From contig NZ_KI421514.1 in assembly GCF_000473325.1 (NCBI RefSeq), positions 4,340 to 68,339 of the forward strand: 64,000 nucleotides of DNA, read 5' to 3'. Source of the DNA: Leisingera caerulea DSM 24564 (GTDB lineage Bacteria > Pseudomonadota > Alphaproteobacteria > Rhodobacterales > Rhodobacteraceae). Shown here one piece after another: positions 1 to 64,000 of the stretch. Numbering within the stretch: position 1 is the stretch's first letter; each line of letters opens with the position of its first letter. The position numbers were made by a program, and so were the translations under genes. The notes under the pieces were generated by a model. It worked only from the letters and a program-made list of their open reading frames with translations, was not told the origin of the DNA and did no database searches.

Positions 1-34
1 AGGCGTCGTTTTGGAAGATATCCATATGGGCCAT
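1..34 (-). CDS. Major capsid protein (gpE-like), 5' end only
   Basis: Only the first eleven codons are inside the window, reading MAHMDIFQNDA from an ATG preceded by a clear GGGAG ribosome site. The start resembles alphaproteobacterial lambda gpE-type capsid proteins, and the position directly downstream of the decoration protein gene is where gpE is encoded in lambda. Function is therefore inferred mainly from gene order. The rest of the gene lies beyond the left edge. Confidence 0.7.
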   Translation of the reverse strand, partial: MAHMDIFQNDA

Positions 35-91
35 GATTGGCTCCCTTTCTGATGTGCGCCAATCAGGCGCGTTTTCTTCGAAGAGGCTGGA

Positions 92-463
92 TTAGCGGGC
101 CAGCATCCCCAGGGTTTCCAGCTCGGCAACGGCCTGGTCACGCTGGGCCTGGGTTGTCACGCCAGGGCCGAAGATCAGGCCGTGACGCTTCAGGCGGCAA
201 TGGCGCTTCATCAGCACGGCATCCGGCACGTCCGCGCCTGCGGCGGCTGCAGGGGTGCGCAGGACGGCCACGACGGTTTCAGAACCATCAATAGCTGCCG
301 GATCCCAGTAGACCAGCTTACCGGAAGCGGTGATTTCCCCCAGAACCGAACCCGGCTCATAGTCGTTCCCCGCGGCGACGGTGCCGGTGTCACGGCTGAA
401 GTAGCTGTCTTCTTCCCATGCGACGAAATCGCCTGCGGTGTTTCCCTCGGTCAGCGCGTTCAT
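92..463 (-). CDS. Head decoration protein (lambda gpD family)
   Basis: A 123-residue protein that would trimerise on the expanded capsid surface and stabilise it after DNA packaging. Residues 1-60 carry the family-like acidic N-terminus and a GxVLGxIT-type beta stretch, followed by an Ala-rich turn (AAAAGADV) and a C-terminal segment with the usual aromatic/LGM ending. The length is close to lambda gpD (110 residues). It lies between the protease/scaffold gene and the capsid gene, exactly as in lambda. No frameshift or truncation is seen. Family assignment rests on pattern and position; a Cys at residue 88 is not typical. Confidence 0.85.
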   Translation of the reverse strand: MNALTEGNTAGDFVAWEEDSYFSRDTGTVAAGNDYEPGSVLGEITASGKLVYWDPAAIDGSETVVAVLRTPAAAAGADVPDAVLMKRHCRLKRHGLIFGPGVTTQAQRDQAVAELETLGMLAR

Positions 464-517
464 GCTGTTATCTCCAGATTGAGGTCACAAAAAAGCGGGC
501 CAAGGCCCGCGGTGGTC

Positions 518-976
518 TTACTGGCCGCTGAAGCGCGCCTTGGCTTTGGCAGCCAGGCCGCCACCGCGTTCGGCAGCAGGCGGCGGCTGATCCAGGTCGG
601 CTTCGGCTTCGCCCTCCATCAGATCGCTGAGCGTCCGGCCACTCCCCTCTTTGCCCGCGGCAGCCAAGTGCTTCTTTGCCTGCTCCACGGTCATGTGCGG
701 ATCATTGGCGAGGCTGCTGGCCAGAGCACTGCGGCCTTGGGCTTCCTCACACCCGAGGATGCCCATAATCCGCTGGCGCTCCTCATCAGCGCCAGAGGTT
801 GCCGCCAGGGAGGACTGCTTACCCTCCGGCGCCGAGGTGCCTTGCGGCTCCTGCTGGCCGCCGGCATTCGCTTCCGGCGCGCCGCCGCCGTCACCGGCTT
901 CAGGGGTTTTGGTGCCTGCATTCGGCGTATCGTTCACGCCGCCGCCGGACTGTTCGTCGTCTTCAGGGGTTGCCAT
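518..976 (-). CDS. Nested scaffold protein (Nu3-like), internal start
   Basis: An in-frame ATG at codon 319 of the protease gene is preceded by AAGAAGGA about nine bases upstream, a better ribosome site than most genes here have. The resulting 152-residue product begins MATPEDDEQ and comprises only the acidic, Gly/Pro-rich and helical C-terminal part with no protease residues. In lambda the scaffold Nu3 is made in the same way from an internal start in gene C. The internal start is seen in the sequence; that it is used is inferred from lambda. Confidence 0.62.
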   Translation of the reverse strand: MATPEDDEQSGGGVNDTPNAGTKTPEAGDGGGAPEANAGGQQEPQGTSAPEGKQSSLAATSGADEERQRIMGILGCEEAQGRSALASSLANDPHMTVEQAKKHLAAAGKEGSGRTLSDLMEGEAEADLDQPPPAAERGGGLAAKAKARFSGQ

Positions 977-1930
977 CGTCAATGGTCCTTCTTTGGTTGC
1001 GGTTTTGCCCAGCGGCGCCCGCCGCCAGCTGAACTGAGCAGCAAGCTGCTCAAATGCTTCTTTCGGGCTGGCCACCTCATCGGCGAGCCCGGCGTCAACA
1101 GCGTCCTGACCAAGCAGGCACGCGGCCTCTGTCGCCAGCGCAGCGTCGGCTGAAAGGCTGGCACCACGGCCCGCGGCGACGGTTTCAGCGAAGATCCCGC
1201 GCAGTGTCTCCATTTCCCGCTTCAGGCTGTCGCGAACAGCTTCCGGCAGCGGCTCATAGGGGTTGCCATCCGCCTTGTGCTTGCCCGCGGCGATGATGGT
1301 CACGCTGACGCCCACAGCCTCCAGCTGTTGGCTGCGATCCGCGTGCATGCAAATCACTCCGATCGAGCCCGCGCTGCCCGCGCGCGGCACGATGACCCGC
1401 GTTGCCTGCGAAGCCAGCGCGTAGGCCGCAGAATGCGCATTGTCGCAAACAAAGGCATGCACCGGCTTTTCATCACGCGCGGCCCGGATCTCGGCCGCCA
1501 GATCGAAACAGCCGGCAACCTCGCCGCCGTGGCTGTCAATCTCCAGCGCAATGGCGCGAACACTACTATGAGAGGCCGCCGCCTTGATCTGCGCCGAGAT
1601 CCCCTCATAGGACATTTCACCGGAGAAGCTGCCCACCCAGGCGCCGCGATGGATCAGCGTCCCGGTCACCGGGATCACGGCAACGCCGTCGACAATTCGG
1701 AAGGCCTCAGCTTTTCCCGCGCGGATCTGGTCACCAACCCGATCATCCAGCAAAGAGGCAAAAGGCTGGCTGGCGGGCCCAGTCACCGCAACACCTTCGA
1801 ACCCTTTGAGTTCGATCGAACCGCCGCCCAGAATGCGCGAGCCCAGACCCATTACGAAACCTGCAGCCTTGGCAGGCGCAGCCAGAAGCGGCGTGTGAAA
1901 TACACGCTGCGCAATTTGCGGATGCGTCAT
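518..1930 (-). CDS. S49-family capsid maturation protease with scaffold tail
   Basis: A 470-residue protein of the lambda gpC type. Residues about 80-300 form an SppA-like S49 serine protease: the nucleophile is likely Ser167 in NAHSAAY and the general base Lys217 or Lys219 in AGKHKADGNPY, with the oxyanion-type IDSHGGEV motif near residue 131. From about residue 310 the protein becomes acidic, Gly/Pro/Ala-rich and then helical, as expected for a fused scaffolding domain. The protease would process portal and scaffold during procapsid assembly. It starts 4 bp after the portal stop. A strong ribosome site precedes Met319, so the C-terminal part can probably be made alone (see the nested entry). 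Confidence 0.92.
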   Translation of the reverse strand: MTHPQIAQRVFHTPLLAAPAKAAGFVMGLGSRILGGGSIELKGFEGVAVTGPASQPFASLLDDRVGDQIRAGKAEAFRIVDGVAVIPVTGTLIHRGAWVGSFSGEMSYEGISAQIKAAASHSSVRAIALEIDSHGGEVAGCFDLAAEIRAARDEKPVHAFVCDNAHSAAYALASQATRVIVPRAGSAGSIGVICMHADRSQQLEAVGVSVTIIAAGKHKADGNPYEPLPEAVRDSLKREMETLRGIFAETVAAGRGASLSADAALATEAACLLGQDAVDAGLADEVASPKEAFEQLAAQFSWRRAPLGKTATKEGPLTMATPEDDEQSGGGVNDTPNAGTKTPEAGDGGGAPEANAGGQQEPQGTSAPEGKQSSLAATSGADEERQRIMGILGCEEAQGRSALASSLANDPHMTVEQAKKHLAAAGKEGSGRTLSDLMEGEAEADLDQPPPAAERGGGLAAKAKARFSGQ

Positions 1931-1934
1931 GTGA

Positions 1935-3566
1935 TTATTCCTCGGAGTTCAAGGCCGGGCCGCCGTTGTGGCCCAGCAGCTTGGCGAAACTTTCCTGCAT
2001 CGGGTGCAGAACGCCCGCGGGCATTTTGCCCATTTCGTCTTTGATCTGATCCATGTTGTCGCCCCAGTCGGAGCCGGTCAGCTCGGCCGCCTCATCTTCC
2101 AGCGTCGAGACACCCAGCGCCACGCGCATCGCCGCCGCCTGGATCTCCTTGACCGGATCCACGAACCCGCGGCCGGGCCCAACCCATTTGGCCCGTGAAT
2201 AGGCCATCCAGTTCTGATGGAAGTCCGGCGCGTTCTGCGGCAGCCGGATCCGGCGATCCAGAACCATTTCCTCCAGCCAGGACATGAAGAAAGGCTGGCA
2301 AAAGCCTTGCGCAAAGGCTGTCCGGCGGACAGTCCAGCCGCGCCAGATCTCGATCAGCGCAGCACGGGCGCTGGAGTAGTTCGTCTTGCTCCAGTCACTG
2401 GCCAGCTGCTCATAAGAAATGCCCAGACCGCTGGCGACATGGCGCAGCACCGCGGCTTCAAAGTCGGCAAACTGCGCCGCCGGGCGCGCGGTCTGGACCA
2501 TGCCGATTTCATCATTCGGAAACAGCGCCTGGATCCGCGCACCGCCAACCTTGATCGAGTTTTCCTGATAGAACTGGCTGCGCTCACCTACCCAGCCGCT
2601 TGCTGCAGACCCCTCTTTGGTGATGCCGTCCTCACCAAACATTTCCTCCATGGCCTCAGGACCCATGGGCGACTTGATGAAGGCGGCCAGCACAGCATTG
2701 ATCACGGCGGCCTGCAGCTCCACTTTCGAATAGTGGTCTTCCATCCGCAGCTTTTCGACGATCGGCGCCATGCGGGAGACGCCGCGGGTTTGGCCGTCAC
2801 GCAACTTGTCAAAGAAATGGATGACGATCGGACGGCCCCACCGGGTTTCCCGCCGGATGCGTTTCCACTTCACCCCCTCAACCCCGGCCCAGCGGTCACT
2901 TTGGTGCGCCTCGCGGAAGTTGTAGGCCAGCGCCACGCCGTCGCGGGACAGGTCGATGCCGCCGCGCAGGAAACGCTCATCAGCGCGGTCATGCGGATTT
3001 GACAGCAAGTCGGGATCCACGAGCCGCAGGCAGGTTTTGGTTGGCCGGCGCTTCCGCCAGTTGTTCAGCCCCAGCGCCTCGCCTTCCAGCAGGTAGCCTC
3101 GGTAGGCGGTGCCGAACATCTGCGGAACCGTTTGCGAGCGGGTCACATCGGCATACTTGCGGGGATCTTCCGCGTAGCTGCGCCATTCACTGGTGACCTG
3201 TTCCTTGAACTCATTGGCCCATTCCTTGCTCAACCCCAGAGCGCGCCAATCCGGTTTCACGAATGGGCGGAAATTGCCTCCGATGATCGCATCAACTTCC
3301 TTGCCCACCGCGCCAGCAGCAAAGCCGTTGTTGCGCGCCAAGTCGCGCGTGCGGGCGTTGATCACCTTCCGGGCCGGGCCAATTTCAGCATCCGCCGACA
3401 TGGTGCGCGGCTGGAAACCCGACATGGTTTCAATTCCGCGGTCACCGGCCACATAGGGCGAGCTACCGCCAAAGCCAGCCTCCCGGCGCGCAGCGGCCTG
3501 CGGCTTGAACCCAGCGTCTTGGGCCTGCTTTTTCGACGGAACCAGCCGCTGCAGAAACGCTTTCAA
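1935..3566 (-). CDS. Portal protein (lambda gpB family)
   Basis: A 543-residue portal protein, the dodecameric ring at the capsid vertex through which DNA is packaged and to which the head-tail joining proteins attach. Family features include the early segment with ARTRDLARNNGFAAGAVGKEVDAI-like spacing, a central DRWAGVEGVKWKRIRRE stretch, IHFFDKLRDGQTRGVSRMAP and the FADFEAAVLRHVASGLGISYEQLASDWS core, all characteristic of lambda-type portals. The length matches the family (about 500-550). The start is a TTG that overlaps the gpW stop (TTGA), so translation is probably coupled; the first in-frame ATG would remove conserved N-terminal residues. Confidence 0.93.
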   Translation of the reverse strand: MKAFLQRLVPSKKQAQDAGFKPQAAARREAGFGGSSPYVAGDRGIETMSGFQPRTMSADAEIGPARKVINARTRDLARNNGFAAGAVGKEVDAIIGGNFRPFVKPDWRALGLSKEWANEFKEQVTSEWRSYAEDPRKYADVTRSQTVPQMFGTAYRGYLLEGEALGLNNWRKRRPTKTCLRLVDPDLLSNPHDRADERFLRGGIDLSRDGVALAYNFREAHQSDRWAGVEGVKWKRIRRETRWGRPIVIHFFDKLRDGQTRGVSRMAPIVEKLRMEDHYSKVELQAAVINAVLAAFIKSPMGPEAMEEMFGEDGITKEGSAASGWVGERSQFYQENSIKVGGARIQALFPNDEIGMVQTARPAAQFADFEAAVLRHVASGLGISYEQLASDWSKTNYSSARAALIEIWRGWTVRRTAFAQGFCQPFFMSWLEEMVLDRRIRLPQNAPDFHQNWMAYSRAKWVGPGRGFVDPVKEIQAAAMRVALGVSTLEDEAAELTGSDWGDNMDQIKDEMGKMPAGVLHPMQESFAKLLGHNGGPALNSEE

Positions 3567-3778
3567 AACGAAACCCTCCGGGACCCAAGACGGGAGCGCC
3601 CCAGCTTGCGCTGCAGCTCGTTGATCCGGCGGCGCAGACCGGTTTCGGTCGGCTTGGCGAATTTCGTGCCGTGGCCGTCATAATCCACTTCGGTCACCTG
3701 GCCGCCGGTCAGCAGCCGATGCAGCGCGTCTTCCGCCTCTGCCAGCTGCGCTTCCAGCTTTTCTCTATCGATTGACAT
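3563..3778 (-). CDS. Head-tail joining protein gpW
   Basis: A 71-residue homologue of lambda gpW (68 residues), which binds the portal after packaging and allows gpFII and the tail to attach. The visible pattern matches: an N-terminal helix ending in ALHRLLTGGQV, a beta-hairpin around TEVDYDGHGTKFAKPT and a second helix LRRRINELQRKLG. It overlaps both neighbours, the terminase large subunit stop upstream and the portal start downstream, in the same A-W-B order as lambda. No anomalies. Confidence 0.9.
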   Translation of the reverse strand: MSIDREKLEAQLAEAEDALHRLLTGGQVTEVDYDGHGTKFAKPTETGLRRRINELQRKLGRSRLGSRRVSF

Positions 3779-5780
3779 TCAGCATCCCTGACAGGCTCTG
3801 CCGCTTTTCAGCGGGCTTTGGTTTCTTGGTTGCGGCGGCCTCGGCCGAGACTGGCACTACCGCATCGAACAGGTCGCCTTGCTGTTCGGGGGGCACCGCG
3901 CCGCGCTCAGCCTCCAGGGCATCCCACTGAGCGTCAGTCAGCGACGCCCAGCCTTTCCGCAGCGCTCCGGCTTCAGCGTAAAGCTCGGTATCCAGCACCT
4001 CGTTTCGCCGCGTCGGCTCCACCAGCTCCCACTTCGCAGTGACCGTCCCTGATCTCTGTCTGGTCAGGGTCCGGACCTCCGAGACGAACTGCCGGTAAAA
4101 CTCATCCCCGAGCCCTTTGGCGAAGTGACAGTAACCGCGCTCCGCCGGGTCCAGCTGCTCCACCCATTTGTAAAGCTGCCCCTTCATGCTGGAGACGTTG
4201 AGGATGAACGCCCGCTTCTGCTGGCGCTTCGCTTTGCCGTCTTTGCGGCGCTCAAACTTCTGCGGCACCATGTTCGGGCCGTTCTGGTTGCTGCCGCCCT
4301 TCACGATGATCACCCGGTGCCAGGAGTGCTTCTTGGCCCAATCCCAGACATCATCCGTATAGGTGCCGCCATCGATCGCCAAAACGTCGAGCTTGACCTT
4401 GAACCCCAGTTCCGTCCGCCACTCCGCGGCCAGGTAAGCATCTAGGGTATCCCGGCATTCCTTGGTGCTGATGTGGTGCGGAATGATCTTATAATGCACC
4501 GTCCAGCGCTGCCGGTTCCGGCAGAAGCACTTGAAATGCACTTCGGTGCGATCATCCTGACAGTCGACACCTGCGCTGAAAATGAACCCGGTGGCAGGCA
4601 GAATTCCCACCGGCAGGGGCCGGATCCCGTCTTCGATCTCGTCGGCTTCCTCGACGCGGTTTTTCAGAACTTCCCAGTCCATCGAGCCCGAGGACTGCTC
4701 ATAGGCCAGTCCCAGAACATCATTGAAAAACGTCTGTTCGGTTTCGGCCTCTACCGACTGTTTCTTCTCTTCCTTGCTGGCTTCGCCTTCCGTGCGAGTC
4801 CAGCCCATGACGCGGGCGTATTCCTTGGCGATCGAGGCCCAGTCCCGCTGCGGCGCGTAAGCCCGCCACAGGAAGAACCCCGGGTGGTCCCCCTTCGGGT
4901 TGGTCGCCCGCCAGCGGCCCCGGCGGACAATCTCTTCCTTGTGCTTGTGTTCGATCTTGCCCTGGCAGGGCTCGCAGCGGAAATGGGCGTCCTCAAGGTT
5001 AGTCGGATTAATATTCTCGACAAAATTCTCCCAGGTCAGCGCGGCCATGTGGCCGCAATGCGGGCAGGGAACCTCATAGACGCGCTGGTCGCTCCGCGCA
5101 TATGCCCGGTTGATCCGGCAGGTGCCCTTGATCAGCGGAGTCGACACCCGCAAGATCTTGGCTTCTTCGAAACCGCTGGCCCGGCTTTCCGCAAGGGCTT
5201 CCGGATCGCCCTTGTCCGTCATCTCGAACTTCGCCAGGTCATCCATGATGACCAGGCGGCGGGATGTGCCGGTCAAGTCGGCCGGGGAACCGGAAGAAGC
5301 AACTTTCAGGCTGCCGTCACGCGCAACGGTTTCCTGATTGAATTTCTGGTCTCGGTTCTCACCGCCGGCCAATCCATCGCCGAAGATCCGCTTCAGATCC
5401 GGCGCCTGGCGCCGCATCGGCTTCCACTTGTTGTCCACCCACTCTGTGGCGGCCGACATGGTGGGATGAACCACCAGGCTGTCCAGCGCAGTGCTGTTGT
5501 GCCAGGCGCCCAGCGTCGGCTGGATGATGGAAACCGTCTTCCCCCATTGCGCCGAACCGAGGATTGTCACTTCCCGGCAGGGGTGTTCCGGTGAAAGAAC
5601 CTCGTGGATCTCCCGCAGGAACGCAAAGCGTTCAATATCGAAAGGCCCCGGCATCGGCGAGCGCGCGTCGAAGACGATATTGTCTTCGCACCACTTGGTG
5701 ATATCCGGCGGCGGCGGCGGCGCCATGGCTTGCGACAGGGCGAGCCCGACCACACCGGCTGCAGAAGTGAGGAACCCCAT
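3765..5780 (-). CDS. Terminase large subunit (lambda gpA family)
   Basis: A 671-residue packaging motor with N-terminal ATPase and C-terminal nuclease. Walker A is the deviant GSAQWGKT (about residues 75-82) and Walker B is RLVIMDD (about 175-181), with an adjacent SSGSPADLTGTSRR stretch typical of gpA. A zinc-binding pair CPHC/CEPC follows near residues 239-272. The nuclease region holds LAIDGGTYTDDVWDW with likely metal-binding aspartates. I chose the ATG forming TGATG with the small-subunit stop because AGGA lies just upstream; an ATG two codons earlier is possible. It works with the small subunit next door and the cos region presumed upstream of that. Confidence 0.94.
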   Translation of the reverse strand: MGFLTSAAGVVGLALSQAMAPPPPPDITKWCEDNIVFDARSPMPGPFDIERFAFLREIHEVLSPEHPCREVTILGSAQWGKTVSIIQPTLGAWHNSTALDSLVVHPTMSAATEWVDNKWKPMRRQAPDLKRIFGDGLAGGENRDQKFNQETVARDGSLKVASSGSPADLTGTSRRLVIMDDLAKFEMTDKGDPEALAESRASGFEEAKILRVSTPLIKGTCRINRAYARSDQRVYEVPCPHCGHMAALTWENFVENINPTNLEDAHFRCEPCQGKIEHKHKEEIVRRGRWRATNPKGDHPGFFLWRAYAPQRDWASIAKEYARVMGWTRTEGEASKEEKKQSVEAETEQTFFNDVLGLAYEQSSGSMDWEVLKNRVEEADEIEDGIRPLPVGILPATGFIFSAGVDCQDDRTEVHFKCFCRNRQRWTVHYKIIPHHISTKECRDTLDAYLAAEWRTELGFKVKLDVLAIDGGTYTDDVWDWAKKHSWHRVIIVKGGSNQNGPNMVPQKFERRKDGKAKRQQKRAFILNVSSMKGQLYKWVEQLDPAERGYCHFAKGLGDEFYRQFVSEVRTLTRQRSGTVTAKWELVEPTRRNEVLDTELYAEAGALRKGWASLTDAQWDALEAERGAVPPEQQGDLFDAVVPVSAEAAATKKPKPAEKRQSLSGMLNVNR

Positions 5781-6412
5781 CAGCAATCCTGCGCCTTTTC
5801 GTCCTCAGACATGTCCGCGGACTGAGCATCGTCAGCGAGCTTGCGCGACCGCTTGTCCCGGTGGCCGCGCCATGTGTCGATCAGCAGTTTCTTGACCGAT
5901 TTGAAGTCGACTCCGAATTCATCCGCAACGGCACGAGCGCCCACCCGCATAACCTGCTCGAATTCTGCGATCTCCTGACTGATCAGCTTTTTGACTTCCA
6001 GCTCGACTTCCGAGGCCAGGACATACAGGCCTTCCGCTTCGGCATTCTGGCGGCGCAATTTTCGCGCTTCTTCCACTGCCTTTTGCGTGCGGGCAAGGCT
6101 GTAGCCGTCCTGATCCTCTTCCGGCAGACGGCGCGCACCGGCGCCGATCTCAGACTGGCCCAGCGGCAGCTCTTCACCCTGCTGATCGGCCAGGTTCTGC
6201 AAAGCCTCGCGGGTGCCAGCCCCGTTGCCAAGCATCTGCCCGGGATCAAGCCTCTGGCCCAGTGCGGCCCGGCATTTTTCGAGATCAAACCGGCGGTGCC
6301 TTCCCTCGCCCGTGTAACACCCGGCCAGCTGACCACTGGACACCATTTGACTGATACGCCCCTTCGACTTGTTCAGTTTTTTGGCGAGTTCAGATGCTGT
6401 CACTGTGGTCAT
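5780..6412 (-). CDS. Terminase small subunit (Nu1-like)
   Basis: A 210-residue DNA-recognition subunit. Residues 1-50 form a winged helix-turn-helix (TASELAKKLNKSKGRISQMVSSGQL, then the wing GRHRRFDLEKC), as in Nu1 and other MerR/AlpA-like terminase small subunits. The middle is polar linker and the C-terminal helical part (about 100-200) should bind the large subunit. It would bind cosB-type sites, expected just upstream of its own start as in lambda. The ATG has little ribosome-site character and is preceded by tandem TTTAG/CTAAA repeats, which may be its own binding sites. Confidence 0.88.
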   Translation of the reverse strand: MTTVTASELAKKLNKSKGRISQMVSSGQLAGCYTGEGRHRRFDLEKCRAALGQRLDPGQMLGNGAGTREALQNLADQQGEELPLGQSEIGAGARRLPEEDQDGYSLARTQKAVEEARKLRRQNAEAEGLYVLASEVELEVKKLISQEIAEFEQVMRVGARAVADEFGVDFKSVKKLLIDTWRGHRDKRSRKLADDAQSADMSEDEKAQDC

Positions 6413-6616
6413 GTTTAGTGTTTAGTTTAGGCTTTCCAATTGGTTTAGCGGACTAAAACTCATGCCCCTCGACGCCCCGTATACGTTCGAAGCGCCGGGA
6501 AGGACCCGCCGTTTTCTGAGGCTGGAAGGGGTTGGGGAAATGCGAGCGCCCGGGGCGGGATCTCCGCTCCGGGCGCAATTCGGTCGACTGCAACATGTCA
6601 ACAGATTGACATTCGG
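6413..6616. other. Non-coding gap before terminase genes, candidate cos region
   Basis: Two hundred bases without a convincing gene. Close to the small-terminase start there are four TTTAG copies (6414-6418, 6421-6425, 6426-6430, 6444-6448), the last forming a dyad with CTAAA at 6453-6457. Further on is a long GC-rich hairpin with arms of about 14 bp (6546-6576), lacking a T run. In lambda the cos site (nicking site, cosB repeats) sits exactly here, before the small terminase gene. The repeats and hairpin are seen; the cos role is inferred from gene order. Confidence 0.45.
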
Positions 6617-7318
6617 TCAAGCCCCCTTCCAAGGCGCACGCGGCGGCAGCGAGTTCGACACAGTGAAGGAAGTGAGGTGGCACGCCATCTGAAAGATGAA
6701 CTGCAAATGGTGGATGGCCCCCCGCCAATCCAGATAACGGCGGCGCGCTGCCGCGATCATCCTGGCATCCACCGGGTAGGTGACCGGGCACCAATAGCCA
6801 TTGTCACGCCCCGCCACCTGATCGGCTGGCCAACGCAACCCCGGAACGCGGCAGACCTCACGAACAGCGTAGCGGCCATGCTTGCTGCCCCGCCAATCGA
6901 CCGGCTCACAGGCAGGCACGGCGCCACCCATCCAATCCGGCACCTCACCAGCACGGGCCAGCTCAGCAATCATAACCGCCATCCGGCGCCCGCCATAGGT
7001 TTCCGGCAGGCAGGCAAGCGAAGCGGCAACCATATCCGCATCATGGTGACGCGGCGAACTGCCGCCACCCTGAATGCGGCCTTTAACACCCAAGCGGGCC
7101 TGTTCGATCAAGATCCACTCCATCCCGAAACCGGGACGCGCACCTGTTTCCCGCTCAATCTCATCAAAGTCCAACCCGACCTTTTCGCGCTGAAAGGCCC
7201 ACTCGATCAGCTCCAGCGCGCTCACCTCCAGCTTGCCAGTGCGCGGCGCCTGAACGGCTGCGCCAACTGCCCGCTTAGGATCAGCAAATGCCCCTTGATG
7301 CGCGACTGCCAAGTTCAT
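6617..7318 (-). CDS. Unknown phage protein before the packaging genes
   Basis: A 233-residue protein that I do not recognise as a named family. It contains an N-terminal helix-rich part (LEVSALELIEWAFQREKV), a Gly-rich middle (IQGGGSSPRHHDADMVAASLACLPE) and a C-terminal Trp- and Arg-rich region. It starts at an ATG overlapping the upstream stop (ATGA), so it belongs to the same leftward early operon, and it is the last gene before the terminase block. That is where lambdoid phages keep a late-gene activator (Q-like or other). The position suggests, but does not show, such a role. Confidence 0.6.
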   Translation of the reverse strand: MNLAVAHQGAFADPKRAVGAAVQAPRTGKLEVSALELIEWAFQREKVGLDFDEIERETGARPGFGMEWILIEQARLGVKGRIQGGGSSPRHHDADMVAASLACLPETYGGRRMAVMIAELARAGEVPDWMGGAVPACEPVDWRGSKHGRYAVREVCRVPGLRWPADQVAGRDNGYWCPVTYPVDARMIAAARRRYLDWRGAIHHLQFIFQMACHLTSFTVSNSLPPRAPWKGA

Positions 7319-7908
7319 GTCCGCACCTCTGCCCGCTGCGCCCGCGCCTCATCGGCAATATCCCGGCACTTTTGAAGGGCTGCCCGGCGCCGGTCGCGGA
7401 ACGCAGTTTCCTCAGCGCTGACAACACCGCCGCGGGCCATACGCGCCTCAATATCCTGCAGGCGCCGCATGGGATCATCAGCCTCTGCCTTAATCTTCGA
7501 TATCGTCCAAGCGCCAGGCCACTCACGGTTCCCCTTCAACCAGATCAGAAGTTCTGGAGCCCAGCCCACAGCCAACGCCGCTTGCCCCATCTGATGCGCA
7601 AAGACTTTCAGCATCAGCGGCGACGGCCCGGTTTCCGGCGGCTCGATCCGACGCGCTTCCTTAAGGATGTGAAGGGCAATAGGAAACCGGTCCCGCTCCT
7701 TGCCGCCCGGGTGCGCCTCGCACCATTCCCGCAGCTCCTCCAAACTTTTGGGCTGCATGTAGGCCAACATTTGGCGCAGCTCTTTCTTCATGGTTTCGAA
7801 CTGCTCTTTTCGCATGGTCCCGGGCTTGGTCAGCCCCAATGCCTCCAGCGGCTCAATCAGCAATTCCTTGACCCGCTTTTCGCCTGCGGCCTGCTCTTTC
7901 TCATTCAT
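7315..7908 (-). CDS. Unknown phage early protein, helical
   Basis: A 197-residue, highly charged and largely helical protein (many Lys/Glu/Arg), for example KRVKELLIEPLEALGLTK near the start and MRRLQDIEARMARGG near residue 150. No signal peptide or membrane segment is visible. It is coupled by ATGA overlap to the following unknown gene and is separated from the replication-like gene upstream by a 184-bp leader rich in dyads. I do not recognise the family. Its place between replication and packaging genes suggests a DNA-metabolism or regulatory accessory. Confidence 0.6.
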   Translation of the reverse strand: MNEKEQAAGEKRVKELLIEPLEALGLTKPGTMRKEQFETMKKELRQMLAYMQPKSLEELREWCEAHPGGKERDRFPIALHILKEARRIEPPETGPSPLMLKVFAHQMGQAALAVGWAPELLIWLKGNREWPGAWTISKIKAEADDPMRRLQDIEARMARGGVVSAEETAFRDRRRAALQKCRDIADEARAQRAEVRT

Positions 7909-8025
7909 TTCCGCATTCCCTCATTCTCAGCAATCCCACGTTCCCACCGGCTCTCCGGCCTGCGTTCGGTCCCTGTAAGGTGTTTTATATTCTTCTGTTT
8001 TTTATTGTTCTGTCCTGTAGGGCAA

Positions 8026-8096
8026 TTTCACTGAAAGGCCCGAAATAGGACTGAAATCCGGTGAAATCATTTCACTTCATTTCAGGTGAATTTCAC
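8026..8096. repeat. Dense dyad/iteron cluster of GTGAAAT/ATTTCAC motifs
   Basis: Within 71 bp there are a TTTCACTGAAA palindrome (8026-8036), a 35-bp near-perfect dyad centred on 8068 (outer CTGAAAT/ATTTCAG and inner GTGAAAT/ATTTCAC arms; 14 of 17 positions pair) and a GTGAATTTCAC palindrome (8086-8096). The cluster directly follows, and slightly overlaps, the stop of the replication-like gene. Such clustering is typical of initiator-binding sites at a replication origin or of an operator. A short AT-rich tract lies alongside (7981-8020). Confidence 0.6.
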
Positions 8097-8749
8097 TTCC
8101 GGGCCGCGCTGATCGGGGTCACATCGCCGGTGTAGCCCAGCACCTCGACCATGGCAGCCCGCACGTTGTCCGGCGTGATGTACAGCTCCGAATGCTCGAA
8201 GTGCTCAGCCAGCGCCGTGATGGCGCGGTCATCCTTGATGATATGCTCCGGCACACCCATTTCGCCCATTTTCTTTCGGATCTTGTGCTTCTTAAGGGCC
8301 AGCCGCCCGGCCTCGCGCGCCGCATCCCGGCCGCGCTTGCGCTTGTACATATCCTGCACAATTTCCTCGATCAGCCCAGGGTGGCCCAGCCGCACCTCCA
8401 CTTCATGCGTGCGCGGATCTTCCACGTGAACCTCCACCCAGCCATGCAGGACAGAGGCCCGGACCTCCTGCCACTCGCCCAGAGACCGGAAACGTGCCAT
8501 ATCCGCCAGCTCCAGATCATCCACGGGCAAAGTGCCAGCGGGATCCTGCCGCATCGCCTCAGCCCACAGGATCAGCGCCGTTCCGATATCCGCCCGGCGC
8601 CCGGTCATCACCGATTTGCTCAAAAACCGGGACGACAGGAACTTGTGCCCGAAGAACGGAAACCAGTCATGCGAGGACAGCGTTTCCCCGCGCTGCAAGG
8701 GCCAGGTATCGGGCATTCGCCCGCCTGAATCGTCAATCACGTCTTTCAC
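8093..8749 (-). CDS. Replication-associated protein, DUF1376-like
   Basis: A 218-residue protein. Residues about 27-110 (DWFPFFGHKFLSSRFLSKSVMTGRRADIGTALILWAEAM and onward, DLELADMARF) resemble the DUF1376/YdaU N-terminal fold found next to phage replication initiators. The remainder is basic and helical (DMYKRKRGRDAAREAGRLALKK). By position in a lambda-like early operon it would be a replication initiator or loader, and its 3' end adjoins the dyad cluster that could be the origin. There are no helicase or primase motifs. The family call is by pattern only; it could also be a DnaT-like or regulatory protein. Confidence 0.6.
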   Translation of the reverse strand: MKDVIDDSGGRMPDTWPLQRGETLSSHDWFPFFGHKFLSSRFLSKSVMTGRRADIGTALILWAEAMRQDPAGTLPVDDLELADMARFRSLGEWQEVRASVLHGWVEVHVEDPRTHEVEVRLGHPGLIEEIVQDMYKRKRGRDAAREAGRLALKKHKIRKKMGEMGVPEHIIKDDRAITALAEHFEHSELYITPDNVRAAMVEVLGYTGDVTPISAARK

Positions 8750-8772
8750 TGCTCAGCCTCCTGCCTTTCTGC

Positions 8773-9033
8773 CTACCCTGCCTGATAAGGCTCGCTTGTC
8801 AGCCCGCTGACCCGCAGCGCCTCGGAAATCCGGGGCACCACGCGCAGCCGGTGATACCGTTGTTCGACCGCCAGGCGCTGCCGCCCCAGCCAATCCGCAA
8901 TATCGTGAAAATTCTGGCCCCCAGCCTTCATCGTCAGAAGGTCGAAATCGTCCGAGGGCGACCACATCGGATGCGATACCTGCCGCAGGATCTGCCGCGC
9001 CTGGTCGACGTGCAATTCCTTGCGCTCAGCCAT
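8773..9033 (-). CDS. Small phage protein, possible Myb/HTH-like fold
   Basis: An 86-residue protein. The central part (PMWSPSDDFDLLTMKAGGQNFHDIADWLGRQRLAVEQRYHRLR) has the spacing of a SANT/Myb-like or other three-helix DNA-binding domain with conserved tryptophans and a basic third helix, close to GcrA-like phage regulators. Its ATG overlaps the stop of the short zinc-ribbon gene upstream (ATGGCTGA). It precedes the replication-like gene. A DNA-binding role is inferred from the helix pattern. Confidence 0.6.
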   Translation of the reverse strand: MAERKELHVDQARQILRQVSHPMWSPSDDFDLLTMKAGGQNFHDIADWLGRQRLAVEQRYHRLRVVPRISEALRVSGLTSEPYQAG

Positions 9034-9190
9034 CGCTTGCAGCCCCCCTTCCCTTCAGGATCTCCTGTGCGCGATCAGCATCAACCAGCCAGGTGCGGCC
9101 GCACTTCAGGCAGCAACCGGCCCAGCCGGTTTCATTCGCAGCTCCGTAGGCGCTCACATTCTTGTCTTTCTTGCAGCACGAAATCTGCAC
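9026..9190 (-). CDS. Small Cys-rich (zinc-ribbon-like) protein, 54 residues
   Basis: A short gene. It starts with GTG sharing one base with the methyltransferase stop (TAGTG) and has a near-perfect AGGAGG ribosome site seven bases upstream, embedded in the last codons of that gene. It ends in an 8-bp overlap with the next start. The product has an N-terminal Cys-Cys (SCCKKD) and a second cluster CCLKCGRTW, the spacing of a small treble-clef or zinc-ribbon protein. Coupling at both ends and the strong ribosome site argue that it is real. Function unknown; perhaps a protein- or nucleic-acid-binding accessory. Confidence 0.72.
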   Translation of the reverse strand: MQISCCKKDKNVSAYGAANETGWAGCCLKCGRTWLVDADRAQEILKGRGAASDG

Positions 9191-9975
9191 TATACCGCCT
9201 CCTGAAACATGTCCGGCTGAAACTGAGGCACAGCCAGGCCAAGCTGCTGCGCCGCCAGAACCGCCTTTCGCACCCGGCGGCAGGCCAGTTCGAAATACTC
9301 CGGTTTCTGTTCAATCCCGATGGCCCGCCGCCCGGTCAGCGCCGCGGCAACCAGCGTGGTTCCGGATCCCATGAACGTATCCGCCACCAGGTCGCCCGGA
9401 TTGGTGAAATCGAACAGGATATCCCGCATCAGCCGCCAGGGCTTTTCCGTGGTGTGGCCGCCAGTGCGGTCCCGGGGATTGCAGGGCTCGACATAGACGC
9501 CGCGCTTGCCGCCGGCATTCCACCGCGAATGCCCCTTGCCAGCCCAGGCACAGACGAAATTTTCATAACCGGGTGCAGGGCCCTGCCCGTTTATCTGCGG
9601 CATCGCGTCCGGCTTGATCCAGGCACAGGCCCGTTTGTACCTCATCGGGCTGGCGTTGATCGCATCCGCCCACCGCCCGACCCCCTCCGGCGTGCAGAAT
9701 GCGATGAACCAGCCATCGCACTGTGTACCCAGGTCAACTACACGGTCCCGGATTTCATCAATCGGCGCAAAATCCAATTCCTGCGATGCGCTGCCGCCGT
9801 CGGTGCGCAGATCCTTGCGCGCCTTCGCACCCTTTGCTTCGTGCATAATCGCCTCATACGGCGGATCCTTCACGAAATGATCCACGCGGCCCAGCTGCGG
9901 CATGATCTCCAGGCAATCGCCCAGGTACAGCGTGCAGCCGCCGATCACCACCTTGCGCTGCCACGGGTCAGCCAT
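9190..9975 (-). CDS. Phage DNA methyltransferase (N4/N6 amino type)
   Basis: A 261-residue S-adenosylmethionine-dependent methyltransferase. The catalytic motif IV is KDPPYE near residue 37 and the SAM-binding motif I is DTFMGSGTT near residue 204, giving the order IV before I of the beta class; the GIEQKPEYFELACRR segment is motif II. A target-recognition region lies between. With no restriction endonuclease nearby it is an orphan methylase that may protect phage DNA or modulate transcription. I prefer the ATG giving MADPW, which has GGTGAGG upstream and overlaps the previous stop, over an ATG three codons earlier. N6-adenine versus N4-cytosine cannot be settled by eye. Confidence 0.9.
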   Translation of the reverse strand: MADPWQRKVVIGGCTLYLGDCLEIMPQLGRVDHFVKDPPYEAIMHEAKGAKARKDLRTDGGSASQELDFAPIDEIRDRVVDLGTQCDGWFIAFCTPEGVGRWADAINASPMRYKRACAWIKPDAMPQINGQGPAPGYENFVCAWAGKGHSRWNAGGKRGVYVEPCNPRDRTGGHTTEKPWRLMRDILFDFTNPGDLVADTFMGSGTTLVAAALTGRRAIGIEQKPEYFELACRRVRKAVLAAQQLGLAVPQFQPDMFQEAV

Positions 9976-10411
9976 CGGCCTCACCCCCGTTCAAAACGCA
10001 GACCGGCTTCATCCGGTCCAGGGCGCAGCAGGCCGCCCGCCAGACGCAGGCCGACCGGCGCCAGCCGGGCACCGGCGGAATGATCACAAGATCGGCGTAG
10101 TTCAGAATCCGGACAGGATCCGCTATGTCAGCGCCCGCCTCATCGGCAAGATAGGCGGGTGCCAGCGGCAGGATATCCACCCTGCCCAGCTGCGCCATCC
10201 ATTCCAGCGCGGTATCCGCCGCCAGAACCGGCCCGCCGTCGTACCGGGCATAGGGCGTTGCTAGGCAGGCCAGCCGCCCGGCGGCATCTGCCGCGATAGC
10301 CTCCAGCATCAGCCCCTGGCGGAACAGCCCGCCCGGCGCCCAGAACCAGGCTAGCCAGGTCCAATCCGGATCATCCGGGAACTGCCGCGCGGCTGCTGAC
10401 AAATCAAGCAT
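9968..10411 (-). CDS. DUF1937-like small protein (deoxyribosyltransferase-like fold)
   Basis: A 147-residue protein starting MLDLSAAARQ; an earlier start would overlap the preceding gene too far. The stretch LACLATPYARYDGG, followed by DILPLAPAYLADEAG and LNYADLVIIPPVPGWRRSACVWRAACCA, resembles the pattern of DUF1937/nucleoside 2-deoxyribosyltransferase-like phage proteins (start strand with PY, a conserved Asp, a closing helix). Those proteins are linked to nucleotide metabolism, but activity here is not demonstrable. It overlaps both neighbours by a few bases, so it is co-translated with the methyltransferase. Confidence 0.65.
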   Translation of the reverse strand: MLDLSAAARQFPDDPDWTWLAWFWAPGGLFRQGLMLEAIAADAAGRLACLATPYARYDGGPVLAADTALEWMAQLGRVDILPLAPAYLADEAGADIADPVRILNYADLVIIPPVPGWRRSACVWRAACCALDRMKPVCVLNGGEADG

Positions 10412-10670
10412 TGACCGCCCCCGCGAAAAAGGGGGCACGCGGCAGACCATCCGCCACGCGCCCCAAGGTCAACAGGGAGGTATTAAGGGGCATTCTGCAG
10501 CCACGCCTGCCCCCGGTCAGCGCCACTGGCGGGAAAGGACCCCGCCCCGCAGAATTTTCGCAGGCGGCCAGGGCGTGTCCGCCACCCAGGCTGCCTGCAC
10601 CTTCAGCACCGCTGCCATCGGTGGCGGAAGGTATCTTGATATGGCCTTTTTCTGGTCGGGCGACGGTCAT
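10404..10670 (-). CDS. Unknown small early protein coupled to the Cro-like gene
   Basis: An 88-codon frame whose ATG overlaps the Cro-like stop (ATGA) and whose stop overlaps the next ATG (ATGCTTGA). Tight overlap on both sides is the main reason to accept it. The product is Gly/Ala/Pro-rich with no recognisable fold (GSGAEGAGSLGGGHALAA). An alternative is that only an internal start at MPLNTSLLTL is used, giving 29 residues. Composition alone would not support it, so confidence is moderate. Confidence 0.42.
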   Translation of the reverse strand: MTVARPEKGHIKIPSATDGSGAEGAGSLGGGHALAACENSAGRGPFPPVALTGGRRGCRMPLNTSLLTLGRVADGLPRAPFFAGAVNA

Positions 10671-10957
10671 TCGTCGCCCTCGATATCCTTTGCAAATTGC
10701 TCAAGAGGCGGAAGCTCAACACCCTGCTCGCGCGCTGCCTTAAGTGCTGCGCGATAAATCTTGGCAGCCGTTGTAAGGTGAATTTCACGCGACTTCGCGC
10801 GAACATCTTCAAACTTCCCCAATGTATTCGGAGCAACACCAGCCGCCACGCACAAGGTGGAGGGTTTGATCCCCAGCTTTTGCCTAGCTACCGTGAGCCA
10901 AGCTCTGAACTCATCCGAGTCAGGCAAGAACGTCTCTTGTTCGCCCTCTGGCTTCAC
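10667..10957 (-). CDS. Cro/CII-like HTH regulator of the leftward early operon
   Basis: A 96-residue DNA-binding protein with a GTG start and GAGG eight bases upstream; that ribosome site lies inside an operator-like repeat. Residues about 16-60 form a helix-turn-helix (FRAWLTVARQKLGIK, STLCVAAGVAPNTLGKFED). Its recognition helix PNTLGKF is identical to that of the divergent repressor-like protein, so both probably bind the same palindromes. As first gene of the leftward operon it occupies the Cro position: it would limit the repressor gene and its own promoter after induction. Confidence 0.82.
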   Translation of the reverse strand: MKPEGEQETFLPDSDEFRAWLTVARQKLGIKPSTLCVAAGVAPNTLGKFEDVRAKSREIHLTTAAKIYRAALKAAREQGVELPPLEQFAKDIEGDE

Positions 10958-10961
10958 GGCG

Positions 10962-11062
10962 CAACCTCAAAATGTTGTTTTATCACCTTTTGAGGTTATA
11001 TGTAGCATTTCGAGGTGTGTAAACAACCTTTTTGGTATATTCATTTTCACCCCAAAAGGTGA
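10962..11062. promoter_or_regulatory. Immunity-region operator array (five 16-bp palindromes)
   Basis: Operator-like palindromes start at 10962 (CAACCTCAAAATGTTG), 10983 (TCACCTTTTGAGGTTA), 11003 (weak, right half GAGGTGT), 11024 (ACC-T5-GGT core, one base shorter) and 11047 (TCACCCCAAAAGGTGA). Spacing is 20-23 bp, about two helical turns, so bound dimers would line up on one face. The array fills the gap between the divergent HTH genes. The outermost sites overlap the two ribosome sites, and the 10983 site covers the leftward -10 and start point. It resembles lambda OL/OR logic. Confidence 0.82.
10995..11023 (-). promoter_or_regulatory. Leftward early promoter (PL/PR-like)
   Basis: On the minus strand TTTACA (-35) and TATAAC (-10) are separated by 17 bp, a good sigma-70-type promoter. 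It reads into the GTG of the Cro-like gene. One strong operator overlaps the -10 and start region and a weaker one the spacer, so repressor binding would shut off the early operon. On the opposite strand a TATATT (11036-11041) is a likely -10 for the repressor gene, with a poor -35. Confidence 0.68.
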
Positions 11063-11066
11063 AAGT

Positions 11067-11426
11067 ATGCCGCAAAACAAACAGCGGATCGTCAGTATGG
11101 ATGACATTTGGGAGAAGAGACGCGCTAACCTAGGCGCCTTGATGGGCGCTAAGCGCATGAAGGCAGCGCAGGTCTGCCAAGCTGCCAAAGTATCCCCAAA
11201 TACCTTGGGCAAGTTTATGCGGGGGGAAAGCAAGACCCTGTCTCAAAAGAGCTTAGAGGCCATTCTGGCAGTCCTTGAATCGAACTTGATGGCAATTGAT
11301 TCCAACAACCCCCTATCCAACGCAAAAACAGAGCTGTTCAAGATCATTGAGGGAATGTCGGAGGAAGAGGCCAGGCAAGAACTGGAGAGAATTTCTAGCT
11401 CTACGGCTGACCGGTCCGGTTCTTAA
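11067..11426 (+). CDS. Phage repressor-like HTH protein
   Basis: A 119-residue protein, MPQNKQRIVSMDD onward. Residues about 12-55 form the helix-turn-helix (NLGALMGAKRMKAAQVCQAA, KVSPNTLGKFMRGES) followed by a helix and a C-terminal helical tail (LFKIIEGMSEEEARQELERI) that could mediate dimerisation. There is no LexA/CI-type autoprotease domain (no Ser-Lys dyad, too short), so induction cannot go by RecA-stimulated self-cleavage and needs another input. The ATG lies four bases after the last operator, whose AAGGTGA half also serves as ribosome site. Divergent from the Cro-like gene and followed by luxR-luxI, it is the best candidate for the immunity repressor. Confidence 0.82.
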   Translation: MPQNKQRIVSMDDIWEKRRANLGALMGAKRMKAAQVCQAAKVSPNTLGKFMRGESKTLSQKSLEAILAVLESNLMAIDSNNPLSNAKTELFKIIEGMSEEEARQELERISSSTADRSGS

Positions 11427-11517
11427 GCTCTTCCAGGTACTTAGCAGCCTGGGCGTCGCTCATTTTCTCCACAAGAGCTTTCAAATCTTCCTTAGCCGAA
11501 GGCACTATGTCACGCAT
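11401..11517 (-). CDS. Possible 38-residue antisense protein convergent with the repressor
   Basis: A short frame starting MRDIVPSAKEDLKALVEK and ending NRTGQP, opposite to and overlapping the last 26 bases of the repressor gene. Its helix ALVEKMSDAQAAKYLEEL has the same spacing as the repressor's own C-terminal IIEGMSEEEARQELERI, an amphipathic pattern that could pair with it. The ribosome site is weak (GGAT ten or so bases upstream) and no clear promoter is visible. It may be chance coding in a short gap. Confidence 0.35.
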   Translation of the reverse strand: MRDIVPSAKEDLKALVEKMSDAQAAKYLEELKNRTGQP

Positions 11518-11566
11518 GTCTAATATCCAATAAAGCTATGCGCGGCCATAGCTGCACAACTCACGC

Positions 11567-11595
11567 TTGCGGTTCAATACCCAAAATGGTAAATT
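11567..11595 (+). promoter_or_regulatory. Promoter of the luxR-luxI pair
   Basis: TTGCGG (-35) and TAAATT (-10) are separated by exactly 17 bp on the plus strand. Transcription would start near 11602, inside the second operator of the adjacent pair, and 25 bp before the preferred luxR ATG. The arrangement puts an operator over the -10/spacer and another over the start point, the standard position for repression. Confidence 0.65.
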
Positions 11596-11611
11596 TCACC
11601 CCAAAAGGTGA
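11577..11611. promoter_or_regulatory. Operator pair over the luxR promoter
   Basis: TCACCCCAAAAGGTGA at 11596-11611 is identical in all 16 bases to the operator just before the repressor gene. An adjoining weaker copy, ATACCCAAAATGGTAA, occupies 11577-11592, giving 19-bp spacing. Both lie on the -10 and transcription start of the luxR promoter. An exact 16-bp repeat about 550 bp from the first copy is strong evidence that the same phage regulator controls the quorum-sensing genes. Confidence 0.82.
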
Positions 11612-11627
11612 TACCGCGAGAATTTTC

Positions 11628-12245
11628 ATGCAGTTTTTTCCCGACGTGCCCGCAGACCTGTCCGACGTTGCGCCACATGGCCTAGCACTTGGAATTGGTT
11701 CATTTCGAACCGGCCAGATTGACGTGTTCACCACCTACTCGACCGAATGGCAGAGCCTATACCATGAGCGGAAATGGCTGAACCGGGATCCCGCAGTGAT
11801 CATTGGCTTACGCGGCCCTGGAGTTCACCATTGGACCGCAGAAACCATTCAGGACCCGGAATTCAAGGACGCCTGCTTTGGTTACGGCCTAAAGTCTGGA
11901 ACCTCGATCACAGACACAATCGCAGGAAGTTCTTGCCTGGTCGGTCTCACCACCAACGATACCCCGTCCGACGCCGCGATTGAAGCCGCGACACGGGCTG
12001 TTAGGGAGGCTCACATGGGATACCTGACCAGCAAAGCCCAACTGCTGCACCCCCAACATATTGACGTGGTTTACCTTGCCGCAAAGGGGTATCGCGCAAA
12101 AGAAATCTCAGCGAAGCTCGAAATTTCCGAGGAAACCGTGAAGCAAAGAAAGGCTTCAATACAAAGCAGAATAGGCGTTAACAATTTCACAACTGCAGTG
12201 AACATTTGCGCCATCGCTGGTTTAACCCTTCACCCCATAAAGTAG
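11628..12245 (+). CDS. luxR: LuxR-family acyl-homoserine-lactone receptor/transcription factor
   Basis: A 205-residue protein with an N-terminal autoinducer-binding domain (about 10-135) and a C-terminal LuxR-type HTH (about 140-200). The ligand-domain invariants are present at the TraR spacing: Trp41, Tyr45, Asp54, Pro55, Trp69 and a Gly at 91. The HTH reads KEISAKLEISEETVKQRK; the usual His after TVK is Gln/Arg. The protein is shorter at the N-terminus than TraR or LuxR (about 235). I chose this ATG because earlier in-frame ATGs lie before the predicted transcription start or inside the operator. Its gene sits between phage repressor and luxI, inside the prophage. It should sense the LuxI product; target promoters are unknown. 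Confidence 0.92.
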   Translation: MQFFPDVPADLSDVAPHGLALGIGSFRTGQIDVFTTYSTEWQSLYHERKWLNRDPAVIIGLRGPGVHHWTAETIQDPEFKDACFGYGLKSGTSITDTIAGSSCLVGLTTNDTPSDAAIEAATRAVREAHMGYLTSKAQLLHPQHIDVVYLAAKGYRAKEISAKLEISEETVKQRKASIQSRIGVNNFTTAVNICAIAGLTLHPIK

Positions 12246-12266
12246 AGGAAACTCCCGCGGAGGCGG

Positions 12267-12290
12267 TGCAAACCTTACTCCTAGTTTGCA
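12267..12290. promoter_or_regulatory. Dyad between luxR and luxI (lux-box-like or RNA hairpin)
   Basis: TGCAAAC and GTTTGCA form 7-bp perfect arms (nine with one mismatch) around a 10-bp centre, ending four bases before the GGAG ribosome site of luxI. The overall size fits a LuxR-family binding site, giving positive feedback on luxI, or an RNA hairpin that tunes luxI translation. It differs from the TCACC operators. The dyad is seen; the role is inferred. Confidence 0.5.
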
Positions 12291-12305
12291 ACTTGGAGAA
12301 TAGGC

Positions 12306-12878
12306 ATGCAGCACAGCATTGTATCTTGGGAAACGATCCACGAGCACGGCCAGCTTTGGTGGCTACATCTAAAAATGCGGAAACAGCTCTTTGTTGACGA
12401 AATGCACTGGAGCATTCCTCACACTCCTGACGTTGAGGCGGATCAGTACGACACGCCCAAAACGCTATACGTCATCACCCACACCAATGGCACCCCTTTG
12501 GCCGCTTCACGGCTAAATCCGACTTTCGGCGACTTCGGCTACTGGTCATACATGATCAACGACGCTTGCGAAGGAAAACTGCCCGGCATTCCGGATACCC
12601 TGATGGACGCCCCACCCCGGGACCACAATATTTGGGAAGCAACCCGTTTCACGGTTGATCCCAGCATCCCGAAAGCGGAACGCAACTCAATACTTGCCGA
12701 AAACGCCCGGGCGCTAACTGGCGCGGCCAGAGACTTGGGGGCATCGAAGCTCATTGCACTAATGCCGCCGGCATATGTCCGCTGGCTAACCTCAATCGGC
12801 CTACCTACTAACAAGACAGGCCCAACCTTGAAAGATGGACAAGGCAACAGGATCTGCACGATAGAAATGGCGCTCTGA
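12306..12878 (+). CDS. luxI: LuxI-family acyl-homoserine-lactone synthase
   Basis: A 190-residue enzyme that would make an acyl-homoserine lactone from S-adenosylmethionine and acyl-ACP or acyl-CoA. The family invariants are all in place: Arg25, Phe29, Trp35, Asp46, Asp49, Arg69, Glu111 and Arg114, in the segments RKQLFVDEMHW, DQYDTP, ASRLNPT and WEATRF. Length is normal for the family (about 190-220). ATG with GGAG eight bases upstream; 60 bp after luxR on the same strand. The C-terminal acyl-specificity region (LIALMPPAYVRWLTSIGLP) cannot be read for chain length. It is embedded in the prophage lysogeny region and has no frameshift, so it should be active. Confidence 0.94.
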   Translation: MQHSIVSWETIHEHGQLWWLHLKMRKQLFVDEMHWSIPHTPDVEADQYDTPKTLYVITHTNGTPLAASRLNPTFGDFGYWSYMINDACEGKLPGIPDTLMDAPPRDHNIWEATRFTVDPSIPKAERNSILAENARALTGAARDLGASKLIALMPPAYVRWLTSIGLPTNKTGPTLKDGQGNRICTIEMAL

Positions 12879-12885
12879 CCGCGCC

Positions 12886-12948
12886 AAACCCCGAAAGGTC
12901 ATTTTTAAATCTTTTGGGGTTGTTAATCACCTTTTGAGGTGATATTCA
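12886..12948 (+). promoter_or_regulatory. Third operator array and promoter for the integration operon
   Basis: Operator-like sites start at 12886 (AAACCCCGAAAGGTCA, 12 of 16 matches), 12907 (weaker, CTTTTGGGGT core) and 12927 (TCACCTTTTGAGGTGA, the best palindrome of all), at 21- and 20-bp spacing. TTGTTA (12920-12925) and TATTCA (12943-12948) with 17 bp between them form a promoter whose spacer is filled by the strongest operator. The first two sites also form an 11-bp inverted repeat (AACCCCGAAAG/CTTTTGGGGTT) that could act as a weak terminator for luxI. The promoter reads toward the small genes, xis and int. Confidence 0.72.
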
Positions 12949-12975
12949 TCTCTCCGAAAATGGAGAGGGCAGACT

Positions 12976-13227
12976 ATGACACAGCACACCCCGCAGACTG
13001 AACACGGCAAGGCGGGCGCTTGCCAGATTGTTCACCTCAGCAAAGAGGTCCGCTTTGACGCCCCGCCGAAGCGCTCACTGCACGTTCCTGCCAATGGCGC
13101 TGCTGAAAACACCCGGCGCCAAGCAGAGCGCGTCGCCGGTCTTTCCGCTCGCATCCATCGCCACATCGCCGCCAAGGGCTACCCCACCCGGCCGCCGGCA
13201 CTCATCGCGCCGGGGGCCCTGAGATGA
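12976..13227 (+). CDS. Small basic phage protein, first gene of the right operon
   Basis: An 83-residue protein with GAGAGGG upstream of the ATG. It is rich in Ala, Arg, His and Pro, with a helical middle (NTRRQAERVAGLSARIHRHIAA). No family recognised. As first gene behind the operator-controlled promoter, and coupled to the next gene by ATGA, it may be regulatory or part of the excision machinery, but nothing in the sequence shows this. Confidence 0.6.
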   Translation: MTQHTPQTEHGKAGACQIVHLSKEVRFDAPPKRSLHVPANGAAENTRRQAERVAGLSARIHRHIAAKGYPTRPPALIAPGALR

Positions 13228-13565
13228 CCGGCCCCTCCCCACAGGAAATCTACGCAGCAGCCCAGAACATGGCCGAGGCCAGCCCGATCACACGCGCGCT
13301 GATTTTCGCCGGTCTGGGTGGCGAGTCCTGGCCCGCCGATCCTGAGCTCGTTGGTCATGACGAATTTGATTGGACGGTGCGCCTTTACGGCCTGACAGAG
13401 CGCGGGCCCAGCCAGAACGCGGCCATCGGGGAATGGGTCAAGTCCGCCCTGACCCTGCACCAGGACAACAAGACTGCCCGCGCCACCGATGGCCGCCCGG
13501 ATTGCCCGTTCAACGGCGCAGCTCCGCTGCCACCCGCAGACACGCAAGTTGCCGAGGCCGTCTGA
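13224..13565 (+). CDS. Unknown phage protein, 113 residues
   Basis: The ATG overlaps the previous stop. The product has an acidic, Trp-containing middle (DEFDWTVRLYGLTERGPSQNAAIGEWVKSAL) with predicted helices and a Pro/Ala-rich C-terminus. No signal peptide or membrane segment. I do not recognise the family. It is followed by a GC-rich hairpin with a short T run. Confidence 0.58.
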   Translation: MTGPSPQEIYAAAQNMAEASPITRALIFAGLGGESWPADPELVGHDEFDWTVRLYGLTERGPSQNAAIGEWVKSALTLHQDNKTARATDGRPDCPFNGAAPLPPADTQVAEAV

Positions 13566-13585
13566 AACCTGCGCCTCAGCAGACT

Positions 13586-13624
13586 GGCCGGGGGCACATC
13601 CCGAACCGCCCCCGGCCCCTTTTC
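13586..13624 (+). terminator. Hairpin with T run in the right operon
   Basis: GGCCGGGGGC and GCCCCCGGCC form a perfect 10-bp stem around a 12-nt loop, followed by CC and TTTT. It resembles an intrinsic (possibly partial) terminator after the second gene of the right operon. Genes downstream, including int, would then be expressed less or from other promoters. Confidence 0.6.
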
Positions 13625-13649
13625 AGAAACCGAACCCACCGGAGATACC

Positions 13650-13889
13650 ATGCAGGAACAAAGGGCAACATTACTGGCCGCAGCATCCGCTGCCAGCGCC
13701 GCGACCTCCGACATGATCGAGGCCGCGCGTGGTGATCACATCAGCGCCTTCGACGGTGTGGGATCAGGGGAAACGATTACCTCGCTGGCCGACGCCCTGC
13801 GCCTCCTGCTGGATGCGGCATCCGGCGAAACCGAGGAAGAAACGCAGCTCCACGGCGCAGTCGTGCGGTTCCTCGAGTCACAATCCTAA
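13650..13889 (+). CDS. Small acidic phage protein, 79 residues
   Basis: An Ala- and Ser-rich N-terminal helix (LLAAASAASAATSDMIEAA) is followed by an acidic helical C-terminus (ITSLADALRLLLDAASGETEEETQ). ATG with a GGAGA ribosome site about eight bases upstream. No known family or catalytic motif. Its acidity and size would fit a DNA-mimic or inhibitor-type protein, but that is speculation. Confidence 0.58.
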   Translation: MQEQRATLLAAASAASAATSDMIEAARGDHISAFDGVGSGETITSLADALRLLLDAASGETEEETQLHGAVVRFLESQS

Positions 13890-13975
13890 GTCCTAACCCT
13901 GTCAGATCCGCCGGGCGCGGCTAAATCTACCACTCACAAAACCGCACCGCGCCCGCCCTGCAGAAAGGCAAGCCA

Positions 13976-14251
13976 ATGCCCACGGAACAGAAAAAGCGCT
14001 TTGAAGATCTGCCGCCGTCGACGCAGGCAGGCATCCTCTGCAATGACCCGCGGTTTCAGACCTTCGCAGCCCAACGCTGCGGCTACCCGGACAAGCAGCT
14101 CACCCAAGGCGGCGCGGCTGAGTACGTCCGACAGGTCTGCAAGGTAACCAGCCGCTGCGAGTTGTTGCACGACCCGGCCGCCGCCGACCGCTTCCAGTCC
14201 CTGCGCACAGAATTCGACGCATGGACCGGCAAACTCGCAACGCCCCGCTGA
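13976..14251 (+). CDS. Unknown phage protein, 91 residues, four cysteines
   Basis: Begins MPTEQKKRFEDLPPSTQAGILC and has Cys residues near positions 22, 34, 55 and 61 without a CxxC pair, so a zinc site is possible but not obvious. GAAAGG lies upstream of the ATG. The DLPPSTQAGILCNDPRFQ beginning looks like a conserved phage small protein, but I cannot name it. It sits in the rightward run toward int. Confidence 0.6.
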   Translation: MPTEQKKRFEDLPPSTQAGILCNDPRFQTFAAQRCGYPDKQLTQGGAAEYVRQVCKVTSRCELLHDPAAADRFQSLRTEFDAWTGKLATPR

Positions 14252-14261
14252 GATTTCACCG

Positions 14262-14534
14262 ATGCTGACACCTGCAGAAATCACAAACCGTACAGTGCAA
14301 CTCGCTGCACAGGCCCGCCTGCTGGACGAAGAAAAACGCCCCGAAAAAACGGAGCCATTCGGCCTCAGAGCCATGTGGCTCCACTTTGCAAACGAACTGG
14401 AAATGCGGCGCCTGGCAAAGGTGCACAAGCGCATCGAACAGAAGAAACGCGCGCTGGCAGACCTCACTGAAGAACGCACCAAAATCATGAACCGCTGCAT
14501 CCGCCGGATGCGGCGCGCCCAAGGCAAGAACTGA
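14262..14534 (+). CDS. Unknown phage protein, basic and helical
   Basis: A 90-residue, Lys/Arg-rich protein with predicted long helices (LEMRRLAKVHKRIEQKKRALADLTEERTK) that could form a coiled coil, ending in a very basic tail RRMRRAQGKN. It lies 10 bp after the previous gene and 17 bp before the excisionase-like gene. A nucleic-acid-binding accessory role is plausible from charge only. Confidence 0.58.
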   Translation: MLTPAEITNRTVQLAAQARLLDEEKRPEKTEPFGLRAMWLHFANELEMRRLAKVHKRIEQKKRALADLTEERTKIMNRCIRRMRRAQGKN

Positions 14535-14551
14535 ACAAGGAGACGGATTCT

Positions 14552-14755
14552 GTGCCCGCAGCAAACCAAATCCTAGCGCGCGAAAGCACGGCAGCTAAGA
14601 TGCTGGATATGCCGCTCAGGGAATTCCGCGCCTTGGTGGCAGCCGGGAGCCTGCCCAAGCCGGTTAAGATTGGCGGCAAATTAGAACGCTGGTCCGTGAA
14701 ACAGCTTGAGGCAATCAGCTCAGGCGCCATGCTGAGTGAAGATTTCGAATGGTAA
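14552..14755 (+). CDS. Excisionase/AlpA-like DNA-binding protein
   Basis: A 67-residue protein with a GTG start and a GGAGA ribosome site. It has a MerR/AlpA-type winged helix: a first helix-turn-helix (ARESTAAKMLDMPLREFRALVAAGSLPKPVKI), then GGKLERWSVKQLEAI as the wing and helix. Proteins like this direct recombination toward excision or activate int. Its stop overlaps the integrase start (ATGGTAA), the classic xis-int coupling. A regulator of another promoter is an alternative. Confidence 0.82.
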   Translation: MPAANQILARESTAAKMLDMPLREFRALVAAGSLPKPVKIGGKLERWSVKQLEAISSGAMLSEDFEW

Positions 14756-15759
14756 AGAAGAACTCAAAACCTTACCTGGCCCGGATACCGCGCGGCGGAA
14801 AAGACTACTGGTATTTTCGCAAGGGCAAGACTCTGATCCGCCTTCCCGACGATCCCGACAGCGAGGAATTTGACCGGGAATACTGGGCCATCAGATCAGG
14901 CCAGCACAAGGCGACGGTAAAAACGACCTTTGAGGCACTGATCGCCAGCTACTACCAAACACCTCGGTTCAAGGGATTGAAGCCAAGCACCAAGGCGGAG
15001 TACCGCCGCACCCTTGAATTGCTCCGCGAAAAGAACGGCCCCAAAGACTTCACCAAACTGCGCCGCAAACACGTTATCGCTGCGCGGGACAAGTATGCAG
15101 ACCAGTGGCGCAAGGCGAATGCCATGGTCGAACAGCTTTCGATTCTGGCCCGTCACGCCATTGATCTGGAATGGATCACCGCCAACCCCGCCCAGGGCGT
15201 CGAAAAGCTGAAGGGCGGCAGCTATGAAGCCTGGCCGGAGCCAAAGCTGGCCGCATATGAGCGCTACTGCGAACAGCATGGGCTGAAGATTGAGCGCGCG
15301 ATTTATGAGCTGTGCATCGGCACCGGGCAGCGCATTGGTGATGTGGTAGCCATGGAATGGGCGCACTTCCAAGGCGGTTACATGGACGTTGTGCAGGAGA
15401 AAACCGGCGCCCGGCTTTCGATCTTCTGCCCGGAGCGCCTGCAGACCTTTCTGGAGCGCTTGCCGCGCAACGGAAAACACATCGTGTCAAAGAACCTGAC
15501 GCAACACATCAGCAAACGGCGCGCTCAGAGCCTTGTGGCCGAAGTCCGCAAGAAGATCGAGGCCGAGGGCTTTGTAATCCACGGCTGGCGCTACACCGCC
15601 GCCAAAGAGCTGGCAGAGGCAGGCTGCTCAGACACCGAAATCCAATCAGTGACCGGCCACAAATCGCTGGAAATGGTGAAGAAGTACCGCCAGCAAGCTA
15701 GGCAAAGGCAGCTCTCAAAGACAGCTCAGCTGCGCCGGAACAGAACAAATACAGAATAG
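14749..15759 (+). CDS. int: Tyrosine site-specific integrase
   Basis: A 336-residue lambda-family integrase. The catalytic domain (about 160-330) shows the first Arg in GTGQRIGDVVAMEW, the HGWR (His-x-x-Arg) box in VIHGWRYTAAKELAEAG, the later His in VTGHKSLEMV and the nucleophilic Tyr in KKYRQQA. The N-terminus carries an arm-binding-like part and a SAM-like core-binding domain (TFEALIASYY to AITANPAQG). It lies between xis and tRNA-Leu, with paired GTGTAAAAC repeats just downstream that may be its arm sites. It should integrate the phage at the tRNA 3' end. Confidence 0.95.
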   Translation: MVKKNSKPYLARIPRGGKDYWYFRKGKTLIRLPDDPDSEEFDREYWAIRSGQHKATVKTTFEALIASYYQTPRFKGLKPSTKAEYRRTLELLREKNGPKDFTKLRRKHVIAARDKYADQWRKANAMVEQLSILARHAIDLEWITANPAQGVEKLKGGSYEAWPEPKLAAYERYCEQHGLKIERAIYELCIGTGQRIGDVVAMEWAHFQGGYMDVVQEKTGARLSIFCPERLQTFLERLPRNGKHIVSKNLTQHISKRRAQSLVAEVRKKIEAEGFVIHGWRYTAAKELAEAGCSDTEIQSVTGHKSLEMVKKYRQQARQRQLSKTAQLRRNRTNTE

Positions 15760-15767
15760 GAACAGAT

Positions 15768-15802
15768 TCCAGAGTGTAAAACAAAGTGTAAAACACTCTG
15801 GA
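15768..15802. repeat. Inverted repeat with internal direct repeats, candidate attP arm region
   Basis: TCCAGAGTGT and ACACTCTGGA are perfect 10-bp arms, and GTGTAAAAC occurs twice in direct orientation 12 bp apart inside (15774 and 15786). There is no T run, so it is not a typical terminator. The place between int and the tRNA target, in the prophage half-att, fits integrase or Xis arm-type sites. Confidence 0.5.
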
Positions 15803-15855
15803 TCATGGGCGAGGCGCCACCTCACATCAAAGAGAATTTTCGTTTAAAATCATTG

Positions 15856-15940
15856 TGGTGCGGGTGAAGGGACTTGAACCCCCACGCCTTGCGGCGCCAG
15901 AACCTAAATCTGGTGCGTCTACCAATTCCGCCACACCCGC
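15856..15940 (-). tRNA. tRNA-Leu (anticodon UAG), prophage attachment gene
   Basis: On the minus strand the gene reads GCGGGTGTGGCGGAATTGG and so on, with a 7-bp acceptor stem closed by CACCCGC, discriminator A and encoded CCA. The anticodon arm is CCAGA-TTTAGGT-TCTGG, giving anticodon UAG, and the long class II variable arm (GCGCCGCAAGGCGT) identifies leucine. The T-loop GGTTCAAGTCC is normal. The 3' end points at the integrase, so the prophage has integrated into the 3' part of this gene and restored it. The att core is expected between about 15,856 and 15,890. Confidence 0.97.
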
Positions 15941-16161
15941 ACGAACCGCGAGGCACCCGGCCTTGCGTGCCGCGCTCAATAGCAAAGCTTCGCAGCGGAT
16001 GCGAGCGGAAAACGCGGCCGGGCCCTCCCAGTGCAGACCGGCAACAAACCGTCCGCATAATTGCAACAATGAGCGGAATTTTGCCAGAGAAGACTGGGCC
16101 TGGAATCCGGTTGTGCCGTAGATTGGTAAAAAAGTCTGAGGCAGACAGAGCGAGCAACAAT

Positions 16162-16689
16162 ATGAAACCGTTTGGAAATGCGGCCCTGCGCGCGCAAATC
16201 GCGATGCGCGGGCAGGCACAGCCCCGGCGGCTGTTTCAAGGCAGCCAGAACATCAGCCTGCTGCGCGGCACCACCGTGCTGACCCGTGAGGGCGAACGTC
16301 CGGCAGAGGACATCAAATCCGGCGACAGCCTGATCACCCGCACCCAGGGCATGGCCCAGGTCGAGGCGGTGCGGACCCGCCGCGCCATGCTGCAAGCGGT
16401 GAGCATTGCGGCCGGTTCGCTGGGCGACACCCGCGCGGACGGCGATCTGATTGTGCCCTGGGACCAGCGCATTCTGGTGCGCGACTGGCGTGCCAAGGCA
16501 ATGTTCGGCCAGCCGCAGGCGGTGGTGCCGGCCTATGAGCTGGTGGACGGCGAGTTCATCCGCGACCTCGGCCTGCAGATGATGGATCTGGCAGTGCTGG
16601 AGTTTTCCCGCCCGCATGTGATCTATGCAGGCGGGCTGGAACTGTCCGCCGCCGCTGCGCCGCAAGAGGATCTGCGCCCGGCGGCCTGA
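16162..16689 (+). CDS. Hint-domain protein (Hedgehog/intein-like, Rhodobacteraceae type)
   Basis: A 175-residue protein with a Hint_2-type domain (about 30-165): LLRGTTVLTREGERPAEDIKSGDSLITR, then VPWDQRILVRDW where inteins have the HNF-like block, and a C-terminal VELVDGEFI/ALEFSRPHVIYAGG segment. The nucleophile position before the GT is Leu-Leu-Arg rather than Cys or Ser, so autocatalytic cleavage is unlikely at this site. Long N-terminal extensions in the same frame overlap the tRNA and were rejected; this ATG has GAGCGAG upstream. The role of such short Hint proteins is not known. It is the first chromosomal gene after the attachment site. Confidence 0.82.
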   Translation: MKPFGNAALRAQIAMRGQAQPRRLFQGSQNISLLRGTTVLTREGERPAEDIKSGDSLITRTQGMAQVEAVRTRRAMLQAVSIAAGSLGDTRADGDLIVPWDQRILVRDWRAKAMFGQPQAVVPAYELVDGEFIRDLGLQMMDLAVLEFSRPHVIYAGGLELSAAAAPQEDLRPAA

Positions 16690-16692
16690 CCT

Positions 16693-18324
16693 TTAAAGGC
16701 CCAGTTTGCGGAACACCGCGGGGATCTGTTCCGGCAGATCCTCGGCAATCAGGCCGGGGCCGAATTCCAGCGCGCATTCCACATGGATATAGGCAGCGGT
16801 TTCCGCCGCCTGCATCGGGGCGAACCCGCGCGCCATCAACCCGGTGATGAAGCCTGCCAGCACGTCGCCCGACCCCGCGGTTGCCAGCCAGGGAGCGGAG
16901 CGTTCGTAATGGGCTGAGTTGACAGAGCAGCGCCCGTCCGGCGCGGCGATCACCGTATCCGGCCCCTTGAACAGCACCACGCAACCTGCGCGTTTGGCGG
17001 CCTCACGGGTAGCGTCGACCTTGGAATAGGCGGGGCCGGTGGTTGCCGGTGCTTTAAGCTTCTCCGCCAAGTCCGGAAACAGCCTGGCAAACTCACCGCC
17101 ATGCGGGGTGATCACGCAGTTTTCGTGCAGGGCCTCAAACAGCGCCTCGGGCTTCAGCTCAAACCTTGTGAGCGCATCGGCATCCAGAACGGTTGGCCGC
17201 TTTTCCTTCAGCGCCGCAAAAACCATCGCCTGCGTGTCCGCCCCGCGCCCCATGCCCGGCCCAAGGCAGAGAGCACTGAGGCGGTCGTCTTCCAACAGTT
17301 CCGCCAGCCCATGCGCCCCGTCGATCTGACGCAGCATGATGGCGGTCAGGTTGGCGGCATTTTCAAACATCGCCGAGCGCGGTGAGCCGACAGTGACCAG
17401 CCCTGCCCCGATCCGCAGCGCGCCCCGGGCAGCCAGCCGGGCCGCTCCGGTTTTGCCATGACCGCCGGAGAGGACGAGGGCGTGGCCGTGGGCGTATTTG
17501 TGGCCTGAAAATTTCGCACTCAGTTTACCCTTCGTGTCGTCAATCAACTCGACACCCCCCTTGGGGTAAACAGGGGGTAGACCGATCGACACAACTTTGA
17601 GCTTTCCACAGCCTCCCGCTCCTCCATAGTTCCTGCAATTCTGGCTCATATGATGGCCAATTTTGGCGCTATGGAAGGTGACGGTAAGATGGGTCGGGAG
17701 CGCTCCAAAGTCTCGCCCGCTATCGCTGCAAATTCCGCTGGGGAAATCAATTGCTACGAAACGGTCTTCGTTCGGCTCGTGGGCATCCGTAATTAGAGGA
17801 GACGGCATAAAGCCATTCCATGCTTCATTTGTGTCATCTGGCATTTCCCGGGTCAGCCCCGTTCCGAACAAGGCGTCTATCACGAGAAACTGGCTTTCTT
17901 CATCCCCTTCGTAGAAATCACGGATACCGCGATCATCCCACTCATTGACACGGCCTAACTCCTGCCACCGCTCATAGTTCACCTTCGCATCCGGCGGCAG
18001 CTTCTCAGCATCGCCGTAAAGAAACACCTCCACCTCCCAGCCGCGCTCCTTCAAGAGCCGCGCCACCACAAACCCGTCGCCGCCGTTGTTGCCCGGCCCG
18101 CACAGGACAACTGCACGGCGCAGCTTTTCATCTTTCCCCAAATACTCCGGGGAGCGCGAGGGGCTGGCCCCTCGCTCTTCTGCCAGTTCCGGCCACTCCT
18201 CGAAGATGGCCTCGACCACCCCCTGCCCGGCCCGCTCCATCAGTTCCAGCCCGGTCACCTCGCCGGACGCGATGGCGGCCTGCTCAATCGCCCGCATCTG
18301 GGCTGCGGTCAGCAGTTCGGTCAT
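16693..18324 (-). CDS. nnr: Bifunctional NAD(P)HX epimerase/dehydratase
   Basis: A 543-residue metabolite-repair enzyme. Residues about 1-240 are the YjeF-N epimerase (QMRAIEQAAI, VVLCGPGNNGGDGFVVARLL, VIDALFGTGL) and about 255-540 the ADP-dependent dehydratase (LSGGHGKTGAARLAARGALRIGAGLVTV, LGPGMGRG, VLDADAL, VITPHGGEFARL, GSGDVLAGFITGLM). Together they restore hydrated NADH and NADPH. Two oddities: an in-frame hairpin repeat encodes an extra loop (about residues 50-68) in the epimerase, and the 17.5-17.95 kb part is visibly less GC-rich than both ends, with unusual segments such as DFYEGDEESQF. This suggests recombination within the gene. Catalytic motifs remain intact. Confidence 0.93.
   Translation of the reverse strand: MTELLTAAQMRAIEQAAIASGEVTGLELMERAGQGVVEAIFEEWPELAEERGASPSRSPEYLGKDEKLRRAVVLCGPGNNGGDGFVVARLLKERGWEVEVFLYGDAEKLPPDAKVNYERWQELGRVNEWDDRGIRDFYEGDEESQFLVIDALFGTGLTREMPDDTNEAWNGFMPSPLITDAHEPNEDRFVAIDFPSGICSDSGRDFGALPTHLTVTFHSAKIGHHMSQNCRNYGGAGGCGKLKVVSIGLPPVYPKGGVELIDDTKGKLSAKFSGHKYAHGHALVLSGGHGKTGAARLAARGALRIGAGLVTVGSPRSAMFENAANLTAIMLRQIDGAHGLAELLEDDRLSALCLGPGMGRGADTQAMVFAALKEKRPTVLDADALTRFELKPEALFEALHENCVITPHGGEFARLFPDLAEKLKAPATTGPAYSKVDATREAAKRAGCVVLFKGPDTVIAAPDGRCSVNSAHYERSAPWLATAGSGDVLAGFITGLMARGFAPMQAAETAAYIHVECALEFGPGLIAEDLPEQIPAVFRKLGL
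18128..18180. repeat. Palindromic repeat inserted in frame within nnr
   Basis: GCGAGGGGC and GCCCCTCGC form a 9-bp perfect stem with a two-base centre (18156-18175), flanked by CTCCGGGGAG and a CTTTCCCCAAATA tract. From memory, similar segments occur between genes in Roseobacter genomes, so this looks like a dispersed palindromic element. Here it lies inside a reading frame, preserving it and adding residues including GASPSRSPEYLGKD to the protein. Confidence 0.6.
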
Positions 18325-18383
18325 GTTTTGCCCTTCCCCGATTCAATTCTGCGCAATTTGCAGGCGCAGTGCTTAATTTTTAG

Positions 18384-18833
<450 letters not shown>

Positions 18834-18878
18834 GACACCAACGAAAATCCTTACATCTCTACAAAAAGGACCGAGGGA

Positions 18879-20285
18879 ATGAGCGTAGACGCAGTTCTCA
18901 AGACACTCAAGGACGAGGACGTCGCCTATGTCGACATCCGTTTCACCGATGTGCGCGGCAAGCTGCAGCACGTGACCGTGGACGTGGACCTGGTCGACGA
19001 AGACTTCCTGGAAGAAGGCTTCATGTTCGACGGCTCCTCGATCGCCGGCTGGAAGTCGATCGAAAACTCCGACATGAAACTGGTTGCAGACACCGAGTCC
19101 GCCTACATCGACCCGTTCTACGCGGAAAAGACCCTGTGCCTGCACTGCTCCATCGTTGAGCCCGACACCGGCGAAGCCTATGAGCGCGACCCGCGCGGCA
19201 CCGCCCAGAAGGCGGAAGCTTACCTCAAGTCCTCCGGCATCGGCGACGTGGCCTATATGGGCCCGGAAGCGGAATTCTTCCTGTTCGACGACGTGCGTTA
19301 CTCCAACACCATCAACAAGGTGTCCTATGAGGTTGACGCAACCGACGGCTCCTGGAACACCGACGCTGAGTTCGAGATGGGCAACATGGGCCACCGCCCG
19401 GGCCTGAAGGGCGGCTACTTCCCGGTCAACCCGACCGACGAAGCGCAGGACCTGCGCTCCGAAATGCTCTCGACCATGAAGCGCCTGGGCATGAAGGTCG
19501 ACAAGCACCACCACGAAGTGGCGTCCTGCCAGCACGAGCTGGGCCTGATCTTCGACAGCCTGACCAAACAGGCCGACGAGCTGCAGAAGTACAAATACGT
19601 GATCCACAACGTGGCGCACGCATACGGCAAGTCGGCAACCTTCATGCCGAAGCCGATCTATGGCGACAACGGCTCCGGCATGCACGTCAACATGTCGATC
19701 TGGAAAGACGGCAAGCCGCTGTTTGCAGGCGACAAATACGCGGACCTGTCGCAGGAAGCGCTGTACTTCATCGGCGGCATCCTGAAGCATTCCAAGACCC
19801 TGAATGCCTTCACCAACCCGTCCACCAACTCCTACAAGCGCCTGATCCCGGGCTTTGAGGCTCCGGTTCTGCGCGCCTACTCCGCCCGCAACCGCTCCGG
19901 CTGTGTGCGTATTCCGTGGACCGAAAGCCCGAAAGCCAAGCGCGTCGAGGCCCGCTTCCCCGATCCGGCGGCAAACCCCTATCTGTGCTTTGCCGCGCTG
20001 CTGATGGCCGGCCTGGACGGCATCCGCAACAAGATCGATCCGGGCGAAGCCATGGACAAGAACCTGTACGATCTGCCGGCCGAAGAGCTGGAAGGCATCC
20101 CGACCGTCTGCGGCTCGCTGCGCGAAGCCATCGACGCGCTGGCGGCCGACCACGACTTCCTGCTGCAGGGCGATGTGTTCACCAAGGACCAGATCGACGG
20201 CTACATCGAGCTGAAGATGGAAGAGGTCCACAAGTTCGAGCACACGCCGCACCCGGTTGAGTTCGGCATGTACTACAGCTGCTGA
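18879..20285 (+). CDS. glnA: Glutamine synthetase type I
   Basis: A 468-residue GSI-beta enzyme joining ammonia to glutamate with ATP. Visible motifs are [11 protein letters not shown], the metal-binding [20 protein letters not shown], the [17 protein letters not shown] loop, [25 protein letters not shown] and the adenylylation site Tyr397 in NLYDLP. It is the downstream partner of PII in the same operon, and the Tyr397 site implies control by GlnE adenylyltransferase. GAGGGA precedes the ATG. A strong terminator follows within 20 bp. Confidence 0.98.
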
Positions 20286-20302
20286 TAGCAGGACATCCAA
20301 AG

Positions 20303-20329
20303 GAAAAGGCGCCGTTCGCGGCGCCTTTT
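20303..20329 (+). terminator. Terminator of glnBA
   Basis: AAAAGGCGCCG and CGGCGCCTTTT form a perfect 11-bp stem with a TTCG tetraloop, continuing into T5. Symmetric A and T tracts make it usable in both directions, so it may also serve the convergent chemoreceptor gene. Confidence 0.95.
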
Positions 20330-20365
20330 TCTGTTTGTGCCAGCAGGCAGGCGCCGATCGTTGCG

Positions 20366-21841
20366 TCAGCCGGCCAGACGCAGGCTGCCGCCGCTGTCCC
20401 CGCTGCCTGCGGCGGCTGGGGCGGCTGTGTGGCCAACATTGAAAGATTTGACCAGATCGGCCAGCGCCTGCGAATCCTGGCGCATGGTCACCGTCGCCGC
20501 CGTCGTCTGCTCGACCATTGCCGCGTTCTGCTGCGTGACCCCGTCCAGATGCGAAACGCCGGTGTTGATCTCGGTCAGCCCGGTGGTCTGCTCGCCGGCA
20601 GAGGCAGAGACCGACGCCGACAGTTCAGACACCCGGTTCACATCGGACACAATCCGGGTCAGCACCTCGCCTGCGCGGTCCACCAGCGAAACACCCTCGT
20701 CCACATGGCCTGAACTGATGTTGATCAGCTCTTTGATTTCCTTGGCGGACACGGCGGCCCGCTGGGCCAGGCCGCGCACCTCGGAGGCGACAACCGCAAA
20801 ACCGCGCCCGGCCTCTCCGGCGCGGGCGGCCTCGACCCCGGCGTTCAGCGCCAGCAGGTTGGTCTGGAAGGAGATATCGTCAATCACGCCGATGATCTGG
20901 GAAATCCGGTCAGAGGAGTCGGCGATCTCCTTCATCTTGCTGACGGCGTCAGTCACCACTGCAAAGCCGTCTTCGGCGCAGGCTTGCGCTGTTGCGGCCA
21001 CGGTGCTGGTTTCCTTGGTCGCCTCTGCCGACGACCGCATGCTTGAGGTTATTTCCTCAACCGCCGCTGCCGTCTCCTCCAGGGTTGCCGCCTGGGTTTC
21101 AGTGCGCTGCGACAGATCCTGGGCCGCGTCGGAAATTTCACTGGCAGTGCTGTTCAGGCCGTCGGCGGAGTCCTGAATACTGCCGATCACGCCGGCCAGG
21201 CTGCCCATAAGCCGGTTGAACGTCACGCGCACCTGGTCATAGCGCTCCGGGTAATCGCTTTCGCCGGGGGCTGGGATTGTCTGGGAGAGATCGCGGGCTT
21301 CCATCCGCTCGATCCCGGCGGTGATATAGTCAAAGGCAGTGTCCTGTTCCGCGCGCTGCGCCGCAAAATAAGCGTCAATGACAAAATAGGTGTCCAGCGC
21401 AAACACCCGGTTCAGCGCCCCCAGCAGGGCAAAAAGTTTGCGCCGCCCGCCCGGGGTTACCGCGGCTCCGAACTTTTCGCCGAGAACCTGCTGAATGTGG
21501 GAGGTCGCCCGTGAATAGGCCGACAAGTAAAGCTCGAACGGGAGCTGGATCTTGAAGTGGACGGCGCCGACGCGCTCCGCGGAGGCGAAATACTCTTCCG
21601 GGAAATCGCCTCTCAGCAGCAGTTCCCAATGCCGTTTCTGCGCCGTTCTGGCGTGGGTTAGGATTTCCTCATTGGGAAAGAACGTGCTTGCTTCGCGGTC
21701 CGATTGGGCAAAGGCGTAGAACTTGTCGAGGATCAGATCGAAGTGAGGCACCAGAAGTGCACTTGCGCGTGTCAGGTCTTTCTGATGCTCTCCATCAAGC
21801 GCAAATTTCGAGATGATGCGCTGGTTATCAGTATTACTCAT
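20366..21841 (-). CDS. Globin-coupled chemoreceptor (HemAT-like)
   Basis: A 491-residue soluble methyl-accepting chemotaxis protein. Residues 1-165 are a protoglobin domain with likely proximal haem ligand His95 in [11 protein letters not shown] and aromatic FYAFAQSD and TFFPNEE segments; there is no transmembrane helix. After a HAMP-like linker comes the signalling domain, whose tip [37 protein letters not shown] is canonical for CheA/CheW contact. It should sense oxygen (or another gas) and drive aerotaxis. The tail is Ala/Gly-rich without a CheR-tethering pentapeptide. Confidence 0.93.
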
Positions 21842-22069
21842 CTTCCAAACTCCAAAGATCCTGCTCTGGGCAGCAGGTTAGAAAAGTGTGATATTCAGGA
21901 ATTAATATACTTTTACGGCCGCTTTACTGTTGATATTTGAGGCACTTGCACCTCCTGCGGCAATCTGTGCAGTGGCGCATTCACAACCATTGATTCCGGG
22001 TGATTCGCCTTGATCGGAGCCCGCAGTTGCTGTAGCCGGGGCGGCTCCGCTTGGTCTGAGGAGCGCATT

Positions 22070-23317
22070 ATGACAGCCCCGAACACTCTTGGTATCGACT
22101 TTGGCACATCCAACTCTGCTGCCGGGATTGCAGTTGCCGGGCAGCCGTGGCTGGTGGAGATGGAGCCTGGCGAGCAGACCCTGCCCACCGCGGTGTTCTT
22201 CGCGGAGGACTCGCGCCGGATGCGGATCGGCCACAGCGCCGCACGCGCCCTAATCCGCGGCGATGAGGGCCGTTTCATGCGGGCGCTCAAAAGCCTGCTT
22301 GGCACCTCCCTGCTGCATGAGGAGCGGCGGCTGGGCGGCGAGCGGATGAGCTTTGCCACCATTATCGCCCGCTTCCTGGCAGAGTTGAAGCGGCGCGCCG
22401 AGGCGGCCACCCGCATGCAGTTCACCCATGCGCTGTCGGGGCGGCCGGTGCGGTTTCATTCCAAGGATGCGGACCGCGACGCGCAGGCGGAAAAGGACCT
22501 GCGCGCCTGCTATCTGGAGGCCGGTTTCGAGGACGTCCTGTTCATGTACGAGCCCGAAGCCGCCCTGCGTGCCGCCGCGCCGTCGCCGGGGCTGGGGCTG
22601 ATCGTCGATATCGGCGGCGGCACCTCGGACTTTACCGCCTTTGAGCAGGGACCGGACGGCGCTGCACGCATCCTGGCCTCGCACGGGATCCGTCTGGGCG
22701 GCACCGATTTCGACCGGCAGCTGAGCATTCAGCATGTGATGCCGCTGCTGGGCCGCGGCAGCCTGATCCGCAACACCTTCGGCGGAGGCGCCCTGCCCGC
22801 GCCGAACCGGCTGTTCAACGATCTGGCCACCTGGCAGATGATCCCGTTTCTTTACAGCCCCGAAAACCGCCGGGCTGCAAAGGACCTGGCCGCCAATGCA
22901 GCGGAGCCGGAAAAACTGGCGCGGCTGGTTGCCGTGCTGGAGGACGAACTGGGGCACGAACTGGCCTTTGCGGTGGAGCGCGGCAAGATCCGCGCCAATG
23001 ATGCCGGGGGCAGCGCCGCGATCGACCTTAAGCTTTTGCAGCGCGGTTTGTCTGTGCCTCTGCCCGGCACGGGCATGAACCGGACGCTGGCGGAGCAAAC
23101 CCGCGCTATCGGTCTTTGCGCCGCCGAAACCCTGGACCAGGCGGGCATAGACCCGGCGCAAGTGAACCGGATTGTCATGGTCGGCGGCTCGTCGCTGCTG
23201 GCGGCGGTGCAGGCTGAGATGCGGTCGCTGTGCCCAAAAGCCCGTGTCGAAACGGAAAACGCCATGACCGCAGTCGCCGATGGGTTGGCACTGGCAGCCG
23301 GCACAGCCTTTTCCTGA
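22070..23317 (+). CDS. Hsp70-family protein (YegD-like)
   Basis: A 415-residue actin-fold ATPase with the Hsp70 phosphate 1 motif GIDFGTSNSAAG at residues 8-19, the phosphate 2 motif IVDIGGGTSDF near 182 and the adenosine motif IVMVGGSSLLAAV near 370. It lacks the substrate-binding and lid domains of DnaK (over 600 residues), as YegD does. TGAGGAGC precedes the ATG. It stands alone, divergent from the chemoreceptor. Client and cofactors are unknown. Confidence 0.9.
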   Translation: MTAPNTLGIDFGTSNSAAGIAVAGQPWLVEMEPGEQTLPTAVFFAEDSRRMRIGHSAARALIRGDEGRFMRALKSLLGTSLLHEERRLGGERMSFATIIARFLAELKRRAEAATRMQFTHALSGRPVRFHSKDADRDAQAEKDLRACYLEAGFEDVLFMYEPEAALRAAAPSPGLGLIVDIGGGTSDFTAFEQGPDGAARILASHGIRLGGTDFDRQLSIQHVMPLLGRGSLIRNTFGGGALPAPNRLFNDLATWQMIPFLYSPENRRAAKDLAANAAEPEKLARLVAVLEDELGHELAFAVERGKIRANDAGGSAAIDLKLLQRGLSVPLPGTGMNRTLAEQTRAIGLCAAETLDQAGIDPAQVNRIVMVGGSSLLAAVQAEMRSLCPKARVETENAMTAVADGLALAAGTAFS

Positions 23318-23411
23318 GCGGATGGGAACCATTGGCGGGATTTCCCGTTAGACATAAGCCGCGGTCACGCTAGGCTGCAATCACACGAGTCACATTTCGA
23401 GAGTTTCATTC

Positions 23412-24206
23412 ATGCGTCGGCTGCTTGCCCCTGCCCTGATTTCCGTCCTCCTCGCCTCCCCCGCCGCGGCCGCGACCTGCGGCAATACCTCTGCCGGGTT
23501 CGATGCCTGGAAACAGGCGTTCAGCCGCGAGGCCAAGCGCGCCGGGGTGCGCAAGGCAGGGCTGCAGGCGCTGGCCAATGCGCAATACGCCCGCCGCACC
23601 ATCGCCGCCGACCGCAATCAGAAGAGCTTCAAATACTCGTTGGAGAAATTCATGCAGGTCCGCGGCTCCGCTACCATCGTGGCGCAGGGCCGCAAGCGCA
23701 AGGCGCGCAATCCGGACTTTTATGCCGCGCTGGAACGCAAGTACGGCGTGCCCGCGGGTGTGCTGATTGCGATCCACGGCATGGAAACGGCCTTTGGCAA
23801 TTATATGGGCGACAGCCAGGTGGTCTCTGCCATTGTGACGCTGACCTATGACTGCCGCCGCTCCGATTTCTTCCGCCCGCACGCGCTGGGGGCGCTGAAA
23901 CTGGTGGATCAGGGCGCAATCACCCCGGCCACCCTGGGCGCAAAACACGGCGAGCTGGGCCATACACAGTTCCTGCCCGGTAACGCCTTGCAGTACGGGA
24001 TCGACTGGGACGGCAACGGCCGGGTGGATTTCTACAATATGGGCGATGCGCTGGCCTCGACCGCCAATTACCTGCGCCAGAAGGGTTGGAAGCGCGGCAA
24101 GGGCTATCAGCCGGGTGAGCCGAATTATCCCGTTCTGAAGCAGTGGAACGCCGCCACGGTCTATCAGCAGTCGCTGGCAATCATGGGGCGGCAAATCGAC
24201 GGCTGA
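23412..24206 (+). CDS. Lytic murein transglycosylase (MltB-like)
   Basis: A 264-residue secreted peptidoglycan lytic enzyme. It has a signal peptide of about 20 residues (LLAPALISVLLASPAAAA). The SLT_2/MltB domain follows, with the catalytic Glu in IAIHGMETAFGNY (about residue 122), the SAIVTLTYDCRRSDFF helix and GHTQFLPGNALQYGIDWDGNGRVDFYN, typical of the family. The peptide has no lipobox Cys, so it is soluble in the periplasm. It cleaves the MurNAc-GlcNAc bond for wall turnover. Confidence 0.92.
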   Translation: MRRLLAPALISVLLASPAAAATCGNTSAGFDAWKQAFSREAKRAGVRKAGLQALANAQYARRTIAADRNQKSFKYSLEKFMQVRGSATIVAQGRKRKARNPDFYAALERKYGVPAGVLIAIHGMETAFGNYMGDSQVVSAIVTLTYDCRRSDFFRPHALGALKLVDQGAITPATLGAKHGELGHTQFLPGNALQYGIDWDGNGRVDFYNMGDALASTANYLRQKGWKRGKGYQPGEPNYPVLKQWNAATVYQQSLAIMGRQIDG

Positions 24207-24566
24207 GCGCCTGCCGCCGCCGCCTTCGCCAGCACCGCAGCCGTAGCTCCGCCCTGCACCTGAGGCCGCCTGCAAAGCGGCCGCAGCGGGGGGGGCGCAT
24301 ACCACCGGGAACAGTGCCGCGATTCCCGCTGCATTGTAAGGCCTAAGGCATCAATGTGTCCGGCGCGTGCCACAGTTGAGCCGTATTCCGCCGACCGGCT
24401 ACGCAAAGCGAACGTGAATCCCAATAAAAACAGACACTTAAATCGTTTCGTGATTTTTAACGCGTAATCCTCAAAGTTTGCCGCCGGGCCGCGCTTTCCG
24501 CCCAACTTTCAACCCGTTCCAAATTTATTCTTATTTTATCGGCACCCTGAACGGAGGATCCGGAAA
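24207..24566. other. Intergenic stretch without a recognised gene
   Basis: It holds a GGCCGC/GCGGCC hairpin (24264-24282, no T run) that may end the transglycosylase transcript. After that comes a less GC-rich leader (24,400-24,560) with several A/T runs that probably contains the promoter of the next gene. No reading frame with a ribosome site was found. Confidence 0.6.
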
Positions 24567-25400
24567 GTGGCAGAGAACGTGCAAATTAGCGGCAGGCTCG
24601 GGCTGGAAAGCCGGGATCAGGGAACCCTCTCTGCAGCAGTTTCCGCTGTTGTGGACACGCTCGAAGATTTTGGCCATCCGGCAGAAGCCATCGAGGCCCG
24701 CGCCGAGCATGCCGTCCGGCTGCAGTGCGATCAGTATCTTGTCACGGTGCGCCTGCGCCGGGTGCCGCTGCGGCGCTCCAGCCGGCTGACCGGGAGCATG
24801 CTGCAGCCTTCGGCGCTGCTGGAACTCGCGCTGTCGCCGCTTTACCCGGAAGACTGCGATCGGGAAATCTCTGAAACGCTGCTGGCCGAAATGCTGCGGC
24901 GGCTGGTTCCGATGGTCGAAGCCACCTCAGTTGAATGGCTCGATACCGATGTGGCGCTGACCTGCGATCAGTTCCTTAGCGTGTTTGAACCGCAGCCGGT
25001 CCAAACGCCCCCGGCAGCGGCCAAAGCTGCCGGCCGCCAGCCAATGCAGCCGCAGCCCCCGCGGCCGCGCGGGCGCGCCTGCTTCACCCCGGTTGAGCTC
25101 ACCGCGCCTGCGCTTGAAGCCCACTGCGAGCGCGCCTTTCAGGCCGCCGGCAGACGCGCGCCGGGCCCGGGCGCAACAACAGCTGCCGAGCGGACCCGGG
25201 CCCGGATGCGCGGACCGCTGCAAACCGGGCAGCAGTACAGCGGCTGGGGCGGCCAGGCACGGGCCTCCGCGCTGTCAGCCTTCATCCTGGCGCCGCGCCG
25301 CCGCCTGCGTTTTGTCAGCCACCTGCTGCTGATGGCCGCCCTGTTCCTGTTCCTGGACAGCGCCGGCATGGTGCAGGCCGCGCGTCCGCTGTTCCACTAG
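24567..25400 (+). CDS. Unknown protein with C-terminal membrane helix
   Basis: A 277-residue protein with a GTG start and GGAGG upstream. The first 140 residues look like a compact alpha/beta domain (VSAVVDTLEDFG to FLSVFEPQ), followed by a long Pro/Arg/Ala-rich linker and a single hydrophobic helix at the end (about 252-272, SHLLLMAALFLFLDSAGMV). That layout is a cytoplasmic domain with a C-terminal anchor. I do not recognise a family; it may be a Roseobacter-specific protein. It converges on the N-demethylase gene with a 4-bp overlap. Confidence 0.72.
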   Translation: MAENVQISGRLGLESRDQGTLSAAVSAVVDTLEDFGHPAEAIEARAEHAVRLQCDQYLVTVRLRRVPLRRSSRLTGSMLQPSALLELALSPLYPEDCDREISETLLAEMLRRLVPMVEATSVEWLDTDVALTCDQFLSVFEPQPVQTPPAAAKAAGRQPMQPQPPRPRGRACFTPVELTAPALEAHCERAFQAAGRRAPGPGATTAAERTRARMRGPLQTGQQYSGWGGQARASALSAFILAPRRRLRFVSHLLLMAALFLFLDSAGMVQAARPLFH

Positions 25401-26170
25401 GGCCGCGCTGCGGGCTGGTCCAGCGCTGAGCCCCACTGGCGGAGCACATCCGCCCGCGCAAGCACATGCGTATGTATTGAAAACACCACCGCACGGGTCT
25501 GCGGCAGCCGCATGATCACTTGTCTTTCACTGCGCAGGTAATCAGCCCTGGTGCTGTGCGGTTTGTCCCGCGGCGCATATTGGCTCCGCGGCTGAAACAG
25601 TGCCGGATCCTGATACCAAAGCGCATTGAACCGCCACAGCGGCCGCCCCGCCTGCACCCCGTCAAACAGCCGCTGCACCCGCGCTGCAATCCCTGCATCG
25701 TAGCTGTCCATCGGCACGTGTATGCCGGTCAGCGGCTGCAGGAATTTTTCCGCCAGCGTCCAGCTTGCCGGAAAACACAGAACGGCGCCGGTCAGAACAT
25801 GCTCCTGTGCGCCCTCTGGCTTTTGCAGAATGCAGAAATCCTGCTGCGCGAGACGGCCCAGGGTGCCCAGTGGATCCTCCAGATCGACCGTCACCCGCAT
25901 ACCATCGGGCCGCAGCGCGGTGTCGCCCGCGCCGATGTCCAGTGCGTCCAGCGCCATCCGCAAAAGCTCCTGCGCCGCCGCCATCGCGTTTGCGTCCAGC
26001 CGCAAAACCGCGTCCCGCCGGGTAGCCAGCAGCCGCTCGCGCTCTGCCATCTGGTCCGCATAGGCGTCATCCGCCACCAGCCAGCGATCCGGCTCAAGCG
26101 GCTGAATACCAGGGAGTTTCTTCTCCTCCAGCGGGTTGTAGGGAAGTGTTTTCTGCAGAATCGCCTTCAT
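25397..26170 (-). CDS. Haem-dependent oxidative N-demethylase family (DUF3445)
   Basis: A 257-residue protein of the HODM/DUF3445 family. Recognisable parts are LPYNPLEEKKLPGIQPLEPDRWLVADDAYADQMAERERLL at the start, the central LAQQDFCILQKPEGAQEHVLTGAVLCFPASWTLAEKFLQPLTGIH and the NALWYQDPALFQP and YLRSERQVIMRLPQTRAVVFSIHTH stretches. Characterised members use PAS-fold haem and FMN to demethylate dimethylamine and similar amines. Here there is no reductase partner alongside. Divergent from dddP with 149 bp between starts. The substrate is unknown. Confidence 0.87.
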   Translation of the reverse strand: MKAILQKTLPYNPLEEKKLPGIQPLEPDRWLVADDAYADQMAERERLLATRRDAVLRLDANAMAAAQELLRMALDALDIGAGDTALRPDGMRVTVDLEDPLGTLGRLAQQDFCILQKPEGAQEHVLTGAVLCFPASWTLAEKFLQPLTGIHVPMDSYDAGIAARVQRLFDGVQAGRPLWRFNALWYQDPALFQPRSQYAPRDKPHSTRADYLRSERQVIMRLPQTRAVVFSIHTHVLARADVLRQWGSALDQPAARP

Positions 26171-26319
26171 CCCTCTGCGATAGCATCCAAAGCGCCGGGA
26201 AACAGCCGCAACGCTGCATCACAGGTCAGAAACGACCGGAAAACCCGTCGTTTTCTGCAGCGATTTCCCCGGCTGCCGGCGGCACATTGGACAGGACTGT
26301 GCAGCGACGGAGGCCACGC

Positions 26320-27663
26320 ATGAACGAGCATTACCGCGACATCCGCAAGATTGACCCGACCCGCGGCGCCACCCTGGGCGACAACACCCCGAACGACAAC
26401 AACCGGGTTGAGATCGGCCCGACCCAGCTGGCGTTTTCAGAATGGGCCGAGGCCGGGCTGCAACTGCCTGACCTGCAGGCGTTGCGCAGGTTCCGCTGGG
26501 AACGTCTGGTCAAGCACATCAATGACCGCGGCTATGGCGGCCTGCTGGTCTTTGACCCGCTCAACATCCGCTATGCGACCGATTCCACGAACATGCAGCT
26601 GTGGAACACCCACAACCCGTTCCGCGCGCTGCTGATCTGCGCCGACGGCTATATGGTGCTGTGGGACTACAAGCAGTCGCCCTTCCTCAGCGAATTCAAC
26701 CCACTGGTGCGGGAGCAGCGCGCCGGTGCCGACCTGTTCTACTTCGACCGCGGCGACAAGATCGACGTGGCCGCCGACAAGTTCTCCAACGAAGTGCGCA
26801 TCCTGCTGGAAGAGCACAGCGGCAGCAACAAGCGGCTGGCGGTGGACAAGGTGATGCTGCACGGGCTGCGGGCGCTGGAGGCACAGGGGCTGGAGATTTT
26901 TCCCGGCGAGGAGCTGACCGAGAAATGCCGCGCGGTGAAGGGACCGGATGAGATTCTGGCGATGCGCTGCGCCCATCACGCCTGCGAAACCGCGGTGGCG
27001 GCGATGGAGAAATTCGCCCGCGAGCAGATCCCCGGCGGCTATATCTCCGAAGACGACGTCTGGGCGGTGCTGCACGCAGAGAACATCCGCCGCGGCGGCG
27101 AATGGATCGAAACCCGGCTGCTGGCGTCCGGGCCGCGCACCAACCCCTGGTTCCAGGAATGCGGCCCCCGCATCATCCAGAACAACGAGATGATCAGCTT
27201 TGACACCGACCTTGTCGGCTCCTACGGCATCTGCATCGACATTTCCCGCAGCTGGTGGATTGGCAGTCAGAAGCCGCGACCCGACATGGTCTATGCCATG
27301 CAGCACGGGGTGGAGCACATCCGCCACAACATGGAGATGCTGAAGCCGGGCGTGAACATTCAGGAGCTGTCGCGCGGCTGCCACGTGCTGGATGACCAAT
27401 TCCAGAAACAGAAATACGGCTGCATGATGCACGGCGTCGGGCTGTGCGACGAGTGGCCTCTGGTCGCCTATCCGGATCAAATGGTCGAGGGCGCCTTTGA
27501 CTATGAGCTGGAGCCGGGCATGGTGCTCTGTGTCGAGGCGCTGGTTTCGCCTGAGGGCGGTGACTTCTCGATCAAGCTGGAAGACCAGGTGCTGATCACC
27601 GAGGACGGCTATGAGAACCTGACCAGCTACCCCTTCGACAAGGCCCTGATGGGCGAGGCGTAA
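26320..27663 (+). CDS. dddP: Dimethylsulfoniopropionate lyase DddP
   Basis: A 447-residue M24-peptidase-fold enzyme that cleaves DMSP to dimethyl sulfide and acrylate. The residues reported as iron ligands in DddP are all present at the same numbers: Asp295, Asp297, Asp307, His371, Glu406 and Glu421, together with the catalytic Asp377 (HGVGLCDEW). The N-terminal RKIDPTRGATLGDNTPNDNNR and DPLNIRYATDSTNMQLWNTHNPFR segments are typical of DddP and not of aminopeptidases. CGGAGG precedes the ATG; longer frames upstream are rejected. No acrylate-use genes follow, so it stands alone. This marks a DMSP-using marine bacterium. Confidence 0.97.
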   Translation: MNEHYRDIRKIDPTRGATLGDNTPNDNNRVEIGPTQLAFSEWAEAGLQLPDLQALRRFRWERLVKHINDRGYGGLLVFDPLNIRYATDSTNMQLWNTHNPFRALLICADGYMVLWDYKQSPFLSEFNPLVREQRAGADLFYFDRGDKIDVAADKFSNEVRILLEEHSGSNKRLAVDKVMLHGLRALEAQGLEIFPGEELTEKCRAVKGPDEILAMRCAHHACETAVAAMEKFAREQIPGGYISEDDVWAVLHAENIRRGGEWIETRLLASGPRTNPWFQECGPRIIQNNEMISFDTDLVGSYGICIDISRSWWIGSQKPRPDMVYAMQHGVEHIRHNMEMLKPGVNIQELSRGCHVLDDQFQKQKYGCMMHGVGLCDEWPLVAYPDQMVEGAFDYELEPGMVLCVEALVSPEGGDFSIKLEDQVLITEDGYENLTSYPFDKALMGEA

Positions 27664-27731
27664 TCCATTGCCGCCGGTCCCTCCCGCAAGGAGGGGCCGG
27701 GACAGCCTGCGGCGCCGTCAGGCGCCACCGC

Positions 27732-28280
27732 TTAACAAGAGCTGCTCAGGAACGGCTCCAGCTTTTCCCGCAGCACCAGCACGCCGGGGGAGTCAGTGAC
27801 GTCTTCCAGCCGGGTGATTGGCACCCAGGCCAGGGCGTGGGATTCACCACTTGCAGCAATTCCCCCGGCCTCTGCCTGAAACAGGTAGCGGACGTCATAG
27901 TGCAGATGGGCGCACTCCCTGGTGCCGGGCGGGATTTCGTGGATGTCGACGTCGAACACACAGGCAGACAGCGGCCTGATGCGCGCCAGCCCGCTTTCCT
28001 CATAGGCTTCTTTCAGCGCAACAAAGGGCACGTCGGCAATTCCGTCGCAATGGCCGCCCAGCTGGAACCAGCGGTTGAGCTTTTTGTGGTGAGTCAGCAG
28101 CACGTTTTTTCTGTCCGGTGACATCACAAAGGCAGAGCCGGTGACATGTCCGGTTTCCGGATTGCGGCCAAAGGCTTGCGGCTCCTGCCTGCAAAACGCC
28201 TGCAACCGCTGCCACATCCCGCGGTCCCGCGCGGTCTGCGGGCTGTAACATCCGATGCCCGTAAGGGCGCTGCTGCTCAT
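27732..28280 (-). CDS. Nudix hydrolase
   Basis: A 182-residue protein with a Nudix fold. The box GGHCDGIADVPFVALKEAYEESGL keeps the Gly start and the KEAYEESG core, but the first Glu of GX5E is replaced by Asp and the RE pair reads KE, so the motif is slightly divergent. The upstream WFQLGGH strand is as usual. It should hydrolyse a nucleoside diphosphate linked to another group; the substrate cannot be predicted. It faces away from the fused hydrolase gene. Confidence 0.88.
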   Translation of the reverse strand: MSSSALTGIGCYSPQTARDRGMWQRLQAFCRQEPQAFGRNPETGHVTGSAFVMSPDRKNVLLTHHKKLNRWFQLGGHCDGIADVPFVALKEAYEESGLARIRPLSACVFDVDIHEIPPGTRECAHLHYDVRYLFQAEAGGIAASGESHALAWVPITRLEDVTDSPGVLVLREKLEPFLSSSC

Positions 28281-28375
28281 CTGGCTTCACCTTCCCGTGA
28301 CGTTCCGTCCCGCTGCCTTGTTCAGGCCCCGCCGAACGCTCAATCTATGCGGAACACCCAAAAAAGGCCACGCCC

Positions 28376-29602
28376 ATGCCCACGGAACGGATCACCTTCA
28401 CCGGCCACGCCGGAAACACCCTTGCTGCCCGCCTCGACCTGCCGGAGGGGCCGGTGCTGGCCACCGCGCTGTTCGCCCATTGCTTCACCTGCTCCAAGGA
28501 CATCCCGGCCGCGCGGCGGATTGCCGGGCGGCTGGCGGCGATGGGGATTGCGGTCTTGCGGTTCGATTTCACCGGGCTGGGGCATTCGGAAGGCGAGTTT
28601 GAGAATACCACTTTCAGCTCCAACGTGGCGGACCTCATCAAAGCGGCGCAGTACCTTGCAACACGCAATATGGCGCCGGCGCTGCTGATCGGCCACTCGC
28701 TGGGCGGGGCGGCGGTACTGCGGGCGCGGGCGGGCATCCCGTCGGTCAAGGGGGTGGTGACACTGGCCGCGCCGTTTGATCCGGGCCATGTCTCCCACCA
28801 CTTCGAAGCCGCCCTGCCGGAGATCGAGGCCAAGGGCCGTGCCGAGGTCTGCCTGGGCGGGCGGCCGTTTGTGATCGGCAAGGAGTTTGTCGACGACATC
28901 AGCGCCGAGGCGCTGGCGCCTGCGATTGCTGAACTCAAGGCCGCGCTGCTGGTGCTGCATGCGCCGCGCGACGAGACCGTGAGCATCGACAATGCCGCCT
29001 CCATCTTCACTGCTGCGAAACACCCCAAGAGCTTTGTCACTCTGGATGACGCCGATCACCTGATTTCCCGGCCGGCAGACGCGGAATACGCCGCCGAAGT
29101 CATCGCTGCCTGGGCCGGGCGCTATATCGGCATGGCCCCGCCCGCACCGCCGCCCGGCGCACCGGAGGGCATCCTGCGGGTGACAGAGGCGGATCCGGAC
29201 GGGTTCCTGCAGGATGTTCAATCCGGCCCCTATCACCACGCCTTGGCGGACGAGCCGCTGGCCTATGGCGGCACCAACCGCGGCATGTCTCCTTACGGGT
29301 TTGTGGCTGCGGGGCTTGGCGCCTGCACCTCGATGACGCTCAGAATGTATGCGCGGCGCAAGGACTGGCCGCTGGAGGGGATCAGCGTGGATGTGAGCCA
29401 TGACAAGGTGCACGCCCAGGACGCCCTGCCCTCCGGGCCTGCCAAGATCGACCAGTTCACACGGGTGGTGCGCCTCTGCGGCCCCTTGAGCGAGGAACAG
29501 CGCGCGCGGCTGTTGGAAATCGCAGATAAATGCCCGGTACACCGCACCCTGGAGAGCGGCGCCAAGGTGGTGACGCGGCTGGAGGCAACAGAACAGGCCT
29601 AA
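28376..29602 (+). CDS. Alpha/beta hydrolase fused to OsmC-like domain
   Basis: A 408-residue two-domain protein. Residues about 1-250 are an alpha/beta hydrolase with nucleophile elbow GHSLGGAAV (Ser near 107), the oxyanion-side FAHCFTCSKD and a late catalytic DDADHL His. Residues about 270-405 are an OsmC/Ohr-type domain with the conserved Cys in GLGACTSMTLRMYA (about 322) and the second in DKCPVHRTL (about 391), a peroxidatic pair. The fusion, known in proteobacteria, may couple ester or acyl hydrolysis to peroxide reduction. Both active sites are intact. Confidence 0.92.
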   Translation: MPTERITFTGHAGNTLAARLDLPEGPVLATALFAHCFTCSKDIPAARRIAGRLAAMGIAVLRFDFTGLGHSEGEFENTTFSSNVADLIKAAQYLATRNMAPALLIGHSLGGAAVLRARAGIPSVKGVVTLAAPFDPGHVSHHFEAALPEIEAKGRAEVCLGGRPFVIGKEFVDDISAEALAPAIAELKAALLVLHAPRDETVSIDNAASIFTAAKHPKSFVTLDDADHLISRPADAEYAAEVIAAWAGRYIGMAPPAPPPGAPEGILRVTEADPDGFLQDVQSGPYHHALADEPLAYGGTNRGMSPYGFVAAGLGACTSMTLRMYARRKDWPLEGISVDVSHDKVHAQDALPSGPAKIDQFTRVVRLCGPLSEEQRARLLEIADKCPVHRTLESGAKVVTRLEATEQA

Positions 29603-29676
29603 GCCTGACACCCGGCAGTCTCCGGCGGTGCTCCCGCGTCCGGCGGGTGCAGGCAACCTGCACCAGCAGCGGCTTT

Positions 29677-29714
29677 GGGCCCGGCGCCGCGCAAGGCGCG
29701 GCGCCGGGCCCAAC
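29677..29714. repeat. Perfect 16-bp-arm palindrome, dispersed repeat copy 1
   Basis: Two perfect 16-bp arms around an AAG loop give one of the strongest hairpins in the window (29677-29711), followed by AAC. Its right arm plus tail (17 bp, 29698-29714) is identical to 51216-51232 in another intergenic region. There is no T run, so it is more like a REP-type element than a terminator. Confidence 0.72.
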
Positions 29715-29857
29715 TGCGGCAGGCCTTTGTCAGAAGGCCGCAGCGCAGGCGGGAGATCCGACCTGCTGCGGAAGTTTGCGCCGCATCAAAGTCCCGGGGC
29801 TTGATCCCGCCCATGCTGGACCCGCTCCCGGCGGCGGCCGGGTACAGGAGGAGAGAC

Positions 29858-30115
29858 ATGGGACTATTTGCAAAACTCGGGCGCAGCAGCGATCTGGTGC
29901 ATGGCATGGCCAGCCGACTGGGCATTGACTATGGCGGTATGGTTGCCGCGGATCCGCAGGCGCAGGGCCGGAAATACATGCGCGCTGTCCTGCGCTGCAG
30001 CACTTGCCGCAACCAGGACGGCTGCAGTGACTTGCAGCAAAAGGTCACGGAACTGGCCGAGGCGCCGTCCTACTGCCGCAACGCGCAATTGCTGGCGCAT
30101 CTGCGCGGCAACTGA
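29858..30115 (+). CDS. DUF6455 family small protein
   Basis: An 85-residue protein beginning MGLFAKLGRSSDLVHGMASRLG, with two Cys-containing motifs (VLRCSTCRNQDGC and PSYCRNAQLL) in the spacing of the rhodobacteral DUF6455 family. GGAGGAGAG precedes the ATG; the longer same-frame extension runs through the palindromic repeat and is rejected. The cysteines may bind metal or form disulfides. Function unknown. Confidence 0.85.
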   Translation: MGLFAKLGRSSDLVHGMASRLGIDYGGMVAADPQAQGRKYMRAVLRCSTCRNQDGCSDLQQKVTELAEAPSYCRNAQLLAHLRGN

Positions 30116-30187
30116 GCCCGCCTGCCCGGCCACTTACGCCCGCTGCAAACAAATCCGGTTTGCGGCGTCTGGGAACGCGCGCCGTTG

Positions 30188-30535
30188 TTAATCCTCAGGC
30201 TCGGCGTAGCGCCCCGTTGTGACCTCACCTGCCCCGCCAACAAACCGGATCGCCTCCCCGTCGCTTTCCAGCGCATAACAGGCCCACAGGTCCGAGGGCG
30301 GCCAGGCGGAGCAATACTTGCCGTCCCGCACGCCCCAGTAGCCCCAGCTCTCATGGCCCGCATTGTAGAGCGTGCGGCCCGAAGCACTGAAGTCCTGCCA
30401 AGCGCCAGTGCCATAGACCAGCCTGCGCTCCTCCAGCGCCGCCCGCACTTCGTCCCCGGTCAGCACCCGCCACTCACCCGCCCAAGCCGGCGCAACCGTG
30501 CATGATACCGCAATCATCAGGGCAAACTGCCTCAT
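30188..30535 (-). CDS. Secreted protein of unknown function
   Basis: A 115-residue protein with a signal peptide (MRQFALMIAVSCTVAPAWAG, cleavage after AWA). The mature part contains GTGAWQDFSASGRTLYNAGHESWGYWGVRDGKYCSAWPPSDLWACYALESDG, a compact aromatic beta domain with two Cys likely paired in the periplasm. GGGAGG precedes the ATG. The pattern recalls small secreted Rhodobacteraceae proteins found next to metabolic genes. No known activity. Confidence 0.8.
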   Translation of the reverse strand: MRQFALMIAVSCTVAPAWAGEWRVLTGDEVRAALEERRLVYGTGAWQDFSASGRTLYNAGHESWGYWGVRDGKYCSAWPPSDLWACYALESDGEAIRFVGGAGEVTTGRYAEPED

Positions 30536-30621
30536 GCTCCCCTCCCAGCCTTGCTGTCCTGCCTCTCCTGATCTAAGAGGCCGGGCATCTGCTGCACAAT
30601 CACATAAAGGTGCTTTCGCCC

Positions 30622-31926
30622 ATGATCCCCCGCTATTCCCGCCCCGAGATGGTCGCAATCTGGTCGCCCGAGACCAAATTCAAGATCTGGTACGAGATCG
30701 AGGCCCACGCCTGTGAAGCCATGGCCAACCTCGGCGTGATCCCGCGCGAAAACGTAGATGCGGTGTGGAAAGCCAAGGATGTGGAATTCGACGTTGCCCG
30801 CATCGACGAAATCGAGGCGGTGACCAAGCACGACGTGATTGCCTTCCTCACGCACCTGGCGGAGCATGTGGGCTCTGAGGAAGCGCGCTTTGTGCATCAG
30901 GGCATGACGTCGTCGGACGTGCTGGACACCTGCCTGAACGTGCAGCTGGTGCGCGCCGCCGACATCCTGCTGGAAGGCATGGACAAGGTGCTGGCCGCGC
31001 TTAAGAAACGCGCGCTGGAGCACAAGAACACCGTGCGCGTGGGCCGCAGCCACGGCATTCATGCCGAGCCCACCACCATGGGCCTGACCTTTGCCCGGTT
31101 CTATGCCGAGATGGACCGCAACAAGAACCGTCTGGAAAAGGCCCGCTGGGAAGTGGCCACCGGCGCGATCTCCGGCGCGGTCGGCACATTCGCCAACATC
31201 GACCCGGCGGTTGAAGAGCACGTCTGCGAGCAGCTGGGCCTGCGCCCTGAGCCGATCTCCACCCAGGTGATCCCGCGCGACCGCCACGCGATGTTCTTTG
31301 CCACCCTGGGCGTCATCGCGTCTTCGATCGAGAACGTTGCCGTGGAAATCCGCCACATGCAGCGCACCGAAGTGCTGGAAGGCGCGGAATTCTTCTCGAT
31401 GGGCCAGAAAGGCTCCTCGGCGATGCCGCACAAGAAAAACCCTGTGCTGACCGAGAACCTCACTGGCCTCGCGCGCCTGGTGCGCATGGCGGTGATCCCG
31501 GCGATGGAGAACGTAGCCCTGTGGCATGAGCGCGATATCTCGCACTCCTCCGTCGAGCGCGGCATCGGCCCGGATGCCACCATCACCCTCGACTTCGCCC
31601 TGCACCGCCTGGCCGGTGTTGTCGACAAGATGCTGGTGTTCCCGGAGAACATGCTGGACAACATGAACAAATTCCCCGGCTTGGTGATGTCGCAGCGGGT
31701 TCTGCTGGCGCTGACCCAAGCAGGCGTCAGCCGCGAGGACGCCTATGCCATGGTGCAGCGCAACGCCCTGAAGGTCTGGGAAGAGCGTGTTGATTTCCGC
31801 GAGCTGCTGCTGGCCGATGCCGATGTGGTCGCCGCCCTCGGCGAAGAGGCGATCAACGAGAAATTCGACATGGGCTATCACACAAAACATGTCGACACGA
31901 TCTTCAAACGCGTCTTCGGCGCGTAA
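30622..31926 (+). CDS. purB: Adenylosuccinate lyase
   Basis: A 434-residue fumarase/aspartase-superfamily enzyme acting twice in purine synthesis (SAICAR to AICAR, adenylosuccinate to AMP). Visible are the N-terminal MIPRYSRPEM, the RFVHQGMTSSDVLDT active-site segment, RVGRSHGIHAEPTT with the catalytic His, and the signature GSSAMPHKKNP with the mobile Ser loop. AAAGG lies about 11 bases upstream; a GTG four codons earlier is the alternative start. Single gene followed by a strong terminator. Confidence 0.97.
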   Translation: MIPRYSRPEMVAIWSPETKFKIWYEIEAHACEAMANLGVIPRENVDAVWKAKDVEFDVARIDEIEAVTKHDVIAFLTHLAEHVGSEEARFVHQGMTSSDVLDTCLNVQLVRAADILLEGMDKVLAALKKRALEHKNTVRVGRSHGIHAEPTTMGLTFARFYAEMDRNKNRLEKARWEVATGAISGAVGTFANIDPAVEEHVCEQLGLRPEPISTQVIPRDRHAMFFATLGVIASSIENVAVEIRHMQRTEVLEGAEFFSMGQKGSSAMPHKKNPVLTENLTGLARLVRMAVIPAMENVALWHERDISHSSVERGIGPDATITLDFALHRLAGVVDKMLVFPENMLDNMNKFPGLVMSQRVLLALTQAGVSREDAYAMVQRNALKVWEERVDFRELLLADADVVAALGEEAINEKFDMGYHTKHVDTIFKRVFGA

Positions 31927-31950
31927 ACCTGCCCGCGTGCAATGCATTCG

Positions 31951-31978
31951 ACGCCCCGCCTATCCGGCGGGGCGTTTT
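31951..31978 (+). terminator. Terminator of purB
   Basis: ACGCCCCGCC and GGCGGGGCGT form a perfect 10-bp stem with a five-base loop, followed by TTT and a second T tract a few bases on. Confidence 0.93.
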
Positions 31979-32081
31979 GCGTTTTCCTGGCGGGCAAACG
32001 CCTTTGTGAACAAAAATACAGATCCAGACCGGGGTTCCGGGGTTAAAGTGGGCAAAACATTCTGCGTCTGGAGTTTCCGAT

Positions 32082-32615
32082 ATGCGTTTTCTTGCCCTGG
32101 CCGCCGCCTTAACACTGCCGGTTGCCGCCCTCGCCGCTAGCGGCAACGACTGGAATCCTCCCAAACCCACCGAAACCACCAAAACCTGCAAAGGCAAAAG
32201 GGTCTGGGATGAGCAGAAGAAACGCTGCGTGCGGCCCCGCAAGTCCTCGCTGAACCAAGAGCAATTGCTGGGCGCCGCCCGCGAGCTGGCCTATTCCGGC
32301 CGCCAGGAAGATGCCCAGGCGGTGCTGAGCGCGATGGCAGACCAGCAGGAGTCCCTGGTGCTGACCTACTGGGGCTTCACCCACCGCAAACTGGGCAATT
32401 TGGAACTGGCACAAGCCTATTACGATCAGGCGCTTGCCAGCGATCCGGATAATATCCTTGCCCGTTCGTATATGGGTCAAGGCCTTGTGCAACAGGGCAA
32501 ATACGGCGCGGCTCTGATACAGTGGAAGGAGATCAGGGCCCGGGGCGGCGACGGCACATGGGCCGAAGCCTCGCTGCGCAGCGCGCTGGAGACAGGGGCG
32601 TCCTACAGCTATTAA
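32082..32615 (+). CDS. Secreted TPR-repeat protein
   Basis: A 177-residue protein with a signal peptide (MRFLALAAALTLPVAALAAS). After a Lys-rich segment with two cysteines (KTCKGKRVWDEQKKRC) there are about two and a half TPR units (QLLGAARELAYSGRQEDAQAVL; VLTYWGFTHRKLGNLELAQAYYDQALASDP; ILARSYMGQGLVQQGKYGAALIQWKEI). It probably acts as a periplasmic protein-binding scaffold. Partner unknown. Confidence 0.85.
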   Translation: MRFLALAAALTLPVAALAASGNDWNPPKPTETTKTCKGKRVWDEQKKRCVRPRKSSLNQEQLLGAARELAYSGRQEDAQAVLSAMADQQESLVLTYWGFTHRKLGNLELAQAYYDQALASDPDNILARSYMGQGLVQQGKYGAALIQWKEIRARGGDGTWAEASLRSALETGASYSY

Positions 32616-32690
32616 GCTTCAGGCTTTTTTTACGGCTTGCGGCCTATTCTGCCCTCCATGATCGAGAAGAATCTTTGGTAGGGTGCGAGA

Positions 32691-33800
32691 ATGCCTCAAG
32701 ACAACATGCTGGCGCTTCCGATGGCAACTGACGGCCCGGACCTGGGCGGGTTTGCCGCCCCGGCGCCGATGGGTGCAGGCAACGGCAGCGGCCTGAGCGG
32801 CAAGGCCAAGGCAGCGATTATCGTCCGGTTGCTGCTGAACGAAGGTGCCGAAATCCCGCTGGAGGAGCTGCCGGACGACCTGCAGCTGGAGCTGACCCAG
32901 CAGATGGGCAAAATGCGGATTGTCGACCGCGACACCTTGAACGCGGTGGCGGGTGAATTCGCTGACCTTCTGGACAATATCGGCCTGCATTTCCCCAACG
33001 GCCTGGCCGGCGCCTTGAACGCGATGGAAGGCAAAATCAGCCGCTATACCCACAGCCGCCTGCGCAAGGAGGCCGGCGTGCGCCAGTTCGGCGATCCCTG
33101 GCAGCGGCTGAAACAGCTGCCGCCGGAAGATCTGGCGTCGCTGGCAGAGGCCGAAAGCACAGAGGTGGCGGCGGTGCTGCTCTCTAAGCTGGACACCGCC
33201 AAGGCGGCGCAGATGCTGGTCCATCTGCCCGGCCCGGTTGCCCGGCGCATCACCTATGCGGTCAGCCAGACCGCCAATGTGACGCCAGAAACCGTCGACC
33301 GGATCGGCCTGTCCCTGGCGGCCCAGGTTGAGGCCCGGCCGGAGCTTGCCTTCGACGACACCCCTGGCCAGAGGCTGGGCGGCATTCTGACCGAAGCCGC
33401 TGCTGCCAAGCGGGACGAGGTTCTGACCGCGCTGGACGAAGAGGACGAGGAATTCGCCATCAAGGTGCGAAAGGCGATCTTCACCTATGCGCTGATCGGC
33501 GAGCGGATGCAGCCTATCGACGTGCCCAAGCTGATGCGGGTCCTGTCGCAGCCCGACCTGGTCACAGCCATGGCCTTCGCCTCGGACGAGGAAGACGTGG
33601 CCACCAACGAATTCCTGCTGAAAAACATGTCGAGCCGGATGGCCGACAACATCCGCGAAGAAGTGGCGGAACGCGGCAAGGTCAAGCGCACCGACGGCGA
33701 GGCGGCGTTCAGCATGATCATCTCGGCCATGCGCGACCTGGTGGCAACGGGCGAGATCGAGCTGAAGTCCGACAATGAGGAAGACGGCGGCGAGGACTGA
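32691..33800 (+). CDS. fliG: Flagellar motor switch protein FliG, divergent
   Basis: A 369-residue protein with FliG layout: the N-terminal LSGKAKAAIIVRLLLNEGAEIPLEELPDDLQLEL, the middle ARM-like ESTEVAAVLLSKLDTAKAAQMLVHLP, and the C-terminal torque domain (DEEFAIKVRKAIFTYALI, then ATNEFLLKNMSSRMADNIREEVAERGKVKRTDGEAAFSMIISAMRDL). Charged torque residues in the last helix region are kept, although the sequence is far from E. coli FliG. It would sit in the motor C-ring and bind MotA and FliM. It stands alone, away from any flagellar cluster in this window. Confidence 0.82.
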   Translation: MPQDNMLALPMATDGPDLGGFAAPAPMGAGNGSGLSGKAKAAIIVRLLLNEGAEIPLEELPDDLQLELTQQMGKMRIVDRDTLNAVAGEFADLLDNIGLHFPNGLAGALNAMEGKISRYTHSRLRKEAGVRQFGDPWQRLKQLPPEDLASLAEAESTEVAAVLLSKLDTAKAAQMLVHLPGPVARRITYAVSQTANVTPETVDRIGLSLAAQVEARPELAFDDTPGQRLGGILTEAAAAKRDEVLTALDEEDEEFAIKVRKAIFTYALIGERMQPIDVPKLMRVLSQPDLVTAMAFASDEEDVATNEFLLKNMSSRMADNIREEVAERGKVKRTDGEAAFSMIISAMRDLVATGEIELKSDNEEDGGED

Positions 33801-33953
33801 CCCCGCCGTCTGCAACCGGCGCGCAATGCGCCACAGCCGCCCGCCCCGGCAAATCGGGCCGGCGGCCGCTTGCGACCTGCTTGTGCCCGCCGGCGCGGCT
33901 GCTTATGATGCGGGCTTCCAGCCGCATTTTTGCGCCGCAGCCATCCAGATGCC

Positions 33954-34838
33954 ATGCCAGTAGACCCCTCCGAGCTCTCCACCTGGAGCCATGTCAAATA
34001 TTTTGGCAGCAACCTGTTTCTGCGCGGGCTGCTGCTGGGCGCCCGGCTGATCCCCTACCGGCTGCGGGTGCCGATGATGGGCCGCCTGGTCACCGGCATG
34101 GGGCGGCTGGCGGGGTTTGACAAACGGGTGCACAACAACCTCCGCCACGTCAGCCCCGAACTTTCCGGCCTGGATCCGGACCAGCTTTACCGGGATGTCA
34201 GCGACAATGCCGGCCGGATGATCGCCGAGCTTTATGACGGCGCCACATTCTATGATAAGGCCAGATCGGCCCCCATCACCGGTCCCGGGCTGGAGGCGCT
34301 GGAGGCCGCGCGCGCCGCCGGGCGGCCGGTGCTGCTGGCCACCGCGCATTTCGGCAATTACGACGCCGCCCGCGCCGCGCTGACCGCCCGCGGCCACGAG
34401 ATGGGTGCGCTGTACCGGCGCATGGCCAACCCCTATTTCAACGAGCATTACGTCGCCGCCATGAAGACCACCGGCGAGCTGATGTTCGAACAGGGCAAGC
34501 GCGGCATGGTCGAACTGGTCCGGCATCTGAAAAAGGGCGGCATCGCAGCCATCGTCACCGACCTGTACGCCCAAGGCGGCGAGCCGATCGACTTTTTCGG
34601 CAAGCCTGCCGTCACCTCAACCGTTCCGGCTGAATTGGCGCTGAAATTCGGCGCGGCGCTGATCCCGGTCTACGCGGTGCGCCAGGACAACGGACTGGAT
34701 TTCGAGATTATCATGAACGCCGAGGTCCCGCCTTCGGACCCGCTGACCATGACCAAGGCGCTGACGGCGGATCTGGAGTCCATCGTGCGCAAGCACGTTG
34801 GCCAATGGTTCTGGATCCACCGGCGCTGGAAAACCTGA
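33954..34838 (+). CDS. Lysophospholipid/lauroyl acyltransferase (LpxL/HtrB-like)
   Basis: A 294-residue membrane-associated acyltransferase of the LpxL family. Visible are an N-terminal amphipathic anchor (LFLRGLLLGARLIPYRL), the HX4D-type motif in ATAHFGNYDAARAAL and a second conserved region (GGIAAIVTDLYAQGGEPIDFFGKPA). It probably adds an acyl chain to a lipid A precursor or ornithine lipid. The preferred ATG is nine codons into the longest frame; no ribosome site is clear for either. Confidence 0.88.
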   Translation: MPVDPSELSTWSHVKYFGSNLFLRGLLLGARLIPYRLRVPMMGRLVTGMGRLAGFDKRVHNNLRHVSPELSGLDPDQLYRDVSDNAGRMIAELYDGATFYDKARSAPITGPGLEALEAARAAGRPVLLATAHFGNYDAARAALTARGHEMGALYRRMANPYFNEHYVAAMKTTGELMFEQGKRGMVELVRHLKKGGIAAIVTDLYAQGGEPIDFFGKPAVTSTVPAELALKFGAALIPVYAVRQDNGLDFEIIMNAEVPPSDPLTMTKALTADLESIVRKHVGQWFWIHRRWKT

Positions 34839-34904
34839 ACGGCGGCCGCCAGTCCCGGCCGCGGCAGCGCCAAGCCGACAAAGGCCAAGCCGACAAAAAC
34901 GGGG

Positions 34905-35606
34905 TCAGTCAGCCCGGGCCGCGGCGATGACCGGGCCGTACGGCGCCTCCTGCACCAGCACTGCGGCGGGCTGGCTGCCGGTGAGCGGCACCGTCAGTTC
35001 CAGCGGCTCTGTGCCGTCCCACTCTGCCGCCACCTTCCAGTCCTCCACCACATTTGCATAGGTAAACGTCTTCCCGGCCAGTTCGCCGCGGGTGATGCTG
35101 ACGGTGCGTTCCGGGGTAAAGCGCACCAGCTGCACCAGCAGGCGGCCGTCCGGCATCCCGGCCCGCGGCTGCAGACGGATCACCAGTTTGCCACCCTGCC
35201 GCTGCAGTTTCAGCGCCACCGGGCGCGGCTGCTTCTGATGCTTTTCAATGGCTTCGGCGACTTCCACGGCATCGGCCCCGACAACGTCGTCCTGGCCCAT
35301 GATGATCATCTGCGGCGTATAAATCATCCGCCGCCCGCCGGAACGGGCATACCCCTTCTGCCGCCGCGTGTGGGCGGGCTTGGCGAATTTGTCCTTCCAG
35401 CCGATGTAATCCCAATAGTCCACATGCAGCGCCAGCGGCAGCACGTCGGGGCGCGCGGCCAGTTCGTGCAGCAGCGCATCCGCCGGCGGGCAGGACGAAC
35501 AGCCCTGCGAAGTGTACAGCTCCACCACCACGGGTTCTGCGGCTGATTGGCCATACACTGGCAGGGCCAGGGCCAGAACCGTCATGATCGACGCCGGAAA
35601 TCTCAT
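34905..35606 (-). CDS. DUF1223 thioredoxin-like secreted protein
   Basis: A 233-residue protein with a signal peptide (MRFPASIMTVLALALPVYGQS) and a DUF1223 domain. The key VVELYTSQGCSSCPPADALLHEL carries a CxxC (about residues 36-39) in a thioredoxin-like fold, followed by LPLALHVDYWDYIGWKDKFA and RRMIYTPQMIIMGQDD, all family-typical. It may act as a periplasmic thiol protein; activity of the family is not established. Convergent with the acyltransferase gene. Confidence 0.9.
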   Translation of the reverse strand: MRFPASIMTVLALALPVYGQSAAEPVVVELYTSQGCSSCPPADALLHELAARPDVLPLALHVDYWDYIGWKDKFAKPAHTRRQKGYARSGGRRMIYTPQMIIMGQDDVVGADAVEVAEAIEKHQKQPRPVALKLQRQGGKLVIRLQPRAGMPDGRLLVQLVRFTPERTVSITRGELAGKTFTYANVVEDWKVAAEWDGTEPLELTVPLTGSQPAAVLVQEAPYGPVIAAARAD

Positions 35607-35827
35607 GAATCGCCTTCTCTGTTACTATGGCCACCGGTCTAAAGATGTGCCGCGGATTAGGCCAATCAATCATTTTTGAGGCACGCAGGAGCCGCTGCGC
35701 CGCCAAAAATGTGTACAATCGCATACAAAACTGCCCCTGCGGCGTTTGAACTATTGAATGAAGCGCTTACCTCATGCATTTAACAAGCAGCGAATTCCCA
35801 AGTTCAATTTCTTGAGGGAGGCCACCC

Positions 35828-38602
<2,775 letters not shown>

Positions 38603-38624
38603 GGCCGGCCGCTGCCACACGGAC

Positions 38625-38652
38625 AAGGGCGCCCAAGCGGGCGCCCTTTTCT
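38625..38652 (+). terminator. Terminator of acnA
   Basis: AAGGGCGCCC and GGGCGCCCTT form a perfect 10-bp stem around AAGC, followed by TT and a further T tract. Confidence 0.95.
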
Positions 38653-38700
38653 TTTGGATACTAGGTCCGCAATGGCAGCAGTGCCGACCTGCGTTCCTGG

Positions 38701-39486
38701 CTAGTGGCTGTAGCTGCGGCTGTGCAGGATCCGGTCAATCTCACCTTCGGCCTTCAGCTCCCTGATCGCGCGGTCGAATTCTTCCAGATAGGCCTCCGCA
38801 CCGCTGGCGCGGGACAGTCCGAAGTGCGACGTGCGGCTGGAAACGGCTGTCCCGGCGGCGGCAATCCGGTCCTGCCAGCCGTTCAGGCCCACATGATAGC
38901 GCCCGACAGCATCGTCAATTGCGACCAGGTCCAGCTGGCCGAACAGCAGCATTTGCATCAGACCGGCTGCATCGCCGGCCCTGATGATGCGGTTACGGGC
39001 GCTGAACGCCGCTTCCATCCGGGGGTCGATGACGCTGCCGTTCACCATGCCCAGCCTCAGGTGGGACACACCGGCATAGCCCTCGCCCCATTTCAACCCG
39101 CTTGGAAAGCGGTCCCGGTTGTACCAGAAAGTATTCGTCTGCTCAAACGCGGGTTCGCTGAATGCCAGGAAGGCCTCCCGCTCCGGGGACTTGAACAGGG
39201 GCAGGATGCCGTTTGCCTCCCCTGACTTGGCCTGGGCCAGGCAGCGCTGCCAGGGCAGCAGAACCGTCACTGCGCTAAGGCCGCCGATCCGCTCCGTCAC
39301 CGCGTCGAGCAGCTGCACCTTCAGCCCGCCGGACGGGATGCTGCCGGTTCCCATGGTGTAGGGCGGATAGGGATCATAGCAGAAGGTCAGGACAGTTTCC
39401 GCCCGCGCAGCCGCCGCAAACAGGCAGGCGGCCACGACGCATCCCAGGCCTGTACTCAGGACTCTAGCGGGATCAATTACTTTCAT
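38701..39486 (-). CDS. Periplasmic solute-binding protein (family 3)
   Basis: A 261-residue type 2 periplasmic binding protein with a signal peptide (about residues 1-29, GCVVAACLFAAAARAE). The mature start LTFCYDPYPPYTMGTG, then GGLKVQLLDAVTERIGG and LFGQLDLVAIDDAVGRYH, fit the amino-acid/SBP_bac_3 fold. No permease or ATPase genes are adjacent, so it may serve as an orphan binding protein or sensor. The ligand is unknown. The terminator of acnA lies between it and acnA. Confidence 0.87.
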   Translation of the reverse strand: MKVIDPARVLSTGLGCVVAACLFAAAARAETVLTFCYDPYPPYTMGTGSIPSGGLKVQLLDAVTERIGGLSAVTVLLPWQRCLAQAKSGEANGILPLFKSPEREAFLAFSEPAFEQTNTFWYNRDRFPSGLKWGEGYAGVSHLRLGMVNGSVIDPRMEAAFSARNRIIRAGDAAGLMQMLLFGQLDLVAIDDAVGRYHVGLNGWQDRIAAAGTAVSSRTSHFGLSRASGAEAYLEEFDRAIRELKAEGEIDRILHSRSYSH

Positions 39487-39750
39487 CTCATTCCCGGACC
39501 ACGTGTTTTACCGGCACGCAGTGCCGCGAAACCCTGAATTTCTTAACTCTAAAATCCTGCAGTATTCCGCGGCAGATTAAAAGAGTCCGCGGGGCAACCC
39601 GTCCTGACAAATGCGTGCCCGCGCGCCACGCAAAAAGCTCTCCGGTCCCGCAGCGTAAGCTGCTGTACCGTCCGTTAATAATGTGTAAACATAATTCCTG
39701 AATTAACCTTTTCCCTTTCAGGGCGCATTCAGAGGCCGCACGCAGAACGC

Positions 39751-40035
39751 ATGAAAGAAGCCGCAATTGCCGTTATTTATCCGGACATAGACACGTTTGA
39801 AGATCACGCTAAGGCGGTGGCAGCAATGATATGCGAAACCCGGCGATTTCCCGGCTGTATCGAAGCCCACGCCGGCATCAATCGCGAGCGTCATGAAATC
39901 GCTGTGTTCCACTTCTGGGAATCAAATGACCACCTGGACCGCTACCTGACCTGGCGCGCTGAACGCGGCGACCTGGACGCCCGCAGCGCCACCATGCGGC
40001 GGGAACAGGACTTCCGCACCTTTTCCGTGCCCTGA
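39751..40035 (+). CDS. Antibiotic-biosynthesis-monooxygenase (ABM) fold protein, copy 1
   Basis: A 94-residue ferredoxin-like alpha/beta protein: IAVIYPDIDTFEDHAKAVAAMICETRRFPGCIEAHAGINRERHEIAVFHFWESNDHLDRYLTWRAERG has the ABM order of strand, helix, strand and FHFWES-type strand. Such proteins oxidise polycyclic aromatics or act as haem-degrading enzymes, but many are uncharacterised. It shares length and layout with the second ABM gene nearby, so a duplication is likely. A DOPA-dioxygenase-like gene lies between them. Confidence 0.87.
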   Translation: MKEAAIAVIYPDIDTFEDHAKAVAAMICETRRFPGCIEAHAGINRERHEIAVFHFWESNDHLDRYLTWRAERGDLDARSATMRREQDFRTFSVP

Positions 40036-40121
40036 GCCGCGCGGGCCTCATCCGGACTGCACAACCTCTGTTCGCAAACTGCAGATTGCCCCGCCGGGCT
40101 GGCGGCGGCAATACTGCTGCC

Positions 40122-40460
40122 ATGAAACAGAGCAGCAGCATCACCGGCTTTCACGCCCACGTCTATTTTGACGAAACCACCATCGGGCAGGCCAGATCCC
40201 TTTGCGAGCAGGCCGCCCGGCAGTTCGGCGTCCAGATGGGCCGGGTGCATGAGAAAAACGTGGGGCCGCATCCAAGATGGTCCTGCCAGCTGGCCGCCAG
40301 CCCGGAGCAGTTCGCAAGGCTTCTGCCTTGGCTGGCGCTGAACCGCGAGGGGCTGATCGTGTTTGCCCATCCGGAAACCGGCGACGCCCTGGCGGACCAT
40401 CGCGATCATGGCATCTGGCTAGGGGCGGGGCTGGCACTGGATCTCAGCATTTTCAGCTGA
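40122..40460 (+). CDS. DOPA 4,5-dioxygenase family protein
   Basis: A 112-residue extradiol dioxygenase-like protein. ITGFHAHVYFDETT gives the first His pair, GRVHEKNVGPHPRWSCQ the conserved PHP, WLALNREGLIVFAHPETGD another His and DHRDHGIWLG the last ones, which together suggest a metal site. Homologues open the ring of DOPA (betalain, muscaflavin) or are of unknown role in bacteria. The ATG in CATGAAACAG is preferred over an upstream start. Between two ABM genes on the same strand. Confidence 0.88.
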   Translation: MKQSSSITGFHAHVYFDETTIGQARSLCEQAARQFGVQMGRVHEKNVGPHPRWSCQLAASPEQFARLLPWLALNREGLIVFAHPETGDALADHRDHGIWLGAGLALDLSIFS

Positions 40461-40533
40461 TATGCGGCGCCTCCAGCAGAAACTTCCGGGCGGCCGGCCG
40501 GACCGCCGCCCCTTTTGACACGCGGAGCTTCCT

Positions 40534-40827
40534 TTGACCGAAGCAGTAATCATTGAGCTGCAGCCGCTGCCGGGGCAATACACCCGGCTGGCGGTCCTGG
40601 TGAAACAGATGGTGGCACAGGTCCGGGATTTTCCCGGCTGTCTGCAAGCCGACACGCTGCTGGCCCCGGAGCGGGACGAGATTGCCATCTTCCAGCGCTG
40701 GGAGAACGCCGACGCCTTCGGCGACTATTTGATCTGGCGCTCCAAGCAGGCGGATTTCGAGCAACTCCACAAGCTGCTTGCGGCGGAGCCGGACTTCAAG
40801 AGCTTCACCCTCGGCACGGGCGCCTGA
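40534..40827 (+). CDS. Antibiotic-biosynthesis-monooxygenase (ABM) fold protein, copy 2
   Basis: A 97-residue ABM protein with a TTG start and CGGAG eight bases upstream. Motifs VIIELQPLPGQYTRLAVLVKQMVAQVRDFPGCLQADTLLAPERDEIAIFQRWENADAFGDYLIWR parallel copy 1 (PGC-x-A, RDEIA-x-F-x-W-E). It probably acts together with its neighbours on a small aromatic or quinone-like substrate; the substrate is not inferable. Confidence 0.86.
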   Translation: MTEAVIIELQPLPGQYTRLAVLVKQMVAQVRDFPGCLQADTLLAPERDEIAIFQRWENADAFGDYLIWRSKQADFEQLHKLLAAEPDFKSFTLGTGA

Positions 40828-40841
40828 CGCGCCCTGCCCGG

Positions 40842-41381
40842 TTACTGGCCCGCGGCCTTCTCCATCGCCGGGCGCAGGGTCTTTTCGATCACCCGCTGGG
40901 TGACAGGCCCGGCAAACCGCAGCACGATCTTGCCCTCGCCATCCACCACGTAGGTCTCAGGCACACCATAGAGGCCCCAGTCGATAGCCATCCGGCCCTT
41001 CTCGTCCCGGCCGATGGCTGCATAGGGATCGCCGAGCTCATCCAGAAAGGCCTCGGCATTTGCCAGCTGGTCCTTGTAGTTGATGCCGTAGACCGGGATG
41101 CCTTCCTTGGACAGCGCTTCAAGGTTCGGGTGCTCCACCCGGCAAGGCGCGCACCAGCTGGCCCAGTAGTTCACCAGCTTCACGTTGCCGTCGCGCAGGG
41201 TTTCGTCGCTGAACATCTCCTTGCCCGGAAACGGATCCAGCACCACCGGCGGCGCGGGCTGGCCTTCGCGCGCGGACGGCAGGCTGTTGGGGTCCTCGCG
41301 GAACATCCCCACCAGCGCCAGGCCGACAAAGCCTGCAAACACCAAACCGGGGATCGCCATCAGCGGAGAGATTTTAGCCAT
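40842..41381 (-). CDS. ccmG: Cytochrome c biogenesis thioredoxin CcmG (DsbE)
   Basis: A 179-residue membrane-anchored periplasmic thiol reductase with an N-terminal helix (about 8-26). The redox motif is WCAPC with Cys77 and Cys80, in NYWASWCAPCRVEHPNLEAL, and the GVPETYVVDGEGKIVLRF strand with the cis-Pro follows. It reduces apocytochrome c for haem ligation in the Ccm system. Its ATG overlaps the ccmD stop by 8 bp. Last gene of the long leftward cluster; it converges with the ABM gene. Confidence 0.96.
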   Translation of the reverse strand: MAKISPLMAIPGLVFAGFVGLALVGMFREDPNSLPSAREGQPAPPVVLDPFPGKEMFSDETLRDGNVKLVNYWASWCAPCRVEHPNLEALSKEGIPVYGINYKDQLANAEAFLDELGDPYAAIGRDEKGRMAIDWGLYGVPETYVVDGEGKIVLRFAGPVTQRVIEKTLRPAMEKAAGQ

Positions 41382-41529
41382 TGCGCTTCACCCGGGTTTC
41401 CAGGGTTTCCATCTCCCGGCGCACCTTGCGGCCGCGCAAGATTGTCAGCACCACCAGCGCCACCAGCAGGATCAGCGAGGCGGCATAGGCCGACAGCACC
41501 GTATCGGCGTATTTTCCAAGATCGGGCAT
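41374..41529 (-). CDS. ccmD: Haem exporter accessory CcmD, 51 residues
   Basis: A very short gene between ccmC and ccmG. The product MPDLGKYADTVLSAYAASL continues into one hydrophobic helix (about 12-31) and a basic, charged tail (RGRKVRREMETLETRVKR), exactly the CcmD pattern. CcmD holds the CcmA-B-C complex and helps release holo-CcmE. It overlaps ccmC by one base and ccmG by eight, so it is translationally coupled. Confidence 0.93.
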   Translation of the reverse strand: MPDLGKYADTVLSAYAASLILLVALVVLTILRGRKVRREMETLETRVKRNG

Positions 41530-42260
41530 CAGGCCTCCAGCCGTTCGCGCGCCATCAATGCCTTGATGCGGCGGGCGCGGATTTCAGTTCCGGTGCGGTA
41601 GAACACCAACGCGATGAACAACAGCACAAACCCCGCCATGCACACATACAGCGGGTTGGAAAACGCATCGGCGACGTTCTCCTTCTTGTCCAACGACAGC
41701 GACGCGCCCTGGTGCAGCCCCTGGTTCCAGAAATTCACCGCATAGCGGCTGAGCACCGCGAACACCGATCCCACCAGGCACAGGATCGAGGTCAGGTCAG
41801 CGGCGGTGTCCGGGTTGTCGATCGCCTCCCACAGGGCAATGTAGCCGAGGTAGAACAGGAACAGCACCAGGAAGGACGTGAGCCGCGGGTCCCAGGCCCA
41901 CCAGGTGCCCCACATCGGCTGCCCCCAGATCGCGCCGGTGATCAGCGCGATCACCGTCATCACCACGCCCACAGGCGCCGCGGCCCGGGCCGCCAGCGCG
42001 CTGACGTGGTGGCGGCGGATCACCCAGACCAGCGAGGTAACCAGCATCATGAACCAGGCGTTGATCGCCATCAGTGCCGACGGCACATGCAGGAAAATGA
42101 TCTTGACGGTGGAGCCCTGACGGTAGTCATCAGGCGTGAAAAAAAAGCCCCAGACCAGCCCCACGGTGATCAGCACCGCTGAGCTGACCCACAAGGCCGG
42201 CATCACCTTTTCGGTGGTGGCCAGGAACTTTTTCGGGTTGGCGTATTCCCAGATCGACAT
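41529..42260 (-). CDS. ccmC: Haem exporter protein CcmC
   Basis: A 243-residue, six-helix membrane protein that loads haem on CcmE. The signature tryptophan-rich loop WGTWWAWDPRLTS is present near residue 118, with flanking His at KIIFLHVPSAL (about 58) and in a later periplasmic loop (WNQGLHQG). The length is normal. In the run ccmA-B-C-D-G. Confidence 0.96.
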   Translation of the reverse strand: MSIWEYANPKKFLATTEKVMPALWVSSAVLITVGLVWGFFFTPDDYRQGSTVKIIFLHVPSALMAINAWFMMLVTSLVWVIRRHHVSALAARAAAPVGVVMTVIALITGAIWGQPMWGTWWAWDPRLTSFLVLFLFYLGYIALWEAIDNPDTAADLTSILCLVGSVFAVLSRYAVNFWNQGLHQGASLSLDKKENVADAFSNPLYVCMAGFVLLFIALVFYRTGTEIRARRIKALMARERLEA

Positions 42261-42317
42261 GGTGGCTATTTAGGTCCTGCTTCCGGATTTCTCAATTGTT
42301 GGTCACGGCAAAAAGTC

Positions 42318-42974
42318 CTAGCGCAAATTGACGCGCAGGACGGCAGCGCTGGCAAAGGGCAGAAGGGCGATGGAGGCGGCGGAGATCCCGGCCAGCAGCA
42401 ACAGCGGCGTTTGCACCGCCATGCCCTCGGCACCGCGGCGGGCAACCTCCGAGCCGAAGATCAGCGTCGGCACATACAGCGGCATCACCAGCAGCGACAT
42501 CAGCAGGCCGCCGCGTTTCAGCCCCACGGTCAGTGCAGCGCCAAAGGTGCCGATGACCGACAGCGCCGGGGTGCCCAGCAGCAGCGAGACAACCAGCCAC
42601 TGAAAACCCGCAAGCGGCAGGTTCAGCAGCACCCCCAGCACCGGCGCCGCCATCACCAGCGGCAGCCCGGTGGTGATCCAATGCGCCAGCGCCTTGATGG
42701 TGACCGTGCTTTCCAGCGGCAGCGGCGCAGTGGCCAAGAGGTCGAGCGAACCGTCCTCCCAATCCAGCGCCAGCAGCCGGTCCAGCGACAAGAGGCACGC
42801 CAGAAGCGCGCCAAGCCACAGCACGCCGGGTGCGATCCGCGACAGCAGCTCAGACTGCGGGCCGACGGAAAATGGCACCATCACGGTCACGATCAGAAAG
42901 AAGGCAAGGCCCAACCCAAAGCCGCCGCCCGCGCGGAAGGCAAGCTTCAGATCCCGCAGGAGAAGCGCAATCAC
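42318..42974 (-). CDS. ccmB: Haem exporter membrane protein CcmB
   Basis: A 218-residue protein with about six membrane helices ([56 protein letters not shown] and others). The [10 protein letters not shown] motif after the second helix is characteristic. It is the permease partner of CcmA. Its ATG overlaps the ccmA stop. Confidence 0.95.
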
Positions 42975-43585
42975 AGGAAGTCTCCGTCAAAATCGTCGAT
43001 CTCCGGCGGTTTGGCCTTGTAGGGACCCACGTCCAGCACCTCCGCCTCCAGCCCCAGGTCGATATGGGTGGCAATCAGCGCCGCGCCGCCCTGCCCCAAA
43101 TGCGCCCGCACCGTGTTTGCAAACATCGCGACCGAGGTCTTGTCCAGGCTCACTGTCGGCTCGTCCATGATCCAGATGGGACGGCCTGTCACCAGCATCC
43201 GGCTGAGGCCCAGGCGGCGTTTCTGCCCCGCCGACAGCGCCCCCGCCTGCCGGTCCCGCAAACCTTGCAGGTCGAACCCGTCCAGTGCCTGTTCAATACC
43301 GCTGCGGCCAAAGACGCTGGCCCAGAATGTCAGGTTCTCGGCCACCGTCAGCGTCGGCTTCAGCCCATCGGAGTGGGCGGCATAGGCAATCTGGTCCTCA
43401 GCGCCCTCAACCCGGCCCCTCAGCGGCGGCTGCAGGCCCGCGACGGTTCGCAAGAGCGTGGTTTTGCCAATGCCATTGGGGCCGCGCAGGATCAGCGCCC
43501 TGCCGGACTCCAGCTCAAAGCTCAGCCCCTCCAGCACCGGGATGCCTCCGCGGGCCACGCTCAGATCCGTCACTGTCAATGTCAT
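42971..43585 (-). CDS. ccmA: Haem exporter ATP-binding protein CcmA
   Basis: A 204-residue ABC ATPase: Walker [12 protein letters not shown], signature [15 protein letters not shown], Walker B IWIMDEP, and the H-loop ATHIDLGL. Its ATP hydrolysis frees haem-loaded CcmE from CcmC. It overlaps ccmB by ATGA. Separated by 87 bp from the Mth938 gene, so it may have its own weak promoter. Confidence 0.95.
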
Positions 43586-43672
43586 GAAGCCCGCTTATCC
43601 CATTGTGTCCGCGCATGAAAAGCCTGTTTTCAAGATGCCCGCTTTGCGGCAGGTCAAATGAATTTCAGGAAA

Positions 43673-44041
43673 TCAGACCGGCAGCGCCGCCATGGCAATC
43701 CGGCGCCCTTCAGACAAGAGCACGTTATAGGTGCGGCACGCCGCAGGCGAGTTCATAATCTCCACCCCCAGCCCGGCCTCTTCCAGCGCCTTGCGCAATT
43801 CTGCCGGGATATGGGCGATTTCCGCGCCGGTGCCGATGAACAGCACATCAATCTCTCCGGCGAGCGCCAGCAGCGGTTCGGCGTCGGCCATGCCGTCCCA
43901 GGGCGCCGTGCCAGCCGCCGAGGTCAGCACCGCCCCCTGATGCACCTGCCCGCCGATCCGGAAGAACCCCGCGCCATAGCCATCAATCGGCTGCGCGTCG
44001 GTATAGCTCACTTCATTCAGGCGCATGCGCGGTCCTTTCAA
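43673..44041 (-). CDS. Mth938-like domain protein
   Basis: A 122-residue member of the DUF498/Mth938-like family: FRIGGQVHQGAVL, a turn with GMADAEPLLALAGEIDVLFIGTGAEI, then LEEAGLGVEIMNSPAACRTYNVLLSEGRRI, a Rossmann-like pattern ending in the family's conserved RTYN. In mitochondria a homologue (NDUFAF3) helps assemble complex I. Here its ATG overlaps the TSUP stop. It is between secF/TSUP and ccmA, as in other alphaproteobacteria. Confidence 0.9.
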   Translation of the reverse strand: MKGPRMRLNEVSYTDAQPIDGYGAGFFRIGGQVHQGAVLTSAAGTAPWDGMADAEPLLALAGEIDVLFIGTGAEIAHIPAELRKALEEAGLGVEIMNSPAACRTYNVLLSEGRRIAMAALPV

Positions 44042-44790
44042 TCAAATACCGGGAGGCTGGATAACACGGCCAGCCCGATCACGGAATAGGAGGCAAAGCG
44101 GTAGAGTTTCTCCAGCTTGGGATCAAACAGCGCCTTGCCGGTCAGCGTGGTGATCACGTAGGGCACCCCTAGCAGCGCTGCCAGAATGAACGCCTTGAGA
44201 CTGGCCATGCCGCCGAAGATCAGGTTTACCGCAATCACCACATCCAGCGCCGCCAGGAAAACAATGGTATTGGCCCTGACCCGCGCCACGTCGCGCACGT
44301 TTGCCAGGTAGAAGACAATGATCACCGGCCCCGTCAGCCCGGTCATGCCGCCGACAACGCCCGCCGCGCCGCCAATTGCGAACCGCCCCGGCCAGCCAAG
44401 TCTGCCCTGCCAGCGCCAGCCGGAGATCACGGCGGCCAATGTCACGCCGATCACCCCGGCCGCAACCCAGCGCAGGGTCAGCGGGTCCATCTGCGACATG
44501 ATCCACAGACCCGCCGGTACAGTCACCGCGGCGGCCATGGACAAGGCCCCGACTTCGGCCCTGTCGGCCTTGCTCCAGGCCTGCGGGAACAGGGTGATGG
44601 TAGAAAACACGCCCATCAGCACCATCAGGAACACCACATCGGCTGATGGCAGGAACTGCGCCCCCACAGGGACAAAGATCATCGCAGTGCCAAAACCAGT
44701 GAAGCCGCGGACTAGACCCGCGGCTCCGATGGTGACCAGCAGCCAGAACAGCCCCGGCGTCTGCAGGGCTGCCTGAAAGGCCTCAAGCAT
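44038..44790 (-). CDS. TSUP-family permease (TauE/SafE-like)
   Basis: A 250-residue protein with eight likely membrane helices in two repeat halves. GAAGLVRGFTGFGTAMIFVP near the start and GGAAGVVGGMTGLTGPVIIVFYL in the second half are the paired TauE/SafE motifs. It would move an organosulfur anion (sulfite, sulfoacetate) across the membrane. I prefer the ATG that gives ATGCTTGA with the secF stop; a TTG four codons earlier is possible. It is inserted between secF and the Mth938 gene. Confidence 0.9.
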   Translation of the reverse strand: MLEAFQAALQTPGLFWLLVTIGAAGLVRGFTGFGTAMIFVPVGAQFLPSADVVFLMVLMGVFSTITLFPQAWSKADRAEVGALSMAAAVTVPAGLWIMSQMDPLTLRWVAAGVIGVTLAAVISGWRWQGRLGWPGRFAIGGAAGVVGGMTGLTGPVIIVFYLANVRDVARVRANTIVFLAALDVVIAVNLIFGGMASLKAFILAALLGVPYVITTLTGKALFDPKLEKLYRFASYSVIGLAVLSSLPVFD

Positions 44791-45751
44791 CAATGTTGGC
44801 AAACTGGTTGCCGGAGGTGTTCGACGGCTTCGACCAGTCGCGCTTCACCCCCAGTTTCAGCAGGATGGTGGAGGCCACGAACACGGACGAATAGGTCCCG
44901 ACCAGAACACCCCAAATCATCGCAAACACGAACCCGCGGATTACGTCGCCGCCCAGCACATAAAGCGAGATCAGCGCCAGCAGCGTAGTAACAGAGGTCA
45001 TCACGGTCCGGCTCAGCGTCTCGTTGATTGAGATGTTCAGGACTTCCGCCAGATCCTTCTGCTTGTAGCGGCGCAGGTTCTCGCGCACCCGGTCAAAGAC
45101 CACCACCGTGTCGTTCAGCGAGTAGCCGACGATGGTCAGCAGGGCCGCAATGATCGCCAGGTCGAACTTGATCTGCAGTTCCGAGAACACGCCAATGGTC
45201 AGCACCACGTCATGCACCAGCGCCGCCACCGCGCCGAGGGCGAACTGCCATTCGAACCGCAGCCAGATGTAGACCAGCACCGCCGCGATGGCGAGCACAA
45301 CGGCAATCACCGCGGTCTGGATCAGCTCGCCCGAGACCTTGGGGCCAACGGATTCGACTGAGACGAATTTGATGCCCGGTGCCACCGCGTCCAACGAGGC
45401 CTTCAGCATCTCGATCATCTCGCCGGAGATCGCCTCCCCATCCTCTTGCGCCTGGATGCGGATCATGGCGACATGCTGGTCTTCATCGAAGGCCGGATCA
45501 AACACCTCAGTGATCGACACATCGCCCAGCCCGTGCACTGCCAGCGCGTCGCGGTAGGCGCCCACATCCACAGTCTGGGTGGCCTCGGTGCGGATGGTGG
45601 TGCCGCCGCGGAAGTCGATGCCGAAGTTCAGCCCCTGTAACAGGAAGGAAGCAAAGCCCACCACCATCATCAGGGCGGAAATACCCAGCCACAGCTTGGC
45701 GCGTTTGAAGAAATCGAATGAGGTTTCCTGGGGAACAAGTCTCAGCCGCAT
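44783..45751 (-). CDS. secF: Protein translocase subunit SecF
   Basis: A 322-residue RND-type partner of SecD. Six helices; the first helix after FFKRAKLWLGISAL, the FGIDFRGGT motif at the start of the periplasmic domain, VGPKVSGELI before helix 2, and DLAIIAALLTIVGYSLNDTVVVFDRVREN in the core, all typical. With SecD and YajC it uses the proton gradient to complete export. I start at MRLRLVPQETSFDFF; the longer frame would overlap secD. Confidence 0.97.
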   Translation of the reverse strand: MRLRLVPQETSFDFFKRAKLWLGISALMMVVGFASFLLQGLNFGIDFRGGTTIRTEATQTVDVGAYRDALAVHGLGDVSITEVFDPAFDEDQHVAMIRIQAQEDGEAISGEMIEMLKASLDAVAPGIKFVSVESVGPKVSGELIQTAVIAVVLAIAAVLVYIWLRFEWQFALGAVAALVHDVVLTIGVFSELQIKFDLAIIAALLTIVGYSLNDTVVVFDRVRENLRRYKQKDLAEVLNISINETLSRTVMTSVTTLLALISLYVLGGDVIRGFVFAMIWGVLVGTYSSVFVASTILLKLGVKRDWSKPSNTSGNQFANIDA

Positions 45752-45752
45752 A

Positions 45753-47414
45753 TCACACCTCAATCGTTTTCGGACGGCGCCGTTCAAACCACATGACAAT
45801 CATCAGGCGGGTGACAAAGATCGCGGTGAATACCGAGGTCATGATGCCCAGCCCCAGGGTGATCGCAAAGCCGCGCACCGGGCCGGAGCCCATGGCGAAC
45901 AGGATCACCGCAGTGATGAAGGTGGTGATGTTGGCGTCGAGAATGGCGCTCAGCGCCTTGGAGTAACCTTCGTCGATGGCCTTGGCCGGGCCGCGGCCCG
46001 ATTTCAGCTCTTCGCGTATGCGCTCGAAGATCAGCACGTTGGCGTCAACCGCCATGCCGACGGTCAGAACGATACCGGCGATGCCCGGCAGCGTCAGGGT
46101 GCCGCCGATCAGGCTGAGCATGCCAAAGATCAGCGCGATATTCAGGATCAGCGCCACATTGGCGAACAGGCCGAACAGGCCGTAGCTGAGCCCCATGAAC
46201 ACCAGCACCGCGATAAAGGCCACGGCCGTTGCCACCTTGCCCGCGTCGATGCTGTCCTGGCCCAGTTCCGGGCCGATGGTGCGCTCTTCCAGGAACTCCA
46301 GCCCGGCAGGCAGCGCGCCTGCGCGCAGCAGAACCGCAAGGTTGGTGCTTTCCTCGATGGTGAAGTTGCCGGTGATGATACCGGAGCCGCCCGGGATATG
46401 CGACTGGATCACCGGGGCAGAGACCACCTCGTCATCCAGCACGATCGCAAAGGGCGAGCCGATGTTTTCCGCCGTGTAGTCGCCAAACCGGCGCGCGCCG
46501 GAGGTGTTGAAGCGGAAGGTCACCGCTGGCCGGCCGTTCTGGTCGAAGGACGGCTGCGCATCGACCAGGTCTTCGCCGGTCACAACCGCAGCGGCCTCGA
46601 TGGTGTAATAGGCGCCTTCCTCATCCAGCGACGGGATCACCTTGTTGCCGATGCCGGGGGCGGCGTCCGGATCGCTGCCGCGGCCCACAACCGGGTTGAA
46701 GGTCAGCTGCGCGGTGGTGCCGATGATCGCCTTGAGTTCAGACGCGGACCCGATGCCCGGCACCTGAATAAGGATCCGGTCAGCGCCCTGGCGCTGAATG
46801 GTCGGCTCGCGGGTGCCGACCTCGTCGATGCGGCGGCGCACGATCTCCAGTGCCTGGCGCACGGTGCGGTCGTCAGAGGCGACCTTCTCCGCCTCGCTCA
46901 GGCGCACCACCAGGATGTCGCCCTGGGCCGAAACCTCGATGTCGTTGGCGCCGACACCTGTCAGCGTCGTGATCGGGTTGGCCAGGCCGCGCACCACTTC
47001 CAGCGCACGGGCCATGCCATCGGGTTTGGAGAGCTTCAGGCGAATCTCATCCGCAGGCTCCGGCTGGCGGCGGAAAGTGCCGACGGTGCTGCGCTCCGGC
47101 CGCAGCGCATCCCGCACTTCCGGCCACAGCGCATCCATCCGCGCTTCATAGACGTCTTCCACCTGCACCTCGGCTAGCAGATGCGCGCCGCCCCGCAGGT
47201 CGAGGCCAAGGTTCACCAGCCCTGACGGCAGGAAAGACGGCCACTGGCCGACCGTTTCCAGCCGCTCCGGCGTCTCGCCCTTGGCGATAATGTCGGCTGC
47301 CGCGTCGTTTGCCTGTTCGACGCGGGTGTAGAACCCGTTTGGCAGGGCAAGCATCAATCCAGCTGCGCATACCAGCCAGATCAGCACCCTCTTCCAGAGA
47401 TCAATTTGCAGCAT
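45753..47414 (-). CDS. secD: Protein translocase subunit SecD
   Basis: A 553-residue inner-membrane protein. N-terminal helix (VLIWLVCAAGLMLALPNGF), then LGLDLRGGAHLLAEV, a large periplasmic region, IGPELGQDSIDAGKVAT and GLFGLFANVALILNIALIFGMLSLIGGTLTLPGIAGIVLTVGMAVDANVLIFERIREE are the SecD motifs. Just one base separates its stop from the secF start, and yajC is 33 bp upstream. Confidence 0.97.
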   Translation of the reverse strand: MLQIDLWKRVLIWLVCAAGLMLALPNGFYTRVEQANDAAADIIAKGETPERLETVGQWPSFLPSGLVNLGLDLRGGAHLLAEVQVEDVYEARMDALWPEVRDALRPERSTVGTFRRQPEPADEIRLKLSKPDGMARALEVVRGLANPITTLTGVGANDIEVSAQGDILVVRLSEAEKVASDDRTVRQALEIVRRRIDEVGTREPTIQRQGADRILIQVPGIGSASELKAIIGTTAQLTFNPVVGRGSDPDAAPGIGNKVIPSLDEEGAYYTIEAAAVVTGEDLVDAQPSFDQNGRPAVTFRFNTSGARRFGDYTAENIGSPFAIVLDDEVVSAPVIQSHIPGGSGIITGNFTIEESTNLAVLLRAGALPAGLEFLEERTIGPELGQDSIDAGKVATAVAFIAVLVFMGLSYGLFGLFANVALILNIALIFGMLSLIGGTLTLPGIAGIVLTVGMAVDANVLIFERIREELKSGRGPAKAIDEGYSKALSAILDANITTFITAVILFAMGSGPVRGFAITLGLGIMTSVFTAIFVTRLMIVMWFERRRPKTIEV

Positions 47415-47447
47415 TGCCCTGCCTTTTCAGATAGTTGCAAGGAGCGC

Positions 47448-47732
47448 TTAAGCTGCCGGCTCGGTCTTGTTCAGAACCTGGGCAATGGTCGCCTTGACCA
47501 CGCGCACCTTGACGCCGTCAGCGATCTCCACCTCGATCTCGCCGTCTTCCTTGACCTTTGCCACCTTGCCAATGACGCCGCCCTGGGTCACCACCTGGTC
47601 ACCGCGGCGCAGGCCGTCCACCATCGCCTGATGCTGTTTCATCTTCTTCTGCTGCGGGCGGATCAGTAGGAAGTACATGATCGCGAAGATCAGAATAAGC
47701 GGGAGAAATTGGGCGACTGCGCCACCGTCCAT
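47448..47732 (-). CDS. yajC: Preprotein translocase subunit YajC
   Basis: A 94-residue single-helix membrane protein (AQFLPLILIFAIMYFLLIRPQQKK) with the cytoplasmic domain HQAMVDGLRRGDQVVTQGGVIGKV, textbook YajC. It precedes secD on the same strand and binds the SecDF complex. The promoter of this operon should lie in the 300-bp gap upstream. Confidence 0.97.
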   Translation of the reverse strand: MDGGAVAQFLPLILIFAIMYFLLIRPQQKKMKQHQAMVDGLRRGDQVVTQGGVIGKVAKVKEDGEIEVEIADGVKVRVVKATIAQVLNKTEPAA

Positions 47733-48034
47733 GGGATATTCCTTCTGTCAAAGCGGCATGGTTTTCACGCCGGAAATTTGCAGCGGAACCTATGCGCTGG
47801 CTGGATGGAGCGCAAGGCTCACGCAGCGCAAAAGCGCAAGCGTAAAACGCCGTTGCAGGATTGCCCTTAACGGCCTGTTGCAGGGGCTTTCCCGGCGCAG
47901 ACCGCGTGGCATGGACCGTGCCCGGAATGCCCGGCCTGCACACAGACCGCACGCCCCCCTTCCCCTTTCTTCACCCTTGCGTCATAGGATGGGCCTACTG
48001 ATTCAAATATCATTCAACGCTAGGAGAGACTCTC
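47733..48034. other. Divergent intergenic region between yajC and serS
   Basis: Three hundred bases holding no supported gene. It must contain the leftward promoter of the sec-ccm cluster and the rightward promoter of serS. I see no convincing palindrome or leader structure; an AGGAGAG ribosome site lies just before the serS ATG. Confidence 0.6.
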
Positions 48035-49327
48035 ATGCATGACATCCGCGCTATCCGCGAAAACCCTGCCGCATTCGACGCCGCTGTGGCGCGGCGCGGG
48101 GATGCGGGCGTGTCATCCGAGATCCTGGCGCTGGACGAAGCGCGCCGTGCCAAGATCCTGGCGGCAGAGACCGCGCAAGCCGAGCAGAACAAGGCCTCCA
48201 AGGAGGTTGGCGCAGCCAAGGGCCGCGGCGACGAGGCCGAGTTCGAGCGCCTGCGCGCGCTGGTCGCCGAGAAGAAGGCCGAAGTCGCTGCCATGAACAC
48301 CGAGGCCAAGGCGCTGGACCAGCAGCTCAATGACATGCTGGCCACCATTCCGAACCTGGCGTTCGAGGATGTGCCGCTGGGCGAGGATGAGGACGACAAT
48401 GTCGAAATCCGCCGTTGGGGTGAGCCCAAGGCGCTCGAGTTCGAGGCCAAGGAGCATTTCGAGATCGAAGGTGTGAAGCCGGGCATGGATTTCGAGACCG
48501 CGGCCAAGCTCTCGGGCAGCCGCTTTGTGGTGTTGTCCGGTGCGGTGGCCCGTATCCACCGGGCGCTGGCGCAGTTCATGATCAACACCCATGTAGACGA
48601 AAACGGCCTGACCGAGACCTGGACCCCGGTGTTGGTGCGCGAAGAGATGATGTACGGCACCGGTCAGCTGCCCAAGTTCGGCGAGGACAGCTACAAGACC
48701 ACCAACGGCTGGTGGCTGGTTCCGACGGCGGAGGTCACGCTGACCAACATCGTCAACGGCCTGGTGGTCGAGGAAGGCTACCTGCCGCGCCGCTATGTGG
48801 CCCACACCCAGTGCTTCCGGTCTGAGGCCGGTTCGGCCGGCAAGGACACCGCCGGCATGCTGCGCCAGCACCAGTTCGAGAAGGTCGAAATGGTCTCCGT
48901 CACACATCCGGACAAGAGCGTCGAGGAGCACGAGCGCATGACACGCTGCGCCGAGGACATCCTGGAGCGGCTGGGACTGCCCTACCGCACCATCGTTCTG
49001 TGCACCGGCGACATGGGCTTTGGCGCCCGCAAAACCCACGACATCGAGGTCTGGGTGCCCGGCCAGAACACCTACCGCGAGATCTCCTCGGTCTCGGTCT
49101 GCGGCGATTTTCAGGCACGCCGGATGAACGCCCGCTTCAAGCCCGCGGATGGCGGCAAGCCGCAGTTCGTGCACACGCTGAACGGCTCTGGCCTGGCGGT
49201 GGGCCGCTGCCTGATCGCCGTGCTGGAAAACGGCCAGCAGGCGGATGGCTCGGTCAAGCTGCCGGAGGTGCTGGCCCCCTACCTGGGCAGCAAACTGACC
49301 TTGAGTGCCGAGGGGCAGCTGGTCTGA
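48035..49327 (+). CDS. serS: Seryl-tRNA synthetase
   Basis: A 430-residue class II synthetase. Residues 1-110 form the tRNA-binding coiled coil ([49 protein letters not shown]). The catalytic domain shows motif 2 [26 protein letters not shown] and motif 3 with [20 protein letters not shown]. It charges tRNA-Ser. AGGAGAG precedes the ATG. Confidence 0.98.
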
Positions 49328-49352
49328 TCCAGAAGCCCTGCCAGACACAAGG

Positions 49353-49380
49353 AAACCGGCGCTAATCGGCGCCGGTTTTT
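49353..49380 (+). terminator. Terminator of serS
   Basis: AAACCGGCGC and GCGCCGGTTT form a perfect 10-bp stem around a six-base loop, followed by a T run. It may also serve the convergent HhH-protein gene, with its stop 17 bp away. Confidence 0.93.
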
Positions 49381-49396
49381 CTAAGGAATCGAAGGC

Positions 49397-49963
49397 TTAA
49401 CGCGATTTCTTCGCCTTCTTCTTTTTCTTGTCGCTAGCCGTCCCCTCCAGGATAGCCTGCGCCTTAGCCTTCTCCTTTTCGATGGCTTTCTTGGCCTTTG
49501 CCTTCATTTTTTTGGCTTTCTGCTTGGCCTTGATTTTTGCCGCCGCGAATTCTTCCGCCAGATTGGCAGCCTTGCGCTTGGCCTTGGCGGCCTTGGCCTT
49601 GGCCTTTGCCGCCTTCTCCTCCGCTGCCTTGCGGGCCGCCTCGGCTTCGGCCAGCTTCCTGTCCATCTCTTCCTGCGTCGGCTGTGCCTGAGGGGCTGCC
49701 GCCTGCCCGTCCCGCTTGCCGCGGGCCGGATTGCCGTTCACCGGCTTGGCTTTAGCCTGGCCCGGATCACCCGCCCCCTTGGCGTCTGCAGCCTCCCGGG
49801 CCAGCACCCTCAGCGCCGCAGCTCGGTTTGCTCCGATCCCTGGAATGCCGCGCAGCTTTGCTTCATCCATCCCTGCCAGTTCTTCAGCGGTTTTCACGCC
49901 ATGTTCCTGCAGCACCTTTGCCAGCGCCGGTCCGACCCCGCGCAGCTTGTGTATTGGTGTCAT
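49397..49963 (-). CDS. Helix-hairpin-helix protein with Lys/Ala-rich tail
   Basis: A 188-residue protein. Residues 1-55 hold tandem HhH elements (IHKLRGVGPALAKVLQEHG, LRGIPGIGANRAAALRVL) as in DNA-binding or helicase-tail domains. Residues about 95-188 are an extremely Lys/Ala/Glu-rich helical tail (KAKAKAAKAKRKAA repeats, ending KKKKKAKKSR) reminiscent of histone H1-like proteins. It may bind DNA non-specifically. No named orthologue recognised. Confidence 0.82.
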   Translation of the reverse strand: MTPIHKLRGVGPALAKVLQEHGVKTAEELAGMDEAKLRGIPGIGANRAAALRVLAREAADAKGAGDPGQAKAKPVNGNPARGKRDGQAAAPQAQPTQEEMDRKLAEAEAARKAAEEKAAKAKAKAAKAKRKAANLAEEFAAAKIKAKQKAKKMKAKAKKAIEKEKAKAQAILEGTASDKKKKKAKKSR

Positions 49964-50032
49964 GCCTGATCTATTCCTTTTATTTTCAATACCTTACTTG
50001 CCCAATCTCTGTGCAAGGATGACACGGTCCGC

Positions 50033-50986
50033 TTAGCCGGGGAAGGGAACAAGGCATTTTTTCTCTTCATCCCAGAGCTTTAGCGTCAAAGCCCGGACGG
50101 CCTCCGGGAATTTGATCCGGCGCAGCCCCAGTTCCGGCGGCAGGCTGTAGTGGCACTGCCGCAGCCGGTAGGACGGAATACGCGCGTTGTAATGGTGGAT
50201 GTCGTGCAGGGTGATATTTGCCACTGCCATGTCGAAGAACCATCCGAAATCCAGGCAGGAAGATCCTTGCAGCGCCGCCACCTGCGGGTTCAGGTCCGGT
50301 CGGCGGTCCCAGTAGGTATCCTCGAAATTATGCTGCAGGTAGACCAGGAACACCCCGATCATGCCGCCAAGGAAGGAAAACGCCAGCCAGATCCAGATGC
50401 CGGTCATGCCCGCCGCCCAATAGAGCAGCGCAAGCATCGCCACGATCACCAGATTGTGCAGGATCACGCCCCAGGCGCCGAAGCGGACCGTGTTCTTGGG
50501 CCAGCGGTAGCGGATGAAATAGGTAAAGGCCGACCCCAGCGGCACCAGCACAAACGGGTTGCGGTACAGCCGGTAGCCCAGCCGCTCCCAGAAGCCGGCC
50601 GCCTTCCACTCCCGCACCGTCATCGTGTGAATCTCGCCGGTTTCACGGTGCTCCAGGTTGCCGATGTTGGAATGATGCAGGTTGTGATTCTGCTTCATCA
50701 CCTCAAACGGGGCAAAGGTGAAGGGGGACAGAACATGGCCCGCGATCTCATTCTGCAGGCGGGTTTCGAACAGCGAATGATGGCCGGTGTCGTGCTGCAG
50801 CACGTAGAGGCGCACCGCCGCAAATGCAAAGACCACCCCGGCAGGCAGCATCACGTACCAGCGGTCCGCATGGGCGATGGCCAGGTAAAGCGACAGGAAA
50901 TAGACCGCGAATGTCCCGAAATAGCTGAGCGAAGCCAGCCGGTTGTCCTTTTCGGTGAACTTTCTCGTATGCGCCCTCAGGTCCAT
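50033..50986 (-). CDS. Membrane fatty acid desaturase
   Basis: A 317-residue desaturase of the membrane di-iron class. The three histidine boxes are HDTGHH, HNLHHSN and HDIHHYN, with four or more hydrophobic helices around them. I prefer the ATG giving MDLRAHTRKF, eight bases after CGGA; the longest frame would begin with TTG. It would introduce a double bond into an acyl chain (or act on a carotenoid). No redox partner nearby. Confidence 0.9.
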   Translation of the reverse strand: MDLRAHTRKFTEKDNRLASLSYFGTFAVYFLSLYLAIAHADRWYVMLPAGVVFAFAAVRLYVLQHDTGHHSLFETRLQNEIAGHVLSPFTFAPFEVMKQNHNLHHSNIGNLEHRETGEIHTMTVREWKAAGFWERLGYRLYRNPFVLVPLGSAFTYFIRYRWPKNTVRFGAWGVILHNLVIVAMLALLYWAAGMTGIWIWLAFSFLGGMIGVFLVYLQHNFEDTYWDRRPDLNPQVAALQGSSCLDFGWFFDMAVANITLHDIHHYNARIPSYRLRQCHYSLPPELGLRRIKFPEAVRALTLKLWDEEKKCLVPFPG

Positions 50987-51200
50987 GAAAACATCCGTAA
51001 AATCATTTCGTGACAAACGTGCGAAACGCGCAGCCCGTCCAAGGTAGGATTTCAGATAATTCCGCCAGGCCCAAAGACAAGGCTGCCGCGCAACAAATGC
51101 GCAACCGCAGGTGTAGCAAACCGCTGGAAATGCCGAAACAGCACTTCACGCCCGGGAGCGCATGCAGGCCTTGGGCCGCCAGAACCCGCGCAACGCAAAA

Positions 51201-51237
51201 GCGCCGCCCGTCAGGGCGGCGCCGGGCCCAACGGGCC
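51201..51237. repeat. Dispersed palindromic repeat, copy 2
   Basis: GCGCCGCCC and GGGCGGCGC form a 9-bp stem with GTCA loop, followed by GGCCC-AAC-GGGCC. The 17 bases at 51216-51232 are identical to the right arm of the palindrome at 29677-29714. It lies in the gap upstream of the desaturase gene (51,017-51,296), near the der stop. Confidence 0.68.
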
Positions 51238-51296
51238 AAGGTATTCTGTGAATGCCGCGAGGCCGGGCGGGAGCCGCCCCGCGCTTGCCTGCCGCG

Positions 51297-52760
51297 TCAG
51301 CTGCCGCGCTTGTTCAAGTGCTTGGCCAGGGCTCCGGCGTTCTTGGCGCGCTTGCCTTTATAGGGGTTCTTGTCGCCCTGCCCGCGCATGTACAGGCGGA
51401 TCGGCGTGCCGGGCATATCGAAGTCTTCACGCAGCCCGTTGACCAGATAGCGGGTATAGCTTTCCGGCAGCTTATCGGGATGCGAGCACATCACCACAAA
51501 CCCCGGCGGGCGGCTTTTGGCCTGGGTCATGTAGCGCAGCTTGATACGCTTGCCCTGAGGCGCAGGCGGCGGGTGCTGTTCCAGCATGCCAACCAGCCAG
51601 CGGTTCAGCGCCGCAGTGGGGACACGCCGGTTCCAGGTGCCATAGGCGCGCATGATCGCCTCATGCAGCCGGTCCAGTCCTTTGCCGGTCTTGGCAGACA
51701 CCGTGACCAGCGGCGCGCCGCGCAGCTGCGGCAGCAGGCGGCCAAAAGCCTCCTTGAGGTCTCGCAGCTTTTCCTGCTTGTGCTCTTCAGCGTCCCATTT
51801 GTTGACCGCCACCACAACCGCGCGCCCCTCGCGCTCGGCCAGGTCGGCAATCCGCAGGTCCTGCTGTTCAAACGGGATGCTGGCATCCAGCAGCACCACC
51901 ACAACCTCGGCGAATTTCACCGCGCGCAGGCCGTCAGAGACAGAGAGCTTTTCCAGCTTCTCCTGCACCTTGGCCTTCTTGCGCATGCCGGCGGTGTCGA
52001 ACACCCGCATCGGCACATCTTTCCAGTTGATCTTGAGCGAGATCGCATCGCGGGTGATCCCGGCCTCGGGGCCGGTCAGCAGCCGCTCCTCGCCCAGAAT
52101 CTTGTTGATCAGCGTGGATTTTCCCGCGTTCGGGCGGCCCACCACGGCGACCTGCAGGGGCTTGGCGTCGGTCGGAACCGGAATGACTTCTTCCTCGTCC
52201 TCGCCAATCTCTTCATAAACCTCGACGTCGGTGTCCGGGGAATGGTCTTCGGCCTCGGCTTCGAATTTTTCGGCCAGCGGCTGCAGGATTCCGTAGAGGT
52301 CCGGCATCCCCTCGCCATGCTCGCCCGACAGCCGCAGCGGCTCGCCCAGACCCAGGCCATAAGCCTCCAGCACGCCAGCTTCAGCGGCGTTGCCCTCGGC
52401 TTTGTTGGCGGCCAGGATCACATGCGCGGACTTTCGGCGCAGGATGTCGGCAAAGATCTCATCCGTCGGGGTCACCCCGGTGCGCGCGTCGATCATGAAC
52501 AGGCAAATGTCGGCCATATCCACCGCCCGTTCTGTCAGGCGGCGCATGCGGCCTTCCAGCGAGTTGTCGGTGGCATCTTCAAGACCAGCGGTGTCGATCA
52601 CCGTGAACCGCAGATCCCCCAGCCGCGCCTCGCCCTCGCGCAGGTCGCGCGTCACGCCCGGCTGGTCGTCGACCAGGGCCAGCTTCTTGCCCACAAGGCG
52701 GTTGAACAGGGTGGACTTGCCCACATTGGGACGGCCCACGATGGCGAGGGTAAAGGACAT
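51297..52760 (-). CDS. der: GTPase Der (EngA), ribosome assembly
   Basis: A 487-residue protein with two tandem GTPase domains: first [12 protein letters not shown] (about 8-19), DTAGLED and NKAEG; second [12 protein letters not shown] (about 210), [10 protein letters not shown] and NKWD; and a C-terminal KH-like domain ([40 protein letters not shown]). The first domain has NKAE instead of the usual NKxD. Required for 50S assembly. Follows the bamB-like gene as in other proteobacteria. Confidence 0.97.
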
Positions 52761-52832
52761 CAGACCAGCTTTCTGCGATTCAGACGCGGCTCATAGCGCA
52801 TCTGCGCGGCTTCCGCCACCCGGAAACACGGA

Positions 52833-54155
52833 TCAGCGGTAGGCCAGCAATTCACCGTTGGAGGAAACCACATAGAGCGTGCACCCCGCAACCACCGGCG
52901 CGGTGGTGGCGCCGCCCGGCACCTCCGCCGTGCGGGTCAGGCTGCCGTTAACAGGATTGAAGAACCGCAGCAGCCCGTCGTTGGAGGCCAGCACAATCTG
53001 CCCGCCTGCCAGCACCGGGCCATGATGCACATAGATCTTGCCGCGCTTGCCCGGCTTGTCCTTCACAAAGCCCGGCAGGTCCACGGCCCAGATCACCTCG
53101 CCCGTGCCCGCATCCAGGCGCAGCAGCTGGTTCAGGTCGCTGACCTGGAACAGGCTGCCGCCCGCAGGCCAGGCGGGGCCGGAGGCGCCTTCGCGCGCGG
53201 TCCACAGCCGGTCGCCGGTTGCCAGGTCGATGGCAACGGTGCGGCCCGAGTTGTTGCCCGCGTACAGCCGCTTGCCCGCAACCACCGGCGCGCCGGTCAC
53301 ATCGCTGATCCGCGACAGGGTCTGGCCCGTGCGCTGGCCGGCCACCGAGGCGCTCCAGCGGCGCAGGCCGCCGCGGCGGAAGGTGGCAATCAGATCACCG
53401 GAGCCAAAGGCAAAGATCGCGAGGTCATTGGTGACCACGGGGGCCGGCGCGCCCAGGATGTTGGCGGCCGAGGGCGAGGCCTCGATCTGCCAGGCAATGC
53501 GGCCATCCTTGGTATTGACCGCCCAGCCGGTGTCATCGCCAGCAACCAGATAGACCAGCCCGCCGCTGACCCGCGGCTGGCCGGAGCCGGTGGCCCCCAG
53601 TTCCTGCCGCCAGACCAGGCTGCCGTCTGAGGCGTTCAGCGCCGTCAGCACCCCGAAGCCAGAGGAGACATACAGCACGCCATTGTCATAGGCCAATCCG
53701 CCGCCTGTTGCCTGGCCTTCGTCATCCGCCGCCGGGATCAGTTCGCTTTGCCACAGCACCTGGCCCTGCGGCGACACCGCGGACACCCGCGCACCGCTGT
53801 CCAGAGTGTAGATGCGTCCGCCGCCGGCAACCGGCGTTGCGGTGATGCGCTGGCGGCGGCTGTCACCCTCACCGATCGAGGCAGACCAGATGCGCTGCGG
53901 CGCGGCAGAAAGCGCCGGATGCGCGGTGCGGCCCGCCTCGGCGCCATGTCCCTGGGCCCACTCCGCGTTAGCAACCTGTCCGGGCAGGGAAATGGGACGT
54001 GCCTGGTTCACCACCTCCACGGCAGCATCGGGACGGATATCCTCGCGCTCGCCGCGCAGGATAATCTCCTCCTCGCCGCAGGCGGCCAGAACGGCCATGG
54101 CTGCTGTTGTGCACAGAAGACCCCGTACCCGGGAGAAAGTCTTGGTTATTGTCAT
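52833..54155 (-). CDS. bamB: BamB-like PQQ beta-propeller lipoprotein
   Basis: A 440-residue outer-membrane lipoprotein: signal peptide with lipobox VLAAC (Cys26), then several WD/PQQ-like blades (RIYTLDSGARVSAVSPQGQVLWQSEL; VLYVSSGFGVLTALNASDGSLVWRQEL; KRLYAGNNSGRTVAIDLATGDRLWTA). It would be the BamB part of the outer-membrane protein assembly complex; the alpha version diverges from E. coli. The yfgM-bamB-der order supports the call. I start at MTITKTF, since the longer frame lacks a signal peptide. Confidence 0.88.
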   Translation of the reverse strand: MTITKTFSRVRGLLCTTAAMAVLAACGEEEIILRGEREDIRPDAAVEVVNQARPISLPGQVANAEWAQGHGAEAGRTAHPALSAAPQRIWSASIGEGDSRRQRITATPVAGGGRIYTLDSGARVSAVSPQGQVLWQSELIPAADDEGQATGGGLAYDNGVLYVSSGFGVLTALNASDGSLVWRQELGATGSGQPRVSGGLVYLVAGDDTGWAVNTKDGRIAWQIEASPSAANILGAPAPVVTNDLAIFAFGSGDLIATFRRGGLRRWSASVAGQRTGQTLSRISDVTGAPVVAGKRLYAGNNSGRTVAIDLATGDRLWTAREGASGPAWPAGGSLFQVSDLNQLLRLDAGTGEVIWAVDLPGFVKDKPGKRGKIYVHHGPVLAGGQIVLASNDGLLRFFNPVNGSLTRTAEVPGGATTAPVVAGCTLYVVSSNGELLAYR

Positions 54156-54207
54156 TGCCCTGCCCTGTATGCCGTAGTCTTCCGCAAGTTCCCATCCGCG
54201 GAGCGCC

Positions 54208-54879
54208 TTACCCCTCTGGCGCAGCGTCCCCCTCCAGGGAGCCGCCGAGCGCCACAATCACCTGAGACGCGCGGTCTTTCAAGTCTCCGCTTACCCCGGC
54301 ATCAGCCGCAATCTCCCGCAGCCGGGCAATAGCGGCCTCGTTGTTGCCTTCCTCGATGTCCAGCAGCGCCAGCTGCTCGGACGCCAGCAGCGCCAGCGGC
54401 GCACCGGGCTGGGCCAGGGCTTCATACTGCAGGCGGCGGTCCGCGGCGCTCAGGCTGTCCGCCTGCAGCGACAGCGCCTTGAAGCTGGCGATATGGCGGT
54501 AGATCAGCGGCAGCTCGCCGTTCACGGCGACGGCTTCCAGCCGGGCCACTGCCTCGGCGGACTTGCCCGACTCGGCCAGCGCGCCGGCTTCCAGCATCTT
54601 GACGACAGCTGTCCCGCCAGCGCCTTCAGCGGTCACCGCCGCCAGCGCCGCGGCCTGATCATCGCTGCCCTCGGTTTCCAGCGCCGCAGTGATCCGGTCG
54701 CCCAGATCCTCTGCCGCCGCGCGCTCCTGCGCCTTGTTGTATTCGCGGAACGCCGCGCCGCCGACGATCAGCGCCACAGCCACGCCGCCGATCCAGCCAT
54801 AGCGCTTCAGCATCAGGAAAAGCCGGTCACGGCGGACCTCTTCGGTCACCTCGTCGATAAAGCTGTCGGTATCGCTCAT
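54208..54879 (-). CDS. YfgM-like tetratricopeptide membrane protein
   Basis: A 223-residue protein with one helix (about 29-44, GWIGGVAVALIVGGAAFREY) after a cytoplasmic N-terminus and a TPR_21-type periplasmic domain rich in Ala/Glu helices (AALAAVTAEGAGGTAVVKMLEAGALAESGKSAEAVARLEAV). YfgM assists proteins leaving the Sec translocon. Position before bamB-der matches the conserved order. Confidence 0.9.
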   Translation of the reverse strand: MSDTDSFIDEVTEEVRRDRLFLMLKRYGWIGGVAVALIVGGAAFREYNKAQERAAAEDLGDRITAALETEGSDDQAAALAAVTAEGAGGTAVVKMLEAGALAESGKSAEAVARLEAVAVNGELPLIYRHIASFKALSLQADSLSAADRRLQYEALAQPGAPLALLASEQLALLDIEEGNNEAAIARLREIAADAGVSGDLKDRASQVIVALGGSLEGDAAPEG

Positions 54880-55028
54880 GAAAAGCCCCTGATATGCGCG
54901 GCCCGGGCCTGCGCCCCGGCCGGTATTGAATGCGTCGCGCCCCTCTTAACCCGGCTCAAACGCCAAGCCAAGTGGCCCGTTTGCATCAGAAACATCCGCA
55001 TTGGCGCCGGAAAAGCAAGAAATGTGAA

Positions 55029-55046
55029 CTAAACCACTTAGTTTAG
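55029..55046. promoter_or_regulatory. Palindrome upstream of the RND efflux genes (TetR-type operator candidate)
   Basis: CTAAAC-CACTTA-GTTTAG, perfect 6-bp arms in a locally AT-rich leader 120 bp before the adaptor ATG. Such dyads usually bind TetR- or MarR-type repressors of efflux operons. No regulator gene is next to it in the window. The dyad is seen; its factor is inferred. Confidence 0.5.
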
Positions 55047-55167
55047 AATGGACATATCCTATATCAGGTCTATCACATACGCGCGACTCTCCTTGTACTC
55101 AGCCCTGCCGCCGGCGGCCCAGGAGCACAGCGCACAGGGAGCTGACAGGAATAAGGAAAGGCCCGAC

Positions 55168-56283
55168 ATGCGTATCATTCCGATGCTGACCGCAGTGGTG
55201 GTGACAGCCAGCCTCTATATGGTGGTCATTCAGCGTGACGAACTGATGGCCTTTGCCCGCGGCGAGGATGCCCCAGACGCAGCCCAAAGCGAAACGGAAG
55301 CTGCTGAAGGCCAAGATGCAGCCCAAGCCGAAGACACGCGCGTCGGGGTCGTGGCCCTGCAAAGCAAGGCGCGCACCATCGGCAACGCAGTAATCCTGCG
55401 CGGCCAGACCCAGGCAATCCGCCAGGTGGAGGTGCGGGCCGAGACCACCTCAACCGTGATTTCCGAACCGCTGCGCAAGGGCGCCCACGTTGAGCAGGGC
55501 GATGTGCTGTGCCAGCTGGACCCGGGCACCCGCGATGCCGCGCTGCAAGAAGCGCAGGCACGGCTGAAGGAAGCCCAGATCAATCTCACCGCCGCCTCCA
55601 AACTGTCTGAAGGCGGCTATGCCTCGGAGACCCGGCTGGCCGCCTCCGAAGCCGCGGAGCGCACTGCCATTGCCGCGGTTGCCGCCGCGGAAAAGGAAAT
55701 GGAGCGGCTGACGATCAAAGCCCCGTTCGCGGGCCTGCTGGAAAGCGACACTGCGGAACTTGGCAGCCTGCTGCAGCCCGGCAGCCTGTGCGGCACCGTG
55801 ATCCAGCTCGATACCATCAAGCTGGTAGGCTATGTGCCGGAGGCAGAGGTCAACAAGGTGGAACTGGGCGCAACCGCAGGTGCAGAGCTGTCCACCGGCC
55901 AGACGGTTCAGGGCAAGGTTACCTTCCTCAGCCGCTCCGCCGACCCTACCACCCGCACCTTTGAGGTCGAGATTACGGTGCCGAACCAGGACCTCAGCAT
56001 CCGCGACGGCCAGACCGCAGACATCGCGATTTCCTCGGCCGGTTCCTTGGCGCACAAGCTGCCGCAATCGGCGCTGACGCTGAACAACGAGGGCCAGCTG
56101 GGCGTTCGCGTTGTCGGATCCGACAGCACCGTGGTATTCTACCCCGTGCAGCTTCTGCGGGATGAGGCCGACGGCGTCTGGCTCGGCGGCCTGCCCGAAA
56201 CCGCCGACGTGATTGTCGTGGGACAGGACTTTGTGACCGAAGGCGTCGCCGTGGCGGCCACCTACCGGGAGACTGAACAGTGA
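55168..56283 (+). CDS. RND efflux periplasmic adaptor (membrane fusion protein)
   Basis: A 371-residue adaptor with an N-terminal membrane anchor (IIPMLTAVVVTASLYMVVI), an acidic linker, a lipoyl half-motif (VEVRAETTSTVISEPLRKGAHVEQGDVLCQLDP), a coiled-coil hairpin (AALQEAQARLKEAQINLTAASKLSEGG) and beta-barrel/MP domains (LVGYVPEAEVNKVELGATAGAEL). It links the permease to an outer-membrane channel. The ATG with AAGGAAAGG upstream is preferred over 40 codons of extension. Stop overlaps the permease start (GTGA). Confidence 0.93.
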   Translation: MRIIPMLTAVVVTASLYMVVIQRDELMAFARGEDAPDAAQSETEAAEGQDAAQAEDTRVGVVALQSKARTIGNAVILRGQTQAIRQVEVRAETTSTVISEPLRKGAHVEQGDVLCQLDPGTRDAALQEAQARLKEAQINLTAASKLSEGGYASETRLAASEAAERTAIAAVAAAEKEMERLTIKAPFAGLLESDTAELGSLLQPGSLCGTVIQLDTIKLVGYVPEAEVNKVELGATAGAELSTGQTVQGKVTFLSRSADPTTRTFEVEITVPNQDLSIRDGQTADIAISSAGSLAHKLPQSALTLNNEGQLGVRVVGSDSTVVFYPVQLLRDEADGVWLGGLPETADVIVVGQDFVTEGVAVAATYRETEQ

Positions 56284-59200
56284 TTGGCATCGTCGATTGG
56301 GCCGCCGGCCGCGCCCGGATGGTCCTCGCCTTCATCGCTATCTCGCTGCTTGTCGGCGGCTTCGCTTATTCAATGCTGCCCAAAGAGGGCGAGCCGGATA
56401 TCGAAATCCCGGCCCTGTTCATCTCAGTCCCCTTCCCCGGCATCTCTGCCGAGGACGCAGAATCCCTGATGGTCAAGGTGATGGAGACCGAGCTTGCCGA
56501 TCTCGACGGGCTCGATAAGATGACCTCCACCGCCGCCGAAGGCTATGCCGGGGTAGCGCTGGAGTTTGAATTCGGCTGGGACAAGACCGCCATCATGGCC
56601 GACGTGCGCGACGCCATGGACAAGGCGGAGGCAGAGTTCCCGGAAGGCGCCGAGAAATACTCGATCACCGAGATCAACTTCTCCGAATTCCCGATCGTCA
56701 TCGTGAACCTGACCGGCGCCGTGCCGGAACGGACGATGGCGCGAATTGCCAAGGACTTGCAGGACGACCTTGAGGCGCTGGATGCAGTGCTGGAGGCAGG
56801 CATTGCAGGCAACCGCGACGAGATGGTCGAGGTGCTGATCGACCCGCTTCGGCTGGAGGCCTACAACGTCACCGCGCTGGAGCTGATCAATGTGGTGCAG
56901 AACAACAACCAGCTGATCGCGGCGGGTGAGGTCGAGACCAGCCAGGGCGCGTTCTCGGTTAAGATCCCCTCCTCCTTCGACGACGTGAAGGACATCTATC
57001 AGCTGCCGGTCAAAACCAACGGCGACCGCGTGGTCACCTTGGGTGAGCTGGCGCAGATCAACTTCACCTTCGAGGACCGCGAGGGCACCGCCCGCTTCAA
57101 CGGCGAGGACACGGTGGCCCTGCAGGTGGTCAAGCGCAAAGGGTACAACCTGATCGACACCGTCAATCTGGTGAAGACGACCCTGGAAAAATCCAAATCC
57201 AAATGGCCGCCGGAACTGCGCGCAGCGGTCCAGGTCGGCACCTCCAACGACCAGAGCCGCGTTGTCGGCTCCATGGTCAGCCAGCTGGAAGGCTCGGTCC
57301 TGACCGCCATCGCGCTGGTGATGATCGTGGTGCTGTCGGCGCTTGGCAGCCGCGCGGCGCTCTTGGTCGGCTTTGCGATCCCGACGTCGTTCCTGCTGTG
57401 TTTCGCGCTGCTTGCGCTGATGGGCATCTCGATCTCCAACATCGTGATGTTCGGCCTGATCCTTGCCGTGGGGATGCTGGTCGATGGCGCCATCGTGGTG
57501 GTGGAATACGCCGACAAGCGCATCAAGGAAGGCACCGGCCCGATGCACGCCTATGTCGAGGCGGCGCAGCGGATGTTTTGGCCCATTGTGTCCTCTACCG
57601 CGACCACGCTCTGCGCCTTCCTGCCGATGCTGTTCTGGCCCGGCGTGCCGGGTGAGTTCATGGGCATGCTTCCGGTCACCCTGATCTTCGTGCTGTCGGC
57701 CTCGCTGGTGGTGGCGCTGATCTACCTGCCCGTGATGGGCGGTGTCACCGGCCGTATCAGCCGCACGTTCGAGGGCGCTTCCCACGGCCTGCGGATGATC
57801 GCACCCTGGTGGCTGCGCGCGGCTCTGGTGCCGGTCTCCATGTGGGGCATGTTTGCAGGCGCGATGCAGATGCTGAACCCCTCCTACCTGCTGGGAGAGG
57901 GAACTGGCCCGATGGCGGGTGTGCTGTTCGGCGGGCTGGTCTTTACGCTCGCAGCCTTTGCCGCCTCGATCACCCTCAGCTCGGTCAAGGTGGAGCGCGA
58001 GGAAACAGAGGTCGCTCCCGGCTACCACCACACCCCGTTCGGCCATGTGATCAAGTTCATCGCCGGCAACCCGGTGATGCCCATCGTGACGGTCGCCGCC
58101 GTGGGTTTCGCGATCATGACCGTGTTCTCGATGTTCAGCGAAAACAACTATGGCGTTGAATTCTTCGTCGACTCGGAGCCGGAACAGGCCACCGCCTATG
58201 TCCGCGCCCGCGGCAACATCTCGCTGCACGAAAAGGACGAGATGGTGCGCGCCGCCGAGGAGGTCATTCTGGATCACCATGCGGTGATCAATGTGTTCTC
58301 CTTTGCCGGCGACGGCGGCCTGAACACTGACAGCTCCGGGGCACAACTGCCGCCGGACACTATCGGCCAGGTGCAGTTCGAGATCATCCCGTGGGAGGAA
58401 CGCCCCACCGAAACGGAGCCCCTGAACGGCTGGTTCGGCGCTCTGCTGAGCAAATACCTCGGCTTTGAAAAGGAAATCATCGCCGAAGAATATGACGGCA
58501 ACACCGTGATCGACCAGTTGAACGCCCAGCTGGCCAAGCTGCCCGGTTTCGAGGTCGAGGTGCGCGCCCTGGCACAGGGTCCTGCCTCCGGCAAGCCGGT
58601 GCATCTGCGCCTGCGCGGCGACGGCTGGGAAGACTTGACCAGCGCCACCCTGGCCGCACGGGAGCAGTTCGAGAACACCCCCGGCCTGATCCTGATCGAA
58701 GACAGCCTGCCCCTGCCCGGCATCGACTGGCAGATCAATGTGGATGTCGAAAAGGCCGGCCGCTACGGCGCCGATGTGGCGACCGTGGGCGCGATGGTGC
58801 AGCTGGTCACCCGCGGCATCCTGCTGGACACCATGCGGGTCGACAGCTCCGACGAGGAGATCGAGATCCGCGTCCGCCTGCCGGAACAGGACCGGGTGCT
58901 GTCGACGCTGGACAACCTCAAGGTCCGCACTTCCGACGGGCTGGTGCCGCTCTCGAACTTCGTAACCCGCCAGCCGGTGCCGAAACTGGCGCAGATCAAC
59001 CGCATCGGCCAGGAACGGTTCTATGACGTCAAGGCGGATGTGGAAGCCGGTCTGAACAAGGTCATCCTTGAGGATCCGGACACCGGTGAAATGACCCGCC
59101 TGGCCCTGCTGAAGGAAGTGCCTGAGGGCACGGCTGCCAACGGCGACAGCCTCACTGCCCCGAACGGCCGGCTGATGGAACTGGTGACGCTCACTGGCGC

Positions 59201-60116
59201 AGACAGCTTTGACGCGGTGCTGGACGCCTTGGACAACGGCGCCAAGATCAGCCCGGTGAACCCGAACGAGCGGATTGCGGTCATCACCGAATGGCTGGAG
59301 ACCGAGCCGCTGCCGCGCAGCATTGCCTGGGAATGGACCGGCGACCAGGAGGAGCAGGAGGAATCCGGTGCCTTCCTGTCCAAGGCCTTTGCCGGCGCGC
59401 TGGCGCTGATGTTCGTGATCCTGCTGGCGCAGTTCAACAGCTTCTACAACTCTGTGCTGGTGCTCTTGGCGGTGGTACTGTCCACCACCGGCGTGCTGAT
59501 CGGCATGATGGTGATGCAGCAGCCGTTCTCGATCATCATGACCGGCACCGGCATCGTGGCGCTGGCGGGAATTGTTGTGAACAACAACATCGTTCTGATC
59601 GACACCTATCAGGAGTTCAGCCAGCAGATGCCGCGGCTTGAGGCAATCATCCGCACCGCCGAGGCACGTATCCGCCCGGTGCTGCTGACCACCATCACCA
59701 CGATGGCGGGCCTCACTCCGATGATGTTCGGGGTCAGCCTCGACTTCATCAACGGCGGCTACTCAATCGACAGCCCCACCGCGCTGTGGTGGAAACAGCT
59801 GGCAACTGCTGTTGTCTTCGGACTTGGCATTGCCACCGTGCTGACCCTGGTGGTGACCCCGTCGCTGCTGGCGATCCGGGTATGGTTCTCCACCTATATG
59901 CACATGCTGGGCCGGGCGCTGTCGCGCCTCACCCGCGGCCGTTCCAGCCGCATCGCGCAGGATTCGCGCCTGTTCAAAAAGGCCCGCGCCCTGCCGAGCA
60001 CGGAAATCCTGTGGGAGGGTGACGAGACCGCCGCCCCGGCAGAACCGGAGCCTCAGGCAGAAGACGACGATGAGCCCTCGCCGCCCTCTGAAGGCAGGCT
60101 GCGCGCCGCCGAGTAA
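56280..60116 (+). CDS. RND-family efflux permease
   Basis: A 1,278-residue inner-membrane proton/drug antiporter with the usual 12 helices and two large periplasmic loops. TM4 contains GLILAVGMLVDGAIVVVEYADKR with the proton-relay Asp, and TM10-11 regions GTGIVALAGIVVNNNIVLIDTYQEF and TTITTMAGLTPMMFG match the family. It is longer than AcrB (1,049) because of extra segments between helices and an acidic C-terminal tail (PAEPEPQAEDDDEPSPPSEG). GTG start coupled to the adaptor. No outer-membrane channel gene follows; substrate unknown. Confidence 0.94.
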   Translation: MIGIVDWAAGRARMVLAFIAISLLVGGFAYSMLPKEGEPDIEIPALFISVPFPGISAEDAESLMVKVMETELADLDGLDKMTSTAAEGYAGVALEFEFGWDKTAIMADVRDAMDKAEAEFPEGAEKYSITEINFSEFPIVIVNLTGAVPERTMARIAKDLQDDLEALDAVLEAGIAGNRDEMVEVLIDPLRLEAYNVTALELINVVQNNNQLIAAGEVETSQGAFSVKIPSSFDDVKDIYQLPVKTNGDRVVTLGELAQINFTFEDREGTARFNGEDTVALQVVKRKGYNLIDTVNLVKTTLEKSKSKWPPELRAAVQVGTSNDQSRVVGSMVSQLEGSVLTAIALVMIVVLSALGSRAALLVGFAIPTSFLLCFALLALMGISISNIVMFGLILAVGMLVDGAIVVVEYADKRIKEGTGPMHAYVEAAQRMFWPIVSSTATTLCAFLPMLFWPGVPGEFMGMLPVTLIFVLSASLVVALIYLPVMGGVTGRISRTFEGASHGLRMIAPWWLRAALVPVSMWGMFAGAMQMLNPSYLLGEGTGPMAGVLFGGLVFTLAAFAASITLSSVKVEREETEVAPGYHHTPFGHVIKFIAGNPVMPIVTVAAVGFAIMTVFSMFSENNYGVEFFVDSEPEQATAYVRARGNISLHEKDEMVRAAEEVILDHHAVINVFSFAGDGGLNTDSSGAQLPPDTIGQVQFEIIPWEERPTETEPLNGWFGALLSKYLGFEKEIIAEEYDGNTVIDQLNAQLAKLPGFEVEVRALAQGPASGKPVHLRLRGDGWEDLTSATLAAREQFENTPGLILIEDSLPLPGIDWQINVDVEKAGRYGADVATVGAMVQLVTRGILLDTMRVDSSDEEIEIRVRLPEQDRVLSTLDNLKVRTSDGLVPLSNFVTRQPVPKLAQINRIGQERFYDVKADVEAGLNKVILEDPDTGEMTRLALLKEVPEGTAANGDSLTAPNGRLMELVTLTGADSFDAVLDALDNGAKISPVNPNERIAVITEWLETEPLPRSIAWEWTGDQEEQEESGAFLSKAFAGALALMFVILLAQFNSFYNSVLVLLAVVLSTTGVLIGMMVMQQPFSIIMTGTGIVALAGIVVNNNIVLIDTYQEFSQQMPRLEAIIRTAEARIRPVLLTTITTMAGLTPMMFGVSLDFINGGYSIDSPTALWWKQLATAVVFGLGIATVLTLVVTPSLLAIRVWFSTYMHMLGRALSRLTRGRSSRIAQDSRLFKKARALPSTEILWEGDETAAPAEPEPQAEDDDEPSPPSEGRLRAAE

Positions 60117-60121
60117 TCAGC

Positions 60122-60147
60122 GCCCCGCCAATTGGCGGGGCATTTTT
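60122..60147 (+). terminator. Terminator of the RND operon
   Basis: GCCCCGCC-AATT-GGCGGGGC is a 20-bp perfect palindrome followed by A and T5. It lies just after the permease stop. Confidence 0.93.
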
Positions 60148-60568
60148 CATTTCAGCCCTCAACTCTGCCTCAAGCCGGCGCCCGCATAGCACCGGAACAC
60201 GCACCGCTTGCCGGCTGCTTGCTGTCGCAGCCATGTTTTTTCCCGAAAATTGCGCCTACCCGGGAAAAACCTGCGCCGCCTTCAAGCTCGCGAACATCCA
60301 CCGGCAACCTTCTGAAAAACTTGAGTATTTCAGAAAGGCCCAGGCCATCGGCCACAATAATAAATGACTCCCGCTCATACCTTTGCAACGGTTTGCGGCA
60401 GCAGGCGCCACTGGATGACGCAAACGCAGCATCCAAAAATTCCACGTGATTTCAAAGGTTTTCAGGCCAATGCAAACGTTCACAGTTTGTTAGCCCCTGC
60501 GTGCAACGGAGCGTCAGGAGCCCAAGTACCGCCGCTCCGCATTGTCTTACTGGTTGGGAAAGAGAAGA
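60148..60568. other. Long leader before the NIT-type chemoreceptor
   Basis: About 420 bases without a supported gene. A leftward frame of 91 codons (60,170-60,445) exists but has no ribosome site or recognisable product. The DNA is less GC-rich than the flanks and presumably carries the chemoreceptor promoter. No clear riboswitch or palindrome was found. Confidence 0.55.
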
Positions 60569-62740
60569 ATGTCACTACGCTCGCAAATTCTGGCGCTGAT
60601 CATAATCCCGCTTCTTGCATTGGCCGGTGTTGGCGGCCTCAAGGCGCTGTCGGATTGGAACCGCTTTCAGGACGCGCAACTGACTGAGGCTGAGACACGG
60701 GAATCCGTGGCTTTGATGAAAGTCATTCACGATCTGCAGGTCGAACGCGGCCTGTCTGCCGTCTTTTTGTCCTCCGGCGGCACCGGGGCCTCCCGCGCTC
60801 TGAAGGAGGCCCGGGCCAAATCCGACAACGCCATCCAGCAGGTGCCAGCGGGCGCTGCCGCCGCTTTGAAACATCTGGACGGGCTGGCCGCCCTGCGTGA
60901 CGCCGTGACCGGCCGCCAGCTCCAACCGGGCCAGATGGGCGCGCGCTACTCGGAAACTATTGCCAATCTCCTGCGCGGCGTCAGCATCCGGCTGCTGCAC
61001 CCCAAGAATGCCGAACTGGCGCAGCTTGGGACCGGGCTGGTGAGCCTCGCCTATGCCAAGGAAGCCGCAGGCCAGCAGCGCGCTGCCGGGGCCTCCGGTT
61101 TCGGACAGGGCAGTTTTTCTCTGGAAACCTACCGCTGGTTCATCCGCACAGGCGCGGTTGAGGGCCAGCTTCTGGACATCGCCGCGCTGGCCTTCGGCCA
61201 AAGCCTTCCGGCGCTGGAGCTGCGCGCAGGCCTGGCCCCCAGCGGGCTGCCCGGCATCCGCGAGCAGGTTCTGACCGCAGGCCCCGGCGCCCCGGCCCCG
61301 GAGGTTGCCGTCACAGACTGGTTTGAGCGGGCCACGCGCTGGGTCAGTTCCCTGCGGACGGCAGAAACCACCGTCACCGGCGCGATGATGGCCCGCGCGC
61401 AGCAGGAGGCGTCGCAGGCCCGCCGGGCGCTGATCGGGACCGTGGCAGCGGTGGCGCTTGCCCTGATCCTCAGCGCTTTGACCGGGCTGCGCCTGATCCT
61501 CTCCTTCACCCGGCAGTTCGGCAGCCTGCAGGCGGACCTGGACCGGCTGGCGCGTAAGGAGTTCGACTTTGAACCGGCCCATCTGAACGACCGGACCGAA
61601 GCCGGCGGCCTGAGCCGTGCGATGGAAAAAACCCGTGCCGCCCTGGCCGAGGCCGAGGACCGGCTCGCCTCCATCGAGGCCAGCCGCATCGCCGACCGCG
61701 GCGCGGTTGTGGGCAAGCTGGATGACCATCTCGCCCGCCTGTCCAACCGCGATCTGGACTGCACCATCGAGGAGGCCTTCCCGGAAGAGTACGAAGAGCT
61801 GAGGCAAAGCTTCAACTCCACCGTTGCCACGCTGAAGGAAACCATCCAACAGGTGATCGCGGCAACCGGCAGCATCCACAATGGCGCGACCGAAATCAGC
61901 ACCGCCTCGGACGATCTGTCCAACCGCACCGAAAGCCAGGCTGCCACGCTGGAACAGACCGCCGCAGCCCTGGAACAGCTGACGGCTTCGGTGAAATCTT
62001 CCGCCGATGGTGCGCGCAACGTCGAAGTGACAATGCAGGAAGCACGCCAGGAAGCCGAAGATAGCGGCCAGGTGGTGCAGCGCGCGGTTTCGGCGATGAC
62101 TGAGATCGAGCAATCCTCGCTCAGGATCGCACAGATCATCTCGGTGATCGACGACATCGCCTTTCAGACCAATCTGCTGGCGCTGAACGCCGGGGTCGAG
62201 GCCGCGCGGGCGGGTGAGGCCGGCAAGGGCTTTGCCGTTGTCGCCTCAGAGGTGCGGGCGCTGGCACAACGGTCTGCCGATGCTGCCACCGAGATCAAAA
62301 CCCTGATCGGCGACAGCTCCAAGCATGTAAAACAGGGCGTCGACCTGGTCGGTGAAACCGGGGACGCGCTGACCAGCATCGTCAGCCGGGTCAACACCAT
62401 CTCGGAACTTGTCACCAACATCGCGGAGGGCGCCGCCGAACAGTCCACCGGCCTCAGCGAGATCAATACCGGTGTCAGCCAGCTGGATCAGGTCACCCAG
62501 CAGAACGCGGCCATGGTCGAGGAAGCCACCGCCGCAGGCCACATGCTGCACACGGATGCAAGTAAGCTGGCAGAGCTGATGGGGCAGTTCAAACTCAATG
62601 GCGCGGCAGGCGCCGTCATCCGCAAGGCTCCCACCGCCGAAGCACCTGCCGCCCCCAGCGCACATGGCGGGGAGCTCGAATTCGGCTCCGCAGTGCCGAT
62701 GCCGGCCAAAGCAGCAAATGCCGCCTGGAGCGATTTCTGA
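60569..62740 (+). CDS. Methyl-accepting chemotaxis protein with NIT-type sensor
   Basis: A 723-residue chemoreceptor. One helix (about 7-24, LALIIIPLLALAGVGGL), a periplasmic domain with the nitrate/nitrite-sensing start LMKVIHDLQVERGLSAVFLSSGG, and a second helix (about 290-312, LIGTVAAVALALILSALTGLRLIL) before the HAMP-like region. The signalling tip [37 protein letters not shown] is almost the same as in the globin-coupled receptor. It should respond to nitrate/nitrite or a related ligand. I start at MSLRSQ with AAAGAGAAG upstream. No CheR-binding pentapeptide. Confidence 0.9.
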   Translation: MSLRSQILALIIIPLLALAGVGGLKALSDWNRFQDAQLTEAETRESVALMKVIHDLQVERGLSAVFLSSGGTGASRALKEARAKSDNAIQQVPAGAAAALKHLDGLAALRDAVTGRQLQPGQMGARYSETIANLLRGVSIRLLHPKNAELAQLGTGLVSLAYAKEAAGQQRAAGASGFGQGSFSLETYRWFIRTGAVEGQLLDIAALAFGQSLPALELRAGLAPSGLPGIREQVLTAGPGAPAPEVAVTDWFERATRWVSSLRTAETTVTGAMMARAQQEASQARRALIGTVAAVALALILSALTGLRLILSFTRQFGSLQADLDRLARKEFDFEPAHLNDRTEAGGLSRAMEKTRAALAEAEDRLASIEASRIADRGAVVGKLDDHLARLSNRDLDCTIEEAFPEEYEELRQSFNSTVATLKETIQQVIAATGSIHNGATEISTASDDLSNRTESQAATLEQTAAALEQLTASVKSSADGARNVEVTMQEARQEAEDSGQVVQRAVSAMTEIEQSSLRIAQIISVIDDIAFQTNLLALNAGVEAARAGEAGKGFAVVASEVRALAQRSADAATEIKTLIGDSSKHVKQGVDLVGETGDALTSIVSRVNTISELVTNIAEGAAEQSTGLSEINTGVSQLDQVTQQNAAMVEEATAAGHMLHTDASKLAELMGQFKLNGAAGAVIRKAPTAEAPAAPSAHGGELEFGSAVPMPAKAANAAWSDF

Positions 62741-62763
62741 AACCAAGCTGCAAAACACACACG

Positions 62764-62788
62764 AAGGCCGGTCCAAGGACCGGCCTTT
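62764..62788 (+). terminator. Terminator after the chemoreceptor
   Basis: AAGGCCGGTCC and GGACCGGCCTT form an 11-bp perfect inverted repeat with an AA centre, followed by T and CTCGTT. It may serve both this gene and the convergent ABC gene. Confidence 0.9.
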
Positions 62789-62821
62789 CTCGTTGACTGC
62801 TCAAACGCGCTATGCCCGTGC

Positions 62822-64000
62822 TCAGGCCGCGTCCTGATCCGCCTGCTGGCGCTGCCACAGCCGGGCATAGCGGCCGTCTTTGGCCAGCAGTTCCTCATGG
62901 GTGCCGGTCTCGGCAATCTCGCCCTTCTCCAGAACCACGATCCTGTCGGCCTCGGCAATGGTCGACAGCCGGTGGGCAATCGTCAGCACCGTGCGCCCCT
63001 GCCCGGCGCGCGCCAGCGCCTCTTTGATCTCCTGCTCAGTGTCGGTATCCAGCGCGGAAGTCGCCTCATCCAGCAGCAGCACCGGCGGGTTTTTCAGAAG
63101 CGTCCGGGCAATCCCCACGCGCTGCTTTTCACCGCCCGACAGTTTCAGCCCGCGCTCACCCACTTGGGTGTCGTACCCTTCTGGCAGCGCCGTGATAAAG
63201 TCATGAATCTGCGCATCGCGGGCCGCCTGCTCCACCTCCTCCTGGGTGGCCCCGTCGCGGCCATAGGCAATGTTGTAGCGGATCGTGTCATTGAACAGCA
63301 CGGTGTCCTGCGGCACCACGCCGATCGCCTGATGCAGGCTCTTCTGGGTCACGTCGCGCACATCCTGCCCGTCGATCTTGAGCGCCCCGCCGGTCACGTC
63401 ATAGAACCGGAACAGCAGCCGCCCGATGGTTGATTTGCCCGACCCGGTGGAGCCGACAATGGCCACGGTCTGGCCCGGCTCCGCCTGCAGCGAGATCCCT
63501 TTCAGGATTTCCCGCCCGGCATCATAGGAAAACCGCACGTCTTCCAGCGTGATCCGCCCGCCATTGACCTTCAGCTCGCCGGCTCCGGGCCGGTCGCTTA
63601 CATCGGCGGGCTGTTCCAGCAGGTCGAACATCTCGCCCATGTCCACCAGGCTCTGGCGGATTTCGCGATAGACAGTGCCCAGGAAATTCAGCGGCACGGT
63701 GATCTGGATCATATAGGCGTTGACCATGACAAAATCGCCGACCGTCAGCCTGCCCTGTTCCACCCCGATGGCCGCCATCACCATAACGCCAATGAGGCCC
63801 GCAGTGATGATCACACTTTGTCCGAAGTTCAGCGCTGCCAAAGAGTAGGCCGTTTTCAAGGCCGCCTGCGCATAGCCCCGCATCGCCCCGTCATACCGGG
63901 CCGCCTCGCGCTCTTCAGCGACGAAATACTTCACCGTTTCGAAATTCAGCAGGCTGTCGATCGCCTTTTGATTTGCATCGGTGTCCTGCTTGTTCATCTC
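62822..64000 (-). CDS. Atm1-type ABC exporter, C-terminal part
   Basis: The last 392 or so codons of a half-size ABC exporter; the 5' end lies beyond the right edge. The segment NKQDTDANQKAIDSLLNFETVKYFVAEEREAARYDG is highly specific to the Atm1/HMT1 heavy-metal or iron-sulfur precursor exporter group. The ATPase domain has Walker A GSTGSGKSTIG, signature LSGGEKQRVGIARTLL, Walker B VLLLDEATSALD and H-loop IAHRLST. It probably exports a glutathione-linked compound. Confidence 0.93.
   Translation of the reverse strand, partial: EMNKQDTDANQKAIDSLLNFETVKYFVAEEREAARYDGAMRGYAQAALKTAYSLAALNFGQSVIITAGLIGVMVMAAIGVEQGRLTVGDFVMVNAYMIQITVPLNFLGTVYREIRQSLVDMGEMFDLLEQPADVSDRPGAGELKVNGGRITLEDVRFSYDAGREILKGISLQAEPGQTVAIVGSTGSGKSTIGRLLFRFYDVTGGALKIDGQDVRDVTQKSLHQAIGVVPQDTVLFNDTIRYNIAYGRDGATQEEVEQAARDAQIHDFITALPEGYDTQVGERGLKLSGGEKQRVGIARTLLKNPPVLLLDEATSALDTDTEQEIKEALARAGQGRTVLTIAHRLSTIAEADRIVVLEKGEIAETGTHEELLAKDGRYARLWQRQQADQDAA

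Follow-up and report, generated by a model that had tools for sequence, protein, structure and literature searches.

Genes for signalling by acyl-homoserine lactones (AHLs) have been described for several bacteriophages. In 2019, a myovirus with a luxI gene adjoining luxR was reported and likened to arbitrium (PMC6456758). A coral-associated phage was found to carry an AHL synthase together with a LuxR protein (PMC11309003). The closest described system is that of two prophages of Phaeobacter inhibens T5, each with a four-gene module in which hth is counter-oriented to an xre-luxR-luxI run (hth | xre-luxR-luxI). In the parts of the July 2026 preprint drawn on here, it was shown that each LuxI makes AHLs and that these sustain lysogeny; the lysogeny promoter needs both LuxR and LuxI, and inhibition leads to induction (PMC13345283). 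Phage A requires XRE for activation and in Phage B XRE lowers the lysogeny promoter, which means that XRE does not act alike in all modules (PMC13345283). In the same source, luxI was identified in 53 of 93 Roseobacter prophages, with ten LuxI types (A-J, at 80% identity), and the modules are described as exchanged between phages, with cI- or BRCT-type regulators in their place in some cases, and as confined to the Roseobacter clade (PMC13345283). In Aeromonas phage ARM81ld, XRE and LuxR with C4-HSL activate a counter-oriented small gene, which leads to lysis (PMC9894119).

This paper deals with a 64,000-nucleotide stretch of contig NZ_KI421514.1 of Leisingera caerulea DSM 24564, referred to as the window. 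For this DNA, the original prediction had described a complete AHL synthase and receptor pair in a prophage lysogeny region, best read as a counterpart of arbitrium. That reading was retained, but the added statement that such a system is not established has to be withdrawn, going by the portions of the two reports used here (PMC13345283, PMC6456758), and prophage AHL signalling with the same four-gene order is already known (PMC13345283). What appears to be new is a cassette bracketed by operators, which was not found described in the literature; the main text of the preprint makes no mention of operators, palindromes, motifs or a lux box (PMC13345283). The window quite probably contains a lambda-like prophage's switch between lysis and lysogeny, in which a four-gene quorum-sensing (QS) cassette, hth | xre-luxR-luxI, holds lysogeny at high AHL.

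The four genes and their prophage setting

The luxI gene (12306-12878, forward strand) is an open frame for a 190-aa protein which matches the Pfam family Autoind_synth with 33.4 bits (cut-off 24). Residues R25, F29, W35, D46, D49, R69, E111 and R114, all named in the original prediction, are invariant in an alignment of 32 sequences. These we take to be the conserved residue set of LuxI-type AHL synthases, by which the protein is assigned to this type. Its nearest named relatives are found in Leisingera sp. S132 (84% identity) and, next, Phaeobacter inhibens (75%). This type of LuxI is rare: matches at E <= 1e-40 were obtained in three of 394 genomes of the host family, one of them the genome of the window, the other two with 44% identity. 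Named phage records contain luxI in four of 50,697 cases, each below 28% identity, and the named plasmid collection gave zero matches. Distant matches at 24-27% identity were noted in the Acinetobacter phage MD-2021a records, Pseudomonas phage Y5 and Bacteriophage sp. MT835580. The PHROGs family matched by LuxI (phrog_31881, E 5e-37) is labelled 'unknown function', so that luxI could escape notice when phage genomes are annotated.

The luxR gene (11628-12245, forward strand) is an open frame for a 205-aa AHL receptor and transcription factor. The longest reading frame begins at 11538 and the database entry has 219 aa; the relatives P0063-P0065 have 205 aa. The GerE domain was identified with 35.9 bits (cut-off 23.5), and Autoind_bind was matched with 21.3 bits, 1.7 below its cut-off of 23. 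For the pocket residues named in the original prediction, an alignment of 19 sequences showed Y45, D54 and P55 to be invariant and W69 and G91 to be conserved in at least 90%, with W41 replaced by F in two rows. This W-Y-D-P-W-G set presumably represents the pocket of LuxR-type AHL receptors. When an AlphaFold2 model of LuxR (mean pLDDT 88.7) was compared with the PDB, the top hits (lowest E 4.6e-11) included RhlR, QscR, SdiA and TraR, at TM-scores of only 0.4-0.5, which are put down to domain packing. The pocket residues, the autoinducer-binding domain below its Pfam cut-off, the GerE helix-turn-helix (HTH) and the predicted fold all point to a LuxR-type AHL receptor.

Upstream of luxR, xre (11067-11426, forward strand) codes for a 119-aa Cro/C1-type regulator (Pfam HTH_26, 29.8 bits, cut-off 22), in which only the HTH domain is visible and no CI-like cleavable part was seen. 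Counter-oriented to the xre-luxR-luxI run lies hth (10667-10957, reverse strand), coding for a 96-aa Cro-like DNA-binding protein. A Pfam search of Hth gave no match; by hhalign it is homologous to XRE (probability 96.8, E 2e-10). R19, N45, K49 and F50 of XRE are invariant over 12 XRE and nine Hth sequences, and the N...KF stretch is, judged from HTH structure, presumably the recognition helix of both proteins. Homologues of xre were identified in L006-L009, L011, L087-L090, L092 and L099, and tblastn placed hth homologues at the same position in L006, L007, L008, L009, L011, L087, L088, L089 and L092. The window thus has the layout of the four-gene QS module, and the same order, hth | xre-luxR-luxI, is present in nine relatives, termed class 1 together with it.

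The module sits in a prophage, as seen from structural genes and an att repeat. On the reverse strand, a portal protein (1935-3566, phrog_21, 2.6e-123, scanned as L102:6277-7905) and a terminase large subunit (3765-5786, phrog_15, 1.3e-147) are encoded. Seven of ten ORFs scanned from stretches within the contigs of the att repeats matched phage families: tail fibre, tail lysozyme/tape-measure-like, tape measure, minor tail, head protease, portal and terminase. Among the scanned window ORFs and these ten, which make up part of the prophage ORFs, a canonical cI/Cro-type or Ner/C regulator was not identified. An N6/N4 DNA methyltransferase gene is located at 9190-9984 (PF01555, 1.7e-23; 58% identical in L092).

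To the right of luxI, a head-to-tail run on the forward strand comprises orfA (from 12976), orfB (13224-13565), small genes at 13650, 13976 and 14262, an xis-like gene (14552-14755) and int for a tyrosine integrase (14749-15759; Phage_integrase 6.5e-16, phrog_1 1.5e-36); the run from orfA to int probably forms one operon. The luxR-luxI pair lies between xre and xis-int at exactly the coordinates given in the original prediction. OrfB, the genes at 13976 and 14262 and xis recur next to unrelated switch regions. OrfB itself is a small protein of no known family that was seen downstream of several different switch regions, with 78% identity in L116 and 34-42% elsewhere. The att repeat (15856-15911, reverse strand) is 56 bp long and corresponds to the 3' end of a tRNA-Leu gene. 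An identical copy with zero mismatches is present at G000:C7:3497770-3497825 of the host genome, and contig C7 ends 23 kb away from it; C8, the contig to which the window belongs, begins 4.3 kb left of the window. If C7 and C8 abut, as we infer, the prophage would comprise about 43 kb.

The host genome contains five luxI genes. One of them (L098, C7:1815062) lies among ordinary metabolic genes, yet is preceded by an HTH gene and luxR. Another belongs to a Mu-like prophage (L099, G000:C7:2885000-2904000; Mu transposase DDE_2, E 2.8e-50) with xre-luxR-luxI, where the counter-oriented hth was assigned by position. Given this Mu-like module in the same genome, the host, as is the case for P. inhibens T5, probably carries two QS prophages.

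The operator word and the predicted promoters

A 16-bp palindromic word, TCACCN6GGTGA, occurs four times in the window and is predicted to be an operator. O1 (TCACCTTTTGAGGTTA, 10983-10998) lies in the hth promoter, where it overlaps the -10 box of the predicted lytic promoter PLysis; O2 (TCACCCCAAAAGGTGA, 11047-11062) is located directly before xre; O3 (likewise TCACCCCAAAAGGTGA, 11596-11611) lies before luxR, 16 nt from its start; and O4 (TCACCTTTTGAGGTGA, 12927-12942) marks the right border of the cassette, inside a predicted promoter which follows luxI and precedes the xis-int genes. The four sites score 24-27 bits, the next best site in the 64 kb 10.3 bits and sites in ten shuffled windows at most 15.2 bits, a gap that is partly built in by a matrix made from O1-O4 themselves.

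Relatives were scored on the ten fixed letters of the word, with a site counted at nine or more matches. Matching sites were identified at the corresponding places in nine other modules (L006-L009, L011, L087-L090), whose LuxI identity is 48-75%. The spacing is similar throughout: O1 and O2 are 64-66 bp apart, O3 lies 685-710 bp before and O4 585-682 bp after the luxI start. The layout is common to all ten modules, two of them being weaker: L011 has two sites with at least nine matches, O1 and O4 having diverged, and L089 has three, with eight matches at O1. A fifth TCACC site is present in L088. The ten modules together contain 38 sites, compared with eight in the remaining 180.6 kb of the same loci; this count is a fairer test than the three-zone statistic given below because its word was derived from the window, even though repeats in seven of the relatives were already known. 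Among 85 other luxI loci, other phage modules included, 75 have no site, ten have one and none has two, and 100 shuffles of each module stretch gave a mean of 0.04-0.16 sites. The right arm of O1 reads GGTTA instead of GGTGA in nine of the ten modules, for which the overlap with the -10 box of PLysis may account. A phased operator array with steps of about 20 bp was considered and rejected, a single weak extra site being found 19 nt upstream of O4 (z 4.0).

PLysis is predicted at 10995-11023 on the reverse strand, with a -35 box TTTACA (11018-11023), a 17-nt spacer and a -10 box TATAAC (10995-11000). It has ten of 12 consensus matches in the window, and TATAAC is kept as the -10 box in seven of the ten modules. 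For the rightward promoter of the orfA-to-int genes (12920-12948, forward strand; -35 TTGTTA 12920-12925, -10 TATTCA 12943-12948), O4 fills the 17-nt spacer of a TTGnnn/TAnnnn pair. The window alone gives seven of 12 matches here; a register test over the ten modules gave 76 of 120, compared with 12-54 in 24 shifted registers. A possible internal luxR-luxI promoter (11567-11595, forward strand; TTGCGG, 17 nt, TAAATT) abuts O3; it is weak, with seven of 12 matches read by eye, and the script chose another hexamer pair there. The promoter at O4 is thus based on the comparative register test, that at O1 on consensus matches and that at O3 on reading alone. A generic scanner, which accepts a -10 box only if its second letter is A and its sixth is T, returned zero promoters in 10400-13200.

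A binding site for LuxR (lux box) was not found in the stretches upstream of O2 and O3, which are only marginally more alike within loci than between loci (permutation, p 0.063). By eye, TGCACAA followed by CTTG was seen upstream of O3 (11553-11572 in the window) in five of the ten class-1 modules, and could be an activator site.

A search for palindrome repeats that presupposed no particular word turned up different words in these three zones of further phage loci of xre-luxR-luxI order: TCATAA..TTATGA in L092, TCCATT..AATGGA in L094-L096 and TATAC..GTATA in L121. Among 94 luxI loci (L022 being out of range and L097 left out), with the genome-contig loci being the best 80 of 552 relatives, a three-zone statistic was positive in 15, the ten TCACC modules and five of other types, a clean split that is partly by design because zones and thresholds were fixed after the pattern had been seen. 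The observed value was reached in 0 of 40 shuffles for 14 of the 15 loci and in two of 40 for L090. The 79 negatives are mostly taken for host luxR-luxI loci; three are phage-linked, namely the viral contigs L091 and L093 and the Mu-like L099 of the same genome. In L095, luxI appears interrupted (9950-10420, longest frame 100 aa), with the operator layout kept.

In the few cases seen, the operator class tracks the XRE family. The XREs of L092 and L099 are matched by the window XRE at 32-36%, and both loci show TCATAA words, those of L099 mainly within the hth-xre gap. L094-L096 and L121 have different HTH proteins and different operator words.

A proposed switch governed by AHL

In the proposed switch, LuxI would make an AHL in the lysogen, and AHL-bound LuxR would activate the lysogeny promoter ahead of xre. 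XRE would then act on the four copies of the operator word: bound to O1, it would silence the leftward lytic promoter, from which hth and further genes are read, and bound to O4, the promoter that reads rightward into the xis-int genes, whereas O2 and O3 would serve to adjust expression of luxR and of the operon of XRE itself. Hth is homologous to XRE, shares its N...KF motif and may compete for O1-O4 once lysis has been chosen, as Cro does with CI; binding of all four operators by both proteins is predicted. Because XRE would shut the promoters at both O1 and O4, and AHL would feed xre, high AHL, implying many lysogens, would hold the prophage, and low AHL would free lytic and excision genes together. 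We infer which protein binds which operator, where the promoters lie and what sign the response has in this phage; the placement of operators and promoters fits activation of PLysogeny by LuxR-AHL and repression of PLysis in lysogens.

Several observations count against this switch: the three-zone test failed for L099, the generic promoter scan was empty, the hexamers at O3 and O4 reach 7/12 matches and a lux box was not found. In addition, XRE acts differently in Phages A and B of P. inhibens (PMC13345283), and xre-luxR of ARM81ld drives lysis (PMC9894119). This last system suggests a reversed sign, with LuxR activating the hth promoter together with XRE and lysis following at high signal: ARM81ld has the same xre-luxR order and counter-oriented small gene, and there XRE with LuxR-C4-HSL leads to lysis (PMC9894119). 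We regard the reversed sign as rather unlikely. ARM81ld reads a host signal, whereas luxI stands behind luxR here, and in P. inhibens the lysogeny promoter of both prophages that have this set of four genes depends on support by LuxR and AHL, according to the parts of the preprint drawn on (PMC13345283). Moreover, a PLysis with 10/12 consensus matches would fit repression better than activation.

Module exchange and comparison with known systems

The comparison with relatives bears on whether luxR-luxI might be cargo (a moron) serving the host or another phage, with lysogeny not set by the pair. The original prediction had named the absence of the pair from related prophages as pointing that way, and this was found in part: eight of nine integrase-related viral-contig loci, compared over 8 kb each, lack a luxI match. 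They include L116-L119, whose integrases are 96-97% identical and whose 8 kb beside the integrase contain nothing that matches the QS genes; the exception is L121, with an integrase at 65% and a different luxI (32% identity). Among terminase relatives, several of them short stretches, zero of seven match the QS genes. L116 and L120, the two of the nine read by eye, have other small HTH-like genes in this stretch, which is easier to reconcile with a switch that was exchanged than with inert cargo. The pair also lies between switch operators, one of them directly before luxR, and the four genes form a unit in common with L006 (70-77% identity), where orfB (39%) is the only other match of the window genes tested over 15 kb. 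Cargo is therefore considered very improbable. There is scant probability that one of the two proteins, LuxI or LuxR, has lost its activity, or that the compound made or sensed is something other than an AHL, as the Autoind_bind score 1.7 bits below the cut-off might suggest, with the LuxI catalytic and LuxR pocket residues kept and a LuxR fold matching AHL receptors.

Other relatives combine related phage genes with a different module. L092 has the methyltransferase at 58%, the terminase at 36% and a replication-like gene at 26% identity, and L094 has int, xis and orfB in common at 35-46%. A LuxI tree of 42 rows, which includes 28 of the best 80 (of 552) genome-contig loci and leaves out L095 and L097, was split by a branch with 98/95 support. 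On one side are 23 rows, cellular loci and the viral contig L093; on the other are 19 rows, comprising the fifteen phage modules, the host-context gene L098 and L010, L012 and L091; branches are very long for three of these rows. The class of the window's module reaches Roseibium litorale (Hyphomicrobiales), whose locus also contains a terminase, in contrast to the confinement to the Roseobacter clade stated in the portions of the preprint used (PMC13345283).

Returning to the switch that holds lysogeny at high AHL, we lean towards a more general view, in which phage QS modules would be self-contained heteroimmunity cassettes. Each would have its own operator word at fixed places, including the right border inside the excision-gene promoter, read by its own XRE and Hth, so that a swap would change signal, receptor and immunity together. 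The classes TCACC.., TCATAA.., TCCATT.. and TATAC.. would then be chemical and repressor immunity groups, AHL would command lytic replication and excision through two promoters, and the reach of the modules would extend beyond roseobacters to Roseibium. With the window, a lambda-like phage joins the newly found AHL-signalling prophages, and matched operators travelling with the cassette would give the unit-wise swapping of modules a testable DNA basis, with predictions for repressor-binding sites, the joint control of two outward gene sets and immunity groups.

In the immunity region of lambda, CI and Cro act with the OL and OR operators at both outward promoters flanking the immunity genes. 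The window resembles it in having two related HTH proteins and, to the left and right of the immunity genes, predicted repressor operators at the promoters that point outward; it differs in an XRE showing the HTH domain only, and in signal genes between the operators. Arbitrium uses the AimP peptide as signal and AimR as receptor. With this system of the SPbeta-group Bacillus phages, the window would have in common a diffusible, phage-made signal which reports lysogen density and favours lysogeny, but peptide and AimR are replaced here by an AHL and a LuxR-type receptor, the resemblance being one of function only.

With ARM81ld, the window has in common XRE and LuxR beside a counter-oriented small gene (PMC9894119, PMC6456758). 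ARM81ld differs as a linear plasmid-like phage in which host C4-HSL is sensed and lysis is driven, and no synthase of its own is mentioned in the portions of these reports drawn on here (PMC9894119, PMC6456758). Phages A and B of P. inhibens T5 are the closest: they too are prophages, their modules agree with this one gene by gene in order and orientation, the promoters diverge and modules are exchanged between phages (PMC13345283). These are Mu-like and ep3-like phages in the account used here (PMC13345283), whereas the phage of the window has a tyrosine integrase, an att site at tRNA-Leu and lambda-like packaging and tail genes.
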